From a virus, in IMG/VR virus record IMGVR_UViG_3300033148_003280, positions 1-53,722 of that record: a stretch of 53,722 nt of DNA. The stretch is one strand, 5' to 3'. Positions 1 to 53,722 of this stretch are shown here, one piece after another (within the stretch, counting starts at the first letter, position 1; each line of letters starts with the position of its first letter). The translations under genes were made by a program, and so were the position numbers. The notes beneath the pieces were generated by a model, which was not told where the DNA came from, made no database searches, and saw nothing but the letters and a program-made list of their open reading frames with translations.

Positions 1-980
1 AAGCCCCCCATGATATCGCTGATGTTCTTGACCGGCTCCTGCGGCGCGTGCAACTCAGCCTGTCGGCAATCACCGCACAAAATGCGGGTGTACACGCGGC
101 CACCTTCCTTGCCGCAACGGTCACAGGTGACCGGCTCCTGCGGCGCGGCATCGGCTTCGTCGAGTAGGGTAATACATTGTGTTGCTATCCAATCGAGATA
201 ACCCCATTCTGGCCGTTCTCGTGGACATGAATCCCTGTATTGTTGCGCCCGCACCTTTATCTCCCGCAACTTTTCCCGGTCAATGCCCGTGGGCGGGGAG
301 GTGGGAAACGGAGTGATGCCAGCCGCTAATTCTGCTGCTTCCTGCGGTAGGCCGCTTCGCTCTAAATGGTGAGCCCACTCTTTTTTGAGCCTCATTGCCC
401 ACTCTTTTTTGAGCCTCATTATCAAGTTGCCATACCCATACAACGAACCGGCTCCCAGCACCCGCCTTATGGCTTCTGCTTCACCGGGGTACTCAATAGA
501 CTGCATAACAGGTTCCCCGTCCCCCGGCGCAACGGGCGCGGGGGGCGGGAACTGGGAAAGCGCTTCAATTAATTGCTTAGTCGTGTCCACAAACAAAAAT
601 ATCAATATATCGACGGGTGAATATCCGGTAGGGATTTCGATTTCCTGTCCCTCTACCGTAGCACACCAGTCCTTATACCAATCATCAATCTTACCTTTGA
701 TTATCCGCAATTCAGCGATTTCAGCCTCCCCACCATCCCCCGGCGCATCGGGCGCGGCTTCACCACTATCCGTGGTAGCTGGCGCGGCTTCGTCGAGCAG
801 GGCGGTGAGGTCGGCTACAAAGGTTTTACACCATGACGTACCTGCTATTGTTTCATCAGATATCATCGCTTTCCATTCATCCCGCACCCCTGTCACAGCG
901 GCGATGAGGGCGCTGTACTTCTTCCCCAACCTAACAACCTCATAGCCCAATTCATCCATTGTTACATTATCACTCATCAT
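1..980 (-). CDS. Repeat-rich hypothetical protein with C-terminal zinc ribbon (3' end outside window)
   Basis: The minus strand is open from an ATG at 980 to base 1, so the stop lies beyond the edge; about 326 residues are visible. The start follows an AAAGGAGACT ribosome binding site. The protein has acidic/Pro-Ala linkers (DEAAPATTDSGEAAPDAPGD, PPAPVAPGDGEPV) and an exact in-frame duplication of MRLKKEWA. Near the visible end there is a Cys cluster (CDRCGK ... CGDCR) flanked by two APQEPV copies, which looks like a zinc ribbon. No family is recognised. It is the last visible gene of the repressor-recombination operon. The frame was translated codon by codon and has no stop. Confidence 0.75.
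   Translation of the reverse strand, partial: MMSDNVTMDELGYEVVRLGKKYSALIAAVTGVRDEWKAMISDETIAGTSWCKTFVADLTALLDEAAPATTDSGEAAPDAPGDGGEAEIAELRIIKGKIDDWYKDWCATVEGQEIEIPTGYSPVDILIFLFVDTTKQLIEALSQFPPPAPVAPGDGEPVMQSIEYPGEAEAIRRVLGAGSLYGYGNLIMRLKKEWAMRLKKEWAHHLERSGLPQEAAELAAGITPFPTSPPTGIDREKLREIKVRAQQYRDSCPRERPEWGYLDWIATQCITLLDEADAAPQEPVTCDRCGKEGGRVYTRILCGDCRQAELHAPQEPVKNISDIMGG
30..147. repeat. 19-bp direct repeat pair in the edge gene
   Basis: The same 19 bases occur at 30-48 and 129-147. They encode the APQEPV segment on each side of the Cys cluster of the minus-strand gene. Confidence 0.8.
373..420 (-). repeat. Perfect 24-bp tandem duplication inside the edge gene
   Basis: Bases 373-396 and 397-420 are identical. 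Read on the minus strand, each unit encodes MRLKKEWA, so the frame is kept. The identity suggests a recent slippage event. Confidence 0.9.
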
Positions 981-1046
981 AGTCTCCTTTATTGCCCCCC
1001 GGCACCGGGGCCATGGGTAGACCCCGGTGGTTTGTCATAGGGCATC

Positions 1047-3329
1047 TCATCCTAAATCAATAACTTTCACCCCGGCAACAACTGGAACGGTACGGCAACT
1101 GCAACCGATGAATTGAATACCGTGCTTTTTAGATGCCTGCACGATCTTCTTTAGCAACTGTCCCTGGCGCTTTTCATCTATCGCCTCGAAACGATTAATA
1201 ACCAGGAGCTTCAGGTTCGCACCTGACAGAACCATGAATGCCAATGCAACGGCGGCGGCAAATAAGGATTTTTCACCATCGGACAGGGACATCAATGATC
1301 GGGGATCGCCGTCGATTATCATCCCGATCTTGAAGTCCTTGCCTGTGGTGTCGATGAAACATTCCCGACCTTTAGGTAGGCATTCATTGATGACCTTAAC
1401 CATTGGGTTGAGCGCAGCGGCAAGGACGGATCCGAGGATTCCAGCGGGTCCGACAATCTTCACGAGTTCTTTAGCGAGGATCGAAGCATCGCGGCTCATA
1501 TCCAATTCGGCATGCGTGGCTTCGCGTTCCTTGTCCGCATTTGCTTCATCCTGCCGAACTCGATAGATCGCATCTAACTTTTCAATTTCGGTCTCGACCT
1601 CGGTCTTTTCGGCTTCGAGCTTTTCAATATCATCAGATGAATCGGCTCGCGCATCACCGGCCATGTGCTCATCGAGATTCGACTTTGCAAGCGTGACATT
1701 GCTTTCGGATAGATCAATGGCTTCCTGTAAAATCTTCTTGCGTTCGTTGAGGTTGTTGACTTTTGACCGCGCATCCCGGTTGATGGAATCGACATCCTGA
1801 ATTTCTTTAGTGAGCGCATCAGCTTCGGTTATGGCCTGTTCATAATCCGCCTTCGCTTCATCGGCGGCTTTGACGGCAGGCTTCAATTTCTTTTGAAGTT
1901 CGGCGATCTGCTCATCCGCATCCTCGATAATCTTCTGCTTCTGCGATGCGGTGATACGGCAGCCCATCCCCGGGACCAATGGGCACATTACCTTATCCTG
2001 ACTGAATATCCGTTTTGCGGTTTCCCTGGTTTCGATCTTAGCCCTGACACCGGCAACTATGTTCGCCGCTTCACTCTTGGTTGTCTCGAATCCGGGACGC
2101 TTTACTTCTAATGCCTGTAATTCCGATTGTTTCTGGTCGATAACGTCATCAGCTATAATCTGTGATTCGGCGTCCTTGATAGCCTTGGCGAACTCGGCGT
2201 CCCGCATCTGCTGATTCGATGAATTGAATTTTGCTTCAGCGGACTCAACGGCACTTTCAAATGTCCGGTAATCCTTCAACCACTTGACATGGGCTTCGAC
2301 TCTTGCCTTGCTCTTTTCAATATCGGCGATGAGTTTCTTCTCGGTTTCGCGAGCCGCATCGAGTTTGGATTTGATTTCGGGCGTCGTGCCATATCCGTAA
2401 TCACCGCCTTCCTCTGCGGTTCTTTTTCTGTATGCCGCCTGCTGGGATTTACTAAGTTCAAGTAACCGCTTCACTTCTGCGTTATAAGTCGATGCGACTT
2501 TCCGCGATGCTTCCTCAAGGGCTTCGACATTATCGTTCACGCGCTTTGAATCATCCCAGGATTTGAATATCTCTGAAATGATATCGGCTGATTGCGCGGT
2601 CAACTTCTCCTGTCGTTCCTCCCAAACGCCTTCCTCGCCTTCCCAGTTCGCACAACCCGGAGCGTCGAGCTTAACCTGTTTCCCGACTTCAAGGCCACAT
2701 TCCCCCCATCCCATTGCCGGGCCTTCCTCGGGTCTGTATTTCGGATCGTTCTTTTTCTTGCCGGCAAGATCAACCATACATTGTGTACAGTTCTCACAGG
2801 TCTTGAATATCCGGTTCGATGCGTTGAAAAGGGATTGCGACACCTGCTCTAATAGTGTGTTCTTATCGTACCCTTCCGGTTCACCCGCGATGCCAAGTAA
2901 ATAAATCTGTTGCTCGCGCGGACTCATATTCTCGAACATTCCGAAATCCAGGGCTTCAGCGCATAGGTTTAACCGCTGATCGATTTCCGCTTGTGCTTCC
3001 TTGACCTTGTCGAGTCCCATAAATTTCAGGGACTGCGTAATCTTGACGCCCTTGCGGTTGATAATGCGCTCGATAGGCGTCTTGGTATCGCCGATATAGA
3101 TCGTGGCGTGAATCGGCAAACCTGGATTCGATGCGAAGTTCTCATAGATCGCCGCCGGGTTTTTGTACCGGGACCAGGGAATAAATCCTGTTGCCGCGAC
3201 AATGCAGGCTTCTGGGATACGGGATTTACCGGCACCGTTATCGCCGGTTAGCACGAGCACATCGGGGATATCCATTGAGATATTCCCGCCGCCTTTGAAG
3301 CCATCGACTTCGAGTGATTTAATTTTCAT
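1047..3329 (-). CDS. SbcC/Rad50-like ATPase, Bet partner
   Basis: A 760-residue SMC/Rad50-type ATPase. Walker A is GDNGAGKS (29-36), followed by a long charged coiled-coil centre, an ABC signature-like MSLSDGEKS near residue 680 and a Walker B region LLVINRFEAIDE near 705. A Cys cluster lies at 178-226 (CENCTQC plus C211 and C226), and MCPLVPGMGC near 446-455 resembles a zinc hook. The start at MKIKSLEV is chosen over an upstream extension because it overlaps the preceding gene by only 11 bases and begins the standard N-terminal strand. The Walker B Asp is Asn (AAT), one base from GAT. Such ATPases commonly sit beside phage annealing proteins and probably help DNA-end processing or recombination. 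Confidence 0.85.
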   Translation of the reverse strand: MKIKSLEVDGFKGGGNISMDIPDVLVLTGDNGAGKSRIPEACIVAATGFIPWSRYKNPAAIYENFASNPGLPIHATIYIGDTKTPIERIINRKGVKITQSLKFMGLDKVKEAQAEIDQRLNLCAEALDFGMFENMSPREQQIYLLGIAGEPEGYDKNTLLEQVSQSLFNASNRIFKTCENCTQCMVDLAGKKKNDPKYRPEEGPAMGWGECGLEVGKQVKLDAPGCANWEGEEGVWEERQEKLTAQSADIISEIFKSWDDSKRVNDNVEALEEASRKVASTYNAEVKRLLELSKSQQAAYRKRTAEEGGDYGYGTTPEIKSKLDAARETEKKLIADIEKSKARVEAHVKWLKDYRTFESAVESAEAKFNSSNQQMRDAEFAKAIKDAESQIIADDVIDQKQSELQALEVKRPGFETTKSEAANIVAGVRAKIETRETAKRIFSQDKVMCPLVPGMGCRITASQKQKIIEDADEQIAELQKKLKPAVKAADEAKADYEQAITEADALTKEIQDVDSINRDARSKVNNLNERKKILQEAIDLSESNVTLAKSNLDEHMAGDARADSSDDIEKLEAEKTEVETEIEKLDAIYRVRQDEANADKEREATHAELDMSRDASILAKELVKIVGPAGILGSVLAAALNPMVKVINECLPKGRECFIDTTGKDFKIGMIIDGDPRSLMSLSDGEKSLFAAAVALAFMVLSGANLKLLVINRFEAIDEKRQGQLLKKIVQASKKHGIQFIGCSCRTVPVVAGVKVIDLG

Positions 3330-4401
3330 TGGTATCACCGTCCAATTCCTTATCAAATGCATCCTTGAGCTTGTCTGCGAATTCCACGAGTGCTTCAATC
3401 GGTATGCCCTTATCCGCGAAGTTCCGCACCTTGTTTGCCGCGGCGAATTCCTTATACAGAATTCCGAACGTATCCTTATCCATTGAATCCTTGTGATTGC
3501 GGATATCAGTCAGAATGCGTTTGCGATATTCTACCGGATCCATATCAGGACCATCAATGGGCGCATCTTCAAGGACATCGCCATTTTGGATATTACCGGG
3601 TTCAGGCTCCAGGCTCCCGGCGCGTTTATCAATCTCCCATGCACACCGCTCGCGGATATCAGGCTTATCCTTGATATTCGACATGATCCAATCGAGATAT
3701 TCCGGGGGGAGATCGCACCACTTCTGGTCTTTGTGCTTGCCGAATGGCATTGTATCATTGTCCGAATATCCCGCCTTCGTTGTCGTGGCTGCCTGTTGCT
3801 GATGTTCATTCTGCGGTGATGTGGGTTCGTGGGTGATATCGGCTATCCCGGCGTGACCGAATTCTTCAGCGGTGTATAGCCCCCCTGCGTCATCAGGAAA
3901 TGCACGACGCACTGCTTTTGCCAACGCGCATTTCTCAAGCATGTCAGCCGGGTATGCCGCCCATATTTCGCGCAATACCCCTTTGCTCTTATACTTCGCG
4001 GACTGCTTCCATGTGGCTATCGCCATCGTGGGATGATCGACGCCCTTCATATACACGCCAATTTTCGCGGCTCGCGGTGGGATATCCTGATCCCAGAAAT
4101 CAACCCACTTGTTATCATCACCCATGAATTGTACCGGGGTCGCCCCTGCATAATTCCCCGTTCTCGCGGCGATGGTAATCAGCCCATGGATACTTACTAC
4201 CGGGATGCGCTTCCCGCCGAATGGGATAAGGAATATCTGTCCGGCAAGCGGATTTAACTTTCGGCGTTTGGCCACGGCCATGAAGAAGTCAAACTCAATT
4301 TCGCTTGCCTCGCTTGCGTAAACATCCCTCATCATTTTCTTTTCTGCTGAAGAGAATTCGATCGTCGCAATTCCCTTTTCCTCTGTCTTCGTCTCGGTCA
4401 T
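3319..4401 (-). CDS. bet: Bet-family single-strand annealing protein with DUF3820-like tail
   Basis: Residues about 25-190 match the phage recombination protein Bet (lambda Red beta) family, including KLNPLAGQIFLIPFGGK, a HP...W..SAKYKSKG stretch and EKCALAKAVRRAFPDDAGG. These proteins anneal complementary single strands in homologous recombination. About 20 residues later comes MPFGKHKDQKWCDLPPEYLD (about 215-240), which resembles the small DUF3820 domain and is not part of lambda Beta. The C-terminus is acidic. An AGGAGG site lies 5 bases before the ATG. The gene overlaps the SbcC-like ATPase downstream. No separate exonuclease gene was recognised nearby. Confidence 0.9.
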   Translation of the reverse strand: MTETKTEEKGIATIEFSSAEKKMMRDVYASEASEIEFDFFMAVAKRRKLNPLAGQIFLIPFGGKRIPVVSIHGLITIAARTGNYAGATPVQFMGDDNKWVDFWDQDIPPRAAKIGVYMKGVDHPTMAIATWKQSAKYKSKGVLREIWAAYPADMLEKCALAKAVRRAFPDDAGGLYTAEEFGHAGIADITHEPTSPQNEHQQQAATTTKAGYSDNDTMPFGKHKDQKWCDLPPEYLDWIMSNIKDKPDIRERCAWEIDKRAGSLEPEPGNIQNGDVLEDAPIDGPDMDPVEYRKRILTDIRNHKDSMDKDTFGILYKEFAAANKVRNFADKGIPIEALVEFADKLKDAFDKELDGDTNEN

Positions 4402-4492
4402 AAATGCCTCCTGATTTTATTCGTCTCCCTGTAGGAGCCGGACATCTGGCGATACCCGACCCCTTTATCAGTGAAGCCGATTGATGTGCAAG

Positions 4493-4666
4493 TTAAAGCC
4501 AGATATCAATATTCATGCCAACCCCGGAAGGCTCCAGGGTTTCCCCGGGAGCCTTTATCGGGGCAGGGGTTTGCAAAGGAACCGGGCCGCTGACCTTAGA
4601 TTTCTCAACAAGGACGTTGCGACCCGGCATATTAAATTGTGTTTCGTCGAGGCCATTATCCCCCAT
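4493..4666 (-). CDS. Small hypothetical protein
   Basis: A 57-residue hydrophilic ORF beginning MGDNGLDETQFNMPGRN. A GAGGAG motif lies just before the ATG with unusually tight spacing (2 bases). The frame stays open upstream to 5020, but that extension crosses two GC-rich hairpins and has an Arg-rich, unnatural composition, so only the C-terminal part is called. No family recognised. Confidence 0.35.
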   Translation of the reverse strand: MGDNGLDETQFNMPGRNVLVEKSKVSGPVPLQTPAPIKAPGETLEPSGVGMNIDIWL

Positions 4667-5003
4667 CGCTCCTCGACTTACCCGGCTTTTGTCACCGGAT
4701 GATTCATGGTAGCTACCTCCATGATTATTTTTAAATAAAGTAGGGGCGGTATTGTCCACTCTACGCGCGCCGCCCCCTTCAAAGGTGTTTTCAGAATGAA
4801 CCGGGCAGCCCTTCCGGTAGCCGCCCGGTCCGTCTAACGTATGCTCGTCCCTCATCATAAGGAATGGGAACCGCCGAACCGTACAAGCGGGTTCACTCTG
4901 TAAGATCCGTCGCGGTCGTGTTCGGCGATCCCTTTTCTCGTGAGCGTTTGCATCCCTATCGTATCCCCACATGGGGTAGATTGGCTGTACTCTGTATCTG
5001 TTG
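4667..5003 (-). other. 337-bp stretch with two hairpins and no convincing gene
   Basis: An open frame (4493-5020, beginning MSLTINNRYR) spans it. A second frame gives a short MQTLTRKGIAEHDRDG peptide. Neither is convincing. Minus-strand stems occur at 4801-4828 (9-base arms, one G-T pair) and 4743-4776 (7-base arms). The region may be regulatory or a decayed gene. Confidence 0.4.
4728..4776 (-). terminator. Possible leftward terminator
   Basis: On the minus strand GGGGCGG and CCGCCCC pair across a 20-base loop and are followed by TACTTTATTTAAA. The loop is long, so this could be a partial terminator between the repressor genes and the recombination genes. Confidence 0.35.
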
Positions 5004-5309
5004 TTAATCGTTAGACTCATCTGTATCCTCTCCCGGCATCCCCTGAATTTTATCTTCGATCCATTTGATCGCTACCTTATGCGCCCGTACAAGCTCGTTA
5101 AGCGTCTTATAGGTGCCATCCCTTACCTTTCGCTCTAAAAGCTCGTGACAGGCGGTCACAAGCGTAGAGCAGTAAGATACTTCCGTGACCGTGGTTCCAT
5201 CGGGACAACTTTTCGTCGGCTTGCATTTAGCGACCTTGCCGACCATGAAGCCGTGGCTGTACGACTTCAGCGCAAGGGATGAATCAGGGATGTAAATCCA
5301 TTTACTCAT
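5004..5309 (-). CDS. Hypothetical protein, repressor-linked
   Basis: A 101-residue protein beginning MSKWIYIPDSS. The start at 5309 overlaps the repressor stop by 8 bases and has GGAGA upstream, so translation is probably coupled. It has three Cys in its first half (CKPTKSC, YCSTLVTAC) and a helical, charged second half. No family recognised. Its position immediately after the repressor suggests a lysogeny or immunity role, but this is inference only. Confidence 0.65.
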   Translation of the reverse strand: MSKWIYIPDSSLALKSYSHGFMVGKVAKCKPTKSCPDGTTVTEVSYCSTLVTACHELLERKVRDGTYKTLNELVRAHKVAIKWIEDKIQGMPGEDTDESND

Positions 5310-5514
5310 GCGCGGTCTCCGTTGATTTCGGCTCACTCAACAGCTCATCCAACGTGACCCCCAGCACTTCGGCGATCTTCTTAGCTTTTTCCGCCGTGCA
5401 ATCATTCCGGCCACTTTCGATATTCCCGATATGCCCCTCTGTTATACCCGTCTTATCGGATAAATCCCGTTGCGTCATTCCCTGTGATTCGCGTATCGCT
5501 TTGATGTTATTCAT
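5302..5514 (-). CDS. XRE/Cro-CI family repressor, single HTH domain
   Basis: A 70-residue helix-turn-helix protein: MNNIKAIRESQGMTQRDLSD ... TGITEGHIGNIESGRNDC ... AKKIAEVLGVTLDELL, the classic HTH_3 pattern. There is no C-terminal cleavage or oligomerisation domain, so it is Cro-sized. The upstream in-frame extension to 5739 is rejected because it runs through the promoter and operators. No Shine-Dalgarno precedes the ATG, and the minus-strand promoter predicts a transcript starting within a few bases of it, so the message is probably leaderless. It likely binds the TACTTG/CAAGTA sites at 5532-5631. Confidence 0.9.
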   Translation of the reverse strand: MNNIKAIRESQGMTQRDLSDKTGITEGHIGNIESGRNDCTAEKAKKIAEVLGVTLDELLSEPKSTETAHE

Positions 5515-5523
5515 AGTATATTT

Positions 5524-5552
5524 TATATAACATACTTGCGGAAATATGTCAA
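5524..5552 (-). promoter_or_regulatory. Repressor promoter
   Basis: On the minus strand TTGACA (5552-5547), a 17-base spacer and TATATA (5529-5524). The expected start near 5517 leaves almost no leader before the ATG at 5514. Confidence 0.75.
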
Positions 5553-5631
5553 GGGGTATCTCAGGATTGACGGGAAAATACTTTAAGAAGTAACCCGTAA
5601 GATACTTGACAAAAGATATTGCGGCAAGTAT
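5532..5631. promoter_or_regulatory. Candidate operator cluster
   Basis: Half-sites TACTTG at 5533-5538 and 5603-5608, CAAGTA at 5625-5630, and a dyad TACTT-TAAG-AAGTA at 5579-5592. TTGCGG is shared by the two promoter-proximal sites (5536-5541 and 5619-5624). The sites overlap both divergent promoters, as expected for a phage immunity switch. Confidence 0.6.
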
Positions 5632-5634
5632 AAT
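5606..5634 (+). promoter_or_regulatory. Rightward consensus sigma-70 promoter
   Basis: Exact TTGACA (5606-5611), a 17-base spacer and exact TATAAT (5629-5634). The -10 and -35 elements overlap the half-sites TACTTG and CAAGTA, so the repressor should shut it off. It drives the small plus-strand genes. Confidence 0.85.
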
Positions 5635-5661
5635 AAGTGTATCAAATACGAGGTGATGGAA

Positions 5662-5862
5662 ATGAGATACAAATTTACAGCCACGAAGTATGATAACCAA
5701 GGGCGGGAGGTTGATTGCAAACGCTTCCAGTATCAACACAAAGAAGCAGCCGAAGTCTTACGGGCGAGGGTGAAGGGAATTGAGATCACAGAAGACCTCG
5801 GGACATCCGCAACCGGATACACACCCATGTATCGTTGGGAATGCCGCTATCAGGATTACTAA
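5662..5862 (+). CDS. Small hypothetical protein, first rightward gene
   Basis: 66 residues starting MRYKFTATKYDNQGREVDCK. The ATG at 5662 is chosen because GAGGTGAT sits a few bases upstream, the same arrangement as the following genes; GTG 5653 and ATG 5656 lie within that site. It is the first gene after the consensus promoter, in the position of lambda cro or early regulators, but has no HTH. No family recognised. Confidence 0.7.
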   Translation: MRYKFTATKYDNQGREVDCKRFQYQHKEAAEVLRARVKGIEITEDLGTSATGYTPMYRWECRYQDY

Positions 5863-5872
5863 GCCATCACCA

Positions 5873-5892
5873 GCCGGGGACTGCCACCCGGC
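5873..5892 (+). other. Intergenic hairpin
   Basis: GCCGGG (5873-5878) pairs with CCCGGC (5887-5892) across 8 bases and is followed by CTTTGCTCC. It may be a weak terminator or an mRNA-stabilising stem between two small rightward genes. Confidence 0.4.
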
Positions 5893-5948
5893 CTTTGCTC
5901 CACGGGCCGTTATCGACCCGGCGAGGAAAGATAAAGGAAGGTGATGAA

Positions 5949-6158
5949 ATGAACGCGGAAACGGAAACACATCATGGATATCGGGGGTTTGAGATATTGC
6001 TCGACCAGGGGTTTTACAAGCAATGGTTTGTCAGGCGATATGCTACTCCGGGCAAAATCACGCGGGAAGGGACCACGCCAAGGTGTTTTTTCGGCAAACA
6101 TTACAAAACTCTTGGCCGTGCCAAAAGAGCAATCGACATGCATCTTAGAAAGAAATAA
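5949..6158 (+). CDS. Small hypothetical protein
   Basis: 69 residues, MNAETETHHGYRGFEILLD ... RAKRAIDMHLRKK. AAGGAAGGTGAT precedes the ATG by 3 bases, which fixes the start and rejects the upstream extension to 5835. The pattern of aromatic residues and a basic C-terminal helix resembles small phage DNA-binding or anti-host proteins, but no family is recognised. Confidence 0.7.
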   Translation: MNAETETHHGYRGFEILLDQGFYKQWFVRRYATPGKITREGTTPRCFFGKHYKTLGRAKRAIDMHLRKK

Positions 6159-6185
6159 CGCGGCGGCGATACGCGAGGTGTGGAG

Positions 6186-6395
6186 ATGAAGTTTAGAAGT
6201 AGCGATGGGGGAATTCAACTAAGGGACAACGATGGGGAAACAGTCATTATGAGGTTGTCGGCCAACGCCCATGACGAAAGCGATCCGGTTGAGCTTACGG
6301 TGTCGCAATTCAAAGGGGTAGAAGTCGAATGGCAAAAGACGATATCAACGCAATATATCATCGACCTCGTCAAAAAGCACGGTAAACCTGAATAG
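6186..6395 (+). CDS. Small hypothetical protein
   Basis: 69 residues beginning MKFRSSDGGIQLRDNDGETV. GAGGTGTGGAG lies before the ATG. It looks like a small beta-rich protein with a C-terminal helix (TQYIIDLVKKHGKPE). No family recognised. A strong terminator follows 10 bases after its stop. Confidence 0.65.
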   Translation: MKFRSSDGGIQLRDNDGETVIMRLSANAHDESDPVELTVSQFKGVEVEWQKTISTQYIIDLVKKHGKPE

Positions 6396-6404
6396 CCCAC
6401 ACCA

Positions 6405-6432
6405 GCCGACCCCTAACCGGGTCGGCCTTTTC
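6405..6432 (+). terminator. Rightward rho-independent terminator
   Basis: GCCGACCC (6405-6412) and GGGTCGGC (6419-6426) form an 8-bp stem with a 6-base loop, followed by CTTTTCC. It splits the rightward cluster in two. Confidence 0.85.
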
Positions 6433-6467
6433 CCCGGATGCCGGAATCCCCTCCCGGCATCCTGGGG
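6432..6467 (+). other. Long hairpin before a 46-residue gene
   Basis: CCCCGGATGCCGG pairs with CCGGCATCCTGGGG with one bulge. It immediately follows the terminator and precedes an AAGGATGTGATGAG ribosome binding site, so it could stabilise or gate the next message. Confidence 0.6.
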
Positions 6468-6487
6468 AAAGATAAGGATGTGATGAG

Positions 6488-6628
6488 ATGAAGTATGCAA
6501 ATGACAATTACTCACTGTGGAAAACAGCTTTACTCATAGCGATTAAGCATCATCGCTTAGGTGATATTGAATGGTCGCTTGAGCATCAGCCATTTTACTG
6601 GTCGCGGCTGATGCGTGATGGATTCTGA
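6488..6628 (+). CDS. 46-residue hypothetical protein
   Basis: ATG at 6488 to TGA at 6626-6628, preceded by AAGGATGTGATGAG, the site pattern of its neighbours. The peptide begins MKYANDNYSLWKTALLIAIK and contains several His and Trp residues (KHHRLGDIEWSLEHQPFYW). No family recognised. The ribosome binding site and neat gene order support it despite its small size. Confidence 0.6.
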   Translation: MKYANDNYSLWKTALLIAIKHHRLGDIEWSLEHQPFYWSRLMRDGF

Positions 6629-6646
6629 TAAAAGGAAGGTGATGAG

Positions 6647-6847
6647 ATGAAAAAGAAGTTACAGAAAATGGAAACCGAATTGAGGGCCATGGTTGAAACT
6701 CTTGAAGAAAAGGCAGGGGACGCATTTGATCGGGAAACGGAGACGGGAGATAATCGAGGACAGGAATTAGAAGATAAAGCCGCATTGCTGGAACAGGCGG
6801 CTGATTCAATATCGGAGGTGCATTATAATGAGCGAGATAACCTATGA
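6647..6847 (+). CDS. Small coiled-coil protein
   Basis: 66 residues, strongly charged and helical: MKKKLQKMETELRAMVETLE then an acidic linker and a second helix. AAAGGAAGGTGATGAG fixes the start. Its stop overlaps the next gene by 20 bases. It resembles the small Glu/Lys coiled-coil proteins frequent in phage early regions. Function unknown. Confidence 0.65.
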   Translation: MKKKLQKMETELRAMVETLEEKAGDAFDRETETGDNRGQELEDKAALLEQAADSISEVHYNERDNL

Positions 6848-7250
6848 AAAGGACAGGATGAAGGAACTCATCACCGCCAACAACAGCCTTGTTGACGAGG
6901 TGCGGGGGCAACGTGCCGAGGTTGAGAGGCTCGATAAGCGAGCCAATAGCCTTGAGAAAACAGCGCTTAAGATTGCAGGGCAACGCGATAAGGCACAGGC
7001 GACCAACGCCGAGCTGGTGGGGGCGTTGGGGGCGCTGCTTGATGACAGCGAGAACCGCCTCAAACGTGGCAACGCGGGTCAAGTGCTGTGTAGTACATAT
7101 CAAAGCATAGTGCATGCCAAGGCCCGTGCCACTCTCGCCAAGGCCAAGGGGAAAGAGACGTTACCATGTGGTAAGGAACCCTACCGGCCACACAGCGAAT
7201 GCCCCGACTTCGAGCCTAAGGGGAACGGGGGGGTAAATAAGGAAGAGTAA
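6828..7250 (+). CDS. Coiled-coil protein with Cys-containing tail
   Basis: 140 residues. An N-terminal coiled coil (about 5-85) contains EVERLDKRANSLEKTALK. The tail (LPCGKEPYRPHSECPDF) has two Cys and a His that could bind metal. GGAGGTGC lies 7 bases before the ATG. It is the last rightward gene and converges on the late block across the shared terminator region. No specific function recognised. Confidence 0.65.
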   Translation: MSEITYEKDRMKELITANNSLVDEVRGQRAEVERLDKRANSLEKTALKIAGQRDKAQATNAELVGALGALLDDSENRLKRGNAGQVLCSTYQSIVHAKARATLAKAKGKETLPCGKEPYRPHSECPDFEPKGNGGVNKEE

Positions 7251-7271
7251 ATTCCATACCGCCCGCACCCC

Positions 7272-7302
7272 AATACAAAACACCCCGGCATTTACCGGGG
7301 TG
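7272..7302 (-). terminator. Terminator of the leftward late block
   Basis: CACCCCGG (7281-7288) and CCGGGGTG (7295-7302) form an 8-bp stem with a 6-base loop. On the minus strand it is followed by TTTTGTATT. It may also slow rightward transcription from the other side. Confidence 0.8.
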
Positions 7303-7329
7303 CTCGCTACTGGCGTTTGAGGAGGGGAT

Positions 7330-7788
7330 TTAACCTAAAGGCTTAACTACTTCTGCGTAGAATTCCTGGAAGTCCTCATGATTAATTAATCCTACCGCCG
7401 ATGGATCGGCGCCTTCGTAGTATGTTTCCCACGTTTCAGGATATAAGTCCATTAGTTTCTCTTTCACCTTCGCTGCGATATTCGCAGCAACAACATCATA
7501 TCCTATTCCGATCACATCCTTCCATCCATCCGCTTTTTCATTACCAAGGATGCCGAGCGGTTCCAGCCAGCCTTCAATGTAACCTGCTATTTCGGCAACG
7601 TTGTCATCTCGGTCAGGCCCGACAAGTTCCGTCTCGATGAACAGCACAGCCTGGTCAATAGCAATATTGAACAGGCTCTGCTTCAGGTTGTCGACGTCGA
7701 ACTTGAAGTCATCGCTGTCGCAGCCGGAAAAGAAAAGCATGCTGACAAACAGCGTTGCGATAATGGGAATTGCAAGAATCTTTTTCAT
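7330..7788 (-). CDS. Phage lipoprotein, last gene of the late block
   Basis: 152 residues with a short basic start, a hydrophobic stretch and a lipobox (FFSGC, Cys near 23), so it should be exported and lipid-anchored. The mature part is acidic and helical. AGGAGG precedes the ATG. It sits beside the amidase, which suggests a role in lysis (outer-membrane step) or lysogenic conversion or superinfection exclusion. It is too long and not Pro-rich enough for a typical Rz1 spanin. Confidence 0.75.
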   Translation of the reverse strand: MKKILAIPIIATLFVSMLFFSGCDSDDFKFDVDNLKQSLFNIAIDQAVLFIETELVGPDRDDNVAEIAGYIEGWLEPLGILGNEKADGWKDVIGIGYDVVAANIAAKVKEKLMDLYPETWETYYEGADPSAVGLINHEDFQEFYAEVVKPLG

Positions 7789-7799
7789 CTGTTTTCCTC

Positions 7800-8450
7800 C
7801 TATGATGTAAATTTGTAATCCGGGTAATCTGCCCGGAAAGATTCTACTAATTGATTATACCACTCATTGAATTGACCGTAGTATCCGTGCATTGCCTGCC
7901 ATATGAACATCCGCATCAGGTCGCAGTTGACGTTATCACCGGGGCAGGATTTATGAGGATCGGGTACGCCGGGCACATACTTGGCTTCTCGATGTCCGAG
8001 CACTTGACGCACAGGCAGATTGAGCTTTCGGCAATATGTCGCGGCAAGTAACGCGACCGCCTTTTCGCGATCACCGCCAGGGTTCGGGCTTTCTCCAGGG
8101 TTCCTATTCTCATCAATGGTGTCGAAGTTCCCGATGACGCAGATACCGATACTATGTGAATTATCACCACGAACCTGAGCCGGCATTTTGTTGATGTTGC
8201 GGCCTAATTGAATAATTCCAGCGGGGAATCCCACATCGGGACGTATCGGCATATCGCCAATATTCACCGCGGCATTGTATCCGATTCCACTAAATCCCCG
8301 TTCGAGATGCCATTTGTGAATTTCTTCTGCATCACCCAGTCGGCTCCAGGAATGATGGATATAGATGCGGTCGATCCTGCGGGATTTCGGAATCGGCAAA
8401 TCATCCATTGATGCAAGGATCGGGAATTGTTGTGAATCAGTTGATCTCAT
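7800..8450 (-). CDS. N-acetylmuramoyl-L-alanine amidase (endolysin)
   Basis: 216 residues with an Amidase_2/PGRP fold. The zinc ligand pattern is clear: H32 (IYIHHSW), H153 (VLGHREA) and C169 (KSCPG), with GYNAAV and SIGICVIGNFD between them. It cleaves the amide bond between N-acetylmuramic acid and L-alanine in peptidoglycan. No signal peptide is seen, so release would need a holin. AGAGGAGG lies 10 bases before the start. It overlaps the glycosyltransferase-like gene upstream by 4 bases. A C-terminal tail of about 40 residues is rich in aromatic residues. Confidence 0.92.
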   Translation of the reverse strand: MRSTDSQQFPILASMDDLPIPKSRRIDRIYIHHSWSRLGDAEEIHKWHLERGFSGIGYNAAVNIGDMPIRPDVGFPAGIIQLGRNINKMPAQVRGDNSHSIGICVIGNFDTIDENRNPGESPNPGGDREKAVALLAATYCRKLNLPVRQVLGHREAKYVPGVPDPHKSCPGDNVNCDLMRMFIWQAMHGYYGQFNEWYNQLVESFRADYPDYKFTS

Positions 8451-9226
8451 CGGTCTATATCCTCCTCTGGTTTTTTATGAACAGAATACTGCTCGGAATG
8501 CTGGATATAAGTCTTCAATCCTGTCGGCATCTCAAAGTACCGAGCATCGGAATCCTTAATGATTACCTCAAGCTCTACGGTCGTAGTATCACACACGAGC
8601 ACCTTATCCGAATGCTCTCTGAGAATCCTGATGCACATCTGATTATCCAATGCGCCGCGATTCATCCGGGTCGGATTATTCGGGGTTGGCATTGGCACCT
8701 GTCGCTTGCGGTGATTCAGCCCATCGCTCCATTTTTTCGGATATTCCTTGACCATCCTTTTCGCCACTTGCCGCAAGAACCCGGTTCTAAATACAGAGCA
8801 TCCAACAGGACAGTCGTGTTTGAAATATTTGTATGAGCCTTTTTTGGCCTTACGCATCTTATATGTCCATGCAACTTGCTTTGACGGATTCGCTTCCAAT
8901 GCCTGAACCATCCGTAGCGTATAGAACGGCGGGAACCTGTCATCCTCATCCCATATGAATGTGAAATCGGTTTTTGTTAATCTTAAATATTCCTCAAGTT
9001 TGAGCATCCATAGCGTCGGCCATACACCCTCGACATTTGCCTGGATAATATCGAACGGCATGTCGTGTCTTACGTGGGCGGGGAATTGCTTGTGTTTGTT
9101 CCGCTGATACAGAAGAAATAACTGCTTCAATTCGGGAGGGTATATTTGATCCTCAGTGTTTGCTATGGCGTGGGGAAGGTTCCGTGGAAGGAATGCCATT
9201 GTTAAATATCCGACCGTTGACTTCAT
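8447..9226 (-). CDS. Glycosyltransferase-like protein (WDEDDRF type)
   Basis: 259 residues. FTFIWDEDDRF (D93-D96) looks like the metal/nucleotide-sugar binding DxD of GT-A enzymes, and GALDNQMC near the end fits the acceptor-side acidic residue. The N-terminus (TVGYLTMAFLPRN) and the segment WPTLWMLKLEEYL resemble the 233-residue neighbour at 10260-10961, so the two are paralogues. It overlaps genes on both sides by 4 bases (ATGA). Substrate unknown; it belongs to the surface-modification cassette before the endolysin. Confidence 0.65.
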   Translation of the reverse strand: MKSTVGYLTMAFLPRNLPHAIANTEDQIYPPELKQLFLLYQRNKHKQFPAHVRHDMPFDIIQANVEGVWPTLWMLKLEEYLRLTKTDFTFIWDEDDRFPPFYTLRMVQALEANPSKQVAWTYKMRKAKKGSYKYFKHDCPVGCSVFRTGFLRQVAKRMVKEYPKKWSDGLNHRKRQVPMPTPNNPTRMNRGALDNQMCIRILREHSDKVLVCDTTTVELEVIIKDSDARYFEMPTGLKTYIQHSEQYSVHKKPEEDIDR

Positions 9227-9489
9227 CTATTACTCCATCTAATTTCAAAAGATAGCCAACCAAAAATTATTTCGTCTTCATGTTTCCCAATATAGATTCT
9301 TAAATAATCATCCCATAGGTGATATAAAATATCTTTTAGCGACATGGTAAAATATTTCCATCCAAGGATTCTTAGCAGAGTTCCATTGTCCCAGCGCATT
9401 GTTATGCTCTTGCGATAATTAGATGCGTAGCACTTGTCTGGGTGAAATCTAATTACAAGTCCTATGTGCTTGATGTGCTCAATTTTCAC
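9223..9489 (-). CDS. Small hypothetical protein of the glycosyltransferase cassette
   Basis: 88 residues from a GTG at 9489, which has GGAGAG about 7 bases upstream and overlaps the preceding stop by 11 bases. A longer frame to 9522 is less likely. It is basic and aromatic-rich (WDNGTLLRILGWKYF, FGWLSFEIRW), possibly beta-rich. No family recognised. Confidence 0.5.
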   Translation of the reverse strand: MKIEHIKHIGLVIRFHPDKCYASNYRKSITMRWDNGTLLRILGWKYFTMSLKDILYHLWDDYLRIYIGKHEDEIIFGWLSFEIRWSNR

Positions 9490-10267
9490 GACAGGCTCTC
9501 CTCGATGCGGCTCGATAGCCACGACTTTTATTCAAATCATATGCTATCGCACTCACTCTCTCAAAACGTGCATCCTGCATTTCGGGCGTGACCAAGTGTT
9601 GCCAGCCGCGCCTGCCGATCTTATCGCTTTCCGGGAGCTGATCCATTACCTCAAGTTTTCGCTGCCGAATCTCCCAATACGGAGACCATACGAACCATGC
9701 GACATAGAGCAGTGGCGATTTTGCCTGCGGTCGCACCCTTGAATTGTGACGTCCGACATCGTAATGCCCATGCGCTCCACGGTGAAGTTGCCTTGAGTGA
9801 CGGCATCTCCAGAGTGGGTAATCCTTAGAGAATAGCCCGTGATGCTTCTGGGATAGCAGTGGGATATCAGGATCGAGTTTATCATCTGCGGTGTCAGGGG
9901 TATCAACCATCACAGCCGCATCAATCGGAAGGATGCATTTCATTATATGGGAGACGCTCTTAACGACACTCGTGAGATCCTGGGCAACGGCAAACTCGGT
10001 TATATTCAACGCCATTTTCCAGCCCTTACGTTTCCTCTCCTGCGTCATGACTTCTTTATCGGCTCCTGCACAAGAATAGAACGGTTGATAAACGGGCTTC
10101 ACGATATCCCATTCAGGAACCATCTCCCTGATGATATCCTCGGAGTTATCCTTACAGGGATAGAGTGTAATCACGCCATGATCGAATAGGCGCCGATGGT
10201 GTTCGAGCCAATACGGCAGGAGCGGTTCGCCGTCAAGAACGGTCGTGAATAGTGTAAATTTACTCAT
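9479..10267 (-). CDS. Glycosyltransferase-like protein (GT2/GT92-like)
   Basis: 262 residues starting MSKFTLFTTVLDGEPLLPYW, typical of GT92/GT2-like enzymes that begin with a strand and an inspected-hydroxyl 'EPLLPYWLEHH' segment. ILPIDAAVMVDTPDTADD may hold the metal-binding acidic residues. The C-terminal part has LFSKDYPLWRCRHSRQ and AHGHYDVG. The start at 10267 is chosen because it fits the overlap with the upstream gene; the extension to 10306 is rejected. Substrate unknown. Confidence 0.6.
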   Translation of the reverse strand: MSKFTLFTTVLDGEPLLPYWLEHHRRLFDHGVITLYPCKDNSEDIIREMVPEWDIVKPVYQPFYSCAGADKEVMTQERKRKGWKMALNITEFAVAQDLTSVVKSVSHIMKCILPIDAAVMVDTPDTADDKLDPDIPLLSQKHHGLFSKDYPLWRCRHSRQLHRGAHGHYDVGRHNSRVRPQAKSPLLYVAWFVWSPYWEIRQRKLEVMDQLPESDKIGRRGWQHLVTPEMQDARFERVSAIAYDLNKSRGYRAASRRACREN

Positions 10268-10961
10268 CGATATTGACACCTTTACCTTTTCGGCGCGGGC
10301 CGCCATTGCCGCCTGATCTCATAAAGTAATATCGCATCCCGGCATGATCCATCATGCTTCGTGCATATCGTTTCCCGATAACCTTAATCAATGTGGGGTC
10401 AACCGTGAGGGTCATACCGTGTACAATGCGATGCCCATCGGGATGAATCGTTCGTACTTCAGGTACAACCGCTTTGAGTTCATTAGACATAAATGATAGC
10501 GTTCCATTTGAGCGCGGGTAAGTCCCCTCGACTATCTCTCCCTTTTTGACATAGTACGTTTTATTAGTCCATGTTCCGACTGCACCATATTCGACAATCG
10601 GCTCTACGATTTTGCGCGTATAATTCGTTTTGAATCTGTCATCCTCGTCCCACCATACCGCGATACTTTCCGGGTCGGTTAGTTCAATAAACGCTTCGAG
10701 CTTCGCAAGCCAGAGCGCGGGCCATTCTCCGGTAGCATAAGTATTCACGATGTTAATTAACGGACTGGTATTCTTAACGGTTCGATCCTGATGAATTAAC
10801 ACGATTGTCTTTTCGCCTGGGTAATCCTGCTCGATGGCATTGATGATAGCATTCTGCGTGTTGATCGCCTCGTAAGCCATTGTCAGGTATGTAACAGGCG
10901 GGAACTTATTTGGGATCGGTGAAGATTTTTGTTCCAACGTATCGTTTGCGTGCTCCGTCAT
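10260..10961 (-). CDS. Glycosyltransferase-like protein (WDEDDRF type)
   Basis: 233 residues, paralogue of the 259-residue gene at 8447-9226: VTYLTMAY, EWPALWLAKLEAFIELT and AVWWDEDDRF (D105-D108) correspond. A GAGGGGGTGAT site precedes the ATG. It overlaps the upstream gene by 56 bases, which is long for this genome. The C-terminus is Gly/Arg/Lys-rich. Likely transfers a sugar; donor and acceptor unknown. Confidence 0.65.
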   Translation of the reverse strand: MTEHANDTLEQKSSPIPNKFPPVTYLTMAYEAINTQNAIINAIEQDYPGEKTIVLIHQDRTVKNTSPLINIVNTYATGEWPALWLAKLEAFIELTDPESIAVWWDEDDRFKTNYTRKIVEPIVEYGAVGTWTNKTYYVKKGEIVEGTYPRSNGTLSFMSNELKAVVPEVRTIHPDGHRIVHGMTLTVDPTLIKVIGKRYARSMMDHAGMRYYFMRSGGNGGPRRKGKGVNIDE

Positions 10962-11493
10962 GCGCTATCACCCCCTCGCCTTCCGGGATGTGTTTTGATA
11001 GGCCCTGTAAATAACCGGCGGGGATTTTTTGAATATCAAGATCGCGCCCATTCTTATTAAGAAGATTTCCGAGTGCTACTTGATCGCCATGCTGCTTAGG
11101 GTTAGCGCGGAGATCACGAATCCACCATTTGATTATAACGCTCGCCTTAATAGAATTTCTGACGATCACTATTCCGCTACACCATGTTTTTCGGGTGCCG
11201 AAATAGAATGCACCGATATCGCAATCGAGTGTGTCAAAAAGAGCCGGATACTGCATGAACCAGGAGTCAACATCGACATGTATGATGTAGTCTATATCCT
11301 GATGTTCCAGCATCGCATTCAGAATAGACTGCGGCTTGTGATGCGTATTCGAATTCCACGATCCGCGAGAACGGATAACCTCAATATCAATCGGGATGCC
11401 GAATTTCTCACACGATGCCTGAAGCTTGTCGGCATCCTTTTGATACGGCCCTCCGGTGTGGAAGGCTTTAACTATCCAATTTTTATCACTCAT
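10906..11493 (-). CDS. GT-A-like nucleotide-sugar transferase
   Basis: 195 residues. DYIIHVDVDSWFMQYPALFD (D74, D76) matches the DxD region of GT-A fold transferases that move sugars along galactosyl/mannosyl-transferase lines. KTWCSGIVIVRNS and KQHGDQVALGNLL fit the acceptor-side half, where 'N(S)G.....N' and 'DQ' are conserved. GGAGCGG lies before the start. Part of the cassette between DNA methyltransferase and endolysin. Confidence 0.7.
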   Translation of the reverse strand: MSDKNWIVKAFHTGGPYQKDADKLQASCEKFGIPIDIEVIRSRGSWNSNTHHKPQSILNAMLEHQDIDYIIHVDVDSWFMQYPALFDTLDCDIGAFYFGTRKTWCSGIVIVRNSIKASVIIKWWIRDLRANPKQHGDQVALGNLLNKNGRDLDIQKIPAGYLQGLSKHIPEGEGVIAHDGARKRYVGTKIFTDPK

Positions 11494-11506
11494 TCTTTCC
11501 GCTCCA

Positions 11507-12163
11507 TTAAAACATCTTCATCTGATTCGCTTCCTTGCTGATGCGCTCGACGGCTATCTTAAAGTAGCCCTCGTCTATCTCCACCCCAATAAATTTGCGG
11601 CCCAACTTCAACGCCGCCACGCCCGTTGTGCCACTGCCCATGAACGGGTCGAGGATGATATCTCCGTTTATCATCTTCAAACACCATACGAATAAAGCGA
11701 CCGGCTTCTGTGTCGGATGCTGCGATGATTCCCCCGATTCCGATGCCCGATATGCCCCCGTCCATAGATGCCTGAAGGCGCGGGGCTTTGTGCCGCACTT
11801 GTGCCATGCAAACTCGCCTTCGCTATTCCTAACCTTCAACCCATTCCGTGTGACCTTATCCCAGAAATACCACGCGCCCCGATATGCCGGGATGTAGTTA
11901 CAATAGTTGTTACATCCCCACAATAGCACATCAGAAAAATCTAAAAATGGTCGGGGGTCGAATGGTTTATTGTCGTTGGCTATCGCATTAAATCCTTGAC
12001 TGCCTCGTTGACGCCCTTCCATGGCGACAAAATCTATCCCATATGGTGGGTCAGTCACCACGGCATCCACCTTATCAAGCAACGGTAGCACGTCCATGCA
12101 GTCCGCATGATATAGCACAGCATCGCCTATTTCTACTTTATCGATGACTGCGGATTCGCTCAT
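11507..12163 (-). CDS. Beta-class DNA methyltransferase (N6-adenine or N4-cytosine)
   Basis: 218 residues. Motif IV is TDPPYG (D38-Y41) near the N-terminus and motif I DPFMGSGTTG is near the C-terminus, the beta-class order. The central part is the target-recognition region. The first 40 and last 45 residues are nearly identical to the methyltransferase at 52451-53497, whereas the centres are unrelated. No restriction enzyme is adjacent, so it is an orphan methylase, probably for evading host restriction. It overlaps the upstream methyltransferase gene by 4 bases. Confidence 0.92.
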   Translation of the reverse strand: MSESAVIDKVEIGDAVLYHADCMDVLPLLDKVDAVVTDPPYGIDFVAMEGRQRGSQGFNAIANDNKPFDPRPFLDFSDVLLWGCNNYCNYIPAYRGAWYFWDKVTRNGLKVRNSEGEFAWHKCGTKPRAFRHLWTGAYRASESGESSQHPTQKPVALFVWCLKMINGDIILDPFMGSGTTGVAALKLGRKFIGVEIDEGYFKIAVERISKEANQMKMF

Positions 12164-12687
12164 TTTATCCCCACGAATTGAACATCCTGATTACATATGC
12201 CGAGCATATACCAATCGAACATTCCGTATTTGAAATGCCGCATGATATCATCCGGCGTGATGTTCTTGTAATGATCCGCCCATTTCCCTCCGAGCTTCAC
12301 CGTACCGGAAGCCCATGGGGTGCGATTGGTTGTTCCGTGTTCCGCGAACCTATAGCTGGCAGATATGAACATTAATCCGCCCGGCATCAATAGGTCATAC
12401 ATGCGCGGCAACGTCTCATCAAAATACATGTCGTGTTCCAGGGAATTCACGGAGCATACGACATCAAACATGACGCCCTTGAAGTCGATCTCGTGAAATA
12501 TGCCGATCTTGTCAACGTCCTTACCGGCAACAACATCAACCCCGGTGTAGTCGCAATTCTCAAACAGGGGCCGGAGAGAACCGTTGACATTGAGCGACCC
12601 CATTTCAAGGACTGACTTGAACTCGAAGAACCGGGGCATTGCTATTTTCAATCCCGCGCACCACTTCTGTTGTACTTTATGACTCAT
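12160..12687 (-). CDS. Class I SAM-dependent methyltransferase
   Basis: 175 residues of Methyltransf_11 type. Motif I is SVLEMGSLNVNGS, motif II acidic residue in YTGVDVVAG, and DVVCSVNSLEHD is the typical post-motif. It lacks a nucleic-acid methylase catalytic motif, so a small molecule or glycan substrate is more likely. Overlaps both neighbours by 4 bases. This and the next gene probably decorate the same product as the glycosyltransferases. Confidence 0.8.
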   Translation of the reverse strand: MSHKVQQKWCAGLKIAMPRFFEFKSVLEMGSLNVNGSLRPLFENCDYTGVDVVAGKDVDKIGIFHEIDFKGVMFDVVCSVNSLEHDMYFDETLPRMYDLLMPGGLMFISASYRFAEHGTTNRTPWASGTVKLGGKWADHYKNITPDDIMRHFKYGMFDWYMLGICNQDVQFVGIK

Positions 12688-13277
12688 GCGATTCTCCTCA
12701 TAAATTCATCGATCTGTATCAGGTTAAGCCATGACGTTCTATTCGCATCGAATTCATCCCATGTGGGATCCGCCGGAATATCAAGTAAGGCTTGGCATCC
12801 ATGCCTGATAATACCACATCCCCAATCGATATCGACAACGAACATCTCAAGCTCCGGATCGGTACGCCTGAGTTTCAGATACGACTTGTAAGCCGTCCCA
12901 GACCATAAGGCCTGCCCTTCCTTGCGCTCCGGCGCGGCGTGGGCGGCAATTTTGGGATTGCAATCGTGCATCACGATAGTGCCGTTTGCCGCGAGACACT
13001 TCAGGGAATTTTGGATGTCACGATCAACCTGCTCCTCATGGTGATCGCCGTCGATGAAGATAATATCAAACAGGGCAGAAGGCGCTGTCTCAAAATATTC
13101 ATCCGAGCTAATGGCCTTGACGTTTGGGTTGATAAGCAACGGATTTATATCTATCCCAAATTTATTATCGCACTTGACGCGCGTAAAACATACCCCGTCT
13201 CTCGCGCCGATCTCTAAGTATCTTTTATGCCCATGCTTTTCTATCAGCCTATTAATTATTTCCCATCGGTACTTCAT
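12684..13277 (-). CDS. Class I SAM-dependent methyltransferase (Methyltransf_24-like)
   Basis: 197 residues. KRYLEIGARDGVCF is motif I, KFGIDINP the acidic motif and DIIFIDGDHHEEQVDRDIQ the post-motif typical of Methyltransf_24 sugar/lipid-linked enzymes. IVMHDCNP follows. Overlaps the kinase-methyltransferase gene upstream by 4 bases, consistent with co-translation. The substrate is unknown. Confidence 0.8.
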   Translation of the reverse strand: MKYRWEIINRLIEKHGHKRYLEIGARDGVCFTRVKCDNKFGIDINPLLINPNVKAISSDEYFETAPSALFDIIFIDGDHHEEQVDRDIQNSLKCLAANGTIVMHDCNPKIAAHAAPERKEGQALWSGTAYKSYLKLRRTDPELEMFVVDIDWGCGIIRHGCQALLDIPADPTWDEFDANRTSWLNLIQIDEFMRRIA

Positions 13278-14530
13278 CTCGTAAATATCACCAATCTTCT
13301 ATTATTCCATTTCTTATCGATGAAGATTTCCTTCATGTTCGTGAACCCGGTACATTCCATGACGAGCCTATTCATTTTATCCTTGTTGTTAAGCCCCGCT
13401 TTTATCACCGCACGCCCGGCCATGGCATCGCCGTGGGACGTCTCAAAAAACAGGGTGTCAGTGATCCTGCCTATTCTTTTAAGCGAATTCTTGGCGCTCT
13501 CTAAGCCTTCCTCTTTAAGTATCCACATGAAGGTCGAGAGGTAGCAGACGAAATCATATTCCGGGGGCTTTTCCAAGGCACTGGTAACTTTATCATTGAT
13601 AAATATCGTGCCGTCAATACCATAATAATTTTTGAGCGCATCGGCGACACGCACGGCCTGCGGATCACGCTCGAATCCGACCATTGCGGCCCCGAATCTA
13701 TTCAGCCAGAACGACATCCCGCCGACGGAACTGCCGAGGTCAAGCCCGGTCTTATTAGTAAAATCATACACGCCCTTCATTGCTTCTGCTCGTTTGCCCG
13801 TGTGTTTTCTATGAGATGTCTGCTCAATATTAAACGGTACATCATGATACATCCATCCCGGCCTGGTAGTAGAGCCCGGAACAAGTTTAGTCCCGAGGGC
13901 GGCCATTGCCCGACGAACTTCTTTCCACTCCTCTTGTTTATCAAGAAGATAGTTGATGGCGCGGCGAAGCATTACCTCATCGCCGTCTCTCTGGATAATT
14001 TTCAAAAGTCTCTTATTCGGCCAGGGTTCCGAGAAAGGCTCTCCGATAACGGTGGACATTGAGAAATCAATCAGCGTGATCCGCCCATCCTTAACCATTA
14101 TGTTCCGTGGGATAATATCGTTGTGTCGAATCCCGGCTTTTTTAAGTGTCCGTATGATGGACCCGATTTGCGCGTCCCAATCATCCGGCATATTCTCTGC
14201 TGAAAGGTGAACTCCAGCATCCGTCATCGTAACGCTGAATTCATCGTGACAGATATAGTGCGGAGCATGAACGCCATCCATTGCCTTTAGAGTGCGTACT
14301 TCGCTATCAATCATATAAGGATATTTGATAAGCCACGGTTCCTTAAAGCATTTCTGATGATTACCGTCTTCAAGCACGTTTACTATTGCGGTATGTCCTT
14401 GCCCGATAGGATATGGGCCTAAAAACATCCATCGATCAGTCGGACCACCAAGGATGTCATCACTGGGAATGTACGGAGGGTTTTTCCTTCGCGCCCTCCT
14501 CGCAATTCTTCTTTCCCTTGCGGTAGTCAC
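13274..14530 (-). CDS. Kinase-like domain fused to SAM methyltransferase
   Basis: 418 residues with a GTG start after AGGAGGG. The N-terminal half has kinase hallmarks: Gly-rich YPIGQGHTAIVN (40-51), catalytic loop RHNDIIPRNIMV (H136, D138, N143) and metal motif LIDFSMS (D155). This resembles RIO/Bud32 and LPS-core sugar kinases more than Ser/Thr kinases. The C-terminal half has GLDLGSSVGGMSFW (262-275) and VGFERD (E287), a class I methyltransferase. All key residues look intact. It heads the cassette of methyltransferases and glycosyltransferases and likely phosphorylates and methylates a glycan. The exact substrate is unknown. Confidence 0.75.
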   Translation of the reverse strand: MTTARERRIARRARRKNPPYIPSDDILGGPTDRWMFLGPYPIGQGHTAIVNVLEDGNHQKCFKEPWLIKYPYMIDSEVRTLKAMDGVHAPHYICHDEFSVTMTDAGVHLSAENMPDDWDAQIGSIIRTLKKAGIRHNDIIPRNIMVKDGRITLIDFSMSTVIGEPFSEPWPNKRLLKIIQRDGDEVMLRRAINYLLDKQEEWKEVRRAMAALGTKLVPGSTTRPGWMYHDVPFNIEQTSHRKHTGKRAEAMKGVYDFTNKTGLDLGSSVGGMSFWLNRFGAAMVGFERDPQAVRVADALKNYYGIDGTIFINDKVTSALEKPPEYDFVCYLSTFMWILKEEGLESAKNSLKRIGRITDTLFFETSHGDAMAGRAVIKAGLNNKDKMNRLVMECTGFTNMKEIFIDKKWNNRRLVIFTR

Positions 14531-14562
14531 TCGACTAATACCCTCCTCTGCTTAATCAAGGC

Positions 14563-14587
14563 AGGGGCGGCTCACGGAAGCCGCCCC
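14563..14587 (-). other. GC-rich hairpin in front of the kinase-methyltransferase gene
   Basis: GGGGCGGCT and AGCCGCCCC form a 9-bp stem with a CACGGA loop. Read leftward it is followed by TGCCTTGATTAAG, not a clear U-run, so termination would be partial. It may separate the cassette from the tail genes. Confidence 0.6.
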
Positions 14588-14645
14588 CTCGTTAAAAATC
14601 GGAAAAGAACGCTGACTCGGCGACATTGCTATTGCACAATTAATA

Positions 14646-14918
14646 TTACCCATTCGATTTCCCATTCGTCTTATCGGATCTCCAGCCGCACTGGCAGATA
14701 AATGGCTTATCCACATCTTCGGATACTGCCTGTCCTCCGCAAACCGGGCATTTCTGGATACGCCGATTTGCAGATGCGAACTTACCATTAAACCCCTGTG
14801 GGTCTCTTGCCATTTCACGCACGAGATCAGCATTCAATTCTGCTTCTAAGCGATTGCGTTTTGATTGCTCTACAAATATATCAAGAATGATTTCCCTGTA
14901 TCCATCAATCAATGGCAT
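14646..14918 (-). CDS. Small zinc-ribbon protein
   Basis: 90 residues starting MPLIDGYREIILDIFVEQ, with AAGGA before the ATG; the frame overlaps the upstream stop by 14 bases. The C-terminus has KCPVCGGQ ... PFICQCGWRSDK, a zinc ribbon of the same pattern as the 54-residue protein at 15238-15402. The N-terminal helix could bind a partner. Function unknown. Confidence 0.65.
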   Translation of the reverse strand: MPLIDGYREIILDIFVEQSKRNRLEAELNADLVREMARDPQGFNGKFASANRRIQKCPVCGGQAVSEDVDKPFICQCGWRSDKTNGKSNG

Positions 14919-15225
14919 CACCATCCTTATCAAATCGCAACCTGCAATCACGGTTGAGTTCCGAAACGACCTTACTTAATTCCTGGGTTGTGTCCCTGTC
15001 GCTCTGCATCATTGCCGCGTAATTACTAACGAACTCTATCGTTTTATCGAGTTGTTCTTCTTGCTGTTTCTGCATTTTGGATATGAACTGGTTTTGAGAG
15101 CGTTGCATCATGAAAATAACCACACCCAATATAACGACTACAATTGCGAGAGCGCCCAGGATGGGAGCGGCTGCGGTCAAGTTATTGATTGCGTTTGCAC
15201 CTTCAGTTATTGCTTCATTTGACAT
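14905..15225 (-). CDS. Holin-like membrane protein with coiled coil
   Basis: 106 residues. One transmembrane segment lies at about 20-40 (ILGALAIVVVILGVVIF), followed by a long charged coiled coil (SKMQKQQEEQLDKTIEF). Size and topology fit single-span class III holins or phage inner-membrane scaffolds. It sits a few genes upstream of the endolysin, but the surface cassette intervenes. No family match can be proven from sequence alone. Confidence 0.55.
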   Translation of the reverse strand: MSNEAITEGANAINNLTAAAPILGALAIVVVILGVVIFMMQRSQNQFISKMQKQQEEQLDKTIEFVSNYAAMMQSDRDTTQELSKVVSELNRDCRLRFDKDGDAID

Positions 15226-15237
15226 TTGAACCTCGTA

Positions 15238-15402
15238 TTACGGGCGAGACTTTTTCCATCCGCATTTACACACAAATGGATCGCCCGGTCGGTTTGATAC
15301 TACAACGGTATTGCATTTCTCACATCGCACCGTTTTAATCGCACCGCCGCTTGGCTTCCTATTCTCGACTTTGAGTTTATCAACTTTCCTATGTTCAACC
15401 AT
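15238..15402 (-). CDS. 54-residue zinc-ribbon protein
   Basis: ATG at 15402 shares TAATG with the upstream stop; GGAGGG lies 6 bases before it. The peptide begins MVEHRKVDKLKVENRKPSGG and ends with TVRCEKCNTVVV ... PFVCKCGWKKSRP, two CxxC/CxC pairs. It parallels the C-terminus of the 90-residue protein at 14646-14918, so the pair look like duplicates. Function unknown, possibly DNA or RNA binding. Confidence 0.65.
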   Translation of the reverse strand: MVEHRKVDKLKVENRKPSGGAIKTVRCEKCNTVVVSNRPGDPFVCKCGWKKSRP

Positions 15403-16223
15403 TAGATACCCTCCACATAAGTAGGATTTCTGAGTTTCGTTTCTGAAACGGTCACCACTTCAATGCCTGAATCAATCATGCCTTTTATCAGCGCATCGAC
15501 TTGCTTGACGCGATACCAGGTTTTATTTTTTCTGGCAATATCCCTGTGCTTTGTTTTATTCCAGTACATGTTACCGTACATGTCGATACCGCACATAATG
15601 ATACGCCTCTTTTTGGGAGGCTCCGGTTTTATCATCAACTTCTCGGCAATTTGAAGGAATGAACCAAATACCGTCCCGCCTGCATGTATGAGAGGGGAGT
15701 CGACGTTGATGTGTGCCGGATCAAGCAATGGCCTTGATACATCGAATACTAATCTAAACCAAGGATAATATTTGGCAATGCTTTTCCGCTCGACAATCGG
15801 CATGGGGAATTCACCGCGATTGAATTCCTTCAACCCGAATTTACGACCGCTCTTTTCCATCCTAAATGCCATATCGTTGAAATATTTCTCGTTTCTTAAT
15901 AGCGGGTCTTGAGCCCCAAATACGCTTGCCTTGACAGGCGCATCGCAGGCTCCATTCAAGGCAACTACAAATTTACCTTCCAGCTTATCGTAATGCGGAA
16001 CGCCGTTCGGCCCTGATCCGAGCAAAACTATTTCCTCCGGCCACCTCATCCCGCTCGTCAAAACGTTGACGAAATTACCGGCTTCGACATGTAGCATTTG
16101 CCCGGATGCGACGAAACGCTCCGCGTTTTTCGGGTTAAAGCGAACGACTCTACCGGCCTTATATACCCTTTGCCGATACATCATAGGCTTTAAGATTTTA
16201 TAAGTTTCTGCTCTATTGCCCAT
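15402..16223 (-). CDS. DUF115-like protein, possible glycan transferase
   Basis: 273 residues. EEIVLLGSGPNGVPHYD followed by FVVALNGA resembles the nucleotide-binding start of DUF115/sialyltransferase-like proteins, and RRIIMCGIDMYGNMYWNKTK in the C-terminal half matches the second strand-loop. HAGGTVFGSFLQIAEKLMI lies between. The first 45 residues form a small beta-rich region with an AERF motif. It sits directly downstream of the tail fibre genes, so it may modify fibres or host glycan. The match is by eye only. Confidence 0.5.
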   Translation of the reverse strand: MGNRAETYKILKPMMYRQRVYKAGRVVRFNPKNAERFVASGQMLHVEAGNFVNVLTSGMRWPEEIVLLGSGPNGVPHYDKLEGKFVVALNGACDAPVKASVFGAQDPLLRNEKYFNDMAFRMEKSGRKFGLKEFNRGEFPMPIVERKSIAKYYPWFRLVFDVSRPLLDPAHINVDSPLIHAGGTVFGSFLQIAEKLMIKPEPPKKRRIIMCGIDMYGNMYWNKTKHRDIARKNKTWYRVKQVDALIKGMIDSGIEVVTVSETKLRNPTYVEGI

Positions 16224-16230
16224 TAATCAG

Positions 16231-17586
16231 TTACACGTTCTCCGGCATATTTTCTATCGCTAAACAATGCTTAATCGTATCGGCTGAATCATCCACGTTG
16301 GTTGTCTTGTCCCAGTTTGCGGGTGTGTCGAAGTCCGCATAGTCAGCGGAAGGTAGAAGCAGGTTCACAAGGTCGCCGTCGTGGATATAATAGACGTTGA
16401 TATTGTTGAAGCTGTCACACGTTATCTGTGGCCATGAGAATGTTTCAAGTGCGCCGCTGGTCTGCAGGGTTATCGGGTCGCTCCATCCGTTGGCTGTTCG
16501 GCGTAGGTAAATAAGTTCATTCCCGGCGGGAATCGTGTCCACGAGAATGACGTGTATCGTGTCATCGACCGGGTTGTGGGTGGCTTTGTGGTTGGATGCC
16601 AGGGTGGTGGCGGCGTAGACGGCATACATCCCAACAGTTTCATTATAACTCAGCGGCCCCGCTACAACAGAAGGAAAAATATATCCATAAAGTACGTTAT
16701 TTATAGTAGCAAATATCCATAGGTAGTCTGATTTGTCGGCTACTATCTGTGGGTAATCACCAAAACGTCCCGTATCAACATACCGATAACCAGCATAGAT
16801 AGATTCGGCCAAATTAAGGCTTTGATCAGCGGTATCACGGAACACCGCCACATACCACGGCGACAACTGCTGTGTCATTGCAATGGAATAGTGGGAGTCT
16901 TCCATCCCTGCGCCTGTATATATTACCCAATTAGGGACACCCGCCGATAAGTCAATATAGCATCCATGGAAGGAAACACCCAACGGTTGTTCCATCAACA
17001 TCCCATGCACAAAGTTCTGCCGTGTTTCCACGTCCACTGCAAGCCATGCCTTATTGTTATCGTCATCCAATAAATTCCATGCACCATCAGCGATCCAGTT
17101 AGCATTTGCGTTTTGCCAGTATTCCAAGTCGTTGCTAACCGCCTCGATATGCGCGACGCCCCACTCCCCAGCGGTCGAGTAGGCTATACCGCATCGCTGA
17201 TTCGTCCATTGGCCTTGTAGCGAGTCCGTGCAGATTGTCGTTTGCACGAATGCGCTCGTGACCGTATCCCAAAACACAATCCGCAATTCATCCGCTACCG
17301 GGATCGTGTATGCTTTCAATGCACCATCCGCCACGGCGTTCGTAATATCCCCAGTCACAATGATAAGTGTATTCCCCCCGATGAATACCGACATATTAAC
17401 AACCCAGTCTCCATCATTACCCGTGCTACCGTTGACCTCGAATGTAACGCCGGGCGCAAATTCCGCAGTTTGATCCCCGGCGATACTGAATGATTCGCCG
17501 ACGGTATCAACCGCGACAATATTATACGCAGCCCCGTAAGCTCGCGATGTCGATGTTACCCCATATATGCACGGCCATCTATACAT
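16231..17586 (-). CDS. Tail-tip/receptor-binding-type beta-propeller protein
   Basis: 451 residues, rich in aromatic and Asp/Asn residues with repeated strand-turn blades (for example DYPQIVADKSDYLWIFATI, WPQITCDSFNNINVYYIHDGD), reminiscent of sialidase-like propellers. It follows the beta-helix protein and precedes the DUF115-like gene. Likely a distal tail or receptor-binding component. No catalytic Asp-box set was identified. No specific family recognised. Confidence 0.55.
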   Translation of the reverse strand: MYRWPCIYGVTSTSRAYGAAYNIVAVDTVGESFSIAGDQTAEFAPGVTFEVNGSTGNDGDWVVNMSVFIGGNTLIIVTGDITNAVADGALKAYTIPVADELRIVFWDTVTSAFVQTTICTDSLQGQWTNQRCGIAYSTAGEWGVAHIEAVSNDLEYWQNANANWIADGAWNLLDDDNNKAWLAVDVETRQNFVHGMLMEQPLGVSFHGCYIDLSAGVPNWVIYTGAGMEDSHYSIAMTQQLSPWYVAVFRDTADQSLNLAESIYAGYRYVDTGRFGDYPQIVADKSDYLWIFATINNVLYGYIFPSVVAGPLSYNETVGMYAVYAATTLASNHKATHNPVDDTIHVILVDTIPAGNELIYLRRTANGWSDPITLQTSGALETFSWPQITCDSFNNINVYYIHDGDLVNLLLPSADYADFDTPANWDKTTNVDDSADTIKHCLAIENMPENV

Positions 17587-17592
17587 GTTGTC

Positions 17593-18753
17593 CTATATCT
17601 CCTGTATCTTCAGCCATATTTTAGCAGTATCCGACCCGCCGGTCTCTGCTTTCATGCTGGCACTGATTCTCGTCCCAGCATTGAATATATGCTCCGTCCC
17701 CGATGGCGGTGTTACGCCAGCTTGCTTCGTGGCATTAATAATTACATCATCGTAAAAAGATGCCCCGCTGTCATGGCTGAATCGAATCCGATGTAACTGG
17801 CTGACATTTGGAATGACGAAGATGCTGACAATCCGAAATGGCTTAGTCGATGTAGCGGCAGCCCTTAACTCCGTATCCGCTCCCCACACATCGGGGTTGA
17901 CATGAGCGGCAATGGCCACGCCGTTGAAATCATCCGGCTCAATTGTCATCGGAAATTCGCCATAGATATTATCATAGATGTGGTCGCCCACTTCATCATC
18001 TATATTTACATCGTTTTTATGCAATGTGATGTTTTGTAAATGCTGTTCATTCCCCGCGTCCAAATCAAAACCAATCCCACATCCGCCAATATCTATATTC
18101 GTATATATATTGTCATCGCTGTCGGCATGAATAACCTGTATAGCCGTTAAGCAGTCGTGGAATCGTAATGTATCGAACCGACCACGGATGCAGTTATCAA
18201 CCAGCAGCCCCGTCATACGGGTTGGATGTCCCACGAAATCGCAATTCTCTACCTTCCCGTGTTTTACTGGCGCTCCGTCAATATGTAAGGCCGTAGCAGC
18301 CCCGCCTAAATCTTCGCCAACGAACATGCAATCCTTAACGCGGAATCCGCCGGGGGTAATAATAACGCCGTTGTTATTGCCGGTTCCGAGATTGAAATTC
18401 AACTTACTCAACATTATTCTGCCGGTGAATTTCATTATTGATGTCGCGGTCAAATGGGCGTTCTTAATCTTAGCCCATGAGCGACTCACGCCAGCAAGGA
18501 TATAATTGCCTGCCCACGTGGGATCGCCGGTCGTGTTAATATCATAATTTGTTGTATGCGGAGCAATCATAATCAGGGTGGCATCGTCGGCATCCACGCT
18601 CGCGGCATCAAGCGCATCCTGAATGGTGTTATATGCCGATGCCCATGTCCTGCCGTTAGTCCCTGAACCGTTAATAGAAACATAGAGCGTATTATTAACG
18701 GCCCTTCCCAGTGCTGCCGATCCGATCTCCTGTAATTCTTTAATGTAGCTCAT
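17593..18753 (-). CDS. Right-handed beta-helix tail spike-like protein
   Basis: 386 residues. The middle has the periodic Gly/Asn/Val/Ile strand pattern of pectate-lyase-like parallel beta-helices (GGFRVKDCMFVGEDLGG, KHGKVENCDFVGHP, CLTAIQVIHADSDDNIYTNI). The ATG at 18753 shares TAATG with the upstream stop and has GGAGA in front. It is probably a host-binding or glycan-degrading tail spike. A C-terminal beta-domain (about 290-386) may be for trimerisation. Catalytic residues could not be assigned. Confidence 0.75.
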   Translation of the reverse strand: MSYIKELQEIGSAALGRAVNNTLYVSINGSGTNGRTWASAYNTIQDALDAASVDADDATLIMIAPHTTNYDINTTGDPTWAGNYILAGVSRSWAKIKNAHLTATSIMKFTGRIMLSKLNFNLGTGNNNGVIITPGGFRVKDCMFVGEDLGGAATALHIDGAPVKHGKVENCDFVGHPTRMTGLLVDNCIRGRFDTLRFHDCLTAIQVIHADSDDNIYTNIDIGGCGIGFDLDAGNEQHLQNITLHKNDVNIDDEVGDHIYDNIYGEFPMTIEPDDFNGVAIAAHVNPDVWGADTELRAAATSTKPFRIVSIFVIPNVSQLHRIRFSHDSGASFYDDVIINATKQAGVTPPSGTEHIFNAGTRISASMKAETGGSDTAKIWLKIQEI

Positions 18754-19646
18754 TAGATAATTCTCCACCCTGCCCCTGTCGAATATATATGTATAGATGT
18801 ATCAGGTACAAGTGCTTGCGTCAACTCGCCTTCAATCGTTTCGGCACCGTTACCATCAACGGTTACGATTCCTACTGAGTCATTATCGATATATAAATCG
18901 TATCCCGTGTTGCCGACAGCGGTATAGAGCGTAACCGTTATTCCCCCGGCGGTGCATCGAATTATTTTATCAGCAGTAGTCGCATCCGTATTGATCGCGG
19001 TAACTCTGACACCGAACGGGCATTCGCAAGCGACTAACGTGGGCGATCCATACCAGACCATCACGGTTGTATCAACTTCAGAATCGTTATAAATATTTAC
19101 ATTCAAATCTCCGGCATCGATCGTCCAGTTATAAGTTATCCGTCCCGCAACACGCGCCATGCTTTGTAATACCGTAAATGCCGGACCCCCGGTTACGTTC
19201 TGTGCATTTACTACTACCATGAAATCGAGAGGGTCGTCGGTGACAGCGCCGCAGTTTATTATCGCCTGTTCTCCAACATCAACCGACGTGGGGCCGGACG
19301 ATGAAAGGGCCGTTGTATCTGCCCAGTCAGGAGTATCCGCATCGACCATCGTTAGGACTTGTCCCTCGGTTCCTTTTGCCAGCCTTGACCATAACGGCCC
19401 GGCTTGAGCGGTGATTATATCACCAAGCACCGCCGCCGCTGGATCAGTATCTTCATGTGTGGTTGATAAAATATCATGCAGGATACTATCAGGATCAGGT
19501 GTGGATGGGGGCCTGCCAATGTAACTATTGGCGTTGAATGTTGTTTCCTTTTTCTCATTGGCATCGATTAAATCAAGTGCAATGCGCGCCGTAGTTTTCG
19601 CCGGGGTCTTCATCTTGTTTCGATATGGCGCTTTATTCCGGGGCAT
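18753..19646 (-). CDS. Tail fibre protein
   Basis: 297 residues. ILSTTHEDTDPAAAVLGDII and WSRLAKGTEGQVLTM match a widespread phage tail-fibre motif (usually STTHSDT ... GDLI ... W.RLA.GT..QVL.M). The C-terminal half is Thr/Asp/Asn beta-rich. GGGGGTG precedes the ATG, which shares TAATG with the upstream gene. It likely forms part of the adhesion device with the beta-helix and propeller proteins. Confidence 0.8.
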   Translation of the reverse strand: MPRNKAPYRNKMKTPAKTTARIALDLIDANEKKETTFNANSYIGRPPSTPDPDSILHDILSTTHEDTDPAAAVLGDIITAQAGPLWSRLAKGTEGQVLTMVDADTPDWADTTALSSSGPTSVDVGEQAIINCGAVTDDPLDFMVVVNAQNVTGGPAFTVLQSMARVAGRITYNWTIDAGDLNVNIYNDSEVDTTVMVWYGSPTLVACECPFGVRVTAINTDATTADKIIRCTAGGITVTLYTAVGNTGYDLYIDNDSVGIVTVDGNGAETIEGELTQALVPDTSIHIYSTGAGWRII

Positions 19647-22237
19647 TATCTAAGCACCCCCGCACCGAATTCAGTCCCGGATATTCTCACTTGCGAATCG
19701 GTTATCTCGATCGCCTGTACCATGAATTGAAGTTCTTCGGGCCCACCCTCACGATAGTCATCCTCGACCGCTACAGTATCGAAAACCATAATCCGGGGAT
19801 CAAAATGCGAGGTTAAGGAAATGGTTCTGTAGAGCCTGATGTATTCCTGCAATAGAATGTATGCGCGGTCGAGTGCCTGAAATCCCGTGAACGTGATTCC
19901 TTCGTCATCCATTTTGGGCTGGTGCGTTACGTTAGTTAACTTCTTTACCAATTCGGGATAATAATCGAGAATGAAGTCGTGCATCACTCCGCTGCCACCA
20001 ATGAAGTGGCCACCATTACCCTCCACGAAAGCCGCCTTACGTCCCGGCCCGGTCGCACCCTGAATTCCTGGATATCTATCGACAAGCACGGCGGTCGTAT
20101 TATTTATCACATCCCACACTTCTGCCCAGCTTGAGAGATCGCCGGACACCGCAACCATATCGCCGGGGTCAAGCTCGGCATTGAATAAACTACCTACACC
20201 GTTTAATTCCCACGGCGGCCCCCCGGCAGTAAATGTTATATTTCCCGTAAGATTAATTACATCCGGCGGTGTCACATCCTGGATACAGGCCGTCACACAT
20301 ATCTTCTGGCTGCCGAATATCATTATTTCCCTGAATCCAATCGTGAGTTCCTTGCCACTTATCACCCAATTAAAAGGTCGGCAGTATAGGCGTATGTATC
20401 GAGCCGTCACAAGCCCCTGTACATCAAAGTCCGTCTGTGCATCCGCATCAAGTTCCACCTTATAAGTTTCAGGAGAGCAGATATTAAAATTGACCCCATC
20501 AACAGAATGATATATCGAAACGGCTTGCTTAGAATCGCCCTTCGTATACCGTTGCGGAATCGTATAAAGCGATATTTGTGACAGGTCGTAGACGGCCTGG
20601 AGATCAATTGTCACGAATTGATAGTATGTATTCCAGGCGGTTTCCTTGTCCGGGATAGTGGGATAGTTATAATGGCAAGCATATGCCTGATAAAATGAAG
20701 TATCATTCAAGCCATAAACAGCCGCCGGATTACAGAGATAATTTACCCCCCATTGAACACCGCAACCGGCTACCGATGGGCCGATAGACCACGGGCCGAA
20801 TCCATCAGGCGGAACCACGATCTCAATATCTGCCGCGATAGTTACCCCGGCCTTGGTTATTAAATTCTCCGACCTCGCGACCGTGCCTGTCGTCACAACT
20901 GCCGATGCGAAATCTTCACTTGTGGCCCGAATCGGGAGCTTTATAATCGGCCCAAGCTCGATAACATTTGAGTAATCTATTGCTACCTGATCGCCGCGAA
21001 CCTGATCGGTCATCGGGTCGTACCAGAGTTTATATCCTTTCGAGTCGGCATAATTCTCCTGCAGCCGCCGATATAGTTCTGCTACCGTCCCTTCGCACAA
21101 ATTCCATCTAATTACTGATAAGCTGATGCCCGCTGCCCTCAAGGTTGACTTGTAGGACGGCCCAGCACCACCTACAGGCCCCTCATACTTATAGAGAAGG
21201 GTAAGCGTCACATTATCAGTTACATAGGCTACAATGCCGTAAGATTCAGCAGGCGCCCCCTGTAAATGTATCCTGTCACCGTGGCTTAATTCTGTGGTGA
21301 AAAGTGTGCCGACGCCGGTGACCACCTTATTGCCAGCCGTAAAAGTAAGGGTTCCTGTTAGGTCTGTTGACAGATCAGTAAGCGGGGATGAATCGACATC
21401 AAATTCAAGACCGAGATCGGGACATGCAGCGGGATAAACCATCATTGCCTCGATAACATCGGCGAGTTCAAGCGTACCCTCGACATAAACTGATACTTCC
21501 ACGACCCGGAACTTATCCGGTGCGAGCTGCGGGTTGTGGAATCGAATCAGGCCATAAGGTGTATCGACAATATATTCGGACGCGAGTATGGGTTCCCATG
21601 GCCCGACACCGCCGGTCTGCTTTTCAATCTCAAATACCATCGGCACCCATGCGCGGCGTGCGGCTCCTACAACTGCCGCATTGTCATCAAAATATGCCCA
21701 ATCATATGGTGGGACATTATCGCGCTTTATCTCAAACGTATTCAAATCACCAGGGTCATCCCAATTATCAGCATGGTCAAGATTGACATTGTCATATGGC
21801 CCTTCAATACGCGCTGACATATCTATCTCGGCAAGCGCCGTCTGCATCTTATCAAGTGGGTCGCGGGCTTCAACCGATACTGATAAATCGCTACGTGCCG
21901 GGGTCTTCATCGTTCCCCTGAATATATATTCCTCTTCCAGTCCGGTCGGTGCATGGATGCTGCATTTCAATCGACAAGCGGAAAATAGTTGAACAGGATT
22001 ACCGCTGTCGAATTCATCCAAGTAAGTATAATCATCTATTGGTATACGGAAGGTGCCGGTGCCGATGACCGGGTTTCCATCGATGACGCTTAGTCCCCAG
22101 CCACCTTCCATCAGCGGAATTTCAACCCACGGGTCATCGTCCGCAGTCATGTATCCGTTGCGAGCCTCAAACGTGTATGAGCGGGATATTGGTTGCCCTG
22201 ATGTTATCAGTGCATCTATGTCTGCACTCCACGCCAT
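19646..22237 (-). CDS. Large tail-tip protein with F5/8 type C-like domain
   Basis: 863 residues. Residues about 540-650 resemble a discoidin (F5/8 type C) carbohydrate-binding domain: AWNTYYQFVTIDLQAVYDLS, ISLYTIPQRY, SIYHSVDGVNFN, ARYIRLYCRPFNW. Two copies of a strand module (GTLTFTAGNKVVTGVGTLF and GNITFTAGGPPWELNGVGSL, each with a later GD and VTDNVTLTL or INNTTAVLV pattern) flank it. A similar module is in the head-tail gene at 28912. It probably builds the tail tip and contacts host sugars. No peptidase motif seen. Confidence 0.7.
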   Translation of the reverse strand: MAWSADIDALITSGQPISRSYTFEARNGYMTADDDPWVEIPLMEGGWGLSVIDGNPVIGTGTFRIPIDDYTYLDEFDSGNPVQLFSACRLKCSIHAPTGLEEEYIFRGTMKTPARSDLSVSVEARDPLDKMQTALAEIDMSARIEGPYDNVNLDHADNWDDPGDLNTFEIKRDNVPPYDWAYFDDNAAVVGAARRAWVPMVFEIEKQTGGVGPWEPILASEYIVDTPYGLIRFHNPQLAPDKFRVVEVSVYVEGTLELADVIEAMMVYPAACPDLGLEFDVDSSPLTDLSTDLTGTLTFTAGNKVVTGVGTLFTTELSHGDRIHLQGAPAESYGIVAYVTDNVTLTLLYKYEGPVGGAGPSYKSTLRAAGISLSVIRWNLCEGTVAELYRRLQENYADSKGYKLWYDPMTDQVRGDQVAIDYSNVIELGPIIKLPIRATSEDFASAVVTTGTVARSENLITKAGVTIAADIEIVVPPDGFGPWSIGPSVAGCGVQWGVNYLCNPAAVYGLNDTSFYQAYACHYNYPTIPDKETAWNTYYQFVTIDLQAVYDLSQISLYTIPQRYTKGDSKQAVSIYHSVDGVNFNICSPETYKVELDADAQTDFDVQGLVTARYIRLYCRPFNWVISGKELTIGFREIMIFGSQKICVTACIQDVTPPDVINLTGNITFTAGGPPWELNGVGSLFNAELDPGDMVAVSGDLSSWAEVWDVINNTTAVLVDRYPGIQGATGPGRKAAFVEGNGGHFIGGSGVMHDFILDYYPELVKKLTNVTHQPKMDDEGITFTGFQALDRAYILLQEYIRLYRTISLTSHFDPRIMVFDTVAVEDDYREGGPEELQFMVQAIEITDSQVRISGTEFGAGVLR

Positions 22238-22776
22238 TAGAACCTCTCAAACCAGTTCGCAGTTGTGATATCGTCAATGTCCGTAAATTCCCCATCCTTC
22301 ATTATGACGAAGTTGAAGCTGAATACCTTCGCCGGTTTTATGCGTGCGAAATGGGTTCTGTGATCCGTCACCGTGATAACTTGCCCCGCTAATGCTTTAT
22401 CGAACCCAGCCCTTGGAGCGAAGTAGCAGAGCAATGCTTTTTTCGCGCCGTCCACTATGTTCTGTTGAAAAATACAGATCGGTGTATGGTTGAGATAATG
22501 AACGTATAATACCGGGGCGATGTATCTGAAACCACCAAGGTAAACCGTTCCGGATTTAAGATCAACGTGCGTTGATAGCAATGAGAGGCTTGCGGTAATA
22601 GGTAACTGAAGCTGGTTATCAGATACAATAAGCGGCATCCCGTTCCGCGCCGCTTGCACCACGGTATTATTCCCCATATCGACATTGACCTCGGCCATGG
22701 TGGGGTCGAAGTACGTGCCGGCAACCGTGGGTTCCCCGGCTCCATCCAATGTCAAATATGTATATAAGCGTAACAT
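22237..22776 (-). CDS. Hypothetical tail protein
   Basis: 179 residues, beta-rich, beginning MLRLYTYLTLDGAGEPTV. It lies between the tape measure and the tail-tip protein, the usual place of the distal tail protein. No conserved motif recognised. Gene is 8 bases downstream of the tape measure stop and overlaps the next start by one codon. Confidence 0.65.
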   Translation of the reverse strand: MLRLYTYLTLDGAGEPTVAGTYFDPTMAEVNVDMGNNTVVQAARNGMPLIVSDNQLQLPITASLSLLSTHVDLKSGTVYLGGFRYIAPVLYVHYLNHTPICIFQQNIVDGAKKALLCYFAPRAGFDKALAGQVITVTDHRTHFARIKPAKVFSFNFVIMKDGEFTDIDDITTANWFERF

Positions 22777-22784
22777 TTTACTTA

Positions 22785-25100
22785 TTAGGCATCGAAATGC
22801 TCTCCCCTAAGATATCCCTGGGCCGTTCGACCATGCGGATCGACATCATATGCACCGCTCCGTCCTGAATACACGAAGCTAACCGGTAATGTTGCACCGA
22901 ACTGGAAGAACTGCTCCCAGTTTGAAATATGCGCGCTTACGAATACCGGAGAACTTTCATCTTCGCCACGGCCACCGCCGCCGAATAAGCCACCGGCTAA
23001 ACTGAATAAGCCACTCACGATGCCGCCGCCGAGCGCACCCATTATAGAACCGAATAATCCGCCGCCACCAATGGATTCCTTTATCATGCCGGATATATCC
23101 GTGCTGATCGCATTGCCTATCATGGAAAATATATTTGAAAGGGCGCTCGCTATATCGCCTGAGACTATTGATTTACCGAGCATCCTGGCTGCGCCAAGCA
23201 GTGTTTTCTCAATATCTGTGAATGCCTTTTCGATTGTCTTTTCGGTTTTGTCGTTCTCCTTTAGATATCTTCGTCTTTCGGTAGCCAAATCACCGAACGG
23301 GGACGTACCGCCTCGCTCGCCACCAATTTTATCACTCATCGCTTTTGATAAGCGCCATGATGCACCACCTGTCCCTGCTTCCATCTTGGCAAATGCTGAT
23401 TGCACTATTTCGGGCATGCTCGAAAAAGCATCACGCATTGCATCTTCAACTCTTTCCATTACCCGGTTAATCCCTTTTTCCATCCTTGCAAATTCAAGCA
23501 ATATGCCCGTAACCATCTCGGGAATAATGGAATGGCCGATCAATTTATCTTTCAGCCATTCAAACGGCTTCACAATGCCGCGCGCTAATTCCCCGGCCTT
23601 GTTTTTTATCTTTTCAACTTGCAGGGCAAAATACGAAACTATGGAATCCCAGAGTTCAACCCAATCTTCATATATGGCTTCCCATATTCCGCTTATTGCT
23701 ATACCGAGTTCTATGACATAGCGCTCTATTTGCAACCATGCGCCGCGCCAACTTTCCGTGAATTCACTCCAATGAGTTATAATCCATGTCAAGCCGCCTA
23801 TGATGGCAAGGATTCCGGCTCCAACCGCGCCGATCACCCCCACGATTGCTGCGACCGCCGTTAAGATACTACTGAGTACAACAAGGAAGGGTCCGGCCAG
23901 TGCTATTATCGCAGTCCACTTTAAAATATTCTGCTGCGTTGCAGAATCTAAGTCAGTGAATTGTTTTACAAGCTCAATGATCTTATCAAGCAAGGGCATA
24001 ATTGCTTCATCGAGAAGTTCCGTTAATGCTGGAGTCAGCGTATCTCCTATGCGGATCGCAATCGTTGTGAGCTTTGCCTTAAATACATCCCATTGGAATC
24101 CGACAGCATTCAATCCTTTTGTCTGTTCATCGAGTGCTTCCATGGTTGTTCCAGATGCATCTTTCATTTCCCTCAATTTTTGGTTAAATGTTTCCGCCTG
24201 CGGACCTAATAAAGTAAGAACCGCAAGCACAGCTTCTTTTCTGCCAAACAATTCAGCCAATGCATCATTTGATCCATCCGTAGTGTCCACAAGCGCTTGA
24301 AGCGCACCTACGAAGCCGCGTTCGGCAAACAATGTTTCTATTGTTACGTCTTCTAATTTATGAAGAGCGTTTTTCATTGCAGCGGATTTTTTTATGACTC
24401 CGGTTAATGCCGATGCAAACTGAGTAGCCACTTCCGTTGTGTTACCTGTTACCCCTGTGAGTGTAGCCATGACGGCCATAGTTTCTTCGATACCAATATT
24501 CAATGCACCTGTCAATGGCACGACTTGGCCCAGCGATGCAGCTAATTCCGGGAAGGTTGTTTGACCCAATCGAACCGTCAAAAGCGAAAGGTCTGAAACC
24601 TTTTGCATCGCCTCAAATGAAGTATCGCCATATGCCTTTGTAACCCCTGATGTTAATTTGATTGCTTCTTTTAATGTGGCCTGTCCGGCCTTAGCCATTT
24701 GCGCCATCAGCGTCATGTTCTTCATCGTATCTGTTGAATCACCAAATGCTGATATCATTTCATACAATCCGTCGGTTAGCATTCCGGGTTGTTCACCGAT
24801 AGAAACGGCAAGGTCTAAGACAGCATCTTTCAATTCAAGCATCCGTTCGGTATTCCCAGGCATCAGAGATGCGACATTTGCCATCCCCTTATTGAATTTC
24901 ATGGAGGCATTTATCGCTGCGGTTCCTATTGCAACTATTGGAAGCGTGAGGTTTTTCGTGAGGCTCTTTCCAACCTTCCCGACCCGCTTGCCATACTCCT
25001 CCATCTTTTTAGATGCCTTTTCGACATTCTGAGTATAGCCCCTGAGGTCGGCAAGGAACTTGACCGAAACATCATATGTATTTCCAAGGCCTAATACCAC
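22785..25100 (-). CDS. Tape measure protein (TP901-like core)
   Basis: 771 residues with a GTG start that shares TAGTG with the upstream stop. The core (about 60-330) reads like TP901 tape-measure proteins: FNKGMANVASLM, LDLAVSIGEQPGMLTDGLY, TLMAQMAKAGQATLKEAIK, EETMAVMATLTGVTGN. Hydrophobic segments lie near 400-440 (FLVVLSSILTAVAAIVGVIG) and a Gly-rich stretch near 690-730. It sets tail length and may help DNA entry. At the usual ratio it implies a tail of roughly 0.1 micrometre. Confidence 0.92.
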   Translation of the reverse strand: MVLGLGNTYDVSVKFLADLRGYTQNVEKASKKMEEYGKRVGKVGKSLTKNLTLPIVAIGTAAINASMKFNKGMANVASLMPGNTERMLELKDAVLDLAVSIGEQPGMLTDGLYEMISAFGDSTDTMKNMTLMAQMAKAGQATLKEAIKLTSGVTKAYGDTSFEAMQKVSDLSLLTVRLGQTTFPELAASLGQVVPLTGALNIGIEETMAVMATLTGVTGNTTEVATQFASALTGVIKKSAAMKNALHKLEDVTIETLFAERGFVGALQALVDTTDGSNDALAELFGRKEAVLAVLTLLGPQAETFNQKLREMKDASGTTMEALDEQTKGLNAVGFQWDVFKAKLTTIAIRIGDTLTPALTELLDEAIMPLLDKIIELVKQFTDLDSATQQNILKWTAIIALAGPFLVVLSSILTAVAAIVGVIGAVGAGILAIIGGLTWIITHWSEFTESWRGAWLQIERYVIELGIAISGIWEAIYEDWVELWDSIVSYFALQVEKIKNKAGELARGIVKPFEWLKDKLIGHSIIPEMVTGILLEFARMEKGINRVMERVEDAMRDAFSSMPEIVQSAFAKMEAGTGGASWRLSKAMSDKIGGERGGTSPFGDLATERRRYLKENDKTEKTIEKAFTDIEKTLLGAARMLGKSIVSGDIASALSNIFSMIGNAISTDISGMIKESIGGGGLFGSIMGALGGGIVSGLFSLAGGLFGGGGRGEDESSPVFVSAHISNWEQFFQFGATLPVSFVYSGRSGAYDVDPHGRTAQGYLRGEHFDA

Positions 25101-25437
25101 TAATCAATCACCAAGTCGTTATACTTCTTAATCATTCCCCGCATCTCTAACCGCGCCTCCTGAAGTAACCGCTGCGAATCTTTTGGGTCAATGAATGGAT
25201 TGGAACTTATCCCCTCGATGCGACGTTCGATCCGTTCTAATTGAATCGCAAGGATCGCCGCATCTAAACGAACGATTAGTTCTCCAAGGCTCCATCGCCT
25301 GATGCTATCGGTGCTGTGTCCGCGCCCGACGAGGATGGTTTCGGTAAAAGCCCATCCACCAATCCCACTGTTTTCTCGTCCCTTTTCAGCGGCTCGATTA
25401 TGGCGGAGGCGCGCGAGATAAAATCCATTAGTCTTTC
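25100..25437 (-). CDS. Tail chaperone frameshift ORF (T-like), no own start
   Basis: A -1 frame relative to the chaperone is open from about 25437 to a TAG at 25100-25102. Its non-overlapping part reads LIVRLDAAILAIQLERIERR ... NPFIDPKDSQRLLQEARLEM, a plausible protein, and no ATG, GTG or TTG in this frame lies upstream of it. This is the lambda G/G-T arrangement. No canonical X-XXY-YYZ heptamer was found. Start shown is the upstream limit of the open frame (TGA just before), not a start codon. Confidence 0.6.
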
Positions 25438-25845
25438 ACCGAAATTACGCTTGATAATCTCAGTGAGAACTTCGAGGGTGACAAGGTAATCAAGTCCCTT
25501 GATATCATCGAGCTTGATATCAGTTCCGCATTCGATGAACCACGGCAAGAAACTCAGGAGCTTATCGCGCAAGTTCGTAATCACTTCGTTCGTGAATACG
25601 TTTGCCTGATCGAAGTCCTCGACGGATTCCAACGCCGCTCCCATTTCCTTTGCCTTGAATGCACCATAGATCGCGCCATGGGTAAGCTGCGAAATAACCT
25701 CGGTTGCATTCTCAAGGTCTTGGAAAGAAATAGCCCGGATGTTGAGCTTCAGCTCTGTACCATCCGGGCGCTCGATAATTATCGGGTAAGGTTTCGGCGA
25801 TGTAATACGCCGAACTTCATTTTCCAGTCCTTCTCTTTCGTTCAT
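25276..25845 (-). CDS. Tail assembly chaperone (G-like)
   Basis: 189 residues, just upstream of the tape measure and downstream of the tail tube, the standard chaperone slot. Contains ELKLNIRAISFQDLENATEV and FLPWFIECGTDIKLDDIKGL. The C-terminal Ser/Gly/Asp linker is followed by an overlapping -1 frame that could extend it. It should bind the tape measure during tail assembly. Family not matched by a specific motif. Confidence 0.75.
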   Translation of the reverse strand: MNEREGLENEVRRITSPKPYPIIIERPDGTELKLNIRAISFQDLENATEVISQLTHGAIYGAFKAKEMGAALESVEDFDQANVFTNEVITNLRDKLLSFLPWFIECGTDIKLDDIKGLDYLVTLEVLTEIIKRNFGERLMDFISRASAIIEPLKRDEKTVGLVDGLLPKPSSSGADTAPIASGDGALEN

Positions 25846-25868
25846 TTTTTCTCCTCCGATTTTAACTA

Positions 25869-27104
25869 TTAACTCTCTACATCCTCACAGCCCGGCCCGT
25901 TTGCCCAATCAGTTATCGCGGCAAGGTTGCTAAGATCGTAATCCTCAAGATGCCGGTTATACAGTGTGATTTTCCCGTGGTTGAGCTTATGTTCGGATAC
26001 CAGGACATCCCACGTAAACTCAAACCCGTTCTCGAATGTCAGCGTGGACAGATCCAATGACCAACCGGAAGATGCCAGCACCTTCCAGAGTTCGATCTCA
26101 AACCCTCGCGGTCTGATATCAGCCCTGTCATCGTTCTTAAGTGCGATGAGCACGAGATGCATGTAGGGCGGCAATGTTTCAGACGGCCCAATCGACATTG
26201 ACACATATGGGTTTGTCCTATACGCATAAGTGATTGTCACTACTTCTCCATAGCCGATGTCGCTATCCGTCGGAATGCAGACAATGCCACAAGAAGTATC
26301 AATCGAGAAATCATCAGTAATGGTGAACTCGGTGCCTTCGGCATCCTTAACCGTAAACGATCCGGTTGCATCGCCAGGATAGGCATCGCCGGTTCTCGGC
26401 ATATCATCGATTACAACTGCGAAATCATCGCCAACCGGATCGGCTGCGATAGTCAATAATAGAGTCGCGTTAGCGCGTACCTCCCCATCATCATATGCAT
26501 AAATCTTGTATGAATCCGGGGTTACTCCCGCTGGCGGCGTAATCGTCAAGGTGACTACCTCTCCGAGTACCACGTTGACTTCAGGGGACTCAGTATAAGC
26601 GCTCTCGGTTATCCCGTACGTGCAGGTTACTACAAAGTAATAACCGTCCGTAGGGATGGTCCCTCCGACACCGCCTGCTACGCCTGCAACCCCATCAGGG
26701 CCAGGCAGGGCATCGGTTGAGTGGAATCCAGCCTTATGTACGAGCTTGAAGCACCGGCCCGGATAGGCGGGGTAATCCTCGACCGCTGTTTTGATAGTGC
26801 AGTTATCTTGCTGGACAGGGACACCGCAGTTTTTCATGTGGAGGTAAGCGGTACTGGGGTCGAGCGCCTCTACCATCTTGCCCTTGATCTGATAACCGCA
26901 AAACGTAGGCTGCCCCTCGGAATTTACCATCTGTCCGTTGATGACATCCGTTGCAAAAACATTCGCCGGGTCGAGCTTGTCGAGTACGATGTTATCGACT
27001 TTCCCGAAAATCACGAGGTGGTCTGTTACCTCATTCATCAACGCCATAATGCATGGCCCGATATGTCTGGACTCTGGATGTGATGCGTAATTCGTATCAC
27101 TCAT
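25869..27104 (-). CDS. Major tail (tube) protein with Ig-like insert
   Basis: 411 residues from MSDTNYASHPES; GAAGGTGAT precedes the ATG and the start overlaps the upstream gene by 8 bases. The ends (ESRHIGPCIMALMNEV ... GKVDNIVLDKLD; TLTFENGFEFTWDVLVSEHKL) look like tail tube protein, and the centre (about 150-310) carries Pro/Gly/Thr-rich Ig-like sandwich sequence (TLTITPPAGVTPDSYKIYAY). Ig domains on tube proteins often bind glycans or cell surface. Confidence 0.7.
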   Translation of the reverse strand: MSDTNYASHPESRHIGPCIMALMNEVTDHLVIFGKVDNIVLDKLDPANVFATDVINGQMVNSEGQPTFCGYQIKGKMVEALDPSTAYLHMKNCGVPVQQDNCTIKTAVEDYPAYPGRCFKLVHKAGFHSTDALPGPDGVAGVAGGVGGTIPTDGYYFVVTCTYGITESAYTESPEVNVVLGEVVTLTITPPAGVTPDSYKIYAYDDGEVRANATLLLTIAADPVGDDFAVVIDDMPRTGDAYPGDATGSFTVKDAEGTEFTITDDFSIDTSCGIVCIPTDSDIGYGEVVTITYAYRTNPYVSMSIGPSETLPPYMHLVLIALKNDDRADIRPRGFEIELWKVLASSGWSLDLSTLTFENGFEFTWDVLVSEHKLNHGKITLYNRHLEDYDLSNLAAITDWANGPGCEDVES

Positions 27105-27759
27105 TATTATCACCTTCTTCCTTTATTTCATCTACAATCGGTTCTGCCGTTTTCAGATATGCTTCATAATCGGCAAGCAATCTTTCAGCCAGCTTCACAC
27201 CGATACCGGGAAGTTCGTCCAATTCCTCGACTGTACGCCCGCGAAGATTGCTGATATTGACGATATTGGCGCGGACTAACGATGCCTTGGCTATCGGACT
27301 CAAGTATTCAAGATTCGTAATTAAGGACTCGCTGACTTCATGTGTGGTTTCGGGCGCCACGGATTCCGCTTCAACCTCAGGCTCGGATTTCGGTACGGGA
27401 TCCGCTTCGATCTTACGCTTGGCCTTCGCGGATTCGCGTTCATGCTTTTCGATAATCCCCGCTTCGCGCCCGCGTTGAGCGCCCTTGAAACTTCGGGCAA
27501 CACCGCTCAACCGCTTATCGAATCCGCGCGGGTCTTGCGGAATCGGCTTCACTGATTTTGACAAAGCGGGCAAGCTAAATAACGCAATCTCCTCGTCGGT
27601 CGGCGCGTTTATCACTCCCCTGCTAAAGACTATCCCGACCTTTCCTGTCCCCTCCATGCGAGAGCCGACCTTCCCATGCGGGTAACAGGCAAGGGTATCA
27701 TCGCCTTCATTAACAACGGCGATAATCACTTTTAATACTCGATAAGGCTTGTAACTCAT
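27097..27759 (-). CDS. Head-tail protein with helix-hairpin-helix end
   Basis: 220 residues. The last third has a helix-hairpin-helix pattern, LVRANIVNISNLRGRTVEEL then DELPGIGVKLAERLLADYE. A highly similar end is in the gene at 29730. A long Lys/Glu/Ala linker (KSEPEVEAESVAPETTHE) connects the domains. Located between tail terminator and tail tube. Role unknown; HhH domains usually bind DNA without sequence preference. Confidence 0.65.
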   Translation of the reverse strand: MSYKPYRVLKVIIAVVNEGDDTLACYPHGKVGSRMEGTGKVGIVFSRGVINAPTDEEIALFSLPALSKSVKPIPQDPRGFDKRLSGVARSFKGAQRGREAGIIEKHERESAKAKRKIEADPVPKSEPEVEAESVAPETTHEVSESLITNLEYLSPIAKASLVRANIVNISNLRGRTVEELDELPGIGVKLAERLLADYEAYLKTAEPIVDEIKEEGDNNE

Positions 27760-28343
27760 CGGTTTATATCCTCCCGGAACGCTATTTCAAAAGCGAACTT
27801 CGCTCCTAATATGAAATGCCTCATGATGTCTCGGTCTACCATGAAGTCTGAAAAACCTAACCATTGAATTGAATCAACTATCCCGCCTAAACTATTGATG
27901 ACACCGAGCGCTTTATCGTGCAAAATGATTGAGCGGATAGCATCCTGAATTTCAAAGAGTTCGCGTTGTGCCATCTTGAAGTTTACGCGGTTGACATAGA
28001 GTTCATAGGCTAATCGACCGATAAAGCATTCGGAATCACTCAGCCCGGGGTTGGGAATCGCGGTATCAATACCGAAGTAAATAGCGGGGTAACGGTCAGG
28101 ATACTCCATGCTCGTGGGTAAGTAATCATCAACGTGAGTGGCCGTCAAAACGTTGAGGTCTTCAATGGACGGGTAACGCTCTTTCCAGTCGGCCCGGTGC
28201 TTAATGTTATCGGGGTCTACAGGTACCGCCGGATCTGCGGGGTCTGCGGGATCATGAGCGATTGATTGAACCACAATATTGATGTTATCGCTTACGTGCT
28301 CAATGATATGATTGTAAACTGATTTTCGTACCTCGACTATCAT
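27756..28343 (-). CDS. Tail terminator-like protein
   Basis: 195 residues, overlaps neighbours by 4 bases on both sides. Begins MIVEVRKSVYNHIIEHVSDN and contains the Asp/Pro repeat DPADPADPAVPVDP, then a beta/alpha core (PAIYFGIDTAIPNPG, AYELYVNRVNFKMAQRE) compatible with lambda gpU/tail terminator. The position after the completion protein and before the tube supports this. No decisive motif. Confidence 0.6.
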   Translation of the reverse strand: MIVEVRKSVYNHIIEHVSDNINIVVQSIAHDPADPADPAVPVDPDNIKHRADWKERYPSIEDLNVLTATHVDDYLPTSMEYPDRYPAIYFGIDTAIPNPGLSDSECFIGRLAYELYVNRVNFKMAQRELFEIQDAIRSIILHDKALGVINSLGGIVDSIQWLGFSDFMVDRDIMRHFILGAKFAFEIAFREDINR

Positions 28344-28915
28344 GCTCCTGGCAACGCCTTCAAAATTTCCTTTTCAAAAAGATTGAGGAGTTGTTGAGCC
28401 TCCTTTTGGTTGGTGTAGATGAATGGCCTTGCAGGGATATTCCTGCTTTTATCGCCGTATTGATGAGTGGGCGCGTAGTCCTTTGTTAAATGTGGGATAC
28501 CGGCTTCCGCCGCCATCCCATCGGTTTGAACGGTATAAACGAGTGACTTATACATCGTCCCGGTATCGCGCAGAATATTCACGCCCTTAATGCCAGCTAC
28601 AGGAACCGCCCCGCCAAAATGCACAATGGCACGAGCCGCGCCCATCCCGATCCTGCCACTCTTCGTCATCGCCCCCTTCATTGTCTCACTCGCTCCCTTT
28701 TTGCTGACTCGACGCCTTGCAATGGTCTCAGCTTTCAGCGGCGCCCATGCTGCACCATCCGGCCCTTCCTGCCTAATAAAATGCCGCTTCTGCATCGCAA
28801 GCATTCTCTGTCCGACTAAGTCCATTGCTGGGCCAGGATGCTTGGCTGCTCGCTTGAGTTCGTCAAGTAATGCTTGAACCTCTTTAAGTCCTTTCACCTC
28901 AAACCTAATGCTCAT
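28340..28915 (-). CDS. Virion morphogenesis (tail completion) protein, PF05069-like
   Basis: 191 residues. GPDGAAWAPLKAETIARRRV and ILRDTGTMYKSLVYTVQTDG match the Mu gpG/P2-type virion morphogenesis proteins, which have AW.PL..T and L..TG.L..S. HQYGDKSRNIPARPFIY is the conserved HQ.G ... PARPF segment. It completes the head-tail joint. Overlaps both neighbours by 4 bases. Confidence 0.85.
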   Translation of the reverse strand: MSIRFEVKGLKEVQALLDELKRAAKHPGPAMDLVGQRMLAMQKRHFIRQEGPDGAAWAPLKAETIARRRVSKKGASETMKGAMTKSGRIGMGAARAIVHFGGAVPVAGIKGVNILRDTGTMYKSLVYTVQTDGMAAEAGIPHLTKDYAPTHQYGDKSRNIPARPFIYTNQKEAQQLLNLFEKEILKALPGA

Positions 28916-29634
28916 GGAGTAAATCCCTCCAGCGAATCATTGGTGAAATCGTAAGTCGCACCGCCTGATCCGCCATCATACTTATCCCCACTATAGGACG
29001 GTTTCCGTGCGACCTCTCCGGCATCCTCACTATGGAACCTGTACGTGCCGCGCTGAATCTCTTTAACCCGGACAAGGAATAAATCCTTGTAGTTCACAAA
29101 CGGGTTATTCTCATCGGTACGTCCGCGCCTAAACCACAACCGGTAACAGGTGTAGCCGGTGACCATTTCGAGAACTTCATCAGGCACACCCGAATTGTAG
29201 ATGTTGGCTTTCGGCCCGTCCGAATCACCACCAAGGATATCCGCGCCGAAATACTTACATGTTAGCCGAAGATGTGTATCATCCGTTACTTCACGCACGA
29301 TGTGGATAGCATTGATATTGTCCTGGGGCTGAATCCAATCTTCAACATCAACTTCTGTGAGATAATGCGTACCGGTTCCGACAACGTAATCATTGCCGTT
29401 AATGAATTCCATCGTCCCGGTAAGCTCCACGATAAAAGGTTCAATGGGCAAATCCATATGGCCGCGCACATAGCCGTCAAACTCACGGCTCGCTAAGGCG
29501 ATATTACGCATCAACTGCTCTTCAACGTCTTCGTGTAAGAGCAGACCGTTGCTAATATCGGAAACCGCGTTAACGAGATGCCGCTCGCTCTCCGTTTCGA
29601 GCAATAAGGCTATATTGCTATATACAGGCTTCAA
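28912..29634 (-). CDS. Head-tail connector-type protein
   Basis: 240 residues. The N-terminal half is helical (HLVNAVSDISNGLLLHEDVE, MRNIALASREFDGYVRGHMD) as in gp6-like connector proteins. The middle has the strand module GTMEFINGNDYVVGTGTHYL ... WIQPQDNINAIHIVREVTDD found also in the tail-tip protein at 19646. The C-terminal part includes FRRGRTDENNPFVNYKDLFL. Overlaps the next gene's start region. Function by context. Confidence 0.6.
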   Translation of the reverse strand: MKPVYSNIALLLETESERHLVNAVSDISNGLLLHEDVEEQLMRNIALASREFDGYVRGHMDLPIEPFIVELTGTMEFINGNDYVVGTGTHYLTEVDVEDWIQPQDNINAIHIVREVTDDTHLRLTCKYFGADILGGDSDGPKANIYNSGVPDEVLEMVTGYTCYRLWFRRGRTDENNPFVNYKDLFLVRVKEIQRGTYRFHSEDAGEVARKPSYSGDKYDGGSGGATYDFTNDSLEGFTP

Positions 29635-29752
29635 GTTTGCCCTCCTTGACCCACTTCTTTATCCATGGCTTAGTGGCAACAACATCTATCACCTTGCCGC
29701 GACGATAAACGATGCGTCCGCATTTGAGCCTAATCGTCTTCAGTACCCTCAT
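29618..29752 (-). CDS. 44-residue basic protein
   Basis: ATG at 29752 follows GAGG and overlaps the preceding gene. The peptide is MRVLKTIRLKCGRIVYRRGK ... KPWIKKWVKEGKLEACI, basic, with a KOW-like LKCGRIVYRRGKVIDV. A longer frame up to 29890 is not used because it overlaps the previous gene fully. Small phage proteins of this type often follow the major capsid region. Function unknown. Confidence 0.5.
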   Translation of the reverse strand: MRVLKTIRLKCGRIVYRRGKVIDVVATKPWIKKWVKEGKLEACI

Positions 29753-30296
29753 CCTCGTTCGATTCGCCCGATCCCTTATCGCTTCCGGCATCTTCATCCT
29801 CCGGAAATGAATCCTCGATCTCGCTGTACTCGCTAAATGACTCTTTCCATTCCACATATTCTGCGAAATCGGAAAGAAGCCGTTCGGCAAGTTTCACGCC
29901 AATGCCCCTGAGTTCATCAAGTGCTTCCACATCCCATCCTTCGAGATCGCGGATACGCACAATGCCTTTTTCCTTAAGCGACTTCTTAGACATCGGGTTC
30001 AGATAGTCGAGGTCGTCGATAGACGGTTCGGCATATGCGTACTCAGGCGATTCATCGGGCGCGATGACCTCGGTGCTCACCGTCAACTGTCCGGCATCAG
30101 GATCACCGACCACGGGCGGTAGCGATGTAGCTTCGGGTTCCTTGACAGGCGGGGGCGTCGCGGCTGGATCACCCGAGACCACGATCCAGCCGCGCCGAAT
30201 TCCCTCATTAAGTCGCTTATAGTCAGCAGGTACTATACCGCCCTTGGGTATAAACCTGTTCTTGTGATGTAAGGTTCTTTTAGAAATGTAAGGCAT
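29730..30296 (-). CDS. Head-tail protein with helix-hairpin-helix end
   Basis: 188 residues. N-terminus MPYISKRTLHHKNRFIPKGG, then a Pro/Asp linker, then SLKEKGIVRIRDLEGWDVEA and LDELRGIGVKLAERLLSDF, a helix-hairpin-helix almost identical in its core to the gene at 27097. Ends with an acidic tail. It directly follows the major capsid gene. Role unknown, possibly DNA-end contact at the neck. Confidence 0.65.
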   Translation of the reverse strand: MPYISKRTLHHKNRFIPKGGIVPADYKRLNEGIRRGWIVVSGDPAATPPPVKEPEATSLPPVVGDPDAGQLTVSTEVIAPDESPEYAYAEPSIDDLDYLNPMSKKSLKEKGIVRIRDLEGWDVEALDELRGIGVKLAERLLSDFAEYVEWKESFSEYSEIEDSFPEDEDAGSDKGSGESNEDEGTEDD

Positions 30297-30310
30297 GTTC
30301 TCCTCCCGAT

Positions 30311-31318
30311 TTAAGTCGGATCAGAAGTGATGTTCTTAATGAGGGCTCCAGCCCTTCCATTAGACAACTTCACTTCATAATCTGTGCGAACCTCGTACCA
30401 TACTCCCTCAACGAAGATGTCAGGCTTTTCGCTGACGGTCATGATGTCTCTGTCGCTGATAACAGCGTTGTTGAAAGCGAACTGCACAATCATCGCAGCT
30501 GTCTTCAGGCTCGGACTCGGATCAACATAACCAACCCACGCCCAGTCATCTCCGGCATCTGCAGAAATCTCTTCCCACATGAATTTGAGGCTCGAAACCT
30601 CAAGCCGTGGATTCTCGTCGTAGATCGCATCGGCTTGGATGACGTTCAGACCAAAGAGCGGATTCGGGAATTTGCCGGTCTGAAGATAGGTGAGACCGTA
30701 CATGGTTTTGAGGATGTCGATCAAAACCGCATTATCCACCAAGGCATCACCGGCTTTCGGTGAAAGGATCAGTGTGTTGGCGGATCTCCCAGAGTGGAGC
30801 TTGACCGCGCGGATAGCCGCCTTGATGTCGTGGTACGGGTTTGCATCATCGGCATCCCAGGGGGCCTCCGCATCAAACCAGTGAGGATCATCTGCGTCGA
30901 CATAGTAAGACGCCTCGGTGAGCAGAATTTCCGCAACCTTGGCTTCGCGTTCGAGTGCGACATTTTCGACAAGAAGCTCGATGCCCTTGCGATATTCCAC
31001 AACTGACTGCGCGGACATCTTTGCTTCACGATCAGTCATGAGATGCCGCTTACCGAACGGCTCGGTCGAGTACGTCGCTTTATCCAGCCTGAAGTTCAGT
31101 TCGGTAGGAACGCCACCATGCGGAATCTTCGTGTCGTGATGGATGTTCTTTCCTTCAATGGGAAGAATGACATGGTAATCGCCGGGGTTCTTATTGACCG
31201 GAATTACCGGGGCGACGCGGTTGGCGATAAGGCCATCGTTGTCGTAGAAAAGGTATACGCCGTAGTTACTTAACTCGGCATTGATAGCTGCCTCTGCAGG
31301 CATTGGGTGTCCAGACAT
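30311..31318 (-). CDS. Major capsid protein (E-like)
   Basis: 335 residues. Core features include FGKRHLMTDREAKMSAQSVV, ALEREAKVAEILLTEASYY, NTLILSPKAGDALVDN, TYLQTGKFPNPLFGLNVIQA and DIMTVSEKPDIFVEGVWYEV, all typical of phage major capsid E-type HK97-fold proteins. Position between decoration protein and neck genes agrees. A good ribosome binding site lies in AGGACTTAAA upstream. It forms the capsid shell. Confidence 0.88.
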   Translation of the reverse strand: MSGHPMPAEAAINAELSNYGVYLFYDNDGLIANRVAPVIPVNKNPGDYHVILPIEGKNIHHDTKIPHGGVPTELNFRLDKATYSTEPFGKRHLMTDREAKMSAQSVVEYRKGIELLVENVALEREAKVAEILLTEASYYVDADDPHWFDAEAPWDADDANPYHDIKAAIRAVKLHSGRSANTLILSPKAGDALVDNAVLIDILKTMYGLTYLQTGKFPNPLFGLNVIQADAIYDENPRLEVSSLKFMWEEISADAGDDWAWVGYVDPSPSLKTAAMIVQFAFNNAVISDRDIMTVSEKPDIFVEGVWYEVRTDYEVKLSNGRAGALIKNITSDPT

Positions 31319-31349
31319 TTTAAGTCCTCCATGAAATTATTCATTCACA

Positions 31350-31811
31350 TTATTCGGCGGGCGCGTAGTCCGCAGCGGGAATCCTGTGGATGAAGATTGA
31401 GCATTGATGGCCATCGCCGGCACATGCTGAAACCGTGAAACCGATAATTTCCTGCGTTGCAGGTGTTGCCTGAACAACGCGACCATTTGCATCAACGGAT
31501 ACCCACATATTCGCGTCGAGAGCCTCGCCGCCGAGGACCGGGACCCTTCCTTCAAGGGCAACGGTGACCTCGATGGAATCTGTCCCCTTGCTCCCGGCAA
31601 TGTACTCGGCGATCTGGGCTGCATTTACGCCGTTTGTGGCAACGCCATAAGGCATCGTCAAGTTGGTACACGGGATGACAACGCCATCTGTTGCACCAAG
31701 CGAAACGACCTGGCCCTCAAGGATCGCCGCGAAAGCGGATTTCTTGTCGATGGAAATCTCGTCGACCTTTTTGATGTCGACCTTGGTTGTGAAATCAATA
31801 GCTCGTGCCAT
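31350..31811 (-). CDS. Capsid decoration protein (DUF2190-like)
   Basis: 153 residues, beta-rich and Gly/Ala/Val-rich. Contains AAILEGQVVSLGATDGVVIP and VTVALEGRVPVLGGEALDAN, the DUF2190-like pattern of phage head decoration proteins next to E-type capsids. It follows the protease/scaffold gene and precedes the capsid gene. Ends in YAPAE. Confidence 0.72.
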   Translation of the reverse strand: MARAIDFTTKVDIKKVDEISIDKKSAFAAILEGQVVSLGATDGVVIPCTNLTMPYGVATNGVNAAQIAEYIAGSKGTDSIEVTVALEGRVPVLGGEALDANMWVSVDANGRVVQATPATQEIIGFTVSACAGDGHQCSIFIHRIPAADYAPAE

Positions 31812-32353
31812 TACTTCTTCACCTCCATGGTTGCTCTGTCGAGAGCTTCGGTATAGCTCATTTCGGGATTATCCCTCATAAGCTGTCTCCTGCGCTCTTC
31901 AACAGCTGTGTCAATGCCGTGGGCGCGTGCCTTGACAAGCGGATCACCCGAATCCTCATTCAGAATGTCCTTGGCGATTTCGAGCTTCAGCTTCAGCTTA
32001 CCGCCATACATCAAGACGTCCTTGATGATATCGACCGCACTGCGTTCTCTATCCCCGACAACAATTTTTTTGTCAGGAATTACGGCTAATGCATCCACCA
32101 GCCCCATTTCGACCTGAGCTGCCGTGATGTAGCCTTCAGCGTGCATCGTCCGGACATCACTTTTGATTGCTTCGAGTTTTGCTGACTCAAGTAGTTCGTT
32201 CAGCTCGGTGTTTTCACGCAGGAGTTTTTCTTGAGTCAACTGCTCCTGCCTCTCCTTTTCTTCACGGATAGCAGCATTTTCCGCAGCAAGATTGGCTGTT
32301 GAGCCTTTCTCTATTACTGTGGTGCTACCTCCGTCAGCGACTTTTTCAGACAT
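31811..32353 (-). CDS. Nested scaffold protein (internal start)
   Basis: ATG at 32353 in the same frame as the protease has a perfect AAGGAGG 7 bases upstream, the best ribosome binding site in the region. The product is 180 residues, MSEKVADGGSTTVIEKGST onward, an acidic coiled coil. This is the lambda C/Nu3 arrangement. It is an inference from the site and domain boundary. Confidence 0.7.
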   Translation of the reverse strand: MSEKVADGGSTTVIEKGSTANLAAENAAIREEKERQEQLTQEKLLRENTELNELLESAKLEAIKSDVRTMHAEGYITAAQVEMGLVDALAVIPDKKIVVGDRERSAVDIIKDVLMYGGKLKLKLEIAKDILNEDSGDPLVKARAHGIDTAVEERRRQLMRDNPEMSYTEALDRATMEVKK

Positions 32354-33577
32354 CGCTTTTCCTCCTTCGGTAGTTTTTGATATTGCTAAATCAGGCGCCC
32401 CATCGGGGGCATCGCCTGATGTCTCTTTCTGCCACGGTGCTTTCCGGTCCATCTTGTCGTAATACTTTTCAAGATGGCTTTTTACCCCGGCAACATCGTC
32501 ATCCGGGATATCGACGCCGCCTCGCGCTCCACCTATCGCACCCGCCGCCGCAAACACGCCACGCGGCACAGCCTTCAAATCGCCATCGACAACATCGGCG
32601 ATGGGCAGCTTATAACTGCCGAACTTCTCTTTTTCATCAGAGTCGTACCACAAGAAGCCTTCCCGGTACTTATCCCAGTCGATATCATCCTCGCCGCCCG
32701 CGTATTCGCGCCGGTGATCTTCTGCGGCGTCGTTGTCCCATTCCATTTCTTCATCGGCCATTGCTAAGTCCTGAAATGCAACAACGCTCGCAATGATCAC
32801 GTCTAATGCGGCGAGGTTCCGTTCACCTATCCATGCTTTGGCTTTTGCAAGCGTCCAATCCTTATCAAGCGAGAACATCACATTCTGTATCACCATCGAA
32901 CTGGCCTTGCTACCCTCTGGGATGTATTCCGGTTTGAGTTTGCCGACTTTGGCCATTATCCCGGCTTCCTCATCAAGCTCGACGGTTCTGAGTTTCTTCT
33001 CGATGAACCGGGACGGCTGCCGTACCTGATGCCGGATATACTCTTCGGTCTTTTCCCACGCTAACTGATTAGCAATTGCATCAAGGGACTGCCCTTCATT
33101 CACGCGATCAATCTCTAATTGCCGTGTCATCTTTTCAGCATCCTCCTCTTTGAAGATAATAGGTTCCATGCCGACAGCAGCGGGTGTATTCGCACCAAGC
33201 AATGAAAATTCCCATAGATACGGGAAGCCCGGAGTCGGATGGAATGATGCCCAACCGATAGAGCGCTCATTATATTCGCCGCTCTCAACCATCGCCTTGC
33301 CTGATTCCAAAAAGCCGACCGTGGCCACGAGGCTGAATGCACCCTCTGCCGACACATCGTCCTTGACATGAAGCGCGAGAACATGGCCAAATGCTGGTCC
33401 ATAATAATCGTGATCTCTGGCGACCTTAGCCCGCAACATCGCCGGGTCATAAGTCAACGCGATCTCATTCAGGAACTCCTCATCATAACCCTGCCAATTC
33501 CAAGTTCCTTCAACCAGGATTTCAACGTCCTGAATCAGTGCGTAGTCAACTTGGTATGGGTCTTTTTCATATTTCAT
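31811..33577 (-). CDS. Prohead protease-scaffold fusion
   Basis: 588 residues from MKYEKDPYQVDYAL; GAGGCGG precedes the ATG and the stop of the portal gene is 1 base away. The N-terminal third (HVLALHVKDDVSAEGAFSLV, YNERSIGWASF) resembles Mu gpI-type proteases. A middle domain (KLPIADVVDGDLKAVPRGVF ... VDIPDDDVAGVKSHLEKYYD) is common in phage capsid-protease proteins. The C-terminal third is a Glu-rich coiled coil typical of scaffolds. A nested start at 32353 would give the scaffold alone. It processes and shapes the prohead. Confidence 0.82.
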   Translation of the reverse strand: MKYEKDPYQVDYALIQDVEILVEGTWNWQGYDEEFLNEIALTYDPAMLRAKVARDHDYYGPAFGHVLALHVKDDVSAEGAFSLVATVGFLESGKAMVESGEYNERSIGWASFHPTPGFPYLWEFSLLGANTPAAVGMEPIIFKEEDAEKMTRQLEIDRVNEGQSLDAIANQLAWEKTEEYIRHQVRQPSRFIEKKLRTVELDEEAGIMAKVGKLKPEYIPEGSKASSMVIQNVMFSLDKDWTLAKAKAWIGERNLAALDVIIASVVAFQDLAMADEEMEWDNDAAEDHRREYAGGEDDIDWDKYREGFLWYDSDEKEKFGSYKLPIADVVDGDLKAVPRGVFAAAGAIGGARGGVDIPDDDVAGVKSHLEKYYDKMDRKAPWQKETSGDAPDGAPDLAISKTTEGGKAMSEKVADGGSTTVIEKGSTANLAAENAAIREEKERQEQLTQEKLLRENTELNELLESAKLEAIKSDVRTMHAEGYITAAQVEMGLVDALAVIPDKKIVVGDRERSAVDIIKDVLMYGGKLKLKLEIAKDILNEDSGDPLVKARAHGIDTAVEERRRQLMRDNPEMSYTEALDRATMEVKK

Positions 33578-33578
33578 T

Positions 33579-35924
33579 TTATGCCGCCTCTTTAAGTATT
33601 GGCTTCCATCGCCCGAATCCCTCCATGGATTTGACCTTTGGTGTCCCCGCCGCATTACCGTCCCACTCATCTTCAAACACCGGGATTAAATCACTCCGGC
33701 ACATGTAATGCAGTGGCGGGACAATATCCATTTTCTCAACGTCATCTGATCGATATATTTGACCATTGCGGGATGCGCATATGTCAGTCGTGCGGTCATC
33801 AAGAACGGCCATGAATTCCATCGCCGGGATCGCGGCCTTACCGTGATCGGTTCGCGCCGCTTCCATATTGCCCGATACAAACGATGTCGATACATTTGTC
33901 CTGAATATGTTTTCGGCATGCGCGTCGCTTATGACGACTTCCCTGACGGTCTTCTGGAATTGCTTTATCGTGGAGCCTTCTTCGAGCGCCTTTTCAAGTG
34001 CGGGTTTAAGGGTATTCGCAATAGCATCCTCTGACATCCGCGCCGCCGTCAATGCCTGCCGACGAGACCACGCATCAAGTTTCTCAAACTCTTTATCAGT
34101 AAGTATTCCCTTTTCCTTGAAATGCTTAATAGCATCAGCGGCCTTCATGGGTTTCCAGCGTGCCAGCTTTTCAACTCGCGGGTCATGCTCTGCTTCAATG
34201 CTATTCTTGCGCTTATACTTCGGTAGTCCAAATACGATGAACATGCCGTTGAGTAGCCCCCATAAATCCGTGTCATGCATGGTCGCTTTGAATTTCCTTA
34301 CATCGAGACTGAAGTTATCGATGTCGTCAAGAGCCTTTTCAATGCTACCGTTTTTCAATAGCCAGATATCTATTTGATCCGCGAATTCATCATATGACGG
34401 CTTCCCTGCCGTGTACGACGCATCCGATATCTTTTTCTGCGTGTATTTAAATGCTTCGGCGCGCTTGTCTAATCTCGCAGCGGATTCAAGCGATACTTTG
34501 CGCATCACCATTTCATCCCCGATATCGCCGCCTTCCTCCGGCTCCAACTCTTCATCTTCTTCTGCCCCGATATCAGGGGTACCCGCCATACCGCCGCCGA
34601 TAATAGGCTGAATCGTTTCGGCGCCTTCCTCGGCCAACGGTAAATCAAGTAAGCTCGCGGCGTCCTCAATAGATACCGGGATACCCAATTCAGCAGCGGC
34701 CCTCAGTTTATTTATCGTAACCTGATCGTCTTTGGCTGCCTCGTAATGCTGCTTGAACTTCGGCATTTCTTTAACATCGGGGAAGTTCAATTCAACAATA
34801 AATCGAATGAGTGTTTTATTCAATGCCGCAGCAAGCGCCTTACTATCTGACTCATTACGTTCCTGCAATCGCCTTTCGTGAACCTCGCCTAATGCGCGCG
34901 TCCCACTTTCGGAAGTACCGGATGATAGGGTTGCTCCCAGCAACCGGTAAGTCATCTCGGCATTGCAACGCCGGATCAGGACATCGCCGAAGTTGGGATC
35001 GATCTTGATTTCGGGGAATTCTATCTCGTGGTTTTTGCTGATGACAGCATACTTTGATTTGAGCAGTATCTTGGCTGTTTCCTCTAACCCATCCTGGTCA
35101 GTTTGGTTCGTGCCTTCGTCGTACTTTATTATGACGGTGCCGACAGCGCCGCGTTCTTCGGCTCTCATCCATTGCTCGAAGCCGTGATGCTTGAACCACC
35201 AGACCCAATAGACGGACCGCAACAGGCTCATGCCGTATGGGTTCTGATAACGTGGGCGGAAAGCGTAATGGATGAATTTATAGTCCGGCATCACTTCGCC
35301 CTCATTGCTACTCGATGCACCCACGAATACGAGGTTGCGGTCTGCATCAAACCTGAACCAGTCGGGCGGCTTACTTAAAATGCGATCCGGGACGATCATT
35401 TGCTTGCCGTCGATCTCATCGTCTTTCCAGATGATCTCGCTAATTGCATAACCGTTGCGGCAAGCGGATAGAAGCTCTGATAAGTCCTCGTCAAAGTTAC
35501 TGAGTCCAAGTAGCGCGGTCTTCACATATGCGGCAATCTCAATGTCAATCTCTTCATCACTTGCGGGAATGATATCCCAGGGAAGTCGTGCGACTGAATC
35601 AATGCGGGTCTCTATGATACCGGCAAGCACCGCATCGGAGTCGGCCATCTCATCATAAAATGAGAATCGGGACTTGCCCTTGGCACGGATTATCTTATCG
35701 CTGGACCTGTACGGATCGCCGCCGAACATTGTTGAGAATGTATTTCGCGCCTTGGATATCTCATCCCTGAGTCCCGATATATTATAGTTAGACTTGGGTC
35801 GAACATCGTCCTTTGCGAGACGCCCCCCGATGCCGGGGAATATGGTGGTAGCGGCTTTTACTAACCGAGCCTTGAGTGGTTCGGGTCGATGCCGTCTTGA
35901 TCTATTTCGTTTACGCTTAGCCAT
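33579..35924 (-). CDS. Portal-MuF fusion protein
   Basis: 781 residues. The first ~450 residues are portal of Mu gp29/DUF935 type (SFYDEMADSDAVLAGIIETR, SVARLPWDIIPAS, LSKPPDWFRFDADRNLVFVG, KFIHYAFRPRYQNPYG, GTRALGEVHERRLQER). The C-terminal ~170 residues look like the Mu F minor head protein: IFRTNVSTSFVSGNMEAART, VLDDRTTDICASRNGQIY, IVPPLHYMCRSDLIPVF. In Mu these are separate genes, so this is a fusion. It forms the DNA entry ring and joins to capsid assembly. An acidic linker lies between them. Confidence 0.88.
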   Translation of the reverse strand: MAKRKRNRSRRHRPEPLKARLVKAATTIFPGIGGRLAKDDVRPKSNYNISGLRDEISKARNTFSTMFGGDPYRSSDKIIRAKGKSRFSFYDEMADSDAVLAGIIETRIDSVARLPWDIIPASDEEIDIEIAAYVKTALLGLSNFDEDLSELLSACRNGYAISEIIWKDDEIDGKQMIVPDRILSKPPDWFRFDADRNLVFVGASSSNEGEVMPDYKFIHYAFRPRYQNPYGMSLLRSVYWVWWFKHHGFEQWMRAEERGAVGTVIIKYDEGTNQTDQDGLEETAKILLKSKYAVISKNHEIEFPEIKIDPNFGDVLIRRCNAEMTYRLLGATLSSGTSESGTRALGEVHERRLQERNESDSKALAAALNKTLIRFIVELNFPDVKEMPKFKQHYEAAKDDQVTINKLRAAAELGIPVSIEDAASLLDLPLAEEGAETIQPIIGGGMAGTPDIGAEEDEELEPEEGGDIGDEMVMRKVSLESAARLDKRAEAFKYTQKKISDASYTAGKPSYDEFADQIDIWLLKNGSIEKALDDIDNFSLDVRKFKATMHDTDLWGLLNGMFIVFGLPKYKRKNSIEAEHDPRVEKLARWKPMKAADAIKHFKEKGILTDKEFEKLDAWSRRQALTAARMSEDAIANTLKPALEKALEEGSTIKQFQKTVREVVISDAHAENIFRTNVSTSFVSGNMEAARTDHGKAAIPAMEFMAVLDDRTTDICASRNGQIYRSDDVEKMDIVPPLHYMCRSDLIPVFEDEWDGNAAGTPKVKSMEGFGRWKPILKEAA

Positions 35925-37453
35925 TAATACCCTTCGAGTACCGTCTCAATATCTCTTACCGGACCGACGCGAGTTTCTTGATGCTGTGCTTTTCGATTGC
36001 CCTTGATGAAATAACGTAAGCAGTCCGGGAAATGGTCATTGAGCTTTTTGGGATTCTCGTTTGCTCCCTTGCCCTCTTGAATATCGGGGTAACTGTATGC
36101 AAGCATCTCCCATATGCCGACCTTACAACTGGGATCCATTAGTAACCCGGTAGTACCATCGGCTCGCACACTGAGATATTCATGGACTTCACGTATCCCG
36201 ATCTGCACATCATCTTTATCAAAACTGATTATCGGGAAATTCTGCCCGAACCCACGGCAGAAGTCACGCGGCGCAGCAGGATCAGCAGGGTCTGATATTA
36301 TCGCGCCCCATATCCACGGCACGTTGTGCCGCGTCCGCATAGCCTGTCCGACTTCGTAAGGCGTGCGTTCGCTGAATCTGTTCTCGCGTAATACCATAAC
36401 GCGATCCATTGAGGTCATCTGCATATCGTAGACGGCATATGAACCGCGCTCACCTTTTGGATCAGACCTCCAACCTGGGTCCATAACGAGAATGACGGGG
36501 CTTCCCTTGTCGGCTTCCAGCGGTACGCGGGATGCGTGAATATCCTCGCTGAATTCCTTGTAGACCGCGCCTGTTCGCTGTGGGCGATTGCAAAGAAATT
36601 GAGCATCCCATGTCTCGTCATCAACCTTCGCTGATTTATTCCTGAAGTCCTCAATAGGGTAGAAGCCCTTTGTCTTACGCGCCCGGCCCTGACATCGATC
36701 ACGGGTCAGCTTCGCACAATTATCGCAACTATCAGTAGCCGGGCAAGTTTCGAGTACGTCCCAGATGCACCATTTATAGACGCGGATACCTGTTTCTCGC
36801 GCCCACTGCAGAACGCGCTGGAACGGCCCATACGCCTTGTCACGGGTCGATGTGTATATATCGAGGGCATGATTGCCGCCACTCGTATGACTCATCCCCT
36901 GGAACTTCTCAATGACACCGGCGCGTTCCAGGGTCTCTACCTCATCAAGAAATGCCCAATGCGGATGCGGCCCTGATACCGCCGCCAATGTCGCGGAATA
37001 TATAGCGAGGCTTGAACCATCAACCGTCTCGGCATTACCTCTGAGTACCGATGCGAATTGATCGGCGATTGATGGTAGCTGGGCAAAATCTGTGAAGTAT
37101 TCATAGCACTTATCGGCCTGATAAACAACCGAACCATAGTGGGCGATCTCAAGTTCATCTCTCAGTATCATCCCGGCATTTTCAAGCAATGCACAATCTA
37201 TCGTTTTACCGCCGCCGCGATTGCCGAGTACGACCGCCGCCGCGAGTGGGCAACGACCAAAAAACGCATCGGCTACGAAATCGAACGGCGCATCGTGCTC
37301 CGGGCAAAACGATTCACGCGGAATGTCATAGCCGTAAACAAGCCAGATGAAATTATGCAGGTCGTCATCGTCAAAAGTCCCGGCGCGATAACGCTTTCGG
37401 AACTCCTCGATATATATCTTGGTCTCGCTACTTTTTATCGCTGTTGCTTGCAT
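35924..37453 (-). CDS. terL: Terminase large subunit
   Basis: 509 residues. Walker A is GNRGGGKT (77-84), Walker B is WAFLDEVE (D170, E171), and MDPGWRSD (D325) begins the nuclease domain. A Cys cluster (C237, C243, C246, C254) in CPATDSCDNCAKLTRDRC may bind zinc, which is unusual but known in some terminases. SDPADPAAPRDF and LLMDPSCK follow. It powers packaging and cuts the concatemer. Its last Met-Gln start overlaps the small terminase end by 26 bases. Confidence 0.93.
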   Translation of the reverse strand: MQATAIKSSETKIYIEEFRKRYRAGTFDDDDLHNFIWLVYGYDIPRESFCPEHDAPFDFVADAFFGRCPLAAAVVLGNRGGGKTIDCALLENAGMILRDELEIAHYGSVVYQADKCYEYFTDFAQLPSIADQFASVLRGNAETVDGSSLAIYSATLAAVSGPHPHWAFLDEVETLERAGVIEKFQGMSHTSGGNHALDIYTSTRDKAYGPFQRVLQWARETGIRVYKWCIWDVLETCPATDSCDNCAKLTRDRCQGRARKTKGFYPIEDFRNKSAKVDDETWDAQFLCNRPQRTGAVYKEFSEDIHASRVPLEADKGSPVILVMDPGWRSDPKGERGSYAVYDMQMTSMDRVMVLRENRFSERTPYEVGQAMRTRHNVPWIWGAIISDPADPAAPRDFCRGFGQNFPIISFDKDDVQIGIREVHEYLSVRADGTTGLLMDPSCKVGIWEMLAYSYPDIQEGKGANENPKKLNDHFPDCLRYFIKGNRKAQHQETRVGPVRDIETVLEGY

Positions 37454-37973
37454 GTTTCTTTTTCAGCTTCTCGAAAAACCTGTTGCTCAATTTCTTGTCG
37501 CTCATTAGAAGCCGGATCACTTCAACTGTTGATGCGCCAACCTCGTGTATCTCGTGGACTTCACCTGAGTGCTCCAGCTTGACTATCTCTCCAGGATCGA
37601 CGCCCTCCATTTTGCAAAGTAACTCAACTGCTCTGACTGCCGGGCCGTACTGCTTATCATTCAGCGACCTCATAAATGTTTCCCGGACTCGTTCCTTTGC
37701 TTCGCGCTTTTTGACCGGGCGATCCTCTGCTTCTTCGTCTTCCCACTTCTTATAGACCGCCTTGATGTATCTCTCAGCCGTTGTCCGGCACACAGTGTAT
37801 TTGTCTATAATGGCCCTGACTGTCTGTCTATAGCGTAACCCCGAACCTATCAGGGATTCGACAAACTCATGGCGCTCTTCCATCTCATACTTGTTTTTCG
37901 CGCCGTTGTGAGATATGGCCTTCCGCTTGACGGTCGGCTTCACCTTCTTCGGTTTTGGCTTTTGTCGCACCAT
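37428..37973 (-). CDS. Terminase small subunit-like DNA-binding protein
   Basis: 181 residues. Basic N-terminus, then a helix-turn-helix-like region (RYRQTVRAIIDKYTVCRTTA ERYIK, about 48-70) and a second helical half (AVRAVELLCKMEGVDPGE), typical of terminase small subunits. It is immediately upstream of the large subunit and overlaps it. It should recognise the packaging site. The start has no strong ribosome binding site. Confidence 0.75.
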   Translation of the reverse strand: MVRQKPKPKKVKPTVKRKAISHNGAKNKYEMEERHEFVESLIGSGLRYRQTVRAIIDKYTVCRTTAERYIKAVYKKWEDEEAEDRPVKKREAKERVRETFMRSLNDKQYGPAVRAVELLCKMEGVDPGEIVKLEHSGEVHEIHEVGASTVEVIRLLMSDKKLSNRFFEKLKKKHASNSDKK

Positions 37974-38082
37974 GCCACTTAGTTACCTTACAAATACAAT
38001 CCGCTGTTCTACGGTCACACACGGGGCAATACCTGATTATTTTGCCCACGTATCGAGACCCTGATGCACATGCTTTCCCCAT
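37885..38082 (-). CDS. Small zinc-binding hypothetical protein
   Basis: 65 residues beginning MGKACASGSRYVGKIIRYCP with CPVCDRRTADCICK, a zinc-ribbon-like cluster. AGGT precedes the ATG. It overlaps the terminase small subunit by 89 bases in another frame, which lowers confidence, but it would otherwise leave a 230-base gap. Function unknown. Confidence 0.45.
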   Translation of the reverse strand: MGKACASGSRYVGKIIRYCPVCDRRTADCICKVTKWHGATKAKTEEGEADRQAEGHISQRREKQV

Positions 38083-38208
38083 TATCTACCTCATACTGAT
38101 TGTTCAATATAACTATAATCATAATAATTTACTTCTTAATACTTACATCTTATTCCTACTCTTACTCTTAAGACTTACTCTTATATAATTTATATTCTAT
38201 ATATGCGG
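38083..38208. other. AT-rich spacer between methylase and terminase genes
   Basis: 126 bases with only A/T-rich direct repeats such as TTAAGAGTAAG and no gene. Candidate minus-strand promoter elements lie at its right edge. Confidence 0.55.
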
Positions 38209-38217
38209 TCATTTCAA
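38189..38217 (-). promoter_or_regulatory. Candidate terminase promoter
   Basis: TTGAAA (38217-38212), 17 bases, TATAAA (38194-38189) on the minus strand. AT-rich context raises the chance of a false match. Confidence 0.35.
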
Positions 38218-39390
38218 TTTACTCGCCTTTTGACCGGCGAAATCTTCCCAGCGCTTGATAATGACATCACAGTATTTCGGTTCGATCTCAATTGCTCGAC
38301 ATACCCGTTCGGTTTGCTCCGCTGCTATCACCTGTGAACCGGAACCAGCAAACGGCTCGTAGATTATTTCGTCTGGCTTCGTATGATTCATTATCGGGCG
38401 GGTGAATAGCTCGACCGGCTTCTGTGTGGGGTGTTCGCCTTTCCCTTCCCTTCCAACTTCCCATACCGAGGTCTGCGTCTTATCCCCATACCAAGGCGGT
38501 TGATTCCCCCGCTGCCAACCGTAGAAACATAGTTCGTGTTTCCAGTGATACATGCCACTACGAGTTAGCACAAGGCTCGGCTTCACCCAAATAATCTGCC
38601 TGTGAATTAGGATGTCAGCAGCAGCAGCAGCAGCAGCAGCAGCAAAAAACGTGCCTTGCGTCAACATCGGATGCCATAAATAAAAAGCGGTGTTGATTTT
38701 AAGATGCGGGACAGCGACCCGGATCGCAGACTCAAGAAATGCTTGCAGTTCTTTGCCATCTACCAAATCATCGTTTTTGATATCTTTATGCTTCGAATCT
38801 TTCAAGTTGACGTAATCAATCCCATAAGGTGGGTCTGTATTCATCAGGGCGGCCTTCTCCCCCTCCATCAACCGCTCAACATCCTCGGCCTTTGTGCTAT
38901 CCCCGCACATTACTCGATGCTTGCCGAGTTGCCATATCTCCCCGGTCTTAACTGTTGCCGGGGCTGATTCGGGAACAGCGTCCGGATCGGTGTTGCCGTC
39001 CTTCGGATCGGGCTTATACAACTCATCCAGATTCAACGCCTCAAACGCATCCGGGATATCCAGCTTGAACCCCTCAAGAATATTCTGTAAGTCGGGTAAG
39101 AATTCACCCGCGATATGCGGATTGTTTAATGTGACGTTGAGCGCCCGTTCCTCTGATTCGTCAATGTCTATGATGACGGCATCCGTCTTGACTTCCCCTA
39201 ATTCCAGGAGCACCCTCAATCGCTGATGCCCTCCGACAATATTACCGGTACGCTCATTCACGATAATGGGTTCGACAATGCCCCAGCGTTTGATGCTGGC
39301 TTTCAGTCCCGCCATCGCCTTATCGCTGATCGTACGCGGGTTATAATCAGCGGGTTTCATTCCAGCGACATATCGTTCTTCAATGCGCAT
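38209..39390 (-). CDS. ParB-domain DNA methyltransferase
   Basis: 393 residues. Residues 8-60 form a ParB-like nuclease fold (PADYNPRTISDKAMAGLKAS, GNIVGGHQRLRVL). The second half is a beta-class DNA methylase: MNTDPPYGIDYVN (D186) and YEPFAGSGSQVIAAEQT. Such ParB-methylase fusions are common beside phage terminases. The start at MRIEERY is preferred because a separate Gly-rich ORF ends 4 bases upstream; the in-frame extension to 39552 starts with TTG. Contains a CAG9 microsatellite (poly-Ala). Likely methylates adenine. Confidence 0.9.
   Translation of the reverse strand: MRIEERYVAGMKPADYNPRTISDKAMAGLKASIKRWGIVEPIIVNERTGNIVGGHQRLRVLLELGEVKTDAVIIDIDESEERALNVTLNNPHIAGEFLPDLQNILEGFKLDIPDAFEALNLDELYKPDPKDGNTDPDAVPESAPATVKTGEIWQLGKHRVMCGDSTKAEDVERLMEGEKAALMNTDPPYGIDYVNLKDSKHKDIKNDDLVDGKELQAFLESAIRVAVPHLKINTAFYLWHPMLTQGTFFAAAAAAAAADILIHRQIIWVKPSLVLTRSGMYHWKHELCFYGWQRGNQPPWYGDKTQTSVWEVGREGKGEHPTQKPVELFTRPIMNHTKPDEIIYEPFAGSGSQVIAAEQTERVCRAIEIEPKYCDVIIKRWEDFAGQKASKLK
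38616..38642. repeat. CAG x9 microsatellite encoding a poly-Ala tract
   Basis: Nine uninterrupted CAG units on the plus strand encode Ala codons on the minus strand (FFAAAAAAAAA) inside the methylase. A change in copy number keeps the frame. Confidence 0.9.
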
Positions 39391-39394
39391 GTGT

Positions 39395-39547
39395 TTACCT
39401 ACCGCGTCCGCTGCCCCTTCCGCCGCCATCGCCGTAACCGGGCCCCTTCCCGCTACCGCAAGGCTGATCATTCCCATTCCCTCTCCCGCCGCCATCAATC
39501 CCCTTGCCCTTGCCCCTGCCGTCCTCTGGGTGACTTCCTGTTGCCAT
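39395..39547 (-). CDS. 50-residue Gly-rich protein
   Basis: ATG at 39547 has AGGAG 6 bases upstream; TAA at 39395-39397. The peptide MATGSHPEDGRGKGKGIDGG ... GRGSGRGR is about half Gly with Arg/Lys and no regular secondary structure. The longer methylase frame (TTG 39552) runs through the same bases in another frame. The RBS favours this ORF, but the GC-rich composition could create it by chance. It may be the first late gene. Confidence 0.4.
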   Translation of the reverse strand: MATGSHPEDGRGKGKGIDGGGRGNGNDQPCGSGKGPGYGDGGGRGSGRGR

Positions 39548-39595
39548 TTCAATCTCCTATGGTTTAGTTTTTTACTTTGATCTCCATTTCATTCC

Positions 39596-39625
39596 GGGGC
39601 CGAGCAGGTGGCCCCACCCGGCCCC
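39596..39625 (-). other. Hairpin in the late leader
   Basis: GGGGCCG (39596-39602) pairs with CGGCCCC (39619-39625) across a 16-base loop. No U-run follows on the minus strand. It lies between the terminator at 39654 and the Gly-rich ORF. Confidence 0.5.
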
Positions 39626-39653
39626 GCTTGCACATTCAGACAGGAGGTTACGG

Positions 39654-39707
39654 AATAAAAATAGGCATCTCAAATGGGTCAGATTACCGACCGATCCGAG
39701 ATGCCTA
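39654..39707 (-). terminator. Strong leftward terminator upstream of the late block
   Basis: TAGGCATCTC (39662-39671) and GAGATGCCTA (39698-39707) are a perfect 10-bp inverted repeat; an inner GGTC/GACC pair extends it. On the minus strand the stem runs into TATTTTTATT. It sits between a promoter and the late genes. Confidence 0.85.
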
Positions 39708-39890
39708 CATGGGTCTTCAAGCTACCGTGCAACTATAAATATTGCAACTGGCTATCGTCTATAAAATGTGCATTAATCATCTTCAGGTACTACGATATCG
39801 GATGATTTGCAATAAAAATGCTGGGGCCATAATTCCTCATTGATGACCTTCGCGCAGATCTCGTCTATCTCCCGAATCAATTCATCCATC
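39655..39890 (-). ncRNA. Candidate short leader transcript (6S-like)
   Basis: Bounded by a promoter (TTGACA-17-TATATC) starting near 39890 and a strong terminator ending near 39655, about 235 bases. A 38-residue ORF (39773-39889, MDELIREIDEICAKV...) would begin at the first base and has no ribosome binding site, so the unit is treated as non-coding or leader. Its place in front of the late genes copies lambda pR'-6S-tR'. Confidence 0.45.
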
Positions 39891-39896
39891 AATCTG

Positions 39897-39925
39897 GATA
39901 TACCACGAATCTTTTCTATTGTCAA
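39897..39925 (-). promoter_or_regulatory. Leftward promoter upstream of the late block
   Basis: Exact TTGACA (39925-39920), 17 bases, TATATC (39902-39897). Probably makes the short leader transcript and, when antiterminated, the late genes. Confidence 0.75.
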
Positions 39926-39933
39926 ACAGGAGA

Positions 39934-39952
39934 CCCCCGAAAGTTTCGGGGG
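39934..39952 (-). terminator. Palindromic hairpin before the late promoter
   Basis: CCCCCGAAA and TTTCGGGGG are perfect arms around one G. On the minus strand TCTCCTGTTTG follows. Likely ends transcripts from the right. Confidence 0.55.
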
Positions 39953-40064
39953 TAATGGTTGATATTGCCTGTAAGATCGGGCGGTTTTCAGTATCGCGGC
40001 TCTCCGTATGCCACTCCGACACACAGGTCGTAGCCACCCTACTCACCGCCCTGAATCAGCTGAT

Positions 40065-40070
40065 ATTATA
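40065..40070 (-). promoter_or_regulatory. Possible extended -10 promoter
   Basis: TGGTATAAT on the minus strand (TATAAT at 40070-40065) with no good -35. It follows a hairpin terminator. Confidence 0.3.
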
Positions 40071-40077
40071 CCACGAG

Positions 40078-40100
40078 AAACCCCCGTTCGACCACGGGGG
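40078..40100 (-). terminator. Leftward hairpin terminator
   Basis: CCCCCGT (40081-40087) pairs with ACGGGGG (40094-40100), loop TCGACC, followed on the minus strand by TTTCTCG. Ends the early leftward genes. Confidence 0.6.
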
Positions 40101-40124
40101 CAACCATATGGTTAGACGAAAATA

Positions 40125-40382
40125 CTATCGGGAGTAATACCTTAAGCGCATCTTAATGGCACCGTGCTGCCTGATGAAATCAATCACACGCTGGGCGTCC
40201 TTTATTGTCTCTTCATCAGTGGCGGCTGCAGCAATACCTTCAAAGAATGGGATGTCATCATGATCCATCATACTCCAACCCGAATCTTCAGCCGAGAGAT
40301 ATTTTTTCTCCACTGCTAACTTGAGGCCATGGCCCAATGAACCACCAATGATGGGAACTCGATAAACTAATTTTGCACTCAT
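40125..40382 (-). CDS. Small hypothetical protein
   Basis: 85 residues starting MSAKLVYRVPIIGGSLGHGL after GAGGAGGAA. The longer frame to 40442 is not used. Contains SMMDHDDIPFFEG and a C-terminal helix with basic end (RLRYYSR). No family recognised. Confidence 0.6.
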   Translation of the reverse strand: MSAKLVYRVPIIGGSLGHGLKLAVEKKYLSAEDSGWSMMDHDDIPFFEGIAAAATDEETIKDAQRVIDFIRQHGAIKMRLRYYSR

Positions 40383-40411
40383 CATTTCCTCCTCATAATT
40401 AATCGAAAATA

Positions 40412-40498
40412 CTATCGAGCTAACCACGCATCTATGTTCCAAGCGACATAGATTATAATTATTGCCATTGCGATAGATACTATAATTTGCAGTTTCAT
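40412..40498 (-). CDS. 28-residue membrane peptide
   Basis: MKLQIIVSIAMAIIIIYVAW then NIDAWLAR, one transmembrane helix. AGGTGAA precedes the ATG pair. Tiny single-pass proteins of this kind are frequent in phage early regions, often anti-host or holin-like. Size makes this uncertain. Confidence 0.5.
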   Translation of the reverse strand: MKLQIIVSIAMAIIIIYVAWNIDAWLAR

Positions 40499-40502
40499 CA
40501 TT

Positions 40503-40925
40503 TCACCTACTCAAAAAGAATTCCTTGCACCACGGCAAGTAAGTTTTGATCCGGTACGCTAACGATGACCGGTACTTGACCTCTGCCTCTAATGCTTTAA
40601 CCAAATCATCCGGCATGGCTCTTGCGATCACATAACACGCATCCATGACCTGTTTTGTGGTTCTGCCGCATCTGCTAAATCCCCGGATCGTATTCTCGCT
40701 CATCATCTCCTCATCGTGATTGAGCGGAAATTGAACCGGCTTATCGGGTGGCGTTGATTCAACTATAATGCCCTTACGGATAAGGCCGCCAAATATTTTA
40801 TTGAAGCGATCCCTGTCAAATACCGTCCCCGATTCGTTCGTTTTGCATCCCTCGGTTTTGCCAGGCTCAGGCACCCCCCGCGACTTAGCTTCATCGGACG
40901 CCCTCATCAAATCGTTAAACATCAT
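40503..40925 (-). CDS. Hypothetical protein with possible internal start
   Basis: 140 residues from MMFNDLMRASDEAKSRG; GGAGG lies 6 bases before the first ATG. A second AGGAG-ATGATG (MSENTIRGFSRCGRTTKQ) occurs near residue 74 and could make a shorter product. Contains GLIRKGIIVESTPPD, a wHTH-like turn. The start overlaps the previous stop as ATGATG. No family recognised. Confidence 0.6.
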   Translation of the reverse strand: MMFNDLMRASDEAKSRGVPEPGKTEGCKTNESGTVFDRDRFNKIFGGLIRKGIIVESTPPDKPVQFPLNHDEEMMSENTIRGFSRCGRTTKQVMDACYVIARAMPDDLVKALEAEVKYRSSLAYRIKTYLPWCKEFFLSR

Positions 40926-41026
40926 CTTCCACCTCCACAAGTTTGAATATGCCTTCGTGCATCGTCAATAAATTCCCACCCCAGTTTTTCACACCGCGCC
41001 TCAATCTTCTTCAAGCAATCTTTCAT
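40922..41026 (-). CDS. 34-residue hypothetical peptide
   Basis: ATG at 41026 follows GGAGGAGTGCGAAG; the TGA overlaps the next ATG. The peptide is MKDCLKKIEARCEKLGWEFI ... RHIQTCGGGR, helical with three Cys. It also overlaps the preceding gene. No family recognised. Confidence 0.5.
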   Translation of the reverse strand: MKDCLKKIEARCEKLGWEFIDDARRHIQTCGGGR

Positions 41027-41252
41027 CTTCGCACTCCTCCAATTCCTTAATGAGTAAATTGTTGAAACTCACAAGGCTATCAATTAGCATGTTCGCTTTA
41101 TCGAGTTCGGCAGCGAGTGGGTTTATGGGAACAGTCCCTGCAGGTGTAACCAATCTCGGCTGACGCAACATCGGGATGAGAAATAAGTAGCATAAGAAAC
41201 ACACGGCAATCGCAATCACGATTATTTTCTGCCAATCTTTTTTATCCGTCAT
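41001..41252 (-). CDS. Small membrane protein with coiled coil
   Basis: 83 residues starting MTDKKDWQKIIVIAIAVCFL after AGGAGGAAGAGC. One transmembrane segment at about 9-28, then a Pro/Val region and a Glu-rich helix. Possibly a spanin-like or anti-superinfection membrane protein. Function unknown. Confidence 0.6.
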   Translation of the reverse strand: MTDKKDWQKIIVIAIAVCFLCYLFLIPMLRQPRLVTPAGTVPINPLAAELDKANMLIDSLVSFNNLLIKELEECEDERLLEED

Positions 41253-41266
41253 GCTCTTCCTCCTGC

Positions 41267-41467
41267 TCAATTCTCCGAATAATAGTACGAACTCCACGGC
41301 CAAAAACGCGCGACGAACCCAACGACGACCCGCATAAAATACCATTTCCGCATCCGCCTGATACCGCCATATGGTTTCTGATCGCTATTCATTTCGACTT
41401 CGACATTCTCAACATCGAATCCCTTGCCGCCGATATAGAGTTTCGCTTTACCTATTTTCATCTTCAT
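41267..41467 (-). CDS. Small hypothetical protein
   Basis: 66 residues, MKMKIGKAKLYIGGKGFDVE onward, with a basic aromatic end (WYFMRVVVGFVARFWPWSSY). A GGAGGAGGGG site is in front of closely spaced ATGs; 41467 is chosen by spacing. Overlaps the upstream gene end by 20 bases. No family recognised. Confidence 0.55.
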   Translation of the reverse strand: MKMKIGKAKLYIGGKGFDVENVEVEMNSDQKPYGGIRRMRKWYFMRVVVGFVARFWPWSSYYYSEN

Positions 41468-42122
41468 CTTCATCCCCCTCCTCCGAATCATTACCACTGA
41501 ATACATCAGTCACCTTACCGCTTACAAACATATTAAGGCATACCGGGCATCTCCCGATGCATCTGTCTTTCCCGTCATCGCATCGGACGTACATGCTGGT
41601 GTCTATCATTTTGACTTCGCATTTCGGGCATTTCATTTCTTCGATAACGTCAACCGGCTTCGGCGGATGCTTGAGGGGTTTGCCATCGCCATCGGGCGTG
41701 ATGGCATTGCGCAATTTTATAGGAGACCATGCTAATCCTTCGGCATGCGTTTCTGTTGTGGGCGCTGAGACATTAGTGACGGGTAGCTGATCTCCAAGTG
41801 GCGGCATGCACTTCCTGCAAAACCATTTCTGGGCATATCCTTCATGGGGTTCATCCTGAGTCCTTCCGTCTTCAATATGACCATAGACTACATTGGGAGA
41901 ACCGCATACGGAGCATTTCATTACCGCATCTTTCAGCTTGTCAGTCGGTATGCCCTCGCAAGCATTGACGCATGCTTCGCCTCGTAATCCACTCGCGTGA
42001 GTTGTCTCCTCTCCTTGGGCATGAATAAAGTGCCCGTTCGCATCAAGGAAGTGCCGCTCATTATCATCCCAACGCCACGGCTCCGGTGCCCAATCCTGTT
42101 CCTGCTTCTTCTCATCTCCCAT
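41448..42122 (-). CDS. Multi zinc-ribbon hypothetical protein
   Basis: 224 residues starting MGDEKKQEQDWAPEPW after GGAGGAGAAGAACG. Cys clusters CSVCGSPN ... CRKC, then CPKCEVK ... CIGRCPVCLN suggest two zinc ribbons. An acidic C-terminus (FSGNDSEEGDEDEDENR) follows. The first 50 residues contain WDDNERHFLDANGHFIH. Function unknown, possibly nucleic-acid-binding. Confidence 0.65.
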   Translation of the reverse strand: MGDEKKQEQDWAPEPWRWDDNERHFLDANGHFIHAQGEETTHASGLRGEACVNACEGIPTDKLKDAVMKCSVCGSPNVVYGHIEDGRTQDEPHEGYAQKWFCRKCMPPLGDQLPVTNVSAPTTETHAEGLAWSPIKLRNAITPDGDGKPLKHPPKPVDVIEEMKCPKCEVKMIDTSMYVRCDDGKDRCIGRCPVCLNMFVSGKVTDVFSGNDSEEGDEDEDENR

Positions 42123-42423
42123 CGTTCTTCTCCTCCTCGGTCGCGACCTCAACTTCACGGAGCAACCGCTCAAGACTCCATTCGCTCTTATGTCCCATCA
42201 GGAAAGAACGCCGGTACCGCATGAATATATTCTCACGGTCAACATGGCTAAACCCGACCGCTGCGTTCATCCCTTCTGTCGCTATAAAAGCCCGTTCCGC
42301 CATTGCCTTCTCGTACTTAGATATCAACATGCGGCATCTGGCCGATGCAATGCGGTGCTCACGATAAAGCAGCGATATTGTAATTATAGGTATCGCCGCC
42401 AATACAAATCTTGTCCAGTCCAT
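42112..42423 (-). CDS. Small membrane protein
   Basis: 103 residues. N-terminal transmembrane helix (WTRFVLAAIPIITISLL) and a basic helical cytoplasmic-type domain with a Glu-rich end (EVEVATEEEKNDGR). It overlaps both neighbours by about 1-11 bases. Function unknown. Confidence 0.6.
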   Translation of the reverse strand: MDWTRFVLAAIPIITISLLYREHRIASARCRMLISKYEKAMAERAFIATEGMNAAVGFSHVDRENIFMRYRRSFLMGHKSEWSLERLLREVEVATEEEKNDGR

Positions 42424-42674
42424 TATTTCTCCTCCTCATATTCATCCTCAAGTATGGCCGGTATCCTTGCACATTCCACCCATTCGCCCTGCTCGTTTGG
42501 GCTTTCGATAATCCAGCAGTATGCCTCAAGGTCAGGATGTATGCGTATCTCGTCAAATGCTGTCGGGCCATATACCTTATCAATCACGACATGATTATTA
42601 CACCCTACATTAACCTCTACGTTATCGGCCTGAGTAAAGAGGCTGACTTCAATGGCCGGAATTTTAATTTCCAT
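42423..42674 (-). CDS. Hypothetical beta-rich protein
   Basis: 83 residues, MEIKIPAIEVSLFTQADNVE onward with CNNHVVIDKVYGP and CWIIESPNEQGEW. Overlaps the previous gene's end (ATGGAAATTAA). Looks like a small beta-sandwich. No family recognised. Confidence 0.6.
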   Translation of the reverse strand: MEIKIPAIEVSLFTQADNVEVNVGCNNHVVIDKVYGPTAFDEIRIHPDLEAYCWIIESPNEQGEWVECARIPAILEDEYEEEK

Positions 42675-42837
42675 CGTCTTCTCCCGGCTGAATAATTATG
42701 ACTAATTGCATCCCGTGTTTCGAGTGCGTCCCCACCTCATTCCGTATAAACCGGAACCCGTGTTCGGCGATGCGATCCTTCACGACATCTATCATGTCGC
42801 GTCTCATCTTTTCGAGTATCTCCTGCGTTGTGCTCAT
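42664..42837 (-). CDS. 57-residue hypothetical protein
   Basis: ATG at 42837, TAA at 42664-42666. The peptide MSTTQEILEKMRRDMIDVVK ... HGMQLVIIIQPGEDDGN is helical then beta. Its end overlaps the next ATG, typical for this operon. No family recognised. Confidence 0.55.
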   Translation of the reverse strand: MSTTQEILEKMRRDMIDVVKDRIAEHGFRFIRNEVGTHSKHGMQLVIIIQPGEDDGN

Positions 42838-43052
42838 CGTTTATACGTTACTATGAAGTACGCGAATTTTGAAATGCCATATACGGCTATAATGAATGGC
42901 CAGAACACGAGACATAAAAAGAGCGGCAGTAGAAGATCAAGCCCCTTCCGTCTTGGATCATAGCTAATCTCCTCTTCGCCCACCGCAAGATATCTCATCA
43001 GCCCAATCCCTGCAATCCCCCATGCAATCGCACCGACAATTGCCCAAATCAT
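42834..43052 (-). CDS. Two-span small membrane protein
   Basis: 72 residues, MIWAIVGAIAWGIAGIGLMR, then DPRRKGLDLL and LPLFLCLVFWPFIIAVYGIS. GGAGGTACG is in front and ATGA overlaps the previous stop. Topology resembles small phage membrane proteins such as holins, but it lies far from the endolysin. Function unknown. Confidence 0.6.
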   Translation of the reverse strand: MIWAIVGAIAWGIAGIGLMRYLAVGEEEISYDPRRKGLDLLLPLFLCLVFWPFIIAVYGISKFAYFIVTYKR

Positions 43053-43234
43053 TTTGTCGTACCTCCGCCAACCTCGATCCCGTATTTCCGCCGCCGTCTC
43101 CGTTCTTTCATAATCATCGCCCACGGCGTGAAAACGATTTTGCGGTCACGGCGTTTCGGACGCTGCCCATAAATCCGCTTGCCCCAACGTTCCATTAGCC
43201 GTGCGTGTTCGCGTTTGCGATCTTGTTTATCCAT
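43049..43234 (-). CDS. Basic hypothetical protein
   Basis: 61 residues, very Arg-rich (MDKQDRKREHARLMERWGKR ... KERRRRRKYGIEVGGG). GGAGGATGAAA precedes the ATG. It may bind nucleic acid. The longer frame to 43312 overlaps the lipoprotein gene and is not used. Confidence 0.5.
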   Translation of the reverse strand: MDKQDRKREHARLMERWGKRIYGQRPKRRDRKIVFTPWAMIMKERRRRRKYGIEVGGGTTK

Positions 43235-43251
43235 TTTCATCCTCCAGATTA

Positions 43252-43470
43252 TCAATTTACATAATGGCACAACGAGCAATATTGCTCTGCGATTTCCGGT
43301 GTTGGATTCCATGTATCGTATCCCTGATGCCCGTACTCCTTTATCGTCTGTAAATAATCCCAGTCAGTTGTTGGCCCATTATACGGGCCTACGCCAACGG
43401 GATCAGGGAATTCGCAACCCGCGAGCGCGATGAACATCAGAACCGCGATGATTAAAATTATGTGTCGCAT
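43252..43470 (-). CDS. Small lipoprotein with CxxCH motif
   Basis: 72 residues. Signal MRHIILIIAVLMFIALAGC with lipobox (Cys 19), then PDPVGVGPYNGPTTDWDYLQ and EIAEQYCSLCHYVN at the end. CSLCH has the heme-binding spacing of c-type cytochromes, which is unusual for a phage protein this small. AAAGGAGG precedes the ATG. Function unknown. Confidence 0.6.
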   Translation of the reverse strand: MRHIILIIAVLMFIALAGCEFPDPVGVGPYNGPTTDWDYLQTIKEYGHQGYDTWNPTPEIAEQYCSLCHYVN

Positions 43471-43487
43471 GGCTAACCTCCTTTGTT

Positions 43488-43712
43488 TTAAATTTCAATC
43501 TTGCTCTCTTCATTACACGTTCGATTCTGCTCATGCCCAATGTGAAAAGCCCCGCAGTAGATACACTCATAGACCACGAGTCCTGTTTCTCCATGCATCT
43601 CAATGATGCGATCCATCACTTCGGTAGCATATGCGCGTGACTTGTACCGCTGCTTCCCGGTGATGCGGCAATACTTCTGGCCGTGATGTTTGCGCTTTTC
43701 GCGTTTGCTCAT
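43488..43712 (-). CDS. Small zinc-finger-like protein
   Basis: 74 residues. C14, then CIYCGAFHIGHEQNRTC. The pattern VVYECIYCGAFHIGH resembles the small zinc-binding phage proteins that have C..C.GWH. N-terminus is basic (MSKREKRKHHGQKY). Possibly nucleic-acid-binding. Confidence 0.55.
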   Translation of the reverse strand: MSKREKRKHHGQKYCRITGKQRYKSRAYATEVMDRIIEMHGETGLVVYECIYCGAFHIGHEQNRTCNEESKIEI

Positions 43713-43715
43713 AAT

Positions 43716-44033
43716 CTATCGCGCCCCCGTAATATGCCTGCCCCCATCCATGAAGCCGACATCGATAGCGCGACCCGCGATAACGATCTTGTTGAGCAGC
43801 TCCAGTCGCGGGAATGATATCGCACGGGACTTCATCCCCGCACGCTTAATGTAATTGCGCTTCTCAAGCGCCCGCACATGATCGACTATTGTTTTTATGG
43901 TAACACTAAAAACTTCAGCAGCCTCACGATATGTCGGAGCGTAACCATGACGCTGACGGAATGCCACGTAGAAGTTATAAATTTCAAGCTGCCTTTCGGT
44001 CGGCGGCGTGTCTTGTGTTATTGCGATTCCCAT
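43716..44033 (-). CDS. LexA-like winged-helix DNA-binding protein
   Basis: 105 residues. PTERQLEIYNFYVAFRQRHG YAPTYREAAEVF and TIVDHVRALEKRNYIKRAGM match the LexA N-terminal wHTH. No Ser/Lys peptidase domain follows, so it is not self-cleaving. It may repress or activate this operon or the late unit. A start with GGTGAAATA upstream. Good candidate for a phage regulator. Confidence 0.7.
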   Translation of the reverse strand: MGIAITQDTPPTERQLEIYNFYVAFRQRHGYAPTYREAAEVFSVTIKTIVDHVRALEKRNYIKRAGMKSRAISFPRLELLNKIVIAGRAIDVGFMDGGRHITGAR

Positions 44034-44067
44034 TATTTCACCTTCGCTTTTTGTGCATAGGTTAATG

Positions 44068-44481
44068 TCATCTCGCTACCTCATCCTTGCTGTAGCCACC
44101 ATCCATATCGACCGTGTGATAAAGCTGCGATTCTTCAGGATGACACACGCACCGGAACCATTTCACCTGTCGATCGTCCTCGAACACGACTAACATATCC
44201 GCGCTGTTTGCCAACCGCCCGCAATATCGGCATCGGTTGAGCTTCAGCCCTTTCGGTTTCCTGACCTTACCATATCGACCGCGTACCCTGCCGGCACCCA
44301 CCTGGCATCTATCACAACAATATTTCACGCGCCCAGGCGGTAATGCCCCGCCACAAGTTACGCACACATCGTGCTTCTGCTGGGTGATCGGCTCATGCAA
44401 CGTCGGTTTTGCGGCACGCACCTTGACCTTGACATTCCGCGACGTGAGTTTTTTATATTCGTCTTCTGTCATTCTAACCAT
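44068..44481 (-). CDS. Zinc-ribbon hypothetical protein
   Basis: 137 residues. CVTCGGALPPGRVKYCCDRC and CRYCGR with a later CVCHPEE give zinc clusters. The N-terminus MVRMTEDEYKKLTSRNVKVK resembles the small phage Holliday-nuclease neighbours but no nuclease motif is seen. Function unknown. Confidence 0.6.
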   Translation of the reverse strand: MVRMTEDEYKKLTSRNVKVKVRAAKPTLHEPITQQKHDVCVTCGGALPPGRVKYCCDRCQVGAGRVRGRYGKVRKPKGLKLNRCRYCGRLANSADMLVVFEDDRQVKWFRCVCHPEESQLYHTVDMDGGYSKDEVAR

Positions 44482-44536
44482 TAAGCATCACGCATTCCTT
44501 AGGTGAAATGGTTTCTGTAAGCGTGGCCTCACCTTC

Positions 44537-45064
44537 TCAATCGAGTAGGATTGGCTTTAACGTCTCATCCCATGACCCCAAAGGGAAAATCATCTTTGGC
44601 AAACAATCGCGATCTTCGTATTCCCGCCAATCACCATCTTTGAACTGATACCATAATTTCCCATCCCTAATTTCATATTCAATGTCTTCCATTCTTAACT
44701 CATCCTCCAGTAATTCAAGCGGCTTCCAAACAACCCATACTTTCCGATAATGCCGCTCCATTTTCCGGTCCGGTACCCTCAAATCAATTGTATCCCGCAC
44801 CCAACCAGCCGTTCGGTCATGTACGCACTTGAACCCTTCGCCGAACACAAATAACACAGTCCCGTAGGGGTAATCCCACATCAAATCAGGGGACACAGCG
44901 CACCAGTTCCATCCCCACGACTCATCAGGCGGGTCCGGGCAAGCGGGATCAGCAACCAAGTTGCCCCAGCCATCGTTTTCAGCCGCCCAGTAGTATGTAA
45001 CCTTGTGCTCCGTGGACTGCGGCAAGGGGAGCAGGAATAACAGGGCTATGAGGATGTGGATCAT
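44537..45064 (-). CDS. Exported 3D-domain-like protein
   Basis: 175 residues with a short signal peptide (MIHILIALLFLLPLPQS). VTYYWAAENDGWGNLVADPA ... CAVSPDLMWDYPYGTVLFVF ... CVHDRTAGWVRDTIDLRVP resembles the 3D (MltA/RlpA) domain, whose three Asp residues may bind metal or glycan. An exported glycan-active protein among early genes is odd. Could assist peptidoglycan cutting. Only the mature half is matched by eye. Confidence 0.55.
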   Translation of the reverse strand: MIHILIALLFLLPLPQSTEHKVTYYWAAENDGWGNLVADPACPDPPDESWGWNWCAVSPDLMWDYPYGTVLFVFGEGFKCVHDRTAGWVRDTIDLRVPDRKMERHYRKVWVVWKPLELLEDELRMEDIEYEIRDGKLWYQFKDGDWREYEDRDCLPKMIFPLGSWDETLKPILLD

Positions 45065-45504
45065 AACTCCTCCTTGGTTATATACTTCGCAATGTCCTCC
45101 GGCAACTCGCCTGCAAGGAACGCGGTGATGACGGCATCACGTAAGCTCACATCAGCTAAACTCTCGGATTTACACCATTCACCCATTATATCTTCAGCAA
45201 TCACGCAAGACCTCCACTCAATGCTACGGCAGCCGCCCGGCCCCTCAGCAGGAAGCAAAGCATGCCAAACCTCCACCGCCCCCGTCACCCTGACCCGGCG
45301 GCGACCGGTGCCACATTCTGGGAAACGACGATTGCATATGCACTGGTCACCTTTTTTGCCAAGCCGTGGCATTGTTTCATATTCGTCGCCACCATCCTGA
45401 TACCAGTCCTCTTGCAATATGCCTGTCCCCTTACACTTGTCACACTTCACCTCGCGCACCTCGCTGAAGTGGAAGCATAGGCCGCGTAAGTTATTCAGGT
45501 TCAT
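45061..45504 (-). CDS. Hypothetical protein with DnaJ-like zinc knuckle
   Basis: 147 residues. VKCDKCKGTGILQED is a DnaJ-type CxxCxGxG repeat unit, followed by CICNRRFPEC. The C-terminal half is helical (ADVSLRDAVITAFLAGELPE). No J domain. Overlaps the next gene (ATGA). Function unknown. Confidence 0.55.
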   Translation of the reverse strand: MNLNNLRGLCFHFSEVREVKCDKCKGTGILQEDWYQDGGDEYETMPRLGKKGDQCICNRRFPECGTGRRRVRVTGAVEVWHALLPAEGPGGCRSIEWRSCVIAEDIMGEWCKSESLADVSLRDAVITAFLAGELPEDIAKYITKEEL

Positions 45505-45934
45505 CGGGAACCTCCCTGATCTTCTTCCTCTTGCCTATAAAATACTCCTCGTCATCCGCGAGGGGCATCGTGTTTATCGGGCAATCGGAGCCGGGCAAGT
45601 GCTGTAAAAATCGGCCCTTAACAGAATAACCGCATGTACGTGGGTCAAGTTGACATTTACTTCCACAAGATATTTCAACGTTGTTATCATGCACAATCTC
45701 CACAACCGGCCCCCTAACCATTGACAAACCGTCCAGTAGGGCATGGGCGGTGGCTATATGTTCCAATTTGAAATGCATGAACGGGCCGTCACCCGGCATA
45801 CTCATATGTGATGGTAACGGGTCCAATTCTATCGTCATATAATCATCCTGAGCCTTAGTCAACTCGGCCCCCGCACCCTCAACCCGTTCCCTCAACCGCT
45901 TCAATTCGGCGGCGGTGTCCTTGTTAGCTGTCAT
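45491..45934 (-). CDS. Hypothetical protein
   Basis: 147 residues from MTANKDTAAELKRLRERVEG after GGGAGG. N-terminal coiled coil, then beta-rich part with CGSKCQLDPRTCGYSV and a C-terminal basic end (YFIGKRKKIREVPDEPE). No family recognised. Confidence 0.6.
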   Translation of the reverse strand: MTANKDTAAELKRLRERVEGAGAELTKAQDDYMTIELDPLPSHMSMPGDGPFMHFKLEHIATAHALLDGLSMVRGPVVEIVHDNNVEISCGSKCQLDPRTCGYSVKGRFLQHLPGSDCPINTMPLADDEEYFIGKRKKIREVPDEPE

Positions 45935-46115
45935 TAGTGGCCTCCCTGAAATCATAATGTGTAACCTTTGCGGACTCCAATATCACTTTATGTCTATGTC
46001 TTTTAGCGTGAGCATATGCAGCCTTATTAACTGAATCATCAACACCCTCACGAGACCAGCCACAATCCCTACACTCAGCAATCCTACTTGTTATCCAAGT
46101 GCGTACATCACTCAT
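45924..46115 (-). CDS. Small zinc-finger-like protein
   Basis: 63 residues starting MSDVRTWITSRIAECRDCGW. CRDCGW ... AYAHAKRHRH forms a C2H2-like set. GGAGGTGGAGTG precedes the ATG. It may bind DNA. Similar two-Cys/two-His small proteins recur in this operon. Confidence 0.55.
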   Translation of the reverse strand: MSDVRTWITSRIAECRDCGWSREGVDDSVNKAAYAHAKRHRHKVILESAKVTHYDFREATNDS

Positions 46116-46321
46116 CACTCCACCTCCTTGTCCTTAGCCGCTGTTATAACCTTATCCCTGTGCATCTCACCCTCGATATGCCCCCTGTTATATTCAACCT
46201 TGAGGCAATGCTTGCACGGCTCAATGATGAAATCAGCGCGGTCACCGTCGGGAAAGGTCGCGTCAATTTTGACCTTCAAATTCCCATAGCACTTAGCGCA
46301 TCTCAACTTAATGTTAAGCAT
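46115..46321 (-). CDS. Small zinc-ribbon protein
   Basis: 68 residues: MLNIKLRCAKCYGNLKVKID ... FIIEPCKHCLKVEYNRGH. CAKC and CKHC are separated by 25 residues, as in zinc ribbons. Overlaps both neighbours. Function unknown. Confidence 0.55.
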   Translation of the reverse strand: MLNIKLRCAKCYGNLKVKIDATFPDGDRADFIIEPCKHCLKVEYNRGHIEGEMHRDKVITAAKDKEVE

Positions 46322-46625
46322 CCCGTGCCTCCTTCACCGCAGCATCGGCGGCACGGAGCCAGCAGTCCGCGCAATCTGTTCCATTACATACCGTGGCATC
46401 GTAATGCCGCAAGGCAGGCTCAGGACAACAGTCAGTCCGCGCCGCTATCCATTCAGCCATGCGCTGCTTATGGTCGCGGTCGGCCATCATCCGCCTGAAC
46501 TCATCGGCATCCTTGAGCCAGAGTTTCTCGTTCTCGCGGTCATTGATACCACTACATACCCACATGCCCAAGATAAACCACATCGCGCTAAACCCAAGCG
46601 TTATCAATCCAAGATATTCCATCAC
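46314..46625 (-). CDS. Membrane-anchored hypothetical protein
   Basis: 103 residues. Transmembrane segment MMEYLGLITLGFSAMWFILG, then helical part and DCCPEPALRHYDATVCNGTD CADCWL, a Cys-rich end. Overlaps the next gene. Function unknown. Confidence 0.55.
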   Translation of the reverse strand: MMEYLGLITLGFSAMWFILGMWVCSGINDRENEKLWLKDADEFRRMMADRDHKQRMAEWIAARTDCCPEPALRHYDATVCNGTDCADCWLRAADAAVKEARDA

Positions 46626-46948
46626 TTCTCCTCCTCAATATCAAACGCCTCATGCATAACATCCTTCGCTGTCTCAAGCGCATCAGTTGGTGAATGGAAC
46701 ATTTCTATCCACGGCTTCTCTTGGTAATGCTCAAATTCAGCAATCACCTTCCGCGCCGTGGCCTTGGCTTCGAGGCCGTCGAGGGCATTAAGGCAAAGCC
46801 GTATCCCTGAATCACTCGCCGCAACCCACATAACTTTCTTGAAACCATCTAACCGCAACATCAAAAACATATGTCCAGCTAAATCCCGTGGTATCAATGC
46901 ACCCCCAAACTCCTCTACCCGCTGCTTCAATCGTTCAATCTCTGTCAT
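46622..46948 (-). CDS. Hypothetical protein
   Basis: 108 residues, MTEIERLKQRVEEFGGALIP onward. Alpha/beta with a long acidic C-terminal helix (DALETAKDVMHEAFDIEEEK). Overlaps neighbours by 4 bases. No family recognised. Confidence 0.55.
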   Translation of the reverse strand: MTEIERLKQRVEEFGGALIPRDLAGHMFLMLRLDGFKKVMWVAASDSGIRLCLNALDGLEAKATARKVIAEFEHYQEKPWIEMFHSPTDALETAKDVMHEAFDIEEEK

Positions 46949-47559
46949 TTCTCCTCCTCAAGAAACCTGATAACCTTCCCTTGCTTACGCGCATACGCCA
47001 ATTCCTTCCCTGTGGATTCACCGATGTAACCGCCGACGTTGAGGATTCGCACTTCGTCGGCAAGGTCAATTTTGCGTAGATGGAGTTCATCGAGTTGCTT
47101 AACCACATCGGGACCGAGGGCTTCCGCTCCATGTGCTCCGTCTTCGTCCGCATGTTTACATACGCCAACGGATAGAACAATTTTGCCTTCCAAAGTTAGA
47201 CGCCAGCCTTCATCGAAAAACGCTTCCATGAACCGAGTCGAACCACACAGGCAAACGATGGTTGGTCTATCGGCCCGCGGCTTCGCATCGTAGAATGCCA
47301 AGCACTTCAGCGTGTGCGCGATGCTCTCGTAATCATCGAAGTACGAATTGCATTGAGGGCAAACTTCCTCGCCGTCATATTCACGCACCATCCACACATC
47401 GCAGAATGGGCATTTGTGAACGTACTCGACATCGTGCCAAGTATCTTCACCCGGCCCTTGGTCTTCCCCGTCGCATTTCAGGCACCTGTCAAGCGGTGCG
47501 TCGCTGTCGTGCTCGAAGTCAGCGTCGCATATGTGGCAAGTGTATTTACGGTTCGTCAT
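46945..47559 (-). CDS. Zinc-ribbon protein fused to deoxyribosyltransferase-like domain
   Basis: 204 residues. N-terminal CHICDADF, CLKCDGE, KCPFCDVW and CPQCNSYF give two zinc ribbons. The C-terminal 120 residues read IVCLCGSTRFMEAFFDEGWR, LTLEGKIVLSVGVCKHAD, LDELHLRKIDLADEVRILNV and GYIGESTGKELAYA, which matches the nucleoside 2-deoxyribosyltransferase-like/DUF4406 family common in phages. It may salvage or alter nucleotides. Catalytic Glu is plausibly in the E-S-T-G-K-E segment. Confidence 0.75.
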   Translation of the reverse strand: MTNRKYTCHICDADFEHDSDAPLDRCLKCDGEDQGPGEDTWHDVEYVHKCPFCDVWMVREYDGEEVCPQCNSYFDDYESIAHTLKCLAFYDAKPRADRPTIVCLCGSTRFMEAFFDEGWRLTLEGKIVLSVGVCKHADEDGAHGAEALGPDVVKQLDELHLRKIDLADEVRILNVGGYIGESTGKELAYARKQGKVIRFLEEEK

Positions 47560-47568
47560 TAGTCCTCC

Positions 47569-47988
47569 TCAATAATGATGTTCTGCTAATAATTGGTTAT
47601 TGTTAATTTCGGCCCAAAATAATCCGACTTCCTCCCTAAAATTATACAGGTTAAACTCCTCATACTGCCCCTTGTTATGACCGAATAATTTTGATTGCCT
47701 GATCGCCGCCAAGATACATGCGGGACAGTTACCTGTCATCTCACGTAATTTATCTATTGCTGGAATCCAGAGGTCGCTTGTCGCGGGGTTACATGATTCA
47801 GCGTGTTGCTTCAAAACATTCGTGAGTACATTGATATCGACCTGTTCATCGCCCGATGCTTCGCAGTACCCGCATACACGGTTCGGATTTGCGGTGCATC
47901 CCCTTTCGTGCTTCTTGATATGGTACGCTGATCCCCCGGCCTTTTTGCAGTAGTCGCAGTAATATCTCCATCGTTTAATCTTTCTCAT
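47569..47988 (-). CDS. Zinc-finger hypothetical protein
   Basis: 139 residues. WRYYCDYCKKAGGSAYHIKK HERGC forms a C2H-C finger, followed by CGYCEAS. The C-terminal half is helical with CPACILAAIRQSKLFGHNK. Overlaps the upstream gene. Function unknown. Confidence 0.6.
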   Translation of the reverse strand: MRKIKRWRYYCDYCKKAGGSAYHIKKHERGCTANPNRVCGYCEASGDEQVDINVLTNVLKQHAESCNPATSDLWIPAIDKLREMTGNCPACILAAIRQSKLFGHNKGQYEEFNLYNFREEVGLFWAEINNNQLLAEHHY

Positions 47989-48205
47989 CATTTACCTCCT
48001 CAGAAAAATTCGATGTCTTCACTGAGGTCAAGTTCGCATTCTTCGCCGCCGTCAACTCCCGGTGCTTCCTCATCCATACGCGGTTGTATAATCTGTGACG
48101 CAACTTCCGACAACGGTCGCATCGTTGAGTTGCCCGATTCACCACCACCATCGACACCCCGCAGTCCCGGCACTTCACTACCTTTTGGCCGTTCGGTTTT
48201 CGCAT
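47975..48205 (-). CDS. Zinc-ribbon protein overlapping the previous gene in another frame
   Basis: 76 residues from ATG at 48205 (AAGGTG upstream). CRDCGVSMVVVNRATQRCDR CRK is a clear zinc ribbon, followed by basic helix HRLYNRVWMRKHRE. 206 bases are shared with the gene ending at 48000, which is also convincing in its own frame. Both are called. GC-rich third positions support this frame. Confidence 0.6.
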   Translation of the reverse strand: MRKPNGQKVVKCRDCGVSMVVVNRATQRCDRCRKLRHRLYNRVWMRKHRELTAAKNANLTSVKTSNFSEEVNDEKD

Positions 48206-48698
48206 CGGCAAGCACCTTCCCTTGATTTATTATCATTGCGTAACGTTCGGCATCCGTCATCCGCAACAACCGGCCACCACATAACGGACACGGATTCTCA
48301 TAACACAATGGCTGTTCGATGACTTTCCCCATTATTGATTCACCCATGCACGGCCAATTTTCACAGTAGTATCCGATGCACTCAACTATTTCATCGCTCT
48401 GCTTCCTTCCGATGTGCCGAACTTGCCCAGCGTATTTATTCAAATTCTCAGGCTTTAAGAAGTTCTCGACCGACACAGCGAAGCCCTTGCTGTAGCAGGC
48501 TGATAAGTAGTAATTCCACATAGCGCTAAATTTTACATAGCTGTATTTAGCGGCCATGGCGCGAATTGTGGCCTCATCAGTTTTATTAGATGCAAGCGGT
48601 GAATTAAACTTTCGCTTAAAATCAGCCTTCATTGCTTCCCATATGTCAACAATTTCAGCCAATGACAAGATCATCTCCTGCTGATTTTCGGCTATCAT
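48000..48698 (-). CDS. Replication-associated hypothetical protein with acidic tail
   Basis: 232 residues. Helical N-terminal domain (ILSLAEIVDIWEAMKADFKR, AAKYSYVKFSAMWNYYLSAC), a Cys set (CENWPCMGE, CPLCGGRL) and a disordered acidic C-terminus (LDLSEDIEFF). It follows the initiator-like gene. Could be a helicase loader-type protein. The end overlaps 206 bases with another gene. A TTG at 48668 is an alternative start. Confidence 0.55.
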   Translation of the reverse strand: MIAENQQEMILSLAEIVDIWEAMKADFKRKFNSPLASNKTDEATIRAMAAKYSYVKFSAMWNYYLSACYSKGFAVSVENFLKPENLNKYAGQVRHIGRKQSDEIVECIGYYCENWPCMGESIMGKVIEQPLCYENPCPLCGGRLLRMTDAERYAMIINQGKVLADAKTERPKGSEVPGLRGVDGGGESGNSTMRPLSEVASQIIQPRMDEEAPGVDGGEECELDLSEDIEFF

Positions 48699-49509
48699 AT
48701 CCGGCCTTCATCTTCGTGAACTTCGATACACCATCACGCTTATTCCGTAGCGGTGCACACGAATGAAATTGAGCAGACCATCCCGGCCAATCGCCGTTAC
48801 CAGTATCGGCCTTTGCCCAACGGAGAACGGACTCGATGACATCCTGAGGGTGGCCGTCGATGCGGTGAAGACGTTCGAGGGCTTGAGCCTGCCTGTATGC
48901 TTCAGGATGAACATCTGGTGGGTCGCCGGGCTTATTAATTTTGATCTGTTTCATTCCCGGGAATAACTCTCTCAGTAATTTATAACACCAACCCGGTAAA
49001 ACGTCTGCGGATTTGTCGGTCTTATGTCCTGTCTTATGTATCCCCTTATCTTTAGCTTTAGACGATACAGATGCACTGTCATCTGCTTGTATAGGATATG
49101 ATATGTTAGGATTGGTTAGGATATGTTTCTTCTTAGACGGGCGATCCGATAACGGATTAGTCGATGCTTCAAACTTGCCATCCCGATTCGGAAGCCCTGC
49201 TTCGTTCTTCCATCGCATCGTTTGATAGTCATCCCATTTATTCCACTCGCAAATATCCTGATTGTCAATCGAGTAAATAGCTATTGACCCGTGGTCAATG
49301 AAATGCTTGACGGCGACGGCTATCTGTTCCTCGGTATGATTGAAGTCCTGCATCATTCGTTTGAGCTTCGCGGGGTTATTCGGGAAGCGGCCCCAGTCAT
49401 CGGACACGCATAGGAGCCTCCAAAACAGGGCTTGTGTTGCGTCATTAGCTTCAGCTAAAGTGTCGCTTGAGAGGGCGCAATGGTTGATGCTTGTGTAGTT
49501 ACGTGCCAT
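48655..49509 (-). CDS. Replication initiator/DnaD-like protein
   Basis: 284 residues. MARNYTSINHCALSSDTLAE and LFWRLLCVSDDWGRFPNNPA KLKRMM resemble the N-terminal domain of phage replication proteins (DnaD/O-like, HTH). A linker of Lys/Ser/Asp follows, then a helical C-terminal part (YKLLRELFPGMKQIKINKPG, ERLHRIDGHPQDVIESVLRW). It begins after the HNH stop (TAACATG). It likely starts phage DNA replication. No origin repeats (iterons) were recognised inside. Confidence 0.7.
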   Translation of the reverse strand: MARNYTSINHCALSSDTLAEANDATQALFWRLLCVSDDWGRFPNNPAKLKRMMQDFNHTEEQIAVAVKHFIDHGSIAIYSIDNQDICEWNKWDDYQTMRWKNEAGLPNRDGKFEASTNPLSDRPSKKKHILTNPNISYPIQADDSASVSSKAKDKGIHKTGHKTDKSADVLPGWCYKLLRELFPGMKQIKINKPGDPPDVHPEAYRQAQALERLHRIDGHPQDVIESVLRWAKADTGNGDWPGWSAQFHSCAPLRNKRDGVSKFTKMKAGYDSRKSAGDDLVIG

Positions 49510-49510
49510 G

Positions 49511-50050
49511 TTAATGACCACCATCGGGGTGTTTGATTTTATTCCAACAGATACCACAAAAATAGTTTACCGCGTTGCTGGAATCACCGTGTAATTTTCC
49601 GCATGCTTTTCTCATAGCGTCAACAACTTCATCCAGTGGTAACTTCTGGAGAAACAACCGGATAGATGTATTCCTAAATTTCTCTGTGAGTTCCCTCTCT
49701 GGGAATTGTTCCTCAAAAACCTTTGCCACGGCACGAATATCTTTTTTGATACGCCATTCAATCTTGTCGGTTAGCCTTCGATATTCTTGGATTTGTTCTT
49801 CGCGCTCTCGCAGAACCTCAAGATTTTCTGATAGTTGCCCCGGTGCTTTGTCTAACGGGATATCCCGCTTCCCCCGGTTGCAATCAAAGCAAGCAGTTAT
49901 CAAATTGTTGATATCATCCATCCCACCCTTAGATACGGGTTCGATGTGATCGACCTCTAATGTAACTGTTGGCGGTGATTTCCCGCAATAAGCACACTTG
50001 AACCCGTCGCGTTTGAAGACTTCAAATCTTAGCTTCTTCGATAATGACAT
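49511..50050 (-). CDS. HNH endonuclease
   Basis: 179 residues from MSLSKKLRFEVFKRDG. The HNH fold is textbook: CAYCGK (C19, C22), LEVDHIEPVSKGG (H35), DDINNLITACFDCNRGK (N49, C54, C57). The C-terminal ~100 residues are helical (EEQIQEYRRLTDKIEWRIKK, RLFLQKLPLDEVVDAMRKAC). It nicks or cuts DNA, in this position possibly for packaging or homing. The extension to 50149 crosses a terminator and is rejected. Confidence 0.9.
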   Translation of the reverse strand: MSLSKKLRFEVFKRDGFKCAYCGKSPPTVTLEVDHIEPVSKGGMDDINNLITACFDCNRGKRDIPLDKAPGQLSENLEVLREREEQIQEYRRLTDKIEWRIKKDIRAVAKVFEEQFPERELTEKFRNTSIRLFLQKLPLDEVVDAMRKACGKLHGDSSNAVNYFCGICWNKIKHPDGGH

Positions 50051-50065
50051 TCTTTCCCGTCCTAT

Positions 50066-50113
50066 ATAGAAACGAAAACCCCGGCAACTTAGCATGGACA
50101 GCGGTTGCCGGGG
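50066..50113 (-). terminator. Leader terminator before the HNH gene
   Basis: CCCCGGCAAC (50079-50088) and GTTGCCGGGG (50104-50113), 10 bp perfect, followed on the minus strand by TTTTCGTTTC. The 15-base loop contains GCTGTCCATGC, complementary to a segment upstream in the same leader. Confidence 0.85.
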
Positions 50114-50151
50114 CATCGTATCTGAGACGTATTTTATTCTGCTGTCCATGC
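50092..50151 (-). other. 11-bp inverted repeat linking leader start and terminator loop
   Basis: GCATGGACAGC at 50092-50102 (in the loop) and GCTGTCCATGC at 50141-50151 are perfect inverse complements. On the minus-strand RNA the first-made arm can pair with the terminator loop. Confidence 0.85.
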
Positions 50152-50162
50152 ATACTTATCAC

Positions 50163-50191
50163 ATTTTACTTGATTTCCCCTTTGATGTCAA
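50163..50191 (-). promoter_or_regulatory. Leftward promoter of the HNH-replication genes
   Basis: TTGACA (50191-50186), 17 bases, TAAAAT (50168-50163). The predicted start near 50156 lies just before the pairing arm at 50151-50141, so the first RNA bases form the anti-loop arm. Confidence 0.75.
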
Positions 50192-50195
50192 CACC

Positions 50196-50369
50196 CTATT
50201 CAACCCCGGTATTCTTAACACCCAGCACCGCGTAAACGATCACCGCGAACAGCCCGAATACGACCCCCCACAGTATCGCCGCGCCGGTGTCGTACCCTTT
50301 GTTTTTCGCAAGGTGGTAGGTGATGGTAGGCCACAAGACCCAGAGTAAAATGATAAAACATAATTCCAT
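50196..50369 (-). CDS. Small two-span membrane protein
   Basis: 57 residues from MELCFIILLWVLWPTITYHL; AAAGGAAGTG precedes the ATG. Two helices: LWVLWPTI and AILWGVVFGLFAVIVYAVLG, with a KNKGYDTG loop. It ends just before the HNH promoter. Topology is holin- or immunity-protein-like. Function unknown. Confidence 0.6.
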   Translation of the reverse strand: MELCFIILLWVLWPTITYHLAKNKGYDTGAAILWGVVFGLFAVIVYAVLGVKNTGVE

Positions 50370-50386
50370 ATCAACACTTCCTTTGT

Positions 50387-50818
50387 TTATTTGCATTTGT
50401 CAACGGTCGCTTCGTTTTTGTATATCGTCTTAATTGACACAAGCAACTTCTCATACTTCCCTTGTAATTTCATATGAGCGATTTGTAAATTCTTATATTT
50501 GACAAGTAAAACATCATACGGGATTGGTTCATCAAAAACAGGAATTTTATTGGATGCCGCTTTATAAGCAGCATCCCGGCATTTGTCATTGCAATATTTC
50601 TGCCGGGTAGAATTTTTCGGGTATTCCACTCCGCAATATTCACATATCCCGATGCCGAAATCTTTATCAAAAGTAACCGATGTATAGCCTTCCCTTCTTC
50701 GCCTTTCCTCTCTTATGGCTATATTGTCCTCAACATCGCAAGCCTCATGAAACCTTCTGGTATCATCCATAACGCCTTTCATGTTTGGGTCAGTATTACC
50801 TTTGCCTGGCATCGTCAT
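50387..50818 (-). CDS. Zinc-ribbon hypothetical protein
   Basis: 143 residues. CEYCGVEYPKNSTRQKYCND KC is a clear zinc ribbon (C60s-C80s). N-terminal helical acidic part (RRFHEACDVEDNIAIREE) and C-terminal helix (KLQGKYEKLLVSIKTIYKN). AAGGATGCA precedes the start. Function unknown, possibly nucleic-acid-binding. Confidence 0.6.
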   Translation of the reverse strand: MTMPGKGNTDPNMKGVMDDTRRFHEACDVEDNIAIREERRRREGYTSVTFDKDFGIGICEYCGVEYPKNSTRQKYCNDKCRDAAYKAASNKIPVFDEPIPYDVLLVKYKNLQIAHMKLQGKYEKLLVSIKTIYKNEATVDKCK

Positions 50819-50963
50819 TGCATCCTTTCCATACCTTTCTCAACGGCCTTTTCTTCGGCTCCCGTTGCCACTTGTCGTACCGCTTGATTCGAGTCCACAT
50901 CATGCCGATCCGCGCGCGGGCGTCGGCAACGAAGCAGATGTTATTGATGTTGCGTTTACTCAA
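50796..50963 (-). CDS. 55-residue basic protein, TTG start
   Basis: TTG at 50963 has AGGAG 7-8 bases upstream; the TAA at 50796 overlaps the next gene. The peptide begins MSKRNINNICFVADARARIG and ends REPKKRPLRKVWKGCNDDARQR. Basic and helical. No family recognised. Confidence 0.5.
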   Translation of the reverse strand: MSKRNINNICFVADARARIGMMWTRIKRYDKWQREPKKRPLRKVWKGCNDDARQR

Positions 50964-52449
50964 ACATTATCTCCTGCCCCGCCTCGACTTCCTTCCGGGT
51001 GATGCCTTTGAACGCAGCTTCCACATCCGGGAGTCCGTCCTTGATGTATTGCGGGTTGAGTTCGATACCGATTGATGCGCGGCCCATGCGAGCGGCTACG
51101 GCTAAGGTAGTACCGATGCCGGCAAAAATATCCAAGACAATACACGGGCGGGTCGTAGGGTATCGGGCATCGCAGTCGCAGCCGGGACGGAAGCCGAGAG
51201 TTTTGGTAATATTCGATTCCCCCGTATTAAAAACAGACGTTTTACCATGTCGACCTCGTGCTAAATCTGCAGCTTTATTATCCCCATGATGTTGCGTAAC
51301 ACTTTTCTCCGTCACCCTTTCCCACGGCTTCCCACATTTCTTACAGCATCCCTTTTCGGATGTCCCGGCGGCGATACAGCGGCGTACTAATTCAGGGGGG
51401 AAGGTTGCGAAATGGGCGAGCGGGTTCGGATGCGTCGGGATCTTCCAGATGTCCTGCGGGTCGGTATTCTGTTCCCGGATGCCCATCTCGACAAGCTCAG
51501 TTGATGATACCCACACGTTACGGGCGTTGCGGCCTGAGGGGTTCACGAGAATATTACCATCGGAATCCTTGTACCCGCTGTGTCCTTTGAAGCCGGACCC
51601 GCCGCCACCATAATCTGAATCGGCGTGTTTGGTCTTTAAATTCTCAAGTGCCTTTCGGCATGAACGATTCCCAGTTTTAGGATCCTTCGGCCCCCCTGTC
51701 TGCGTGTCGAATGTGGACTGTGATAACCGTTCAATCGTAGCATCAGAATATCCTTCACGGATCGCATCGGCATCATAGAAATACCGCGCCGATTTAGTGA
51801 GCAGGAATATCAACTCGTAACTGGAAGTCGGGCGATCCCCGACCGACTCCGGCATCGGATTATTTTTGGACCAGCATATCTTAGACCGTACCCACCAACC
51901 ATCGGCCTGTAACGCAAGGGCGAGGCGGTAGTCCATCATAAGGCAGTCTTTGGGTTTGAGGCCATCGACCTGTTTATCTGCATTCTCATCCGTACCACGG
52001 GCCGCGTATTTGTAAGCCATTGGCCCGACCGATTTGTTATTACTTCCAGTATAAGCATCCCCGATGTTCAGCCATAGCGTTCCATCAGGTCTCAATACTC
52101 GGCGGACTTCCCGGAATACCTCGACTATTTTGTCGATCCAATCGTTTAGTGTGGACTCAAGGCCGATTTGTTTGTCGATACGGATAGCACCGCATTTTGG
52201 GCAAGTACTCGAGGCCTGATGCCCTGCGCTTCCTGTATTTGATTTCTGTTTATCTGAACAGGGCGTTTCAAAGCGGCCTATCTTATGGTCACACTCAGGA
52301 TCGCCGCCCTTCCATGTTGCCGTTTGATAGTCGCGAAGGCCCCAATAAGGTGGCGACGTAACACAACACTGTATGCAATCATCCGGGATGTCCGCGAGTC
52401 GTTCCAGGACATCGCCTTGTAACCATAACGGCTTAGTATTTACAGGCAT
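50956..52449 (-). CDS. N4/N6 DNA methyltransferase with zinc-finger insert
   Basis: 497 residues from MPVNTKPLWLQGD. Motif IV TSPPYWGLRDY (S32-Y35) near the N-terminus and DIFAGIGTTLAVAARMGRAS near the C-terminus make it beta-class. RVLRPDGTLWLNIGDAYTGS is typical of phage type II/III-like N4-cytosine or N6-adenine enzymes. Two CxxC pairs (STCPKCGA, CCKKCGKPW) flank the target region. Alternative start at 52458. No adjacent restriction enzyme. Confidence 0.88.
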   Translation of the reverse strand: MPVNTKPLWLQGDVLERLADIPDDCIQCCVTSPPYWGLRDYQTATWKGGDPECDHKIGRFETPCSDKQKSNTGSAGHQASSTCPKCGAIRIDKQIGLESTLNDWIDKIVEVFREVRRVLRPDGTLWLNIGDAYTGSNNKSVGPMAYKYAARGTDENADKQVDGLKPKDCLMMDYRLALALQADGWWVRSKICWSKNNPMPESVGDRPTSSYELIFLLTKSARYFYDADAIREGYSDATIERLSQSTFDTQTGGPKDPKTGNRSCRKALENLKTKHADSDYGGGGSGFKGHSGYKDSDGNILVNPSGRNARNVWVSSTELVEMGIREQNTDPQDIWKIPTHPNPLAHFATFPPELVRRCIAAGTSEKGCCKKCGKPWERVTEKSVTQHHGDNKAADLARGRHGKTSVFNTGESNITKTLGFRPGCDCDARYPTTRPCIVLDIFAGIGTTLAVAARMGRASIGIELNPQYIKDGLPDVEAAFKGITRKEVEAGQEIMFE

Positions 52450-52450
52450 C

Positions 52451-53497
52451 TCAATCATCAAACAAACTCAACTCCCCGGCGTGTTGCTTCGCACGTCTAC
52501 CTTTCGCCGCATCGTGCATCTTATTTTTACCCGGTACTCGACTCGCGTTTTTCCTGAAGTCCTCGGTGCGTCCATCGGGATCACTCTCGGGTCGGGGCCA
52601 ATAATAACCCTTGTTGCAACTCAGGATCGGCACACCGCGTTCACGCAACTCAGGGATGTAACCGGCCTTCGGGTTATGTCGGTCAGCCTTCAACAGGCTC
52701 GGCGTCAACCCGGCTGCCTTCGCAATGACGCGCATCGCCACAGCATTGCGCCAACCGACATGGCGGCGGCGGATGTAGGTGGCGATGAAGTTTAGTTTTT
52801 GTTCACGGTCACTCATTTGTGTTTCATCCATCAGTTTCGCTTCCTTGCTGATGCGCTCGACAGCTATATCAAAATATTTACGTTCAATTTCAATCCCGAT
52901 AAATTTGCGACCCAGCTTCAACGCCGCCACGCCCGTTGTGCCGCTGCCCATAAACGGGTCGAGGATGGTGTCCGATAGCAGACTAAACCGATTAACAACT
53001 ATCTCCATCATATTAATTGGTTTTGGACACGTATGTCGTTTTTCTTCTTCCTTGCGTTGGAAACCAACGCCTGCCCCGCCACTAATTCTGAAAGTGTCAG
53101 TCTTAGTAACTCCATTGATATTGCCAAATCCGTCAAGGTCTTTACCATAGCATAAAACAGGAGTCCATTGGTTATAACCATATTTACCGAATGAACCAGT
53201 GGTATCCCATGTAATGCAACAAACCCATTCTGGTTGTGGGTATAAGCCAATTTGGGTCGGGCCGCATAAGATATAAGAACGGCCTGTTAGTTTATTTATT
53301 GCTGGTATTATTTTTGATATTAGTGAAATGAGATTTTCGCGAGTATCAGAATAGCCTTCATACTTAAACCCAATCCCATACGGCGGGTCAGTCACCACGG
53401 CATCGACCTTATCCAACATCGGCAACACGTCCATGCAATTCGCATGATATAAAACTGCATCGCCGATGACGACCTTGTTAATATTACTTGGCATCAT
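52451..53497 (-). CDS. Beta-class DNA methyltransferase with accessory C-terminal domain
   Basis: 348 residues from ATG 53497. Motif IV TDPPYG (D37-Y40), motif I DPFMGSGTTG near 190. The first 45 and residues about 190-240 are nearly identical to the methylase at 11507-12163, but the centre is not. A C-terminal domain of about 110 residues follows (HVGWRNAVAMRVIAKAAGLT, ILSCNKGYYWPRPESDPD, KGRRAKQHAGELSLF), repeated as the partial gene at the right edge. That domain looks like a small wHTH DNA-binding part. Confidence 0.9.
   Translation of the reverse strand: MMPSNINKVVIGDAVLYHANCMDVLPMLDKVDAVVTDPPYGIGFKYEGYSDTRENLISLISKIIPAINKLTGRSYILCGPTQIGLYPQPEWVCCITWDTTGSFGKYGYNQWTPVLCYGKDLDGFGNINGVTKTDTFRISGGAGVGFQRKEEEKRHTCPKPINMMEIVVNRFSLLSDTILDPFMGSGTTGVAALKLGRKFIGIEIERKYFDIAVERISKEAKLMDETQMSDREQKLNFIATYIRRRHVGWRNAVAMRVIAKAAGLTPSLLKADRHNPKAGYIPELRERGVPILSCNKGYYWPRPESDPDGRTEDFRKNASRVPGKNKMHDAAKGRRAKQHAGELSLFDD
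52459..52665. repeat. 207-bp diverged direct repeat, copy A
   Basis: Aligns without gaps to 53516-53722 (offset 1057) with about 13 mismatches, about 94% identity. It encodes the end of the methyltransferase's C-terminal domain. Confidence 0.9.
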
Positions 53498-53722
53498 GTG
53501 TCCCGTGTATTGGTTCAAACAAACTCAACTCCCCGGCATGTTGTTTCGCACGTCTGCCTTTCGCCGCATCGTGCATCTTGTTTTGGTTCGGTACTCGACT
53601 CGCGTTTTTCCTGAAGTCCTCGGTGCGTCCATCGGGATCACTTACAGGACGCGGCCAATAATAACCCTTGTTGCAACTCAGGATCGGCACACCGCGTTCA
53701 CGCAACTCAGGGATGTAACCGG
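53484..53722 (-). CDS. C-terminal domain protein, duplicate of the adjacent methylase tail (5' end outside)
   Basis: The frame is open to the window edge: GYIPELRERGVPILSCNKGY ... KGRRAKQHAGELSLFEPIHG. It matches the accessory domain of the neighbouring methyltransferase except at the last ten residues. The upstream part, probably another methylase or an independent domain protein, lies beyond 53722. The stop overlaps the next gene's start region by 14 bases. Confidence 0.75.
   Translation of the reverse strand, partial: GYIPELRERGVPILSCNKGYYWPRPVSDPDGRTEDFRKNASRVPNQNKMHDAAKGRRAKQHAGELSLFEPIHGTHDAK
53516..53722. repeat. 207-bp diverged direct repeat, copy B (at window edge)
   Basis: Same sequence as copy A with about 13 changes, running to the last base, so the repeat probably continues. 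The mismatches argue against a simple assembly error. Confidence 0.9.

Follow-up and report, generated by a model that had tools for sequence, protein, structure and literature searches.

Does the promoter-terminator pair that stands in front of the virion genes of this phage act as an antitermination switch for late transcription, as in lambda, or does it have another function at the boundary between two gene blocks? To our knowledge, few phages have had their late control worked out in detail. The window, that is, the whole stretch of DNA analysed here (53,722 nucleotides), is a 53.7-kb IMG/VR record in which almost every gene is leftward (minus strand). The recognisable virion genes encode a portal/minor head protein, terminase, and tape measure, and the other recognised products are RecT, an HNH protein, and a LexA-type DNA-binding domain. 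The initial annotation described a 32-kb leftward late block, and this was correct: the block extends from 39.5 to 7.3 kb (~32 kb), and its genes for methyltransferase, terminase, portal, and tail tape measure share that orientation. In a phage genome that reads mostly in one direction, the segment in front of the block most likely marks the boundary between early and late genes.

Searches of phage and plasmid DNA gave no match, and no near relative was present in the phage collection. IMG/VR was queried with the terminase, small terminase, portal, methyltransferase, the 38-residue ORF described below (orfB), a neighbouring ORF, the LexA-like protein, and the terminator pattern; neither these queries nor two GTDB genome scans gave a relative spanning the junction. 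They returned a single close relative, a 4.8-kb IMG/VR contig (L002) whose terminase and portal are ~80% identical and which stops short of the junction, together with distant methyltransferases (L003-L007). In L005, a hairpin precedes the methyltransferase gene, but it is placed several bases from the T-run and has no matching promoter unit, and L005 was rejected as a counterpart.

The promoter, hereafter promoter B (39925-39897, minus strand), was found exactly as first described, with TTGACA at 39925-39920, a 17-nt spacer, and TATATC at 39902-39897. In addition, TGG before the -10 forms an extended -10, and the predicted +1 is near 39890. Promoter B matches the consensus at 10 of 12 positions; its -10 lacks the highly conserved last T, which is why a simple promoter scan missed it. 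Match counting was unimpressive, with 11 sites of 10/12 or better on the minus strand versus 8.2 expected by chance. When scored with a weight matrix of sigma-70 weights, promoter B reached 12.5 and ranked fifth of all minus-strand positions. About 0.014 sites as good would be expected in its 573-nt gap at the genome composition, and a similar maximum was reached in 3% of the simulations at local composition.

The intrinsic terminator (39654-39707, minus strand) consists of a stem-loop at 39707-39662 and a U-run at 39661-39655, with the tail TATTTTTATT. The strong stem and U-run of the initial description were both confirmed, whereas its stem of 10 bp was an understatement: the stem has 15 outer and 6 inner pairs (-32.1 to -32.5 kcal/mol). 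The fold has a z of -6.55, with none of 200 shuffles as good, and it was the strongest T-tailed minus-strand hairpin found in a fold scan of the whole window. No T-run is present on the other strand of the hairpin. The stem begins 183 nt from the predicted start (~39890), in agreement with the earlier figure of about 190, and the distance from that start to the end of the U-run is ~235 nt. Both promoter B and the terminator exceed chance.

Several elements had been overlooked, namely an ORF at the predicted +1, a second promoter candidate, and other hairpins. The ORF, orfB (39889-39773, minus strand; 38 aa, MDELIREIDEICAKVINEELWPQHFYCKSSDIVVPEDD), has its ATG one base from the predicted +1 (39890) and no Shine-Dalgarno sequence. 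If promoter B is used, the orfB mRNA would be leaderless, as is the lambda cI mRNA from pRM. Its codon score (0.269 per codon) is above that of 70% of real coding windows and exceeds those of all 126 stop-free out-of-frame windows. Against three composition nulls, its codon usage gave p values of 0.001-0.014, uncorrected for the number of frames. No homologues of orfB were found. The short transcript probably serves as mRNA of this leaderless ORF rather than as a 6S-like RNA. An 83-aa GTG ORF (39773-40024) was also considered; by the codon test, it is not coding as a whole.

We lean, with slightly less than even confidence, toward an early/late boundary unit in which a small leaderless gene would be closed by a strong insulating terminator. 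This reading is favoured because it needs the fewest unseen parts to account for the ATG position, the coding signal, and the strong stop, and it is supported by a promoter and a terminator that are beyond chance and by an ORF of gene-like codon usage whose ATG is one base from the predicted +1. Counting against it are the missing homologue and Shine-Dalgarno sequence of orfB, the lack of correction for frames in the codon p values, and the absent last T in the -10 of promoter B.

The second promoter candidate, promoter A (40065-40073, minus strand), has a perfect extended -10, TGGTATAAT, and no -35; about 0.12 sites of its score are expected in the gap. Promoters A and B have ten bases, TCGTGGTATA, in common that occur nowhere else in the window, and a perfect palindrome, ATCAGCTGAT, comes after promoter A (40055-40064). 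A possible 54-aa ORF with a GTG start, orfA (39882-40046, minus strand; later GTGs at 40037 and 40022), ends in a TGA that overlaps the start of orfB (ATGGATGA), an overlap typical of coupled genes. If promoter B were fortuitous, orfA and orfB could be a small operon of overlapping genes whose transcription begins at promoter A or further upstream, with the stem-loop serving as the early-block terminator. We consider this improbable: the coding-like composition of orfA, which would speak for it, is weak and marginal (p 0.02-0.06), orfA lacks a good ribosome site, two strong hairpins would have to lie within its coding sequence, and promoter A, despite its perfect extended -10, is without a -35 and is outscored by promoter B.

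Hairpin B (39933-39953, minus strand), a perfect GC hairpin (ACCCCCGAAACTTTCGGGGGT, -15.2 kcal/mol) with a weak U-tail, adjoins promoter B on its upstream side. Between promoter A and hairpin B is a structured segment of 103 nt (39955-40057, minus strand; -39.5 kcal/mol, z -3.15), which forms a long interrupted hairpin closed by GGGCGGT/ACCGCCC. The segment is flanked by a promoter-like site on its upstream side and a perfect GC hairpin on its downstream side, and it might be a small regulatory or put-like RNA that starts at promoter A and stops near hairpin B. In put-type antiterminator RNA, the nascent transcript carries a pair of neighbouring put hairpins whose sequence is known. An Rfam search of the segment gave no match, the faint ones being far below the gathering scores; its fold z is modest and the U-tail of hairpin B is poor, and such an RNA control module appears very unlikely to us. 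Two further GC hairpins were found on the minus strand. The one at 40080-40101 (-17.4 kcal/mol) lies past the stop codon that closes the last upstream gene (end at 40125) and is probably the gene-end hairpin of that gene. The other, at 39597-39626 (14 bp, -30.9 kcal/mol), is downstream of the terminator, has no U-run, and is a possible leader structure of the late mRNA.

A promoter of the same form as promoter B was found in the divergent repressor region that, with a plus-strand operon, occupies 5.3-7.25 kb. In the lysogeny-switch-like part of this region (5302-5670), an HTH repressor gene on the minus strand (ATG ~5514) has its own promoter (5552-5524; TTGACA-17-TATATA with TG), which ends ~10 bases before the probable ATG. 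The shared form and the distance of about ten bases to the ATG support the boundary unit.

The same region and others of the window contain additional elements. A consensus TTGACA-17-TATAAT promoter on the plus strand (5606-5634) is divergent from the repressor gene, and TACTT-N4-AAGTA-like sites at 5533 and 5579 are possible operators, as is a related TACTT half-site at 5603. The operon at 5660-7250 contains about six small genes, none of them recognised and most with GGTGATGAAATG-type start signals; they are the sole clear plus-strand genes of the window and could encode a late regulator. A CACCCCGG/CCGGGGTG hairpin without a U-run is situated between the convergent gene ends at 7250-7330. 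At 7854-7862, a perfect extended -10 within GTGGTATAAT, with the same ten bases as promoter A, precedes the lipoprotein-like last leftward gene (7330-7788). The top minus-strand promoter of the window, TTGACA-17-TAAAAT at 50191-50163, stands before an HNH endonuclease gene, with a few bases between it and the ATG (50149).

On the other side of the terminator, the first late ORF (39395-39547, minus strand; 50 aa, Gly-rich) is coding-like (0.197 per codon) and has the Shine-Dalgarno sequence AGGAGA. The first large gene (38209-39390, minus strand; start judged from the sequence as the ATG at 39390) encodes a ParB-N and N6/N4 DNA methyltransferase. The small methyltransferase operon comes right after the terminator and its own promoter is no better than a weak match, so that the operon would depend on read-through; this counts against the boundary unit and is the strongest point in favour of read-through under regulation. 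A rival late promoter candidate precedes the terminase genes (38217-38189, minus strand; TTGAAA-17-TATAAA); it ranked sixth on the minus strand by the weight matrix (P 0.018 for such a maximum at local composition) and sits downstream of the terminator in a gap of 22.5% GC. Since this candidate is past the terminator, antitermination would not be needed for most late genes. The initial annotation had named a main late promoter elsewhere, for example at 38.2 kb, as a finding against its own reading; a comparable candidate, predicted from the sequence, is present there. Its position before the terminase genes, together with the failure to find a Q-like gene (below), supports the boundary unit.

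The AT-rich gap itself (38100-38210) contains repeated TCTTAAKACTTAC-like words and directly precedes a small Cys-rich ORF (37885-38082) and a probable small terminase gene; it may serve as a late promoter region or as a packaging site. The word TTAAGAAGTAA raised the suspicion of a shared repressor operator at 38.1 kb, which did not hold up.

The alternative first proposed for this locus is Q-like antitermination, in which promoter B would be the late promoter, polymerase would normally stop at 39655, and a phage protein of an unrecognised family would load at the promoter to give read-through into the 32-kb late block. A Q antiterminator gene is usually just upstream of its promoter-terminator unit, and each Q protein has its own specific Q-binding element between -35 and -10. 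Most early genes and several genes of the divergent operon were searched with Pfam and PHROGs profiles, and none was recognised as coding for a Q, N, or AlpA-like protein, the same outcome as in the initial annotation, where no Q homologue had been recognised. The single Q-like PHROG match (45061-45504) comprised a 15-residue Cys motif with an E of 0.047; PDB searches gave no support for a Q-like protein, and AlphaFold models of this gene and of 40503-40928 were too poor to use (pLDDT near 40). The LexA-like regulator (43716-44033), suggested earlier as a substitute for Q, does have a real LexA-type DNA-binding domain, with no peptidase domain, but nothing linked it to the promoter-terminator site. 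Because the known Q families have no sequence similarity among them (PMC9371919), the profile result is weak negative evidence, and a new family could escape such searches.

A sigma-dependent pause element was sought as a hexamer whose second base is A and whose sixth is T (A2/T6), a rule with which CACGAT of alpB complies (PMC9371919). The AACGAT of lambda also satisfies the rule, and no A2/T6 hexamer was found from +1 to +18 of promoter B. The pause-element score was non-discriminating: AACGAT itself ranked only fourth in lambda by plain score, so that the A2/T6 result combined with this score leaves room for a pause element. In favour of Q-like antitermination are also a layout like that of lambda pR'-tR', including a short transcript that overlaps an ORF (orf-64 in lambda), comparable layouts that operate with AlpA (PMC7969949, PMC9371919) and GafZ (PMC11150451), and the lack of a good promoter for the first late operon past the terminator. 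When these points are weighed against the failure to recognise an antiterminator protein, the missing hexamer, the unusable models, and the candidate at 38.2 kb, Q-like antitermination is in our view a real but minority possibility. Unlikely, in our estimate, is a combined form, in which a new antiterminator unrelated in sequence to known ones (a protein or the upstream structured RNA) would load polymerase at promoter B and drive the 32-kb late block through the very strong terminator, while a 38-aa regulator was translated from the short transcript as leaderless mRNA.

In the boundary unit that we prefer, host RNA polymerase would start at promoter B and make a transcript whose 5' end falls on or within one base of the orfB AUG, leaderless in the manner of cI, and whose end is set by the strong intrinsic terminator. 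Polymerases that come in from genes further upstream (53 to 40 kb) would also be halted by the terminator, and the virion genes would thereby be insulated. Most late genes, from the terminase onward, would start at the separate promoter near 38.2 kb, and limited read-through or a regulator may add to its output. The parts are real, and the analysis shows the sequence elements, their statistics, and the coding-like composition of orfB; activity of the promoters and the terminator in the host, translation of orfB, and the way in which the late genes are switched on are inferred. Since Q families cannot be found through sequence similarity, a promoter-terminator pair before a late block is a useful flag for a place at which an unknown antiterminator might act. 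If the present pair is instead the frame of a small leaderless gene closed by an insulating stop, an arrangement of this kind does not have to imply antitermination, and similar scans should be read with this caution.

Among known systems, the AlpA-controlled PalpB-tB of Pseudomonas aeruginosa likewise has a promoter, then an intrinsic terminator, then the controlled genes (PMC7969949, PMC9371919). However, the AlpA site GGGACG and the -10-like CACGAT at -1 to +5 have no evident counterpart here, and tB is described as a weak terminator, whereas the one here is very strong. GafZ acts at PgtaT-terGTA of the Caulobacter gene transfer agent, where a promoter and a terminator also come before a virion gene cluster; no palindrome like that of GafZ was seen between the -35 and -10 here, terGTA is located downstream of the first gene of the cluster, unlike the terminator here, and PgtaT has a poor -35 with activation by GafY/IHF, whereas the -35 of promoter B is perfect (PMC11150451).

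The unit resembles lambda pR'-tR' in its sigma-70-type promoter, short length, intrinsic terminator with a further hairpin inside the loop, and late genes on the same strand. Two features of the Q-type layout are present, a promoter on the late-block strand and an intrinsic terminator between it and the late genes. The unit spans ~235 nt, versus 194 nt for pR'-6S-tR' of lambda. When lambda was examined by the same measures, pR' was the best site between Q and S (11.5 versus 12.5 for promoter B), and its unit contained the annotated orf-64; the resemblance in layout is therefore fair, and an ORF in the unit is compatible with Q-type control. The differences are that the ORF here starts at the predicted +1, that no Q gene was recognised and no clear -10-like pause element seen, that there is an extra promoter candidate past the terminator, and that the late block opens with methyltransferase and terminase genes rather than lysis genes. 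Of the pR'-6S-tR' reading, the layout stands, but the antitermination step drew no support: no Q-type protein was recognised among the genes searched, no A2/T6 hexamer was seen from +1 to +18, and a promoter candidate is present at 38.2 kb. Phage morons are single genes with their own promoter and terminator. Judged by sequence only, the unit has this likeness too: a promoter and a terminator of its own flank the small orfB between two gene blocks.
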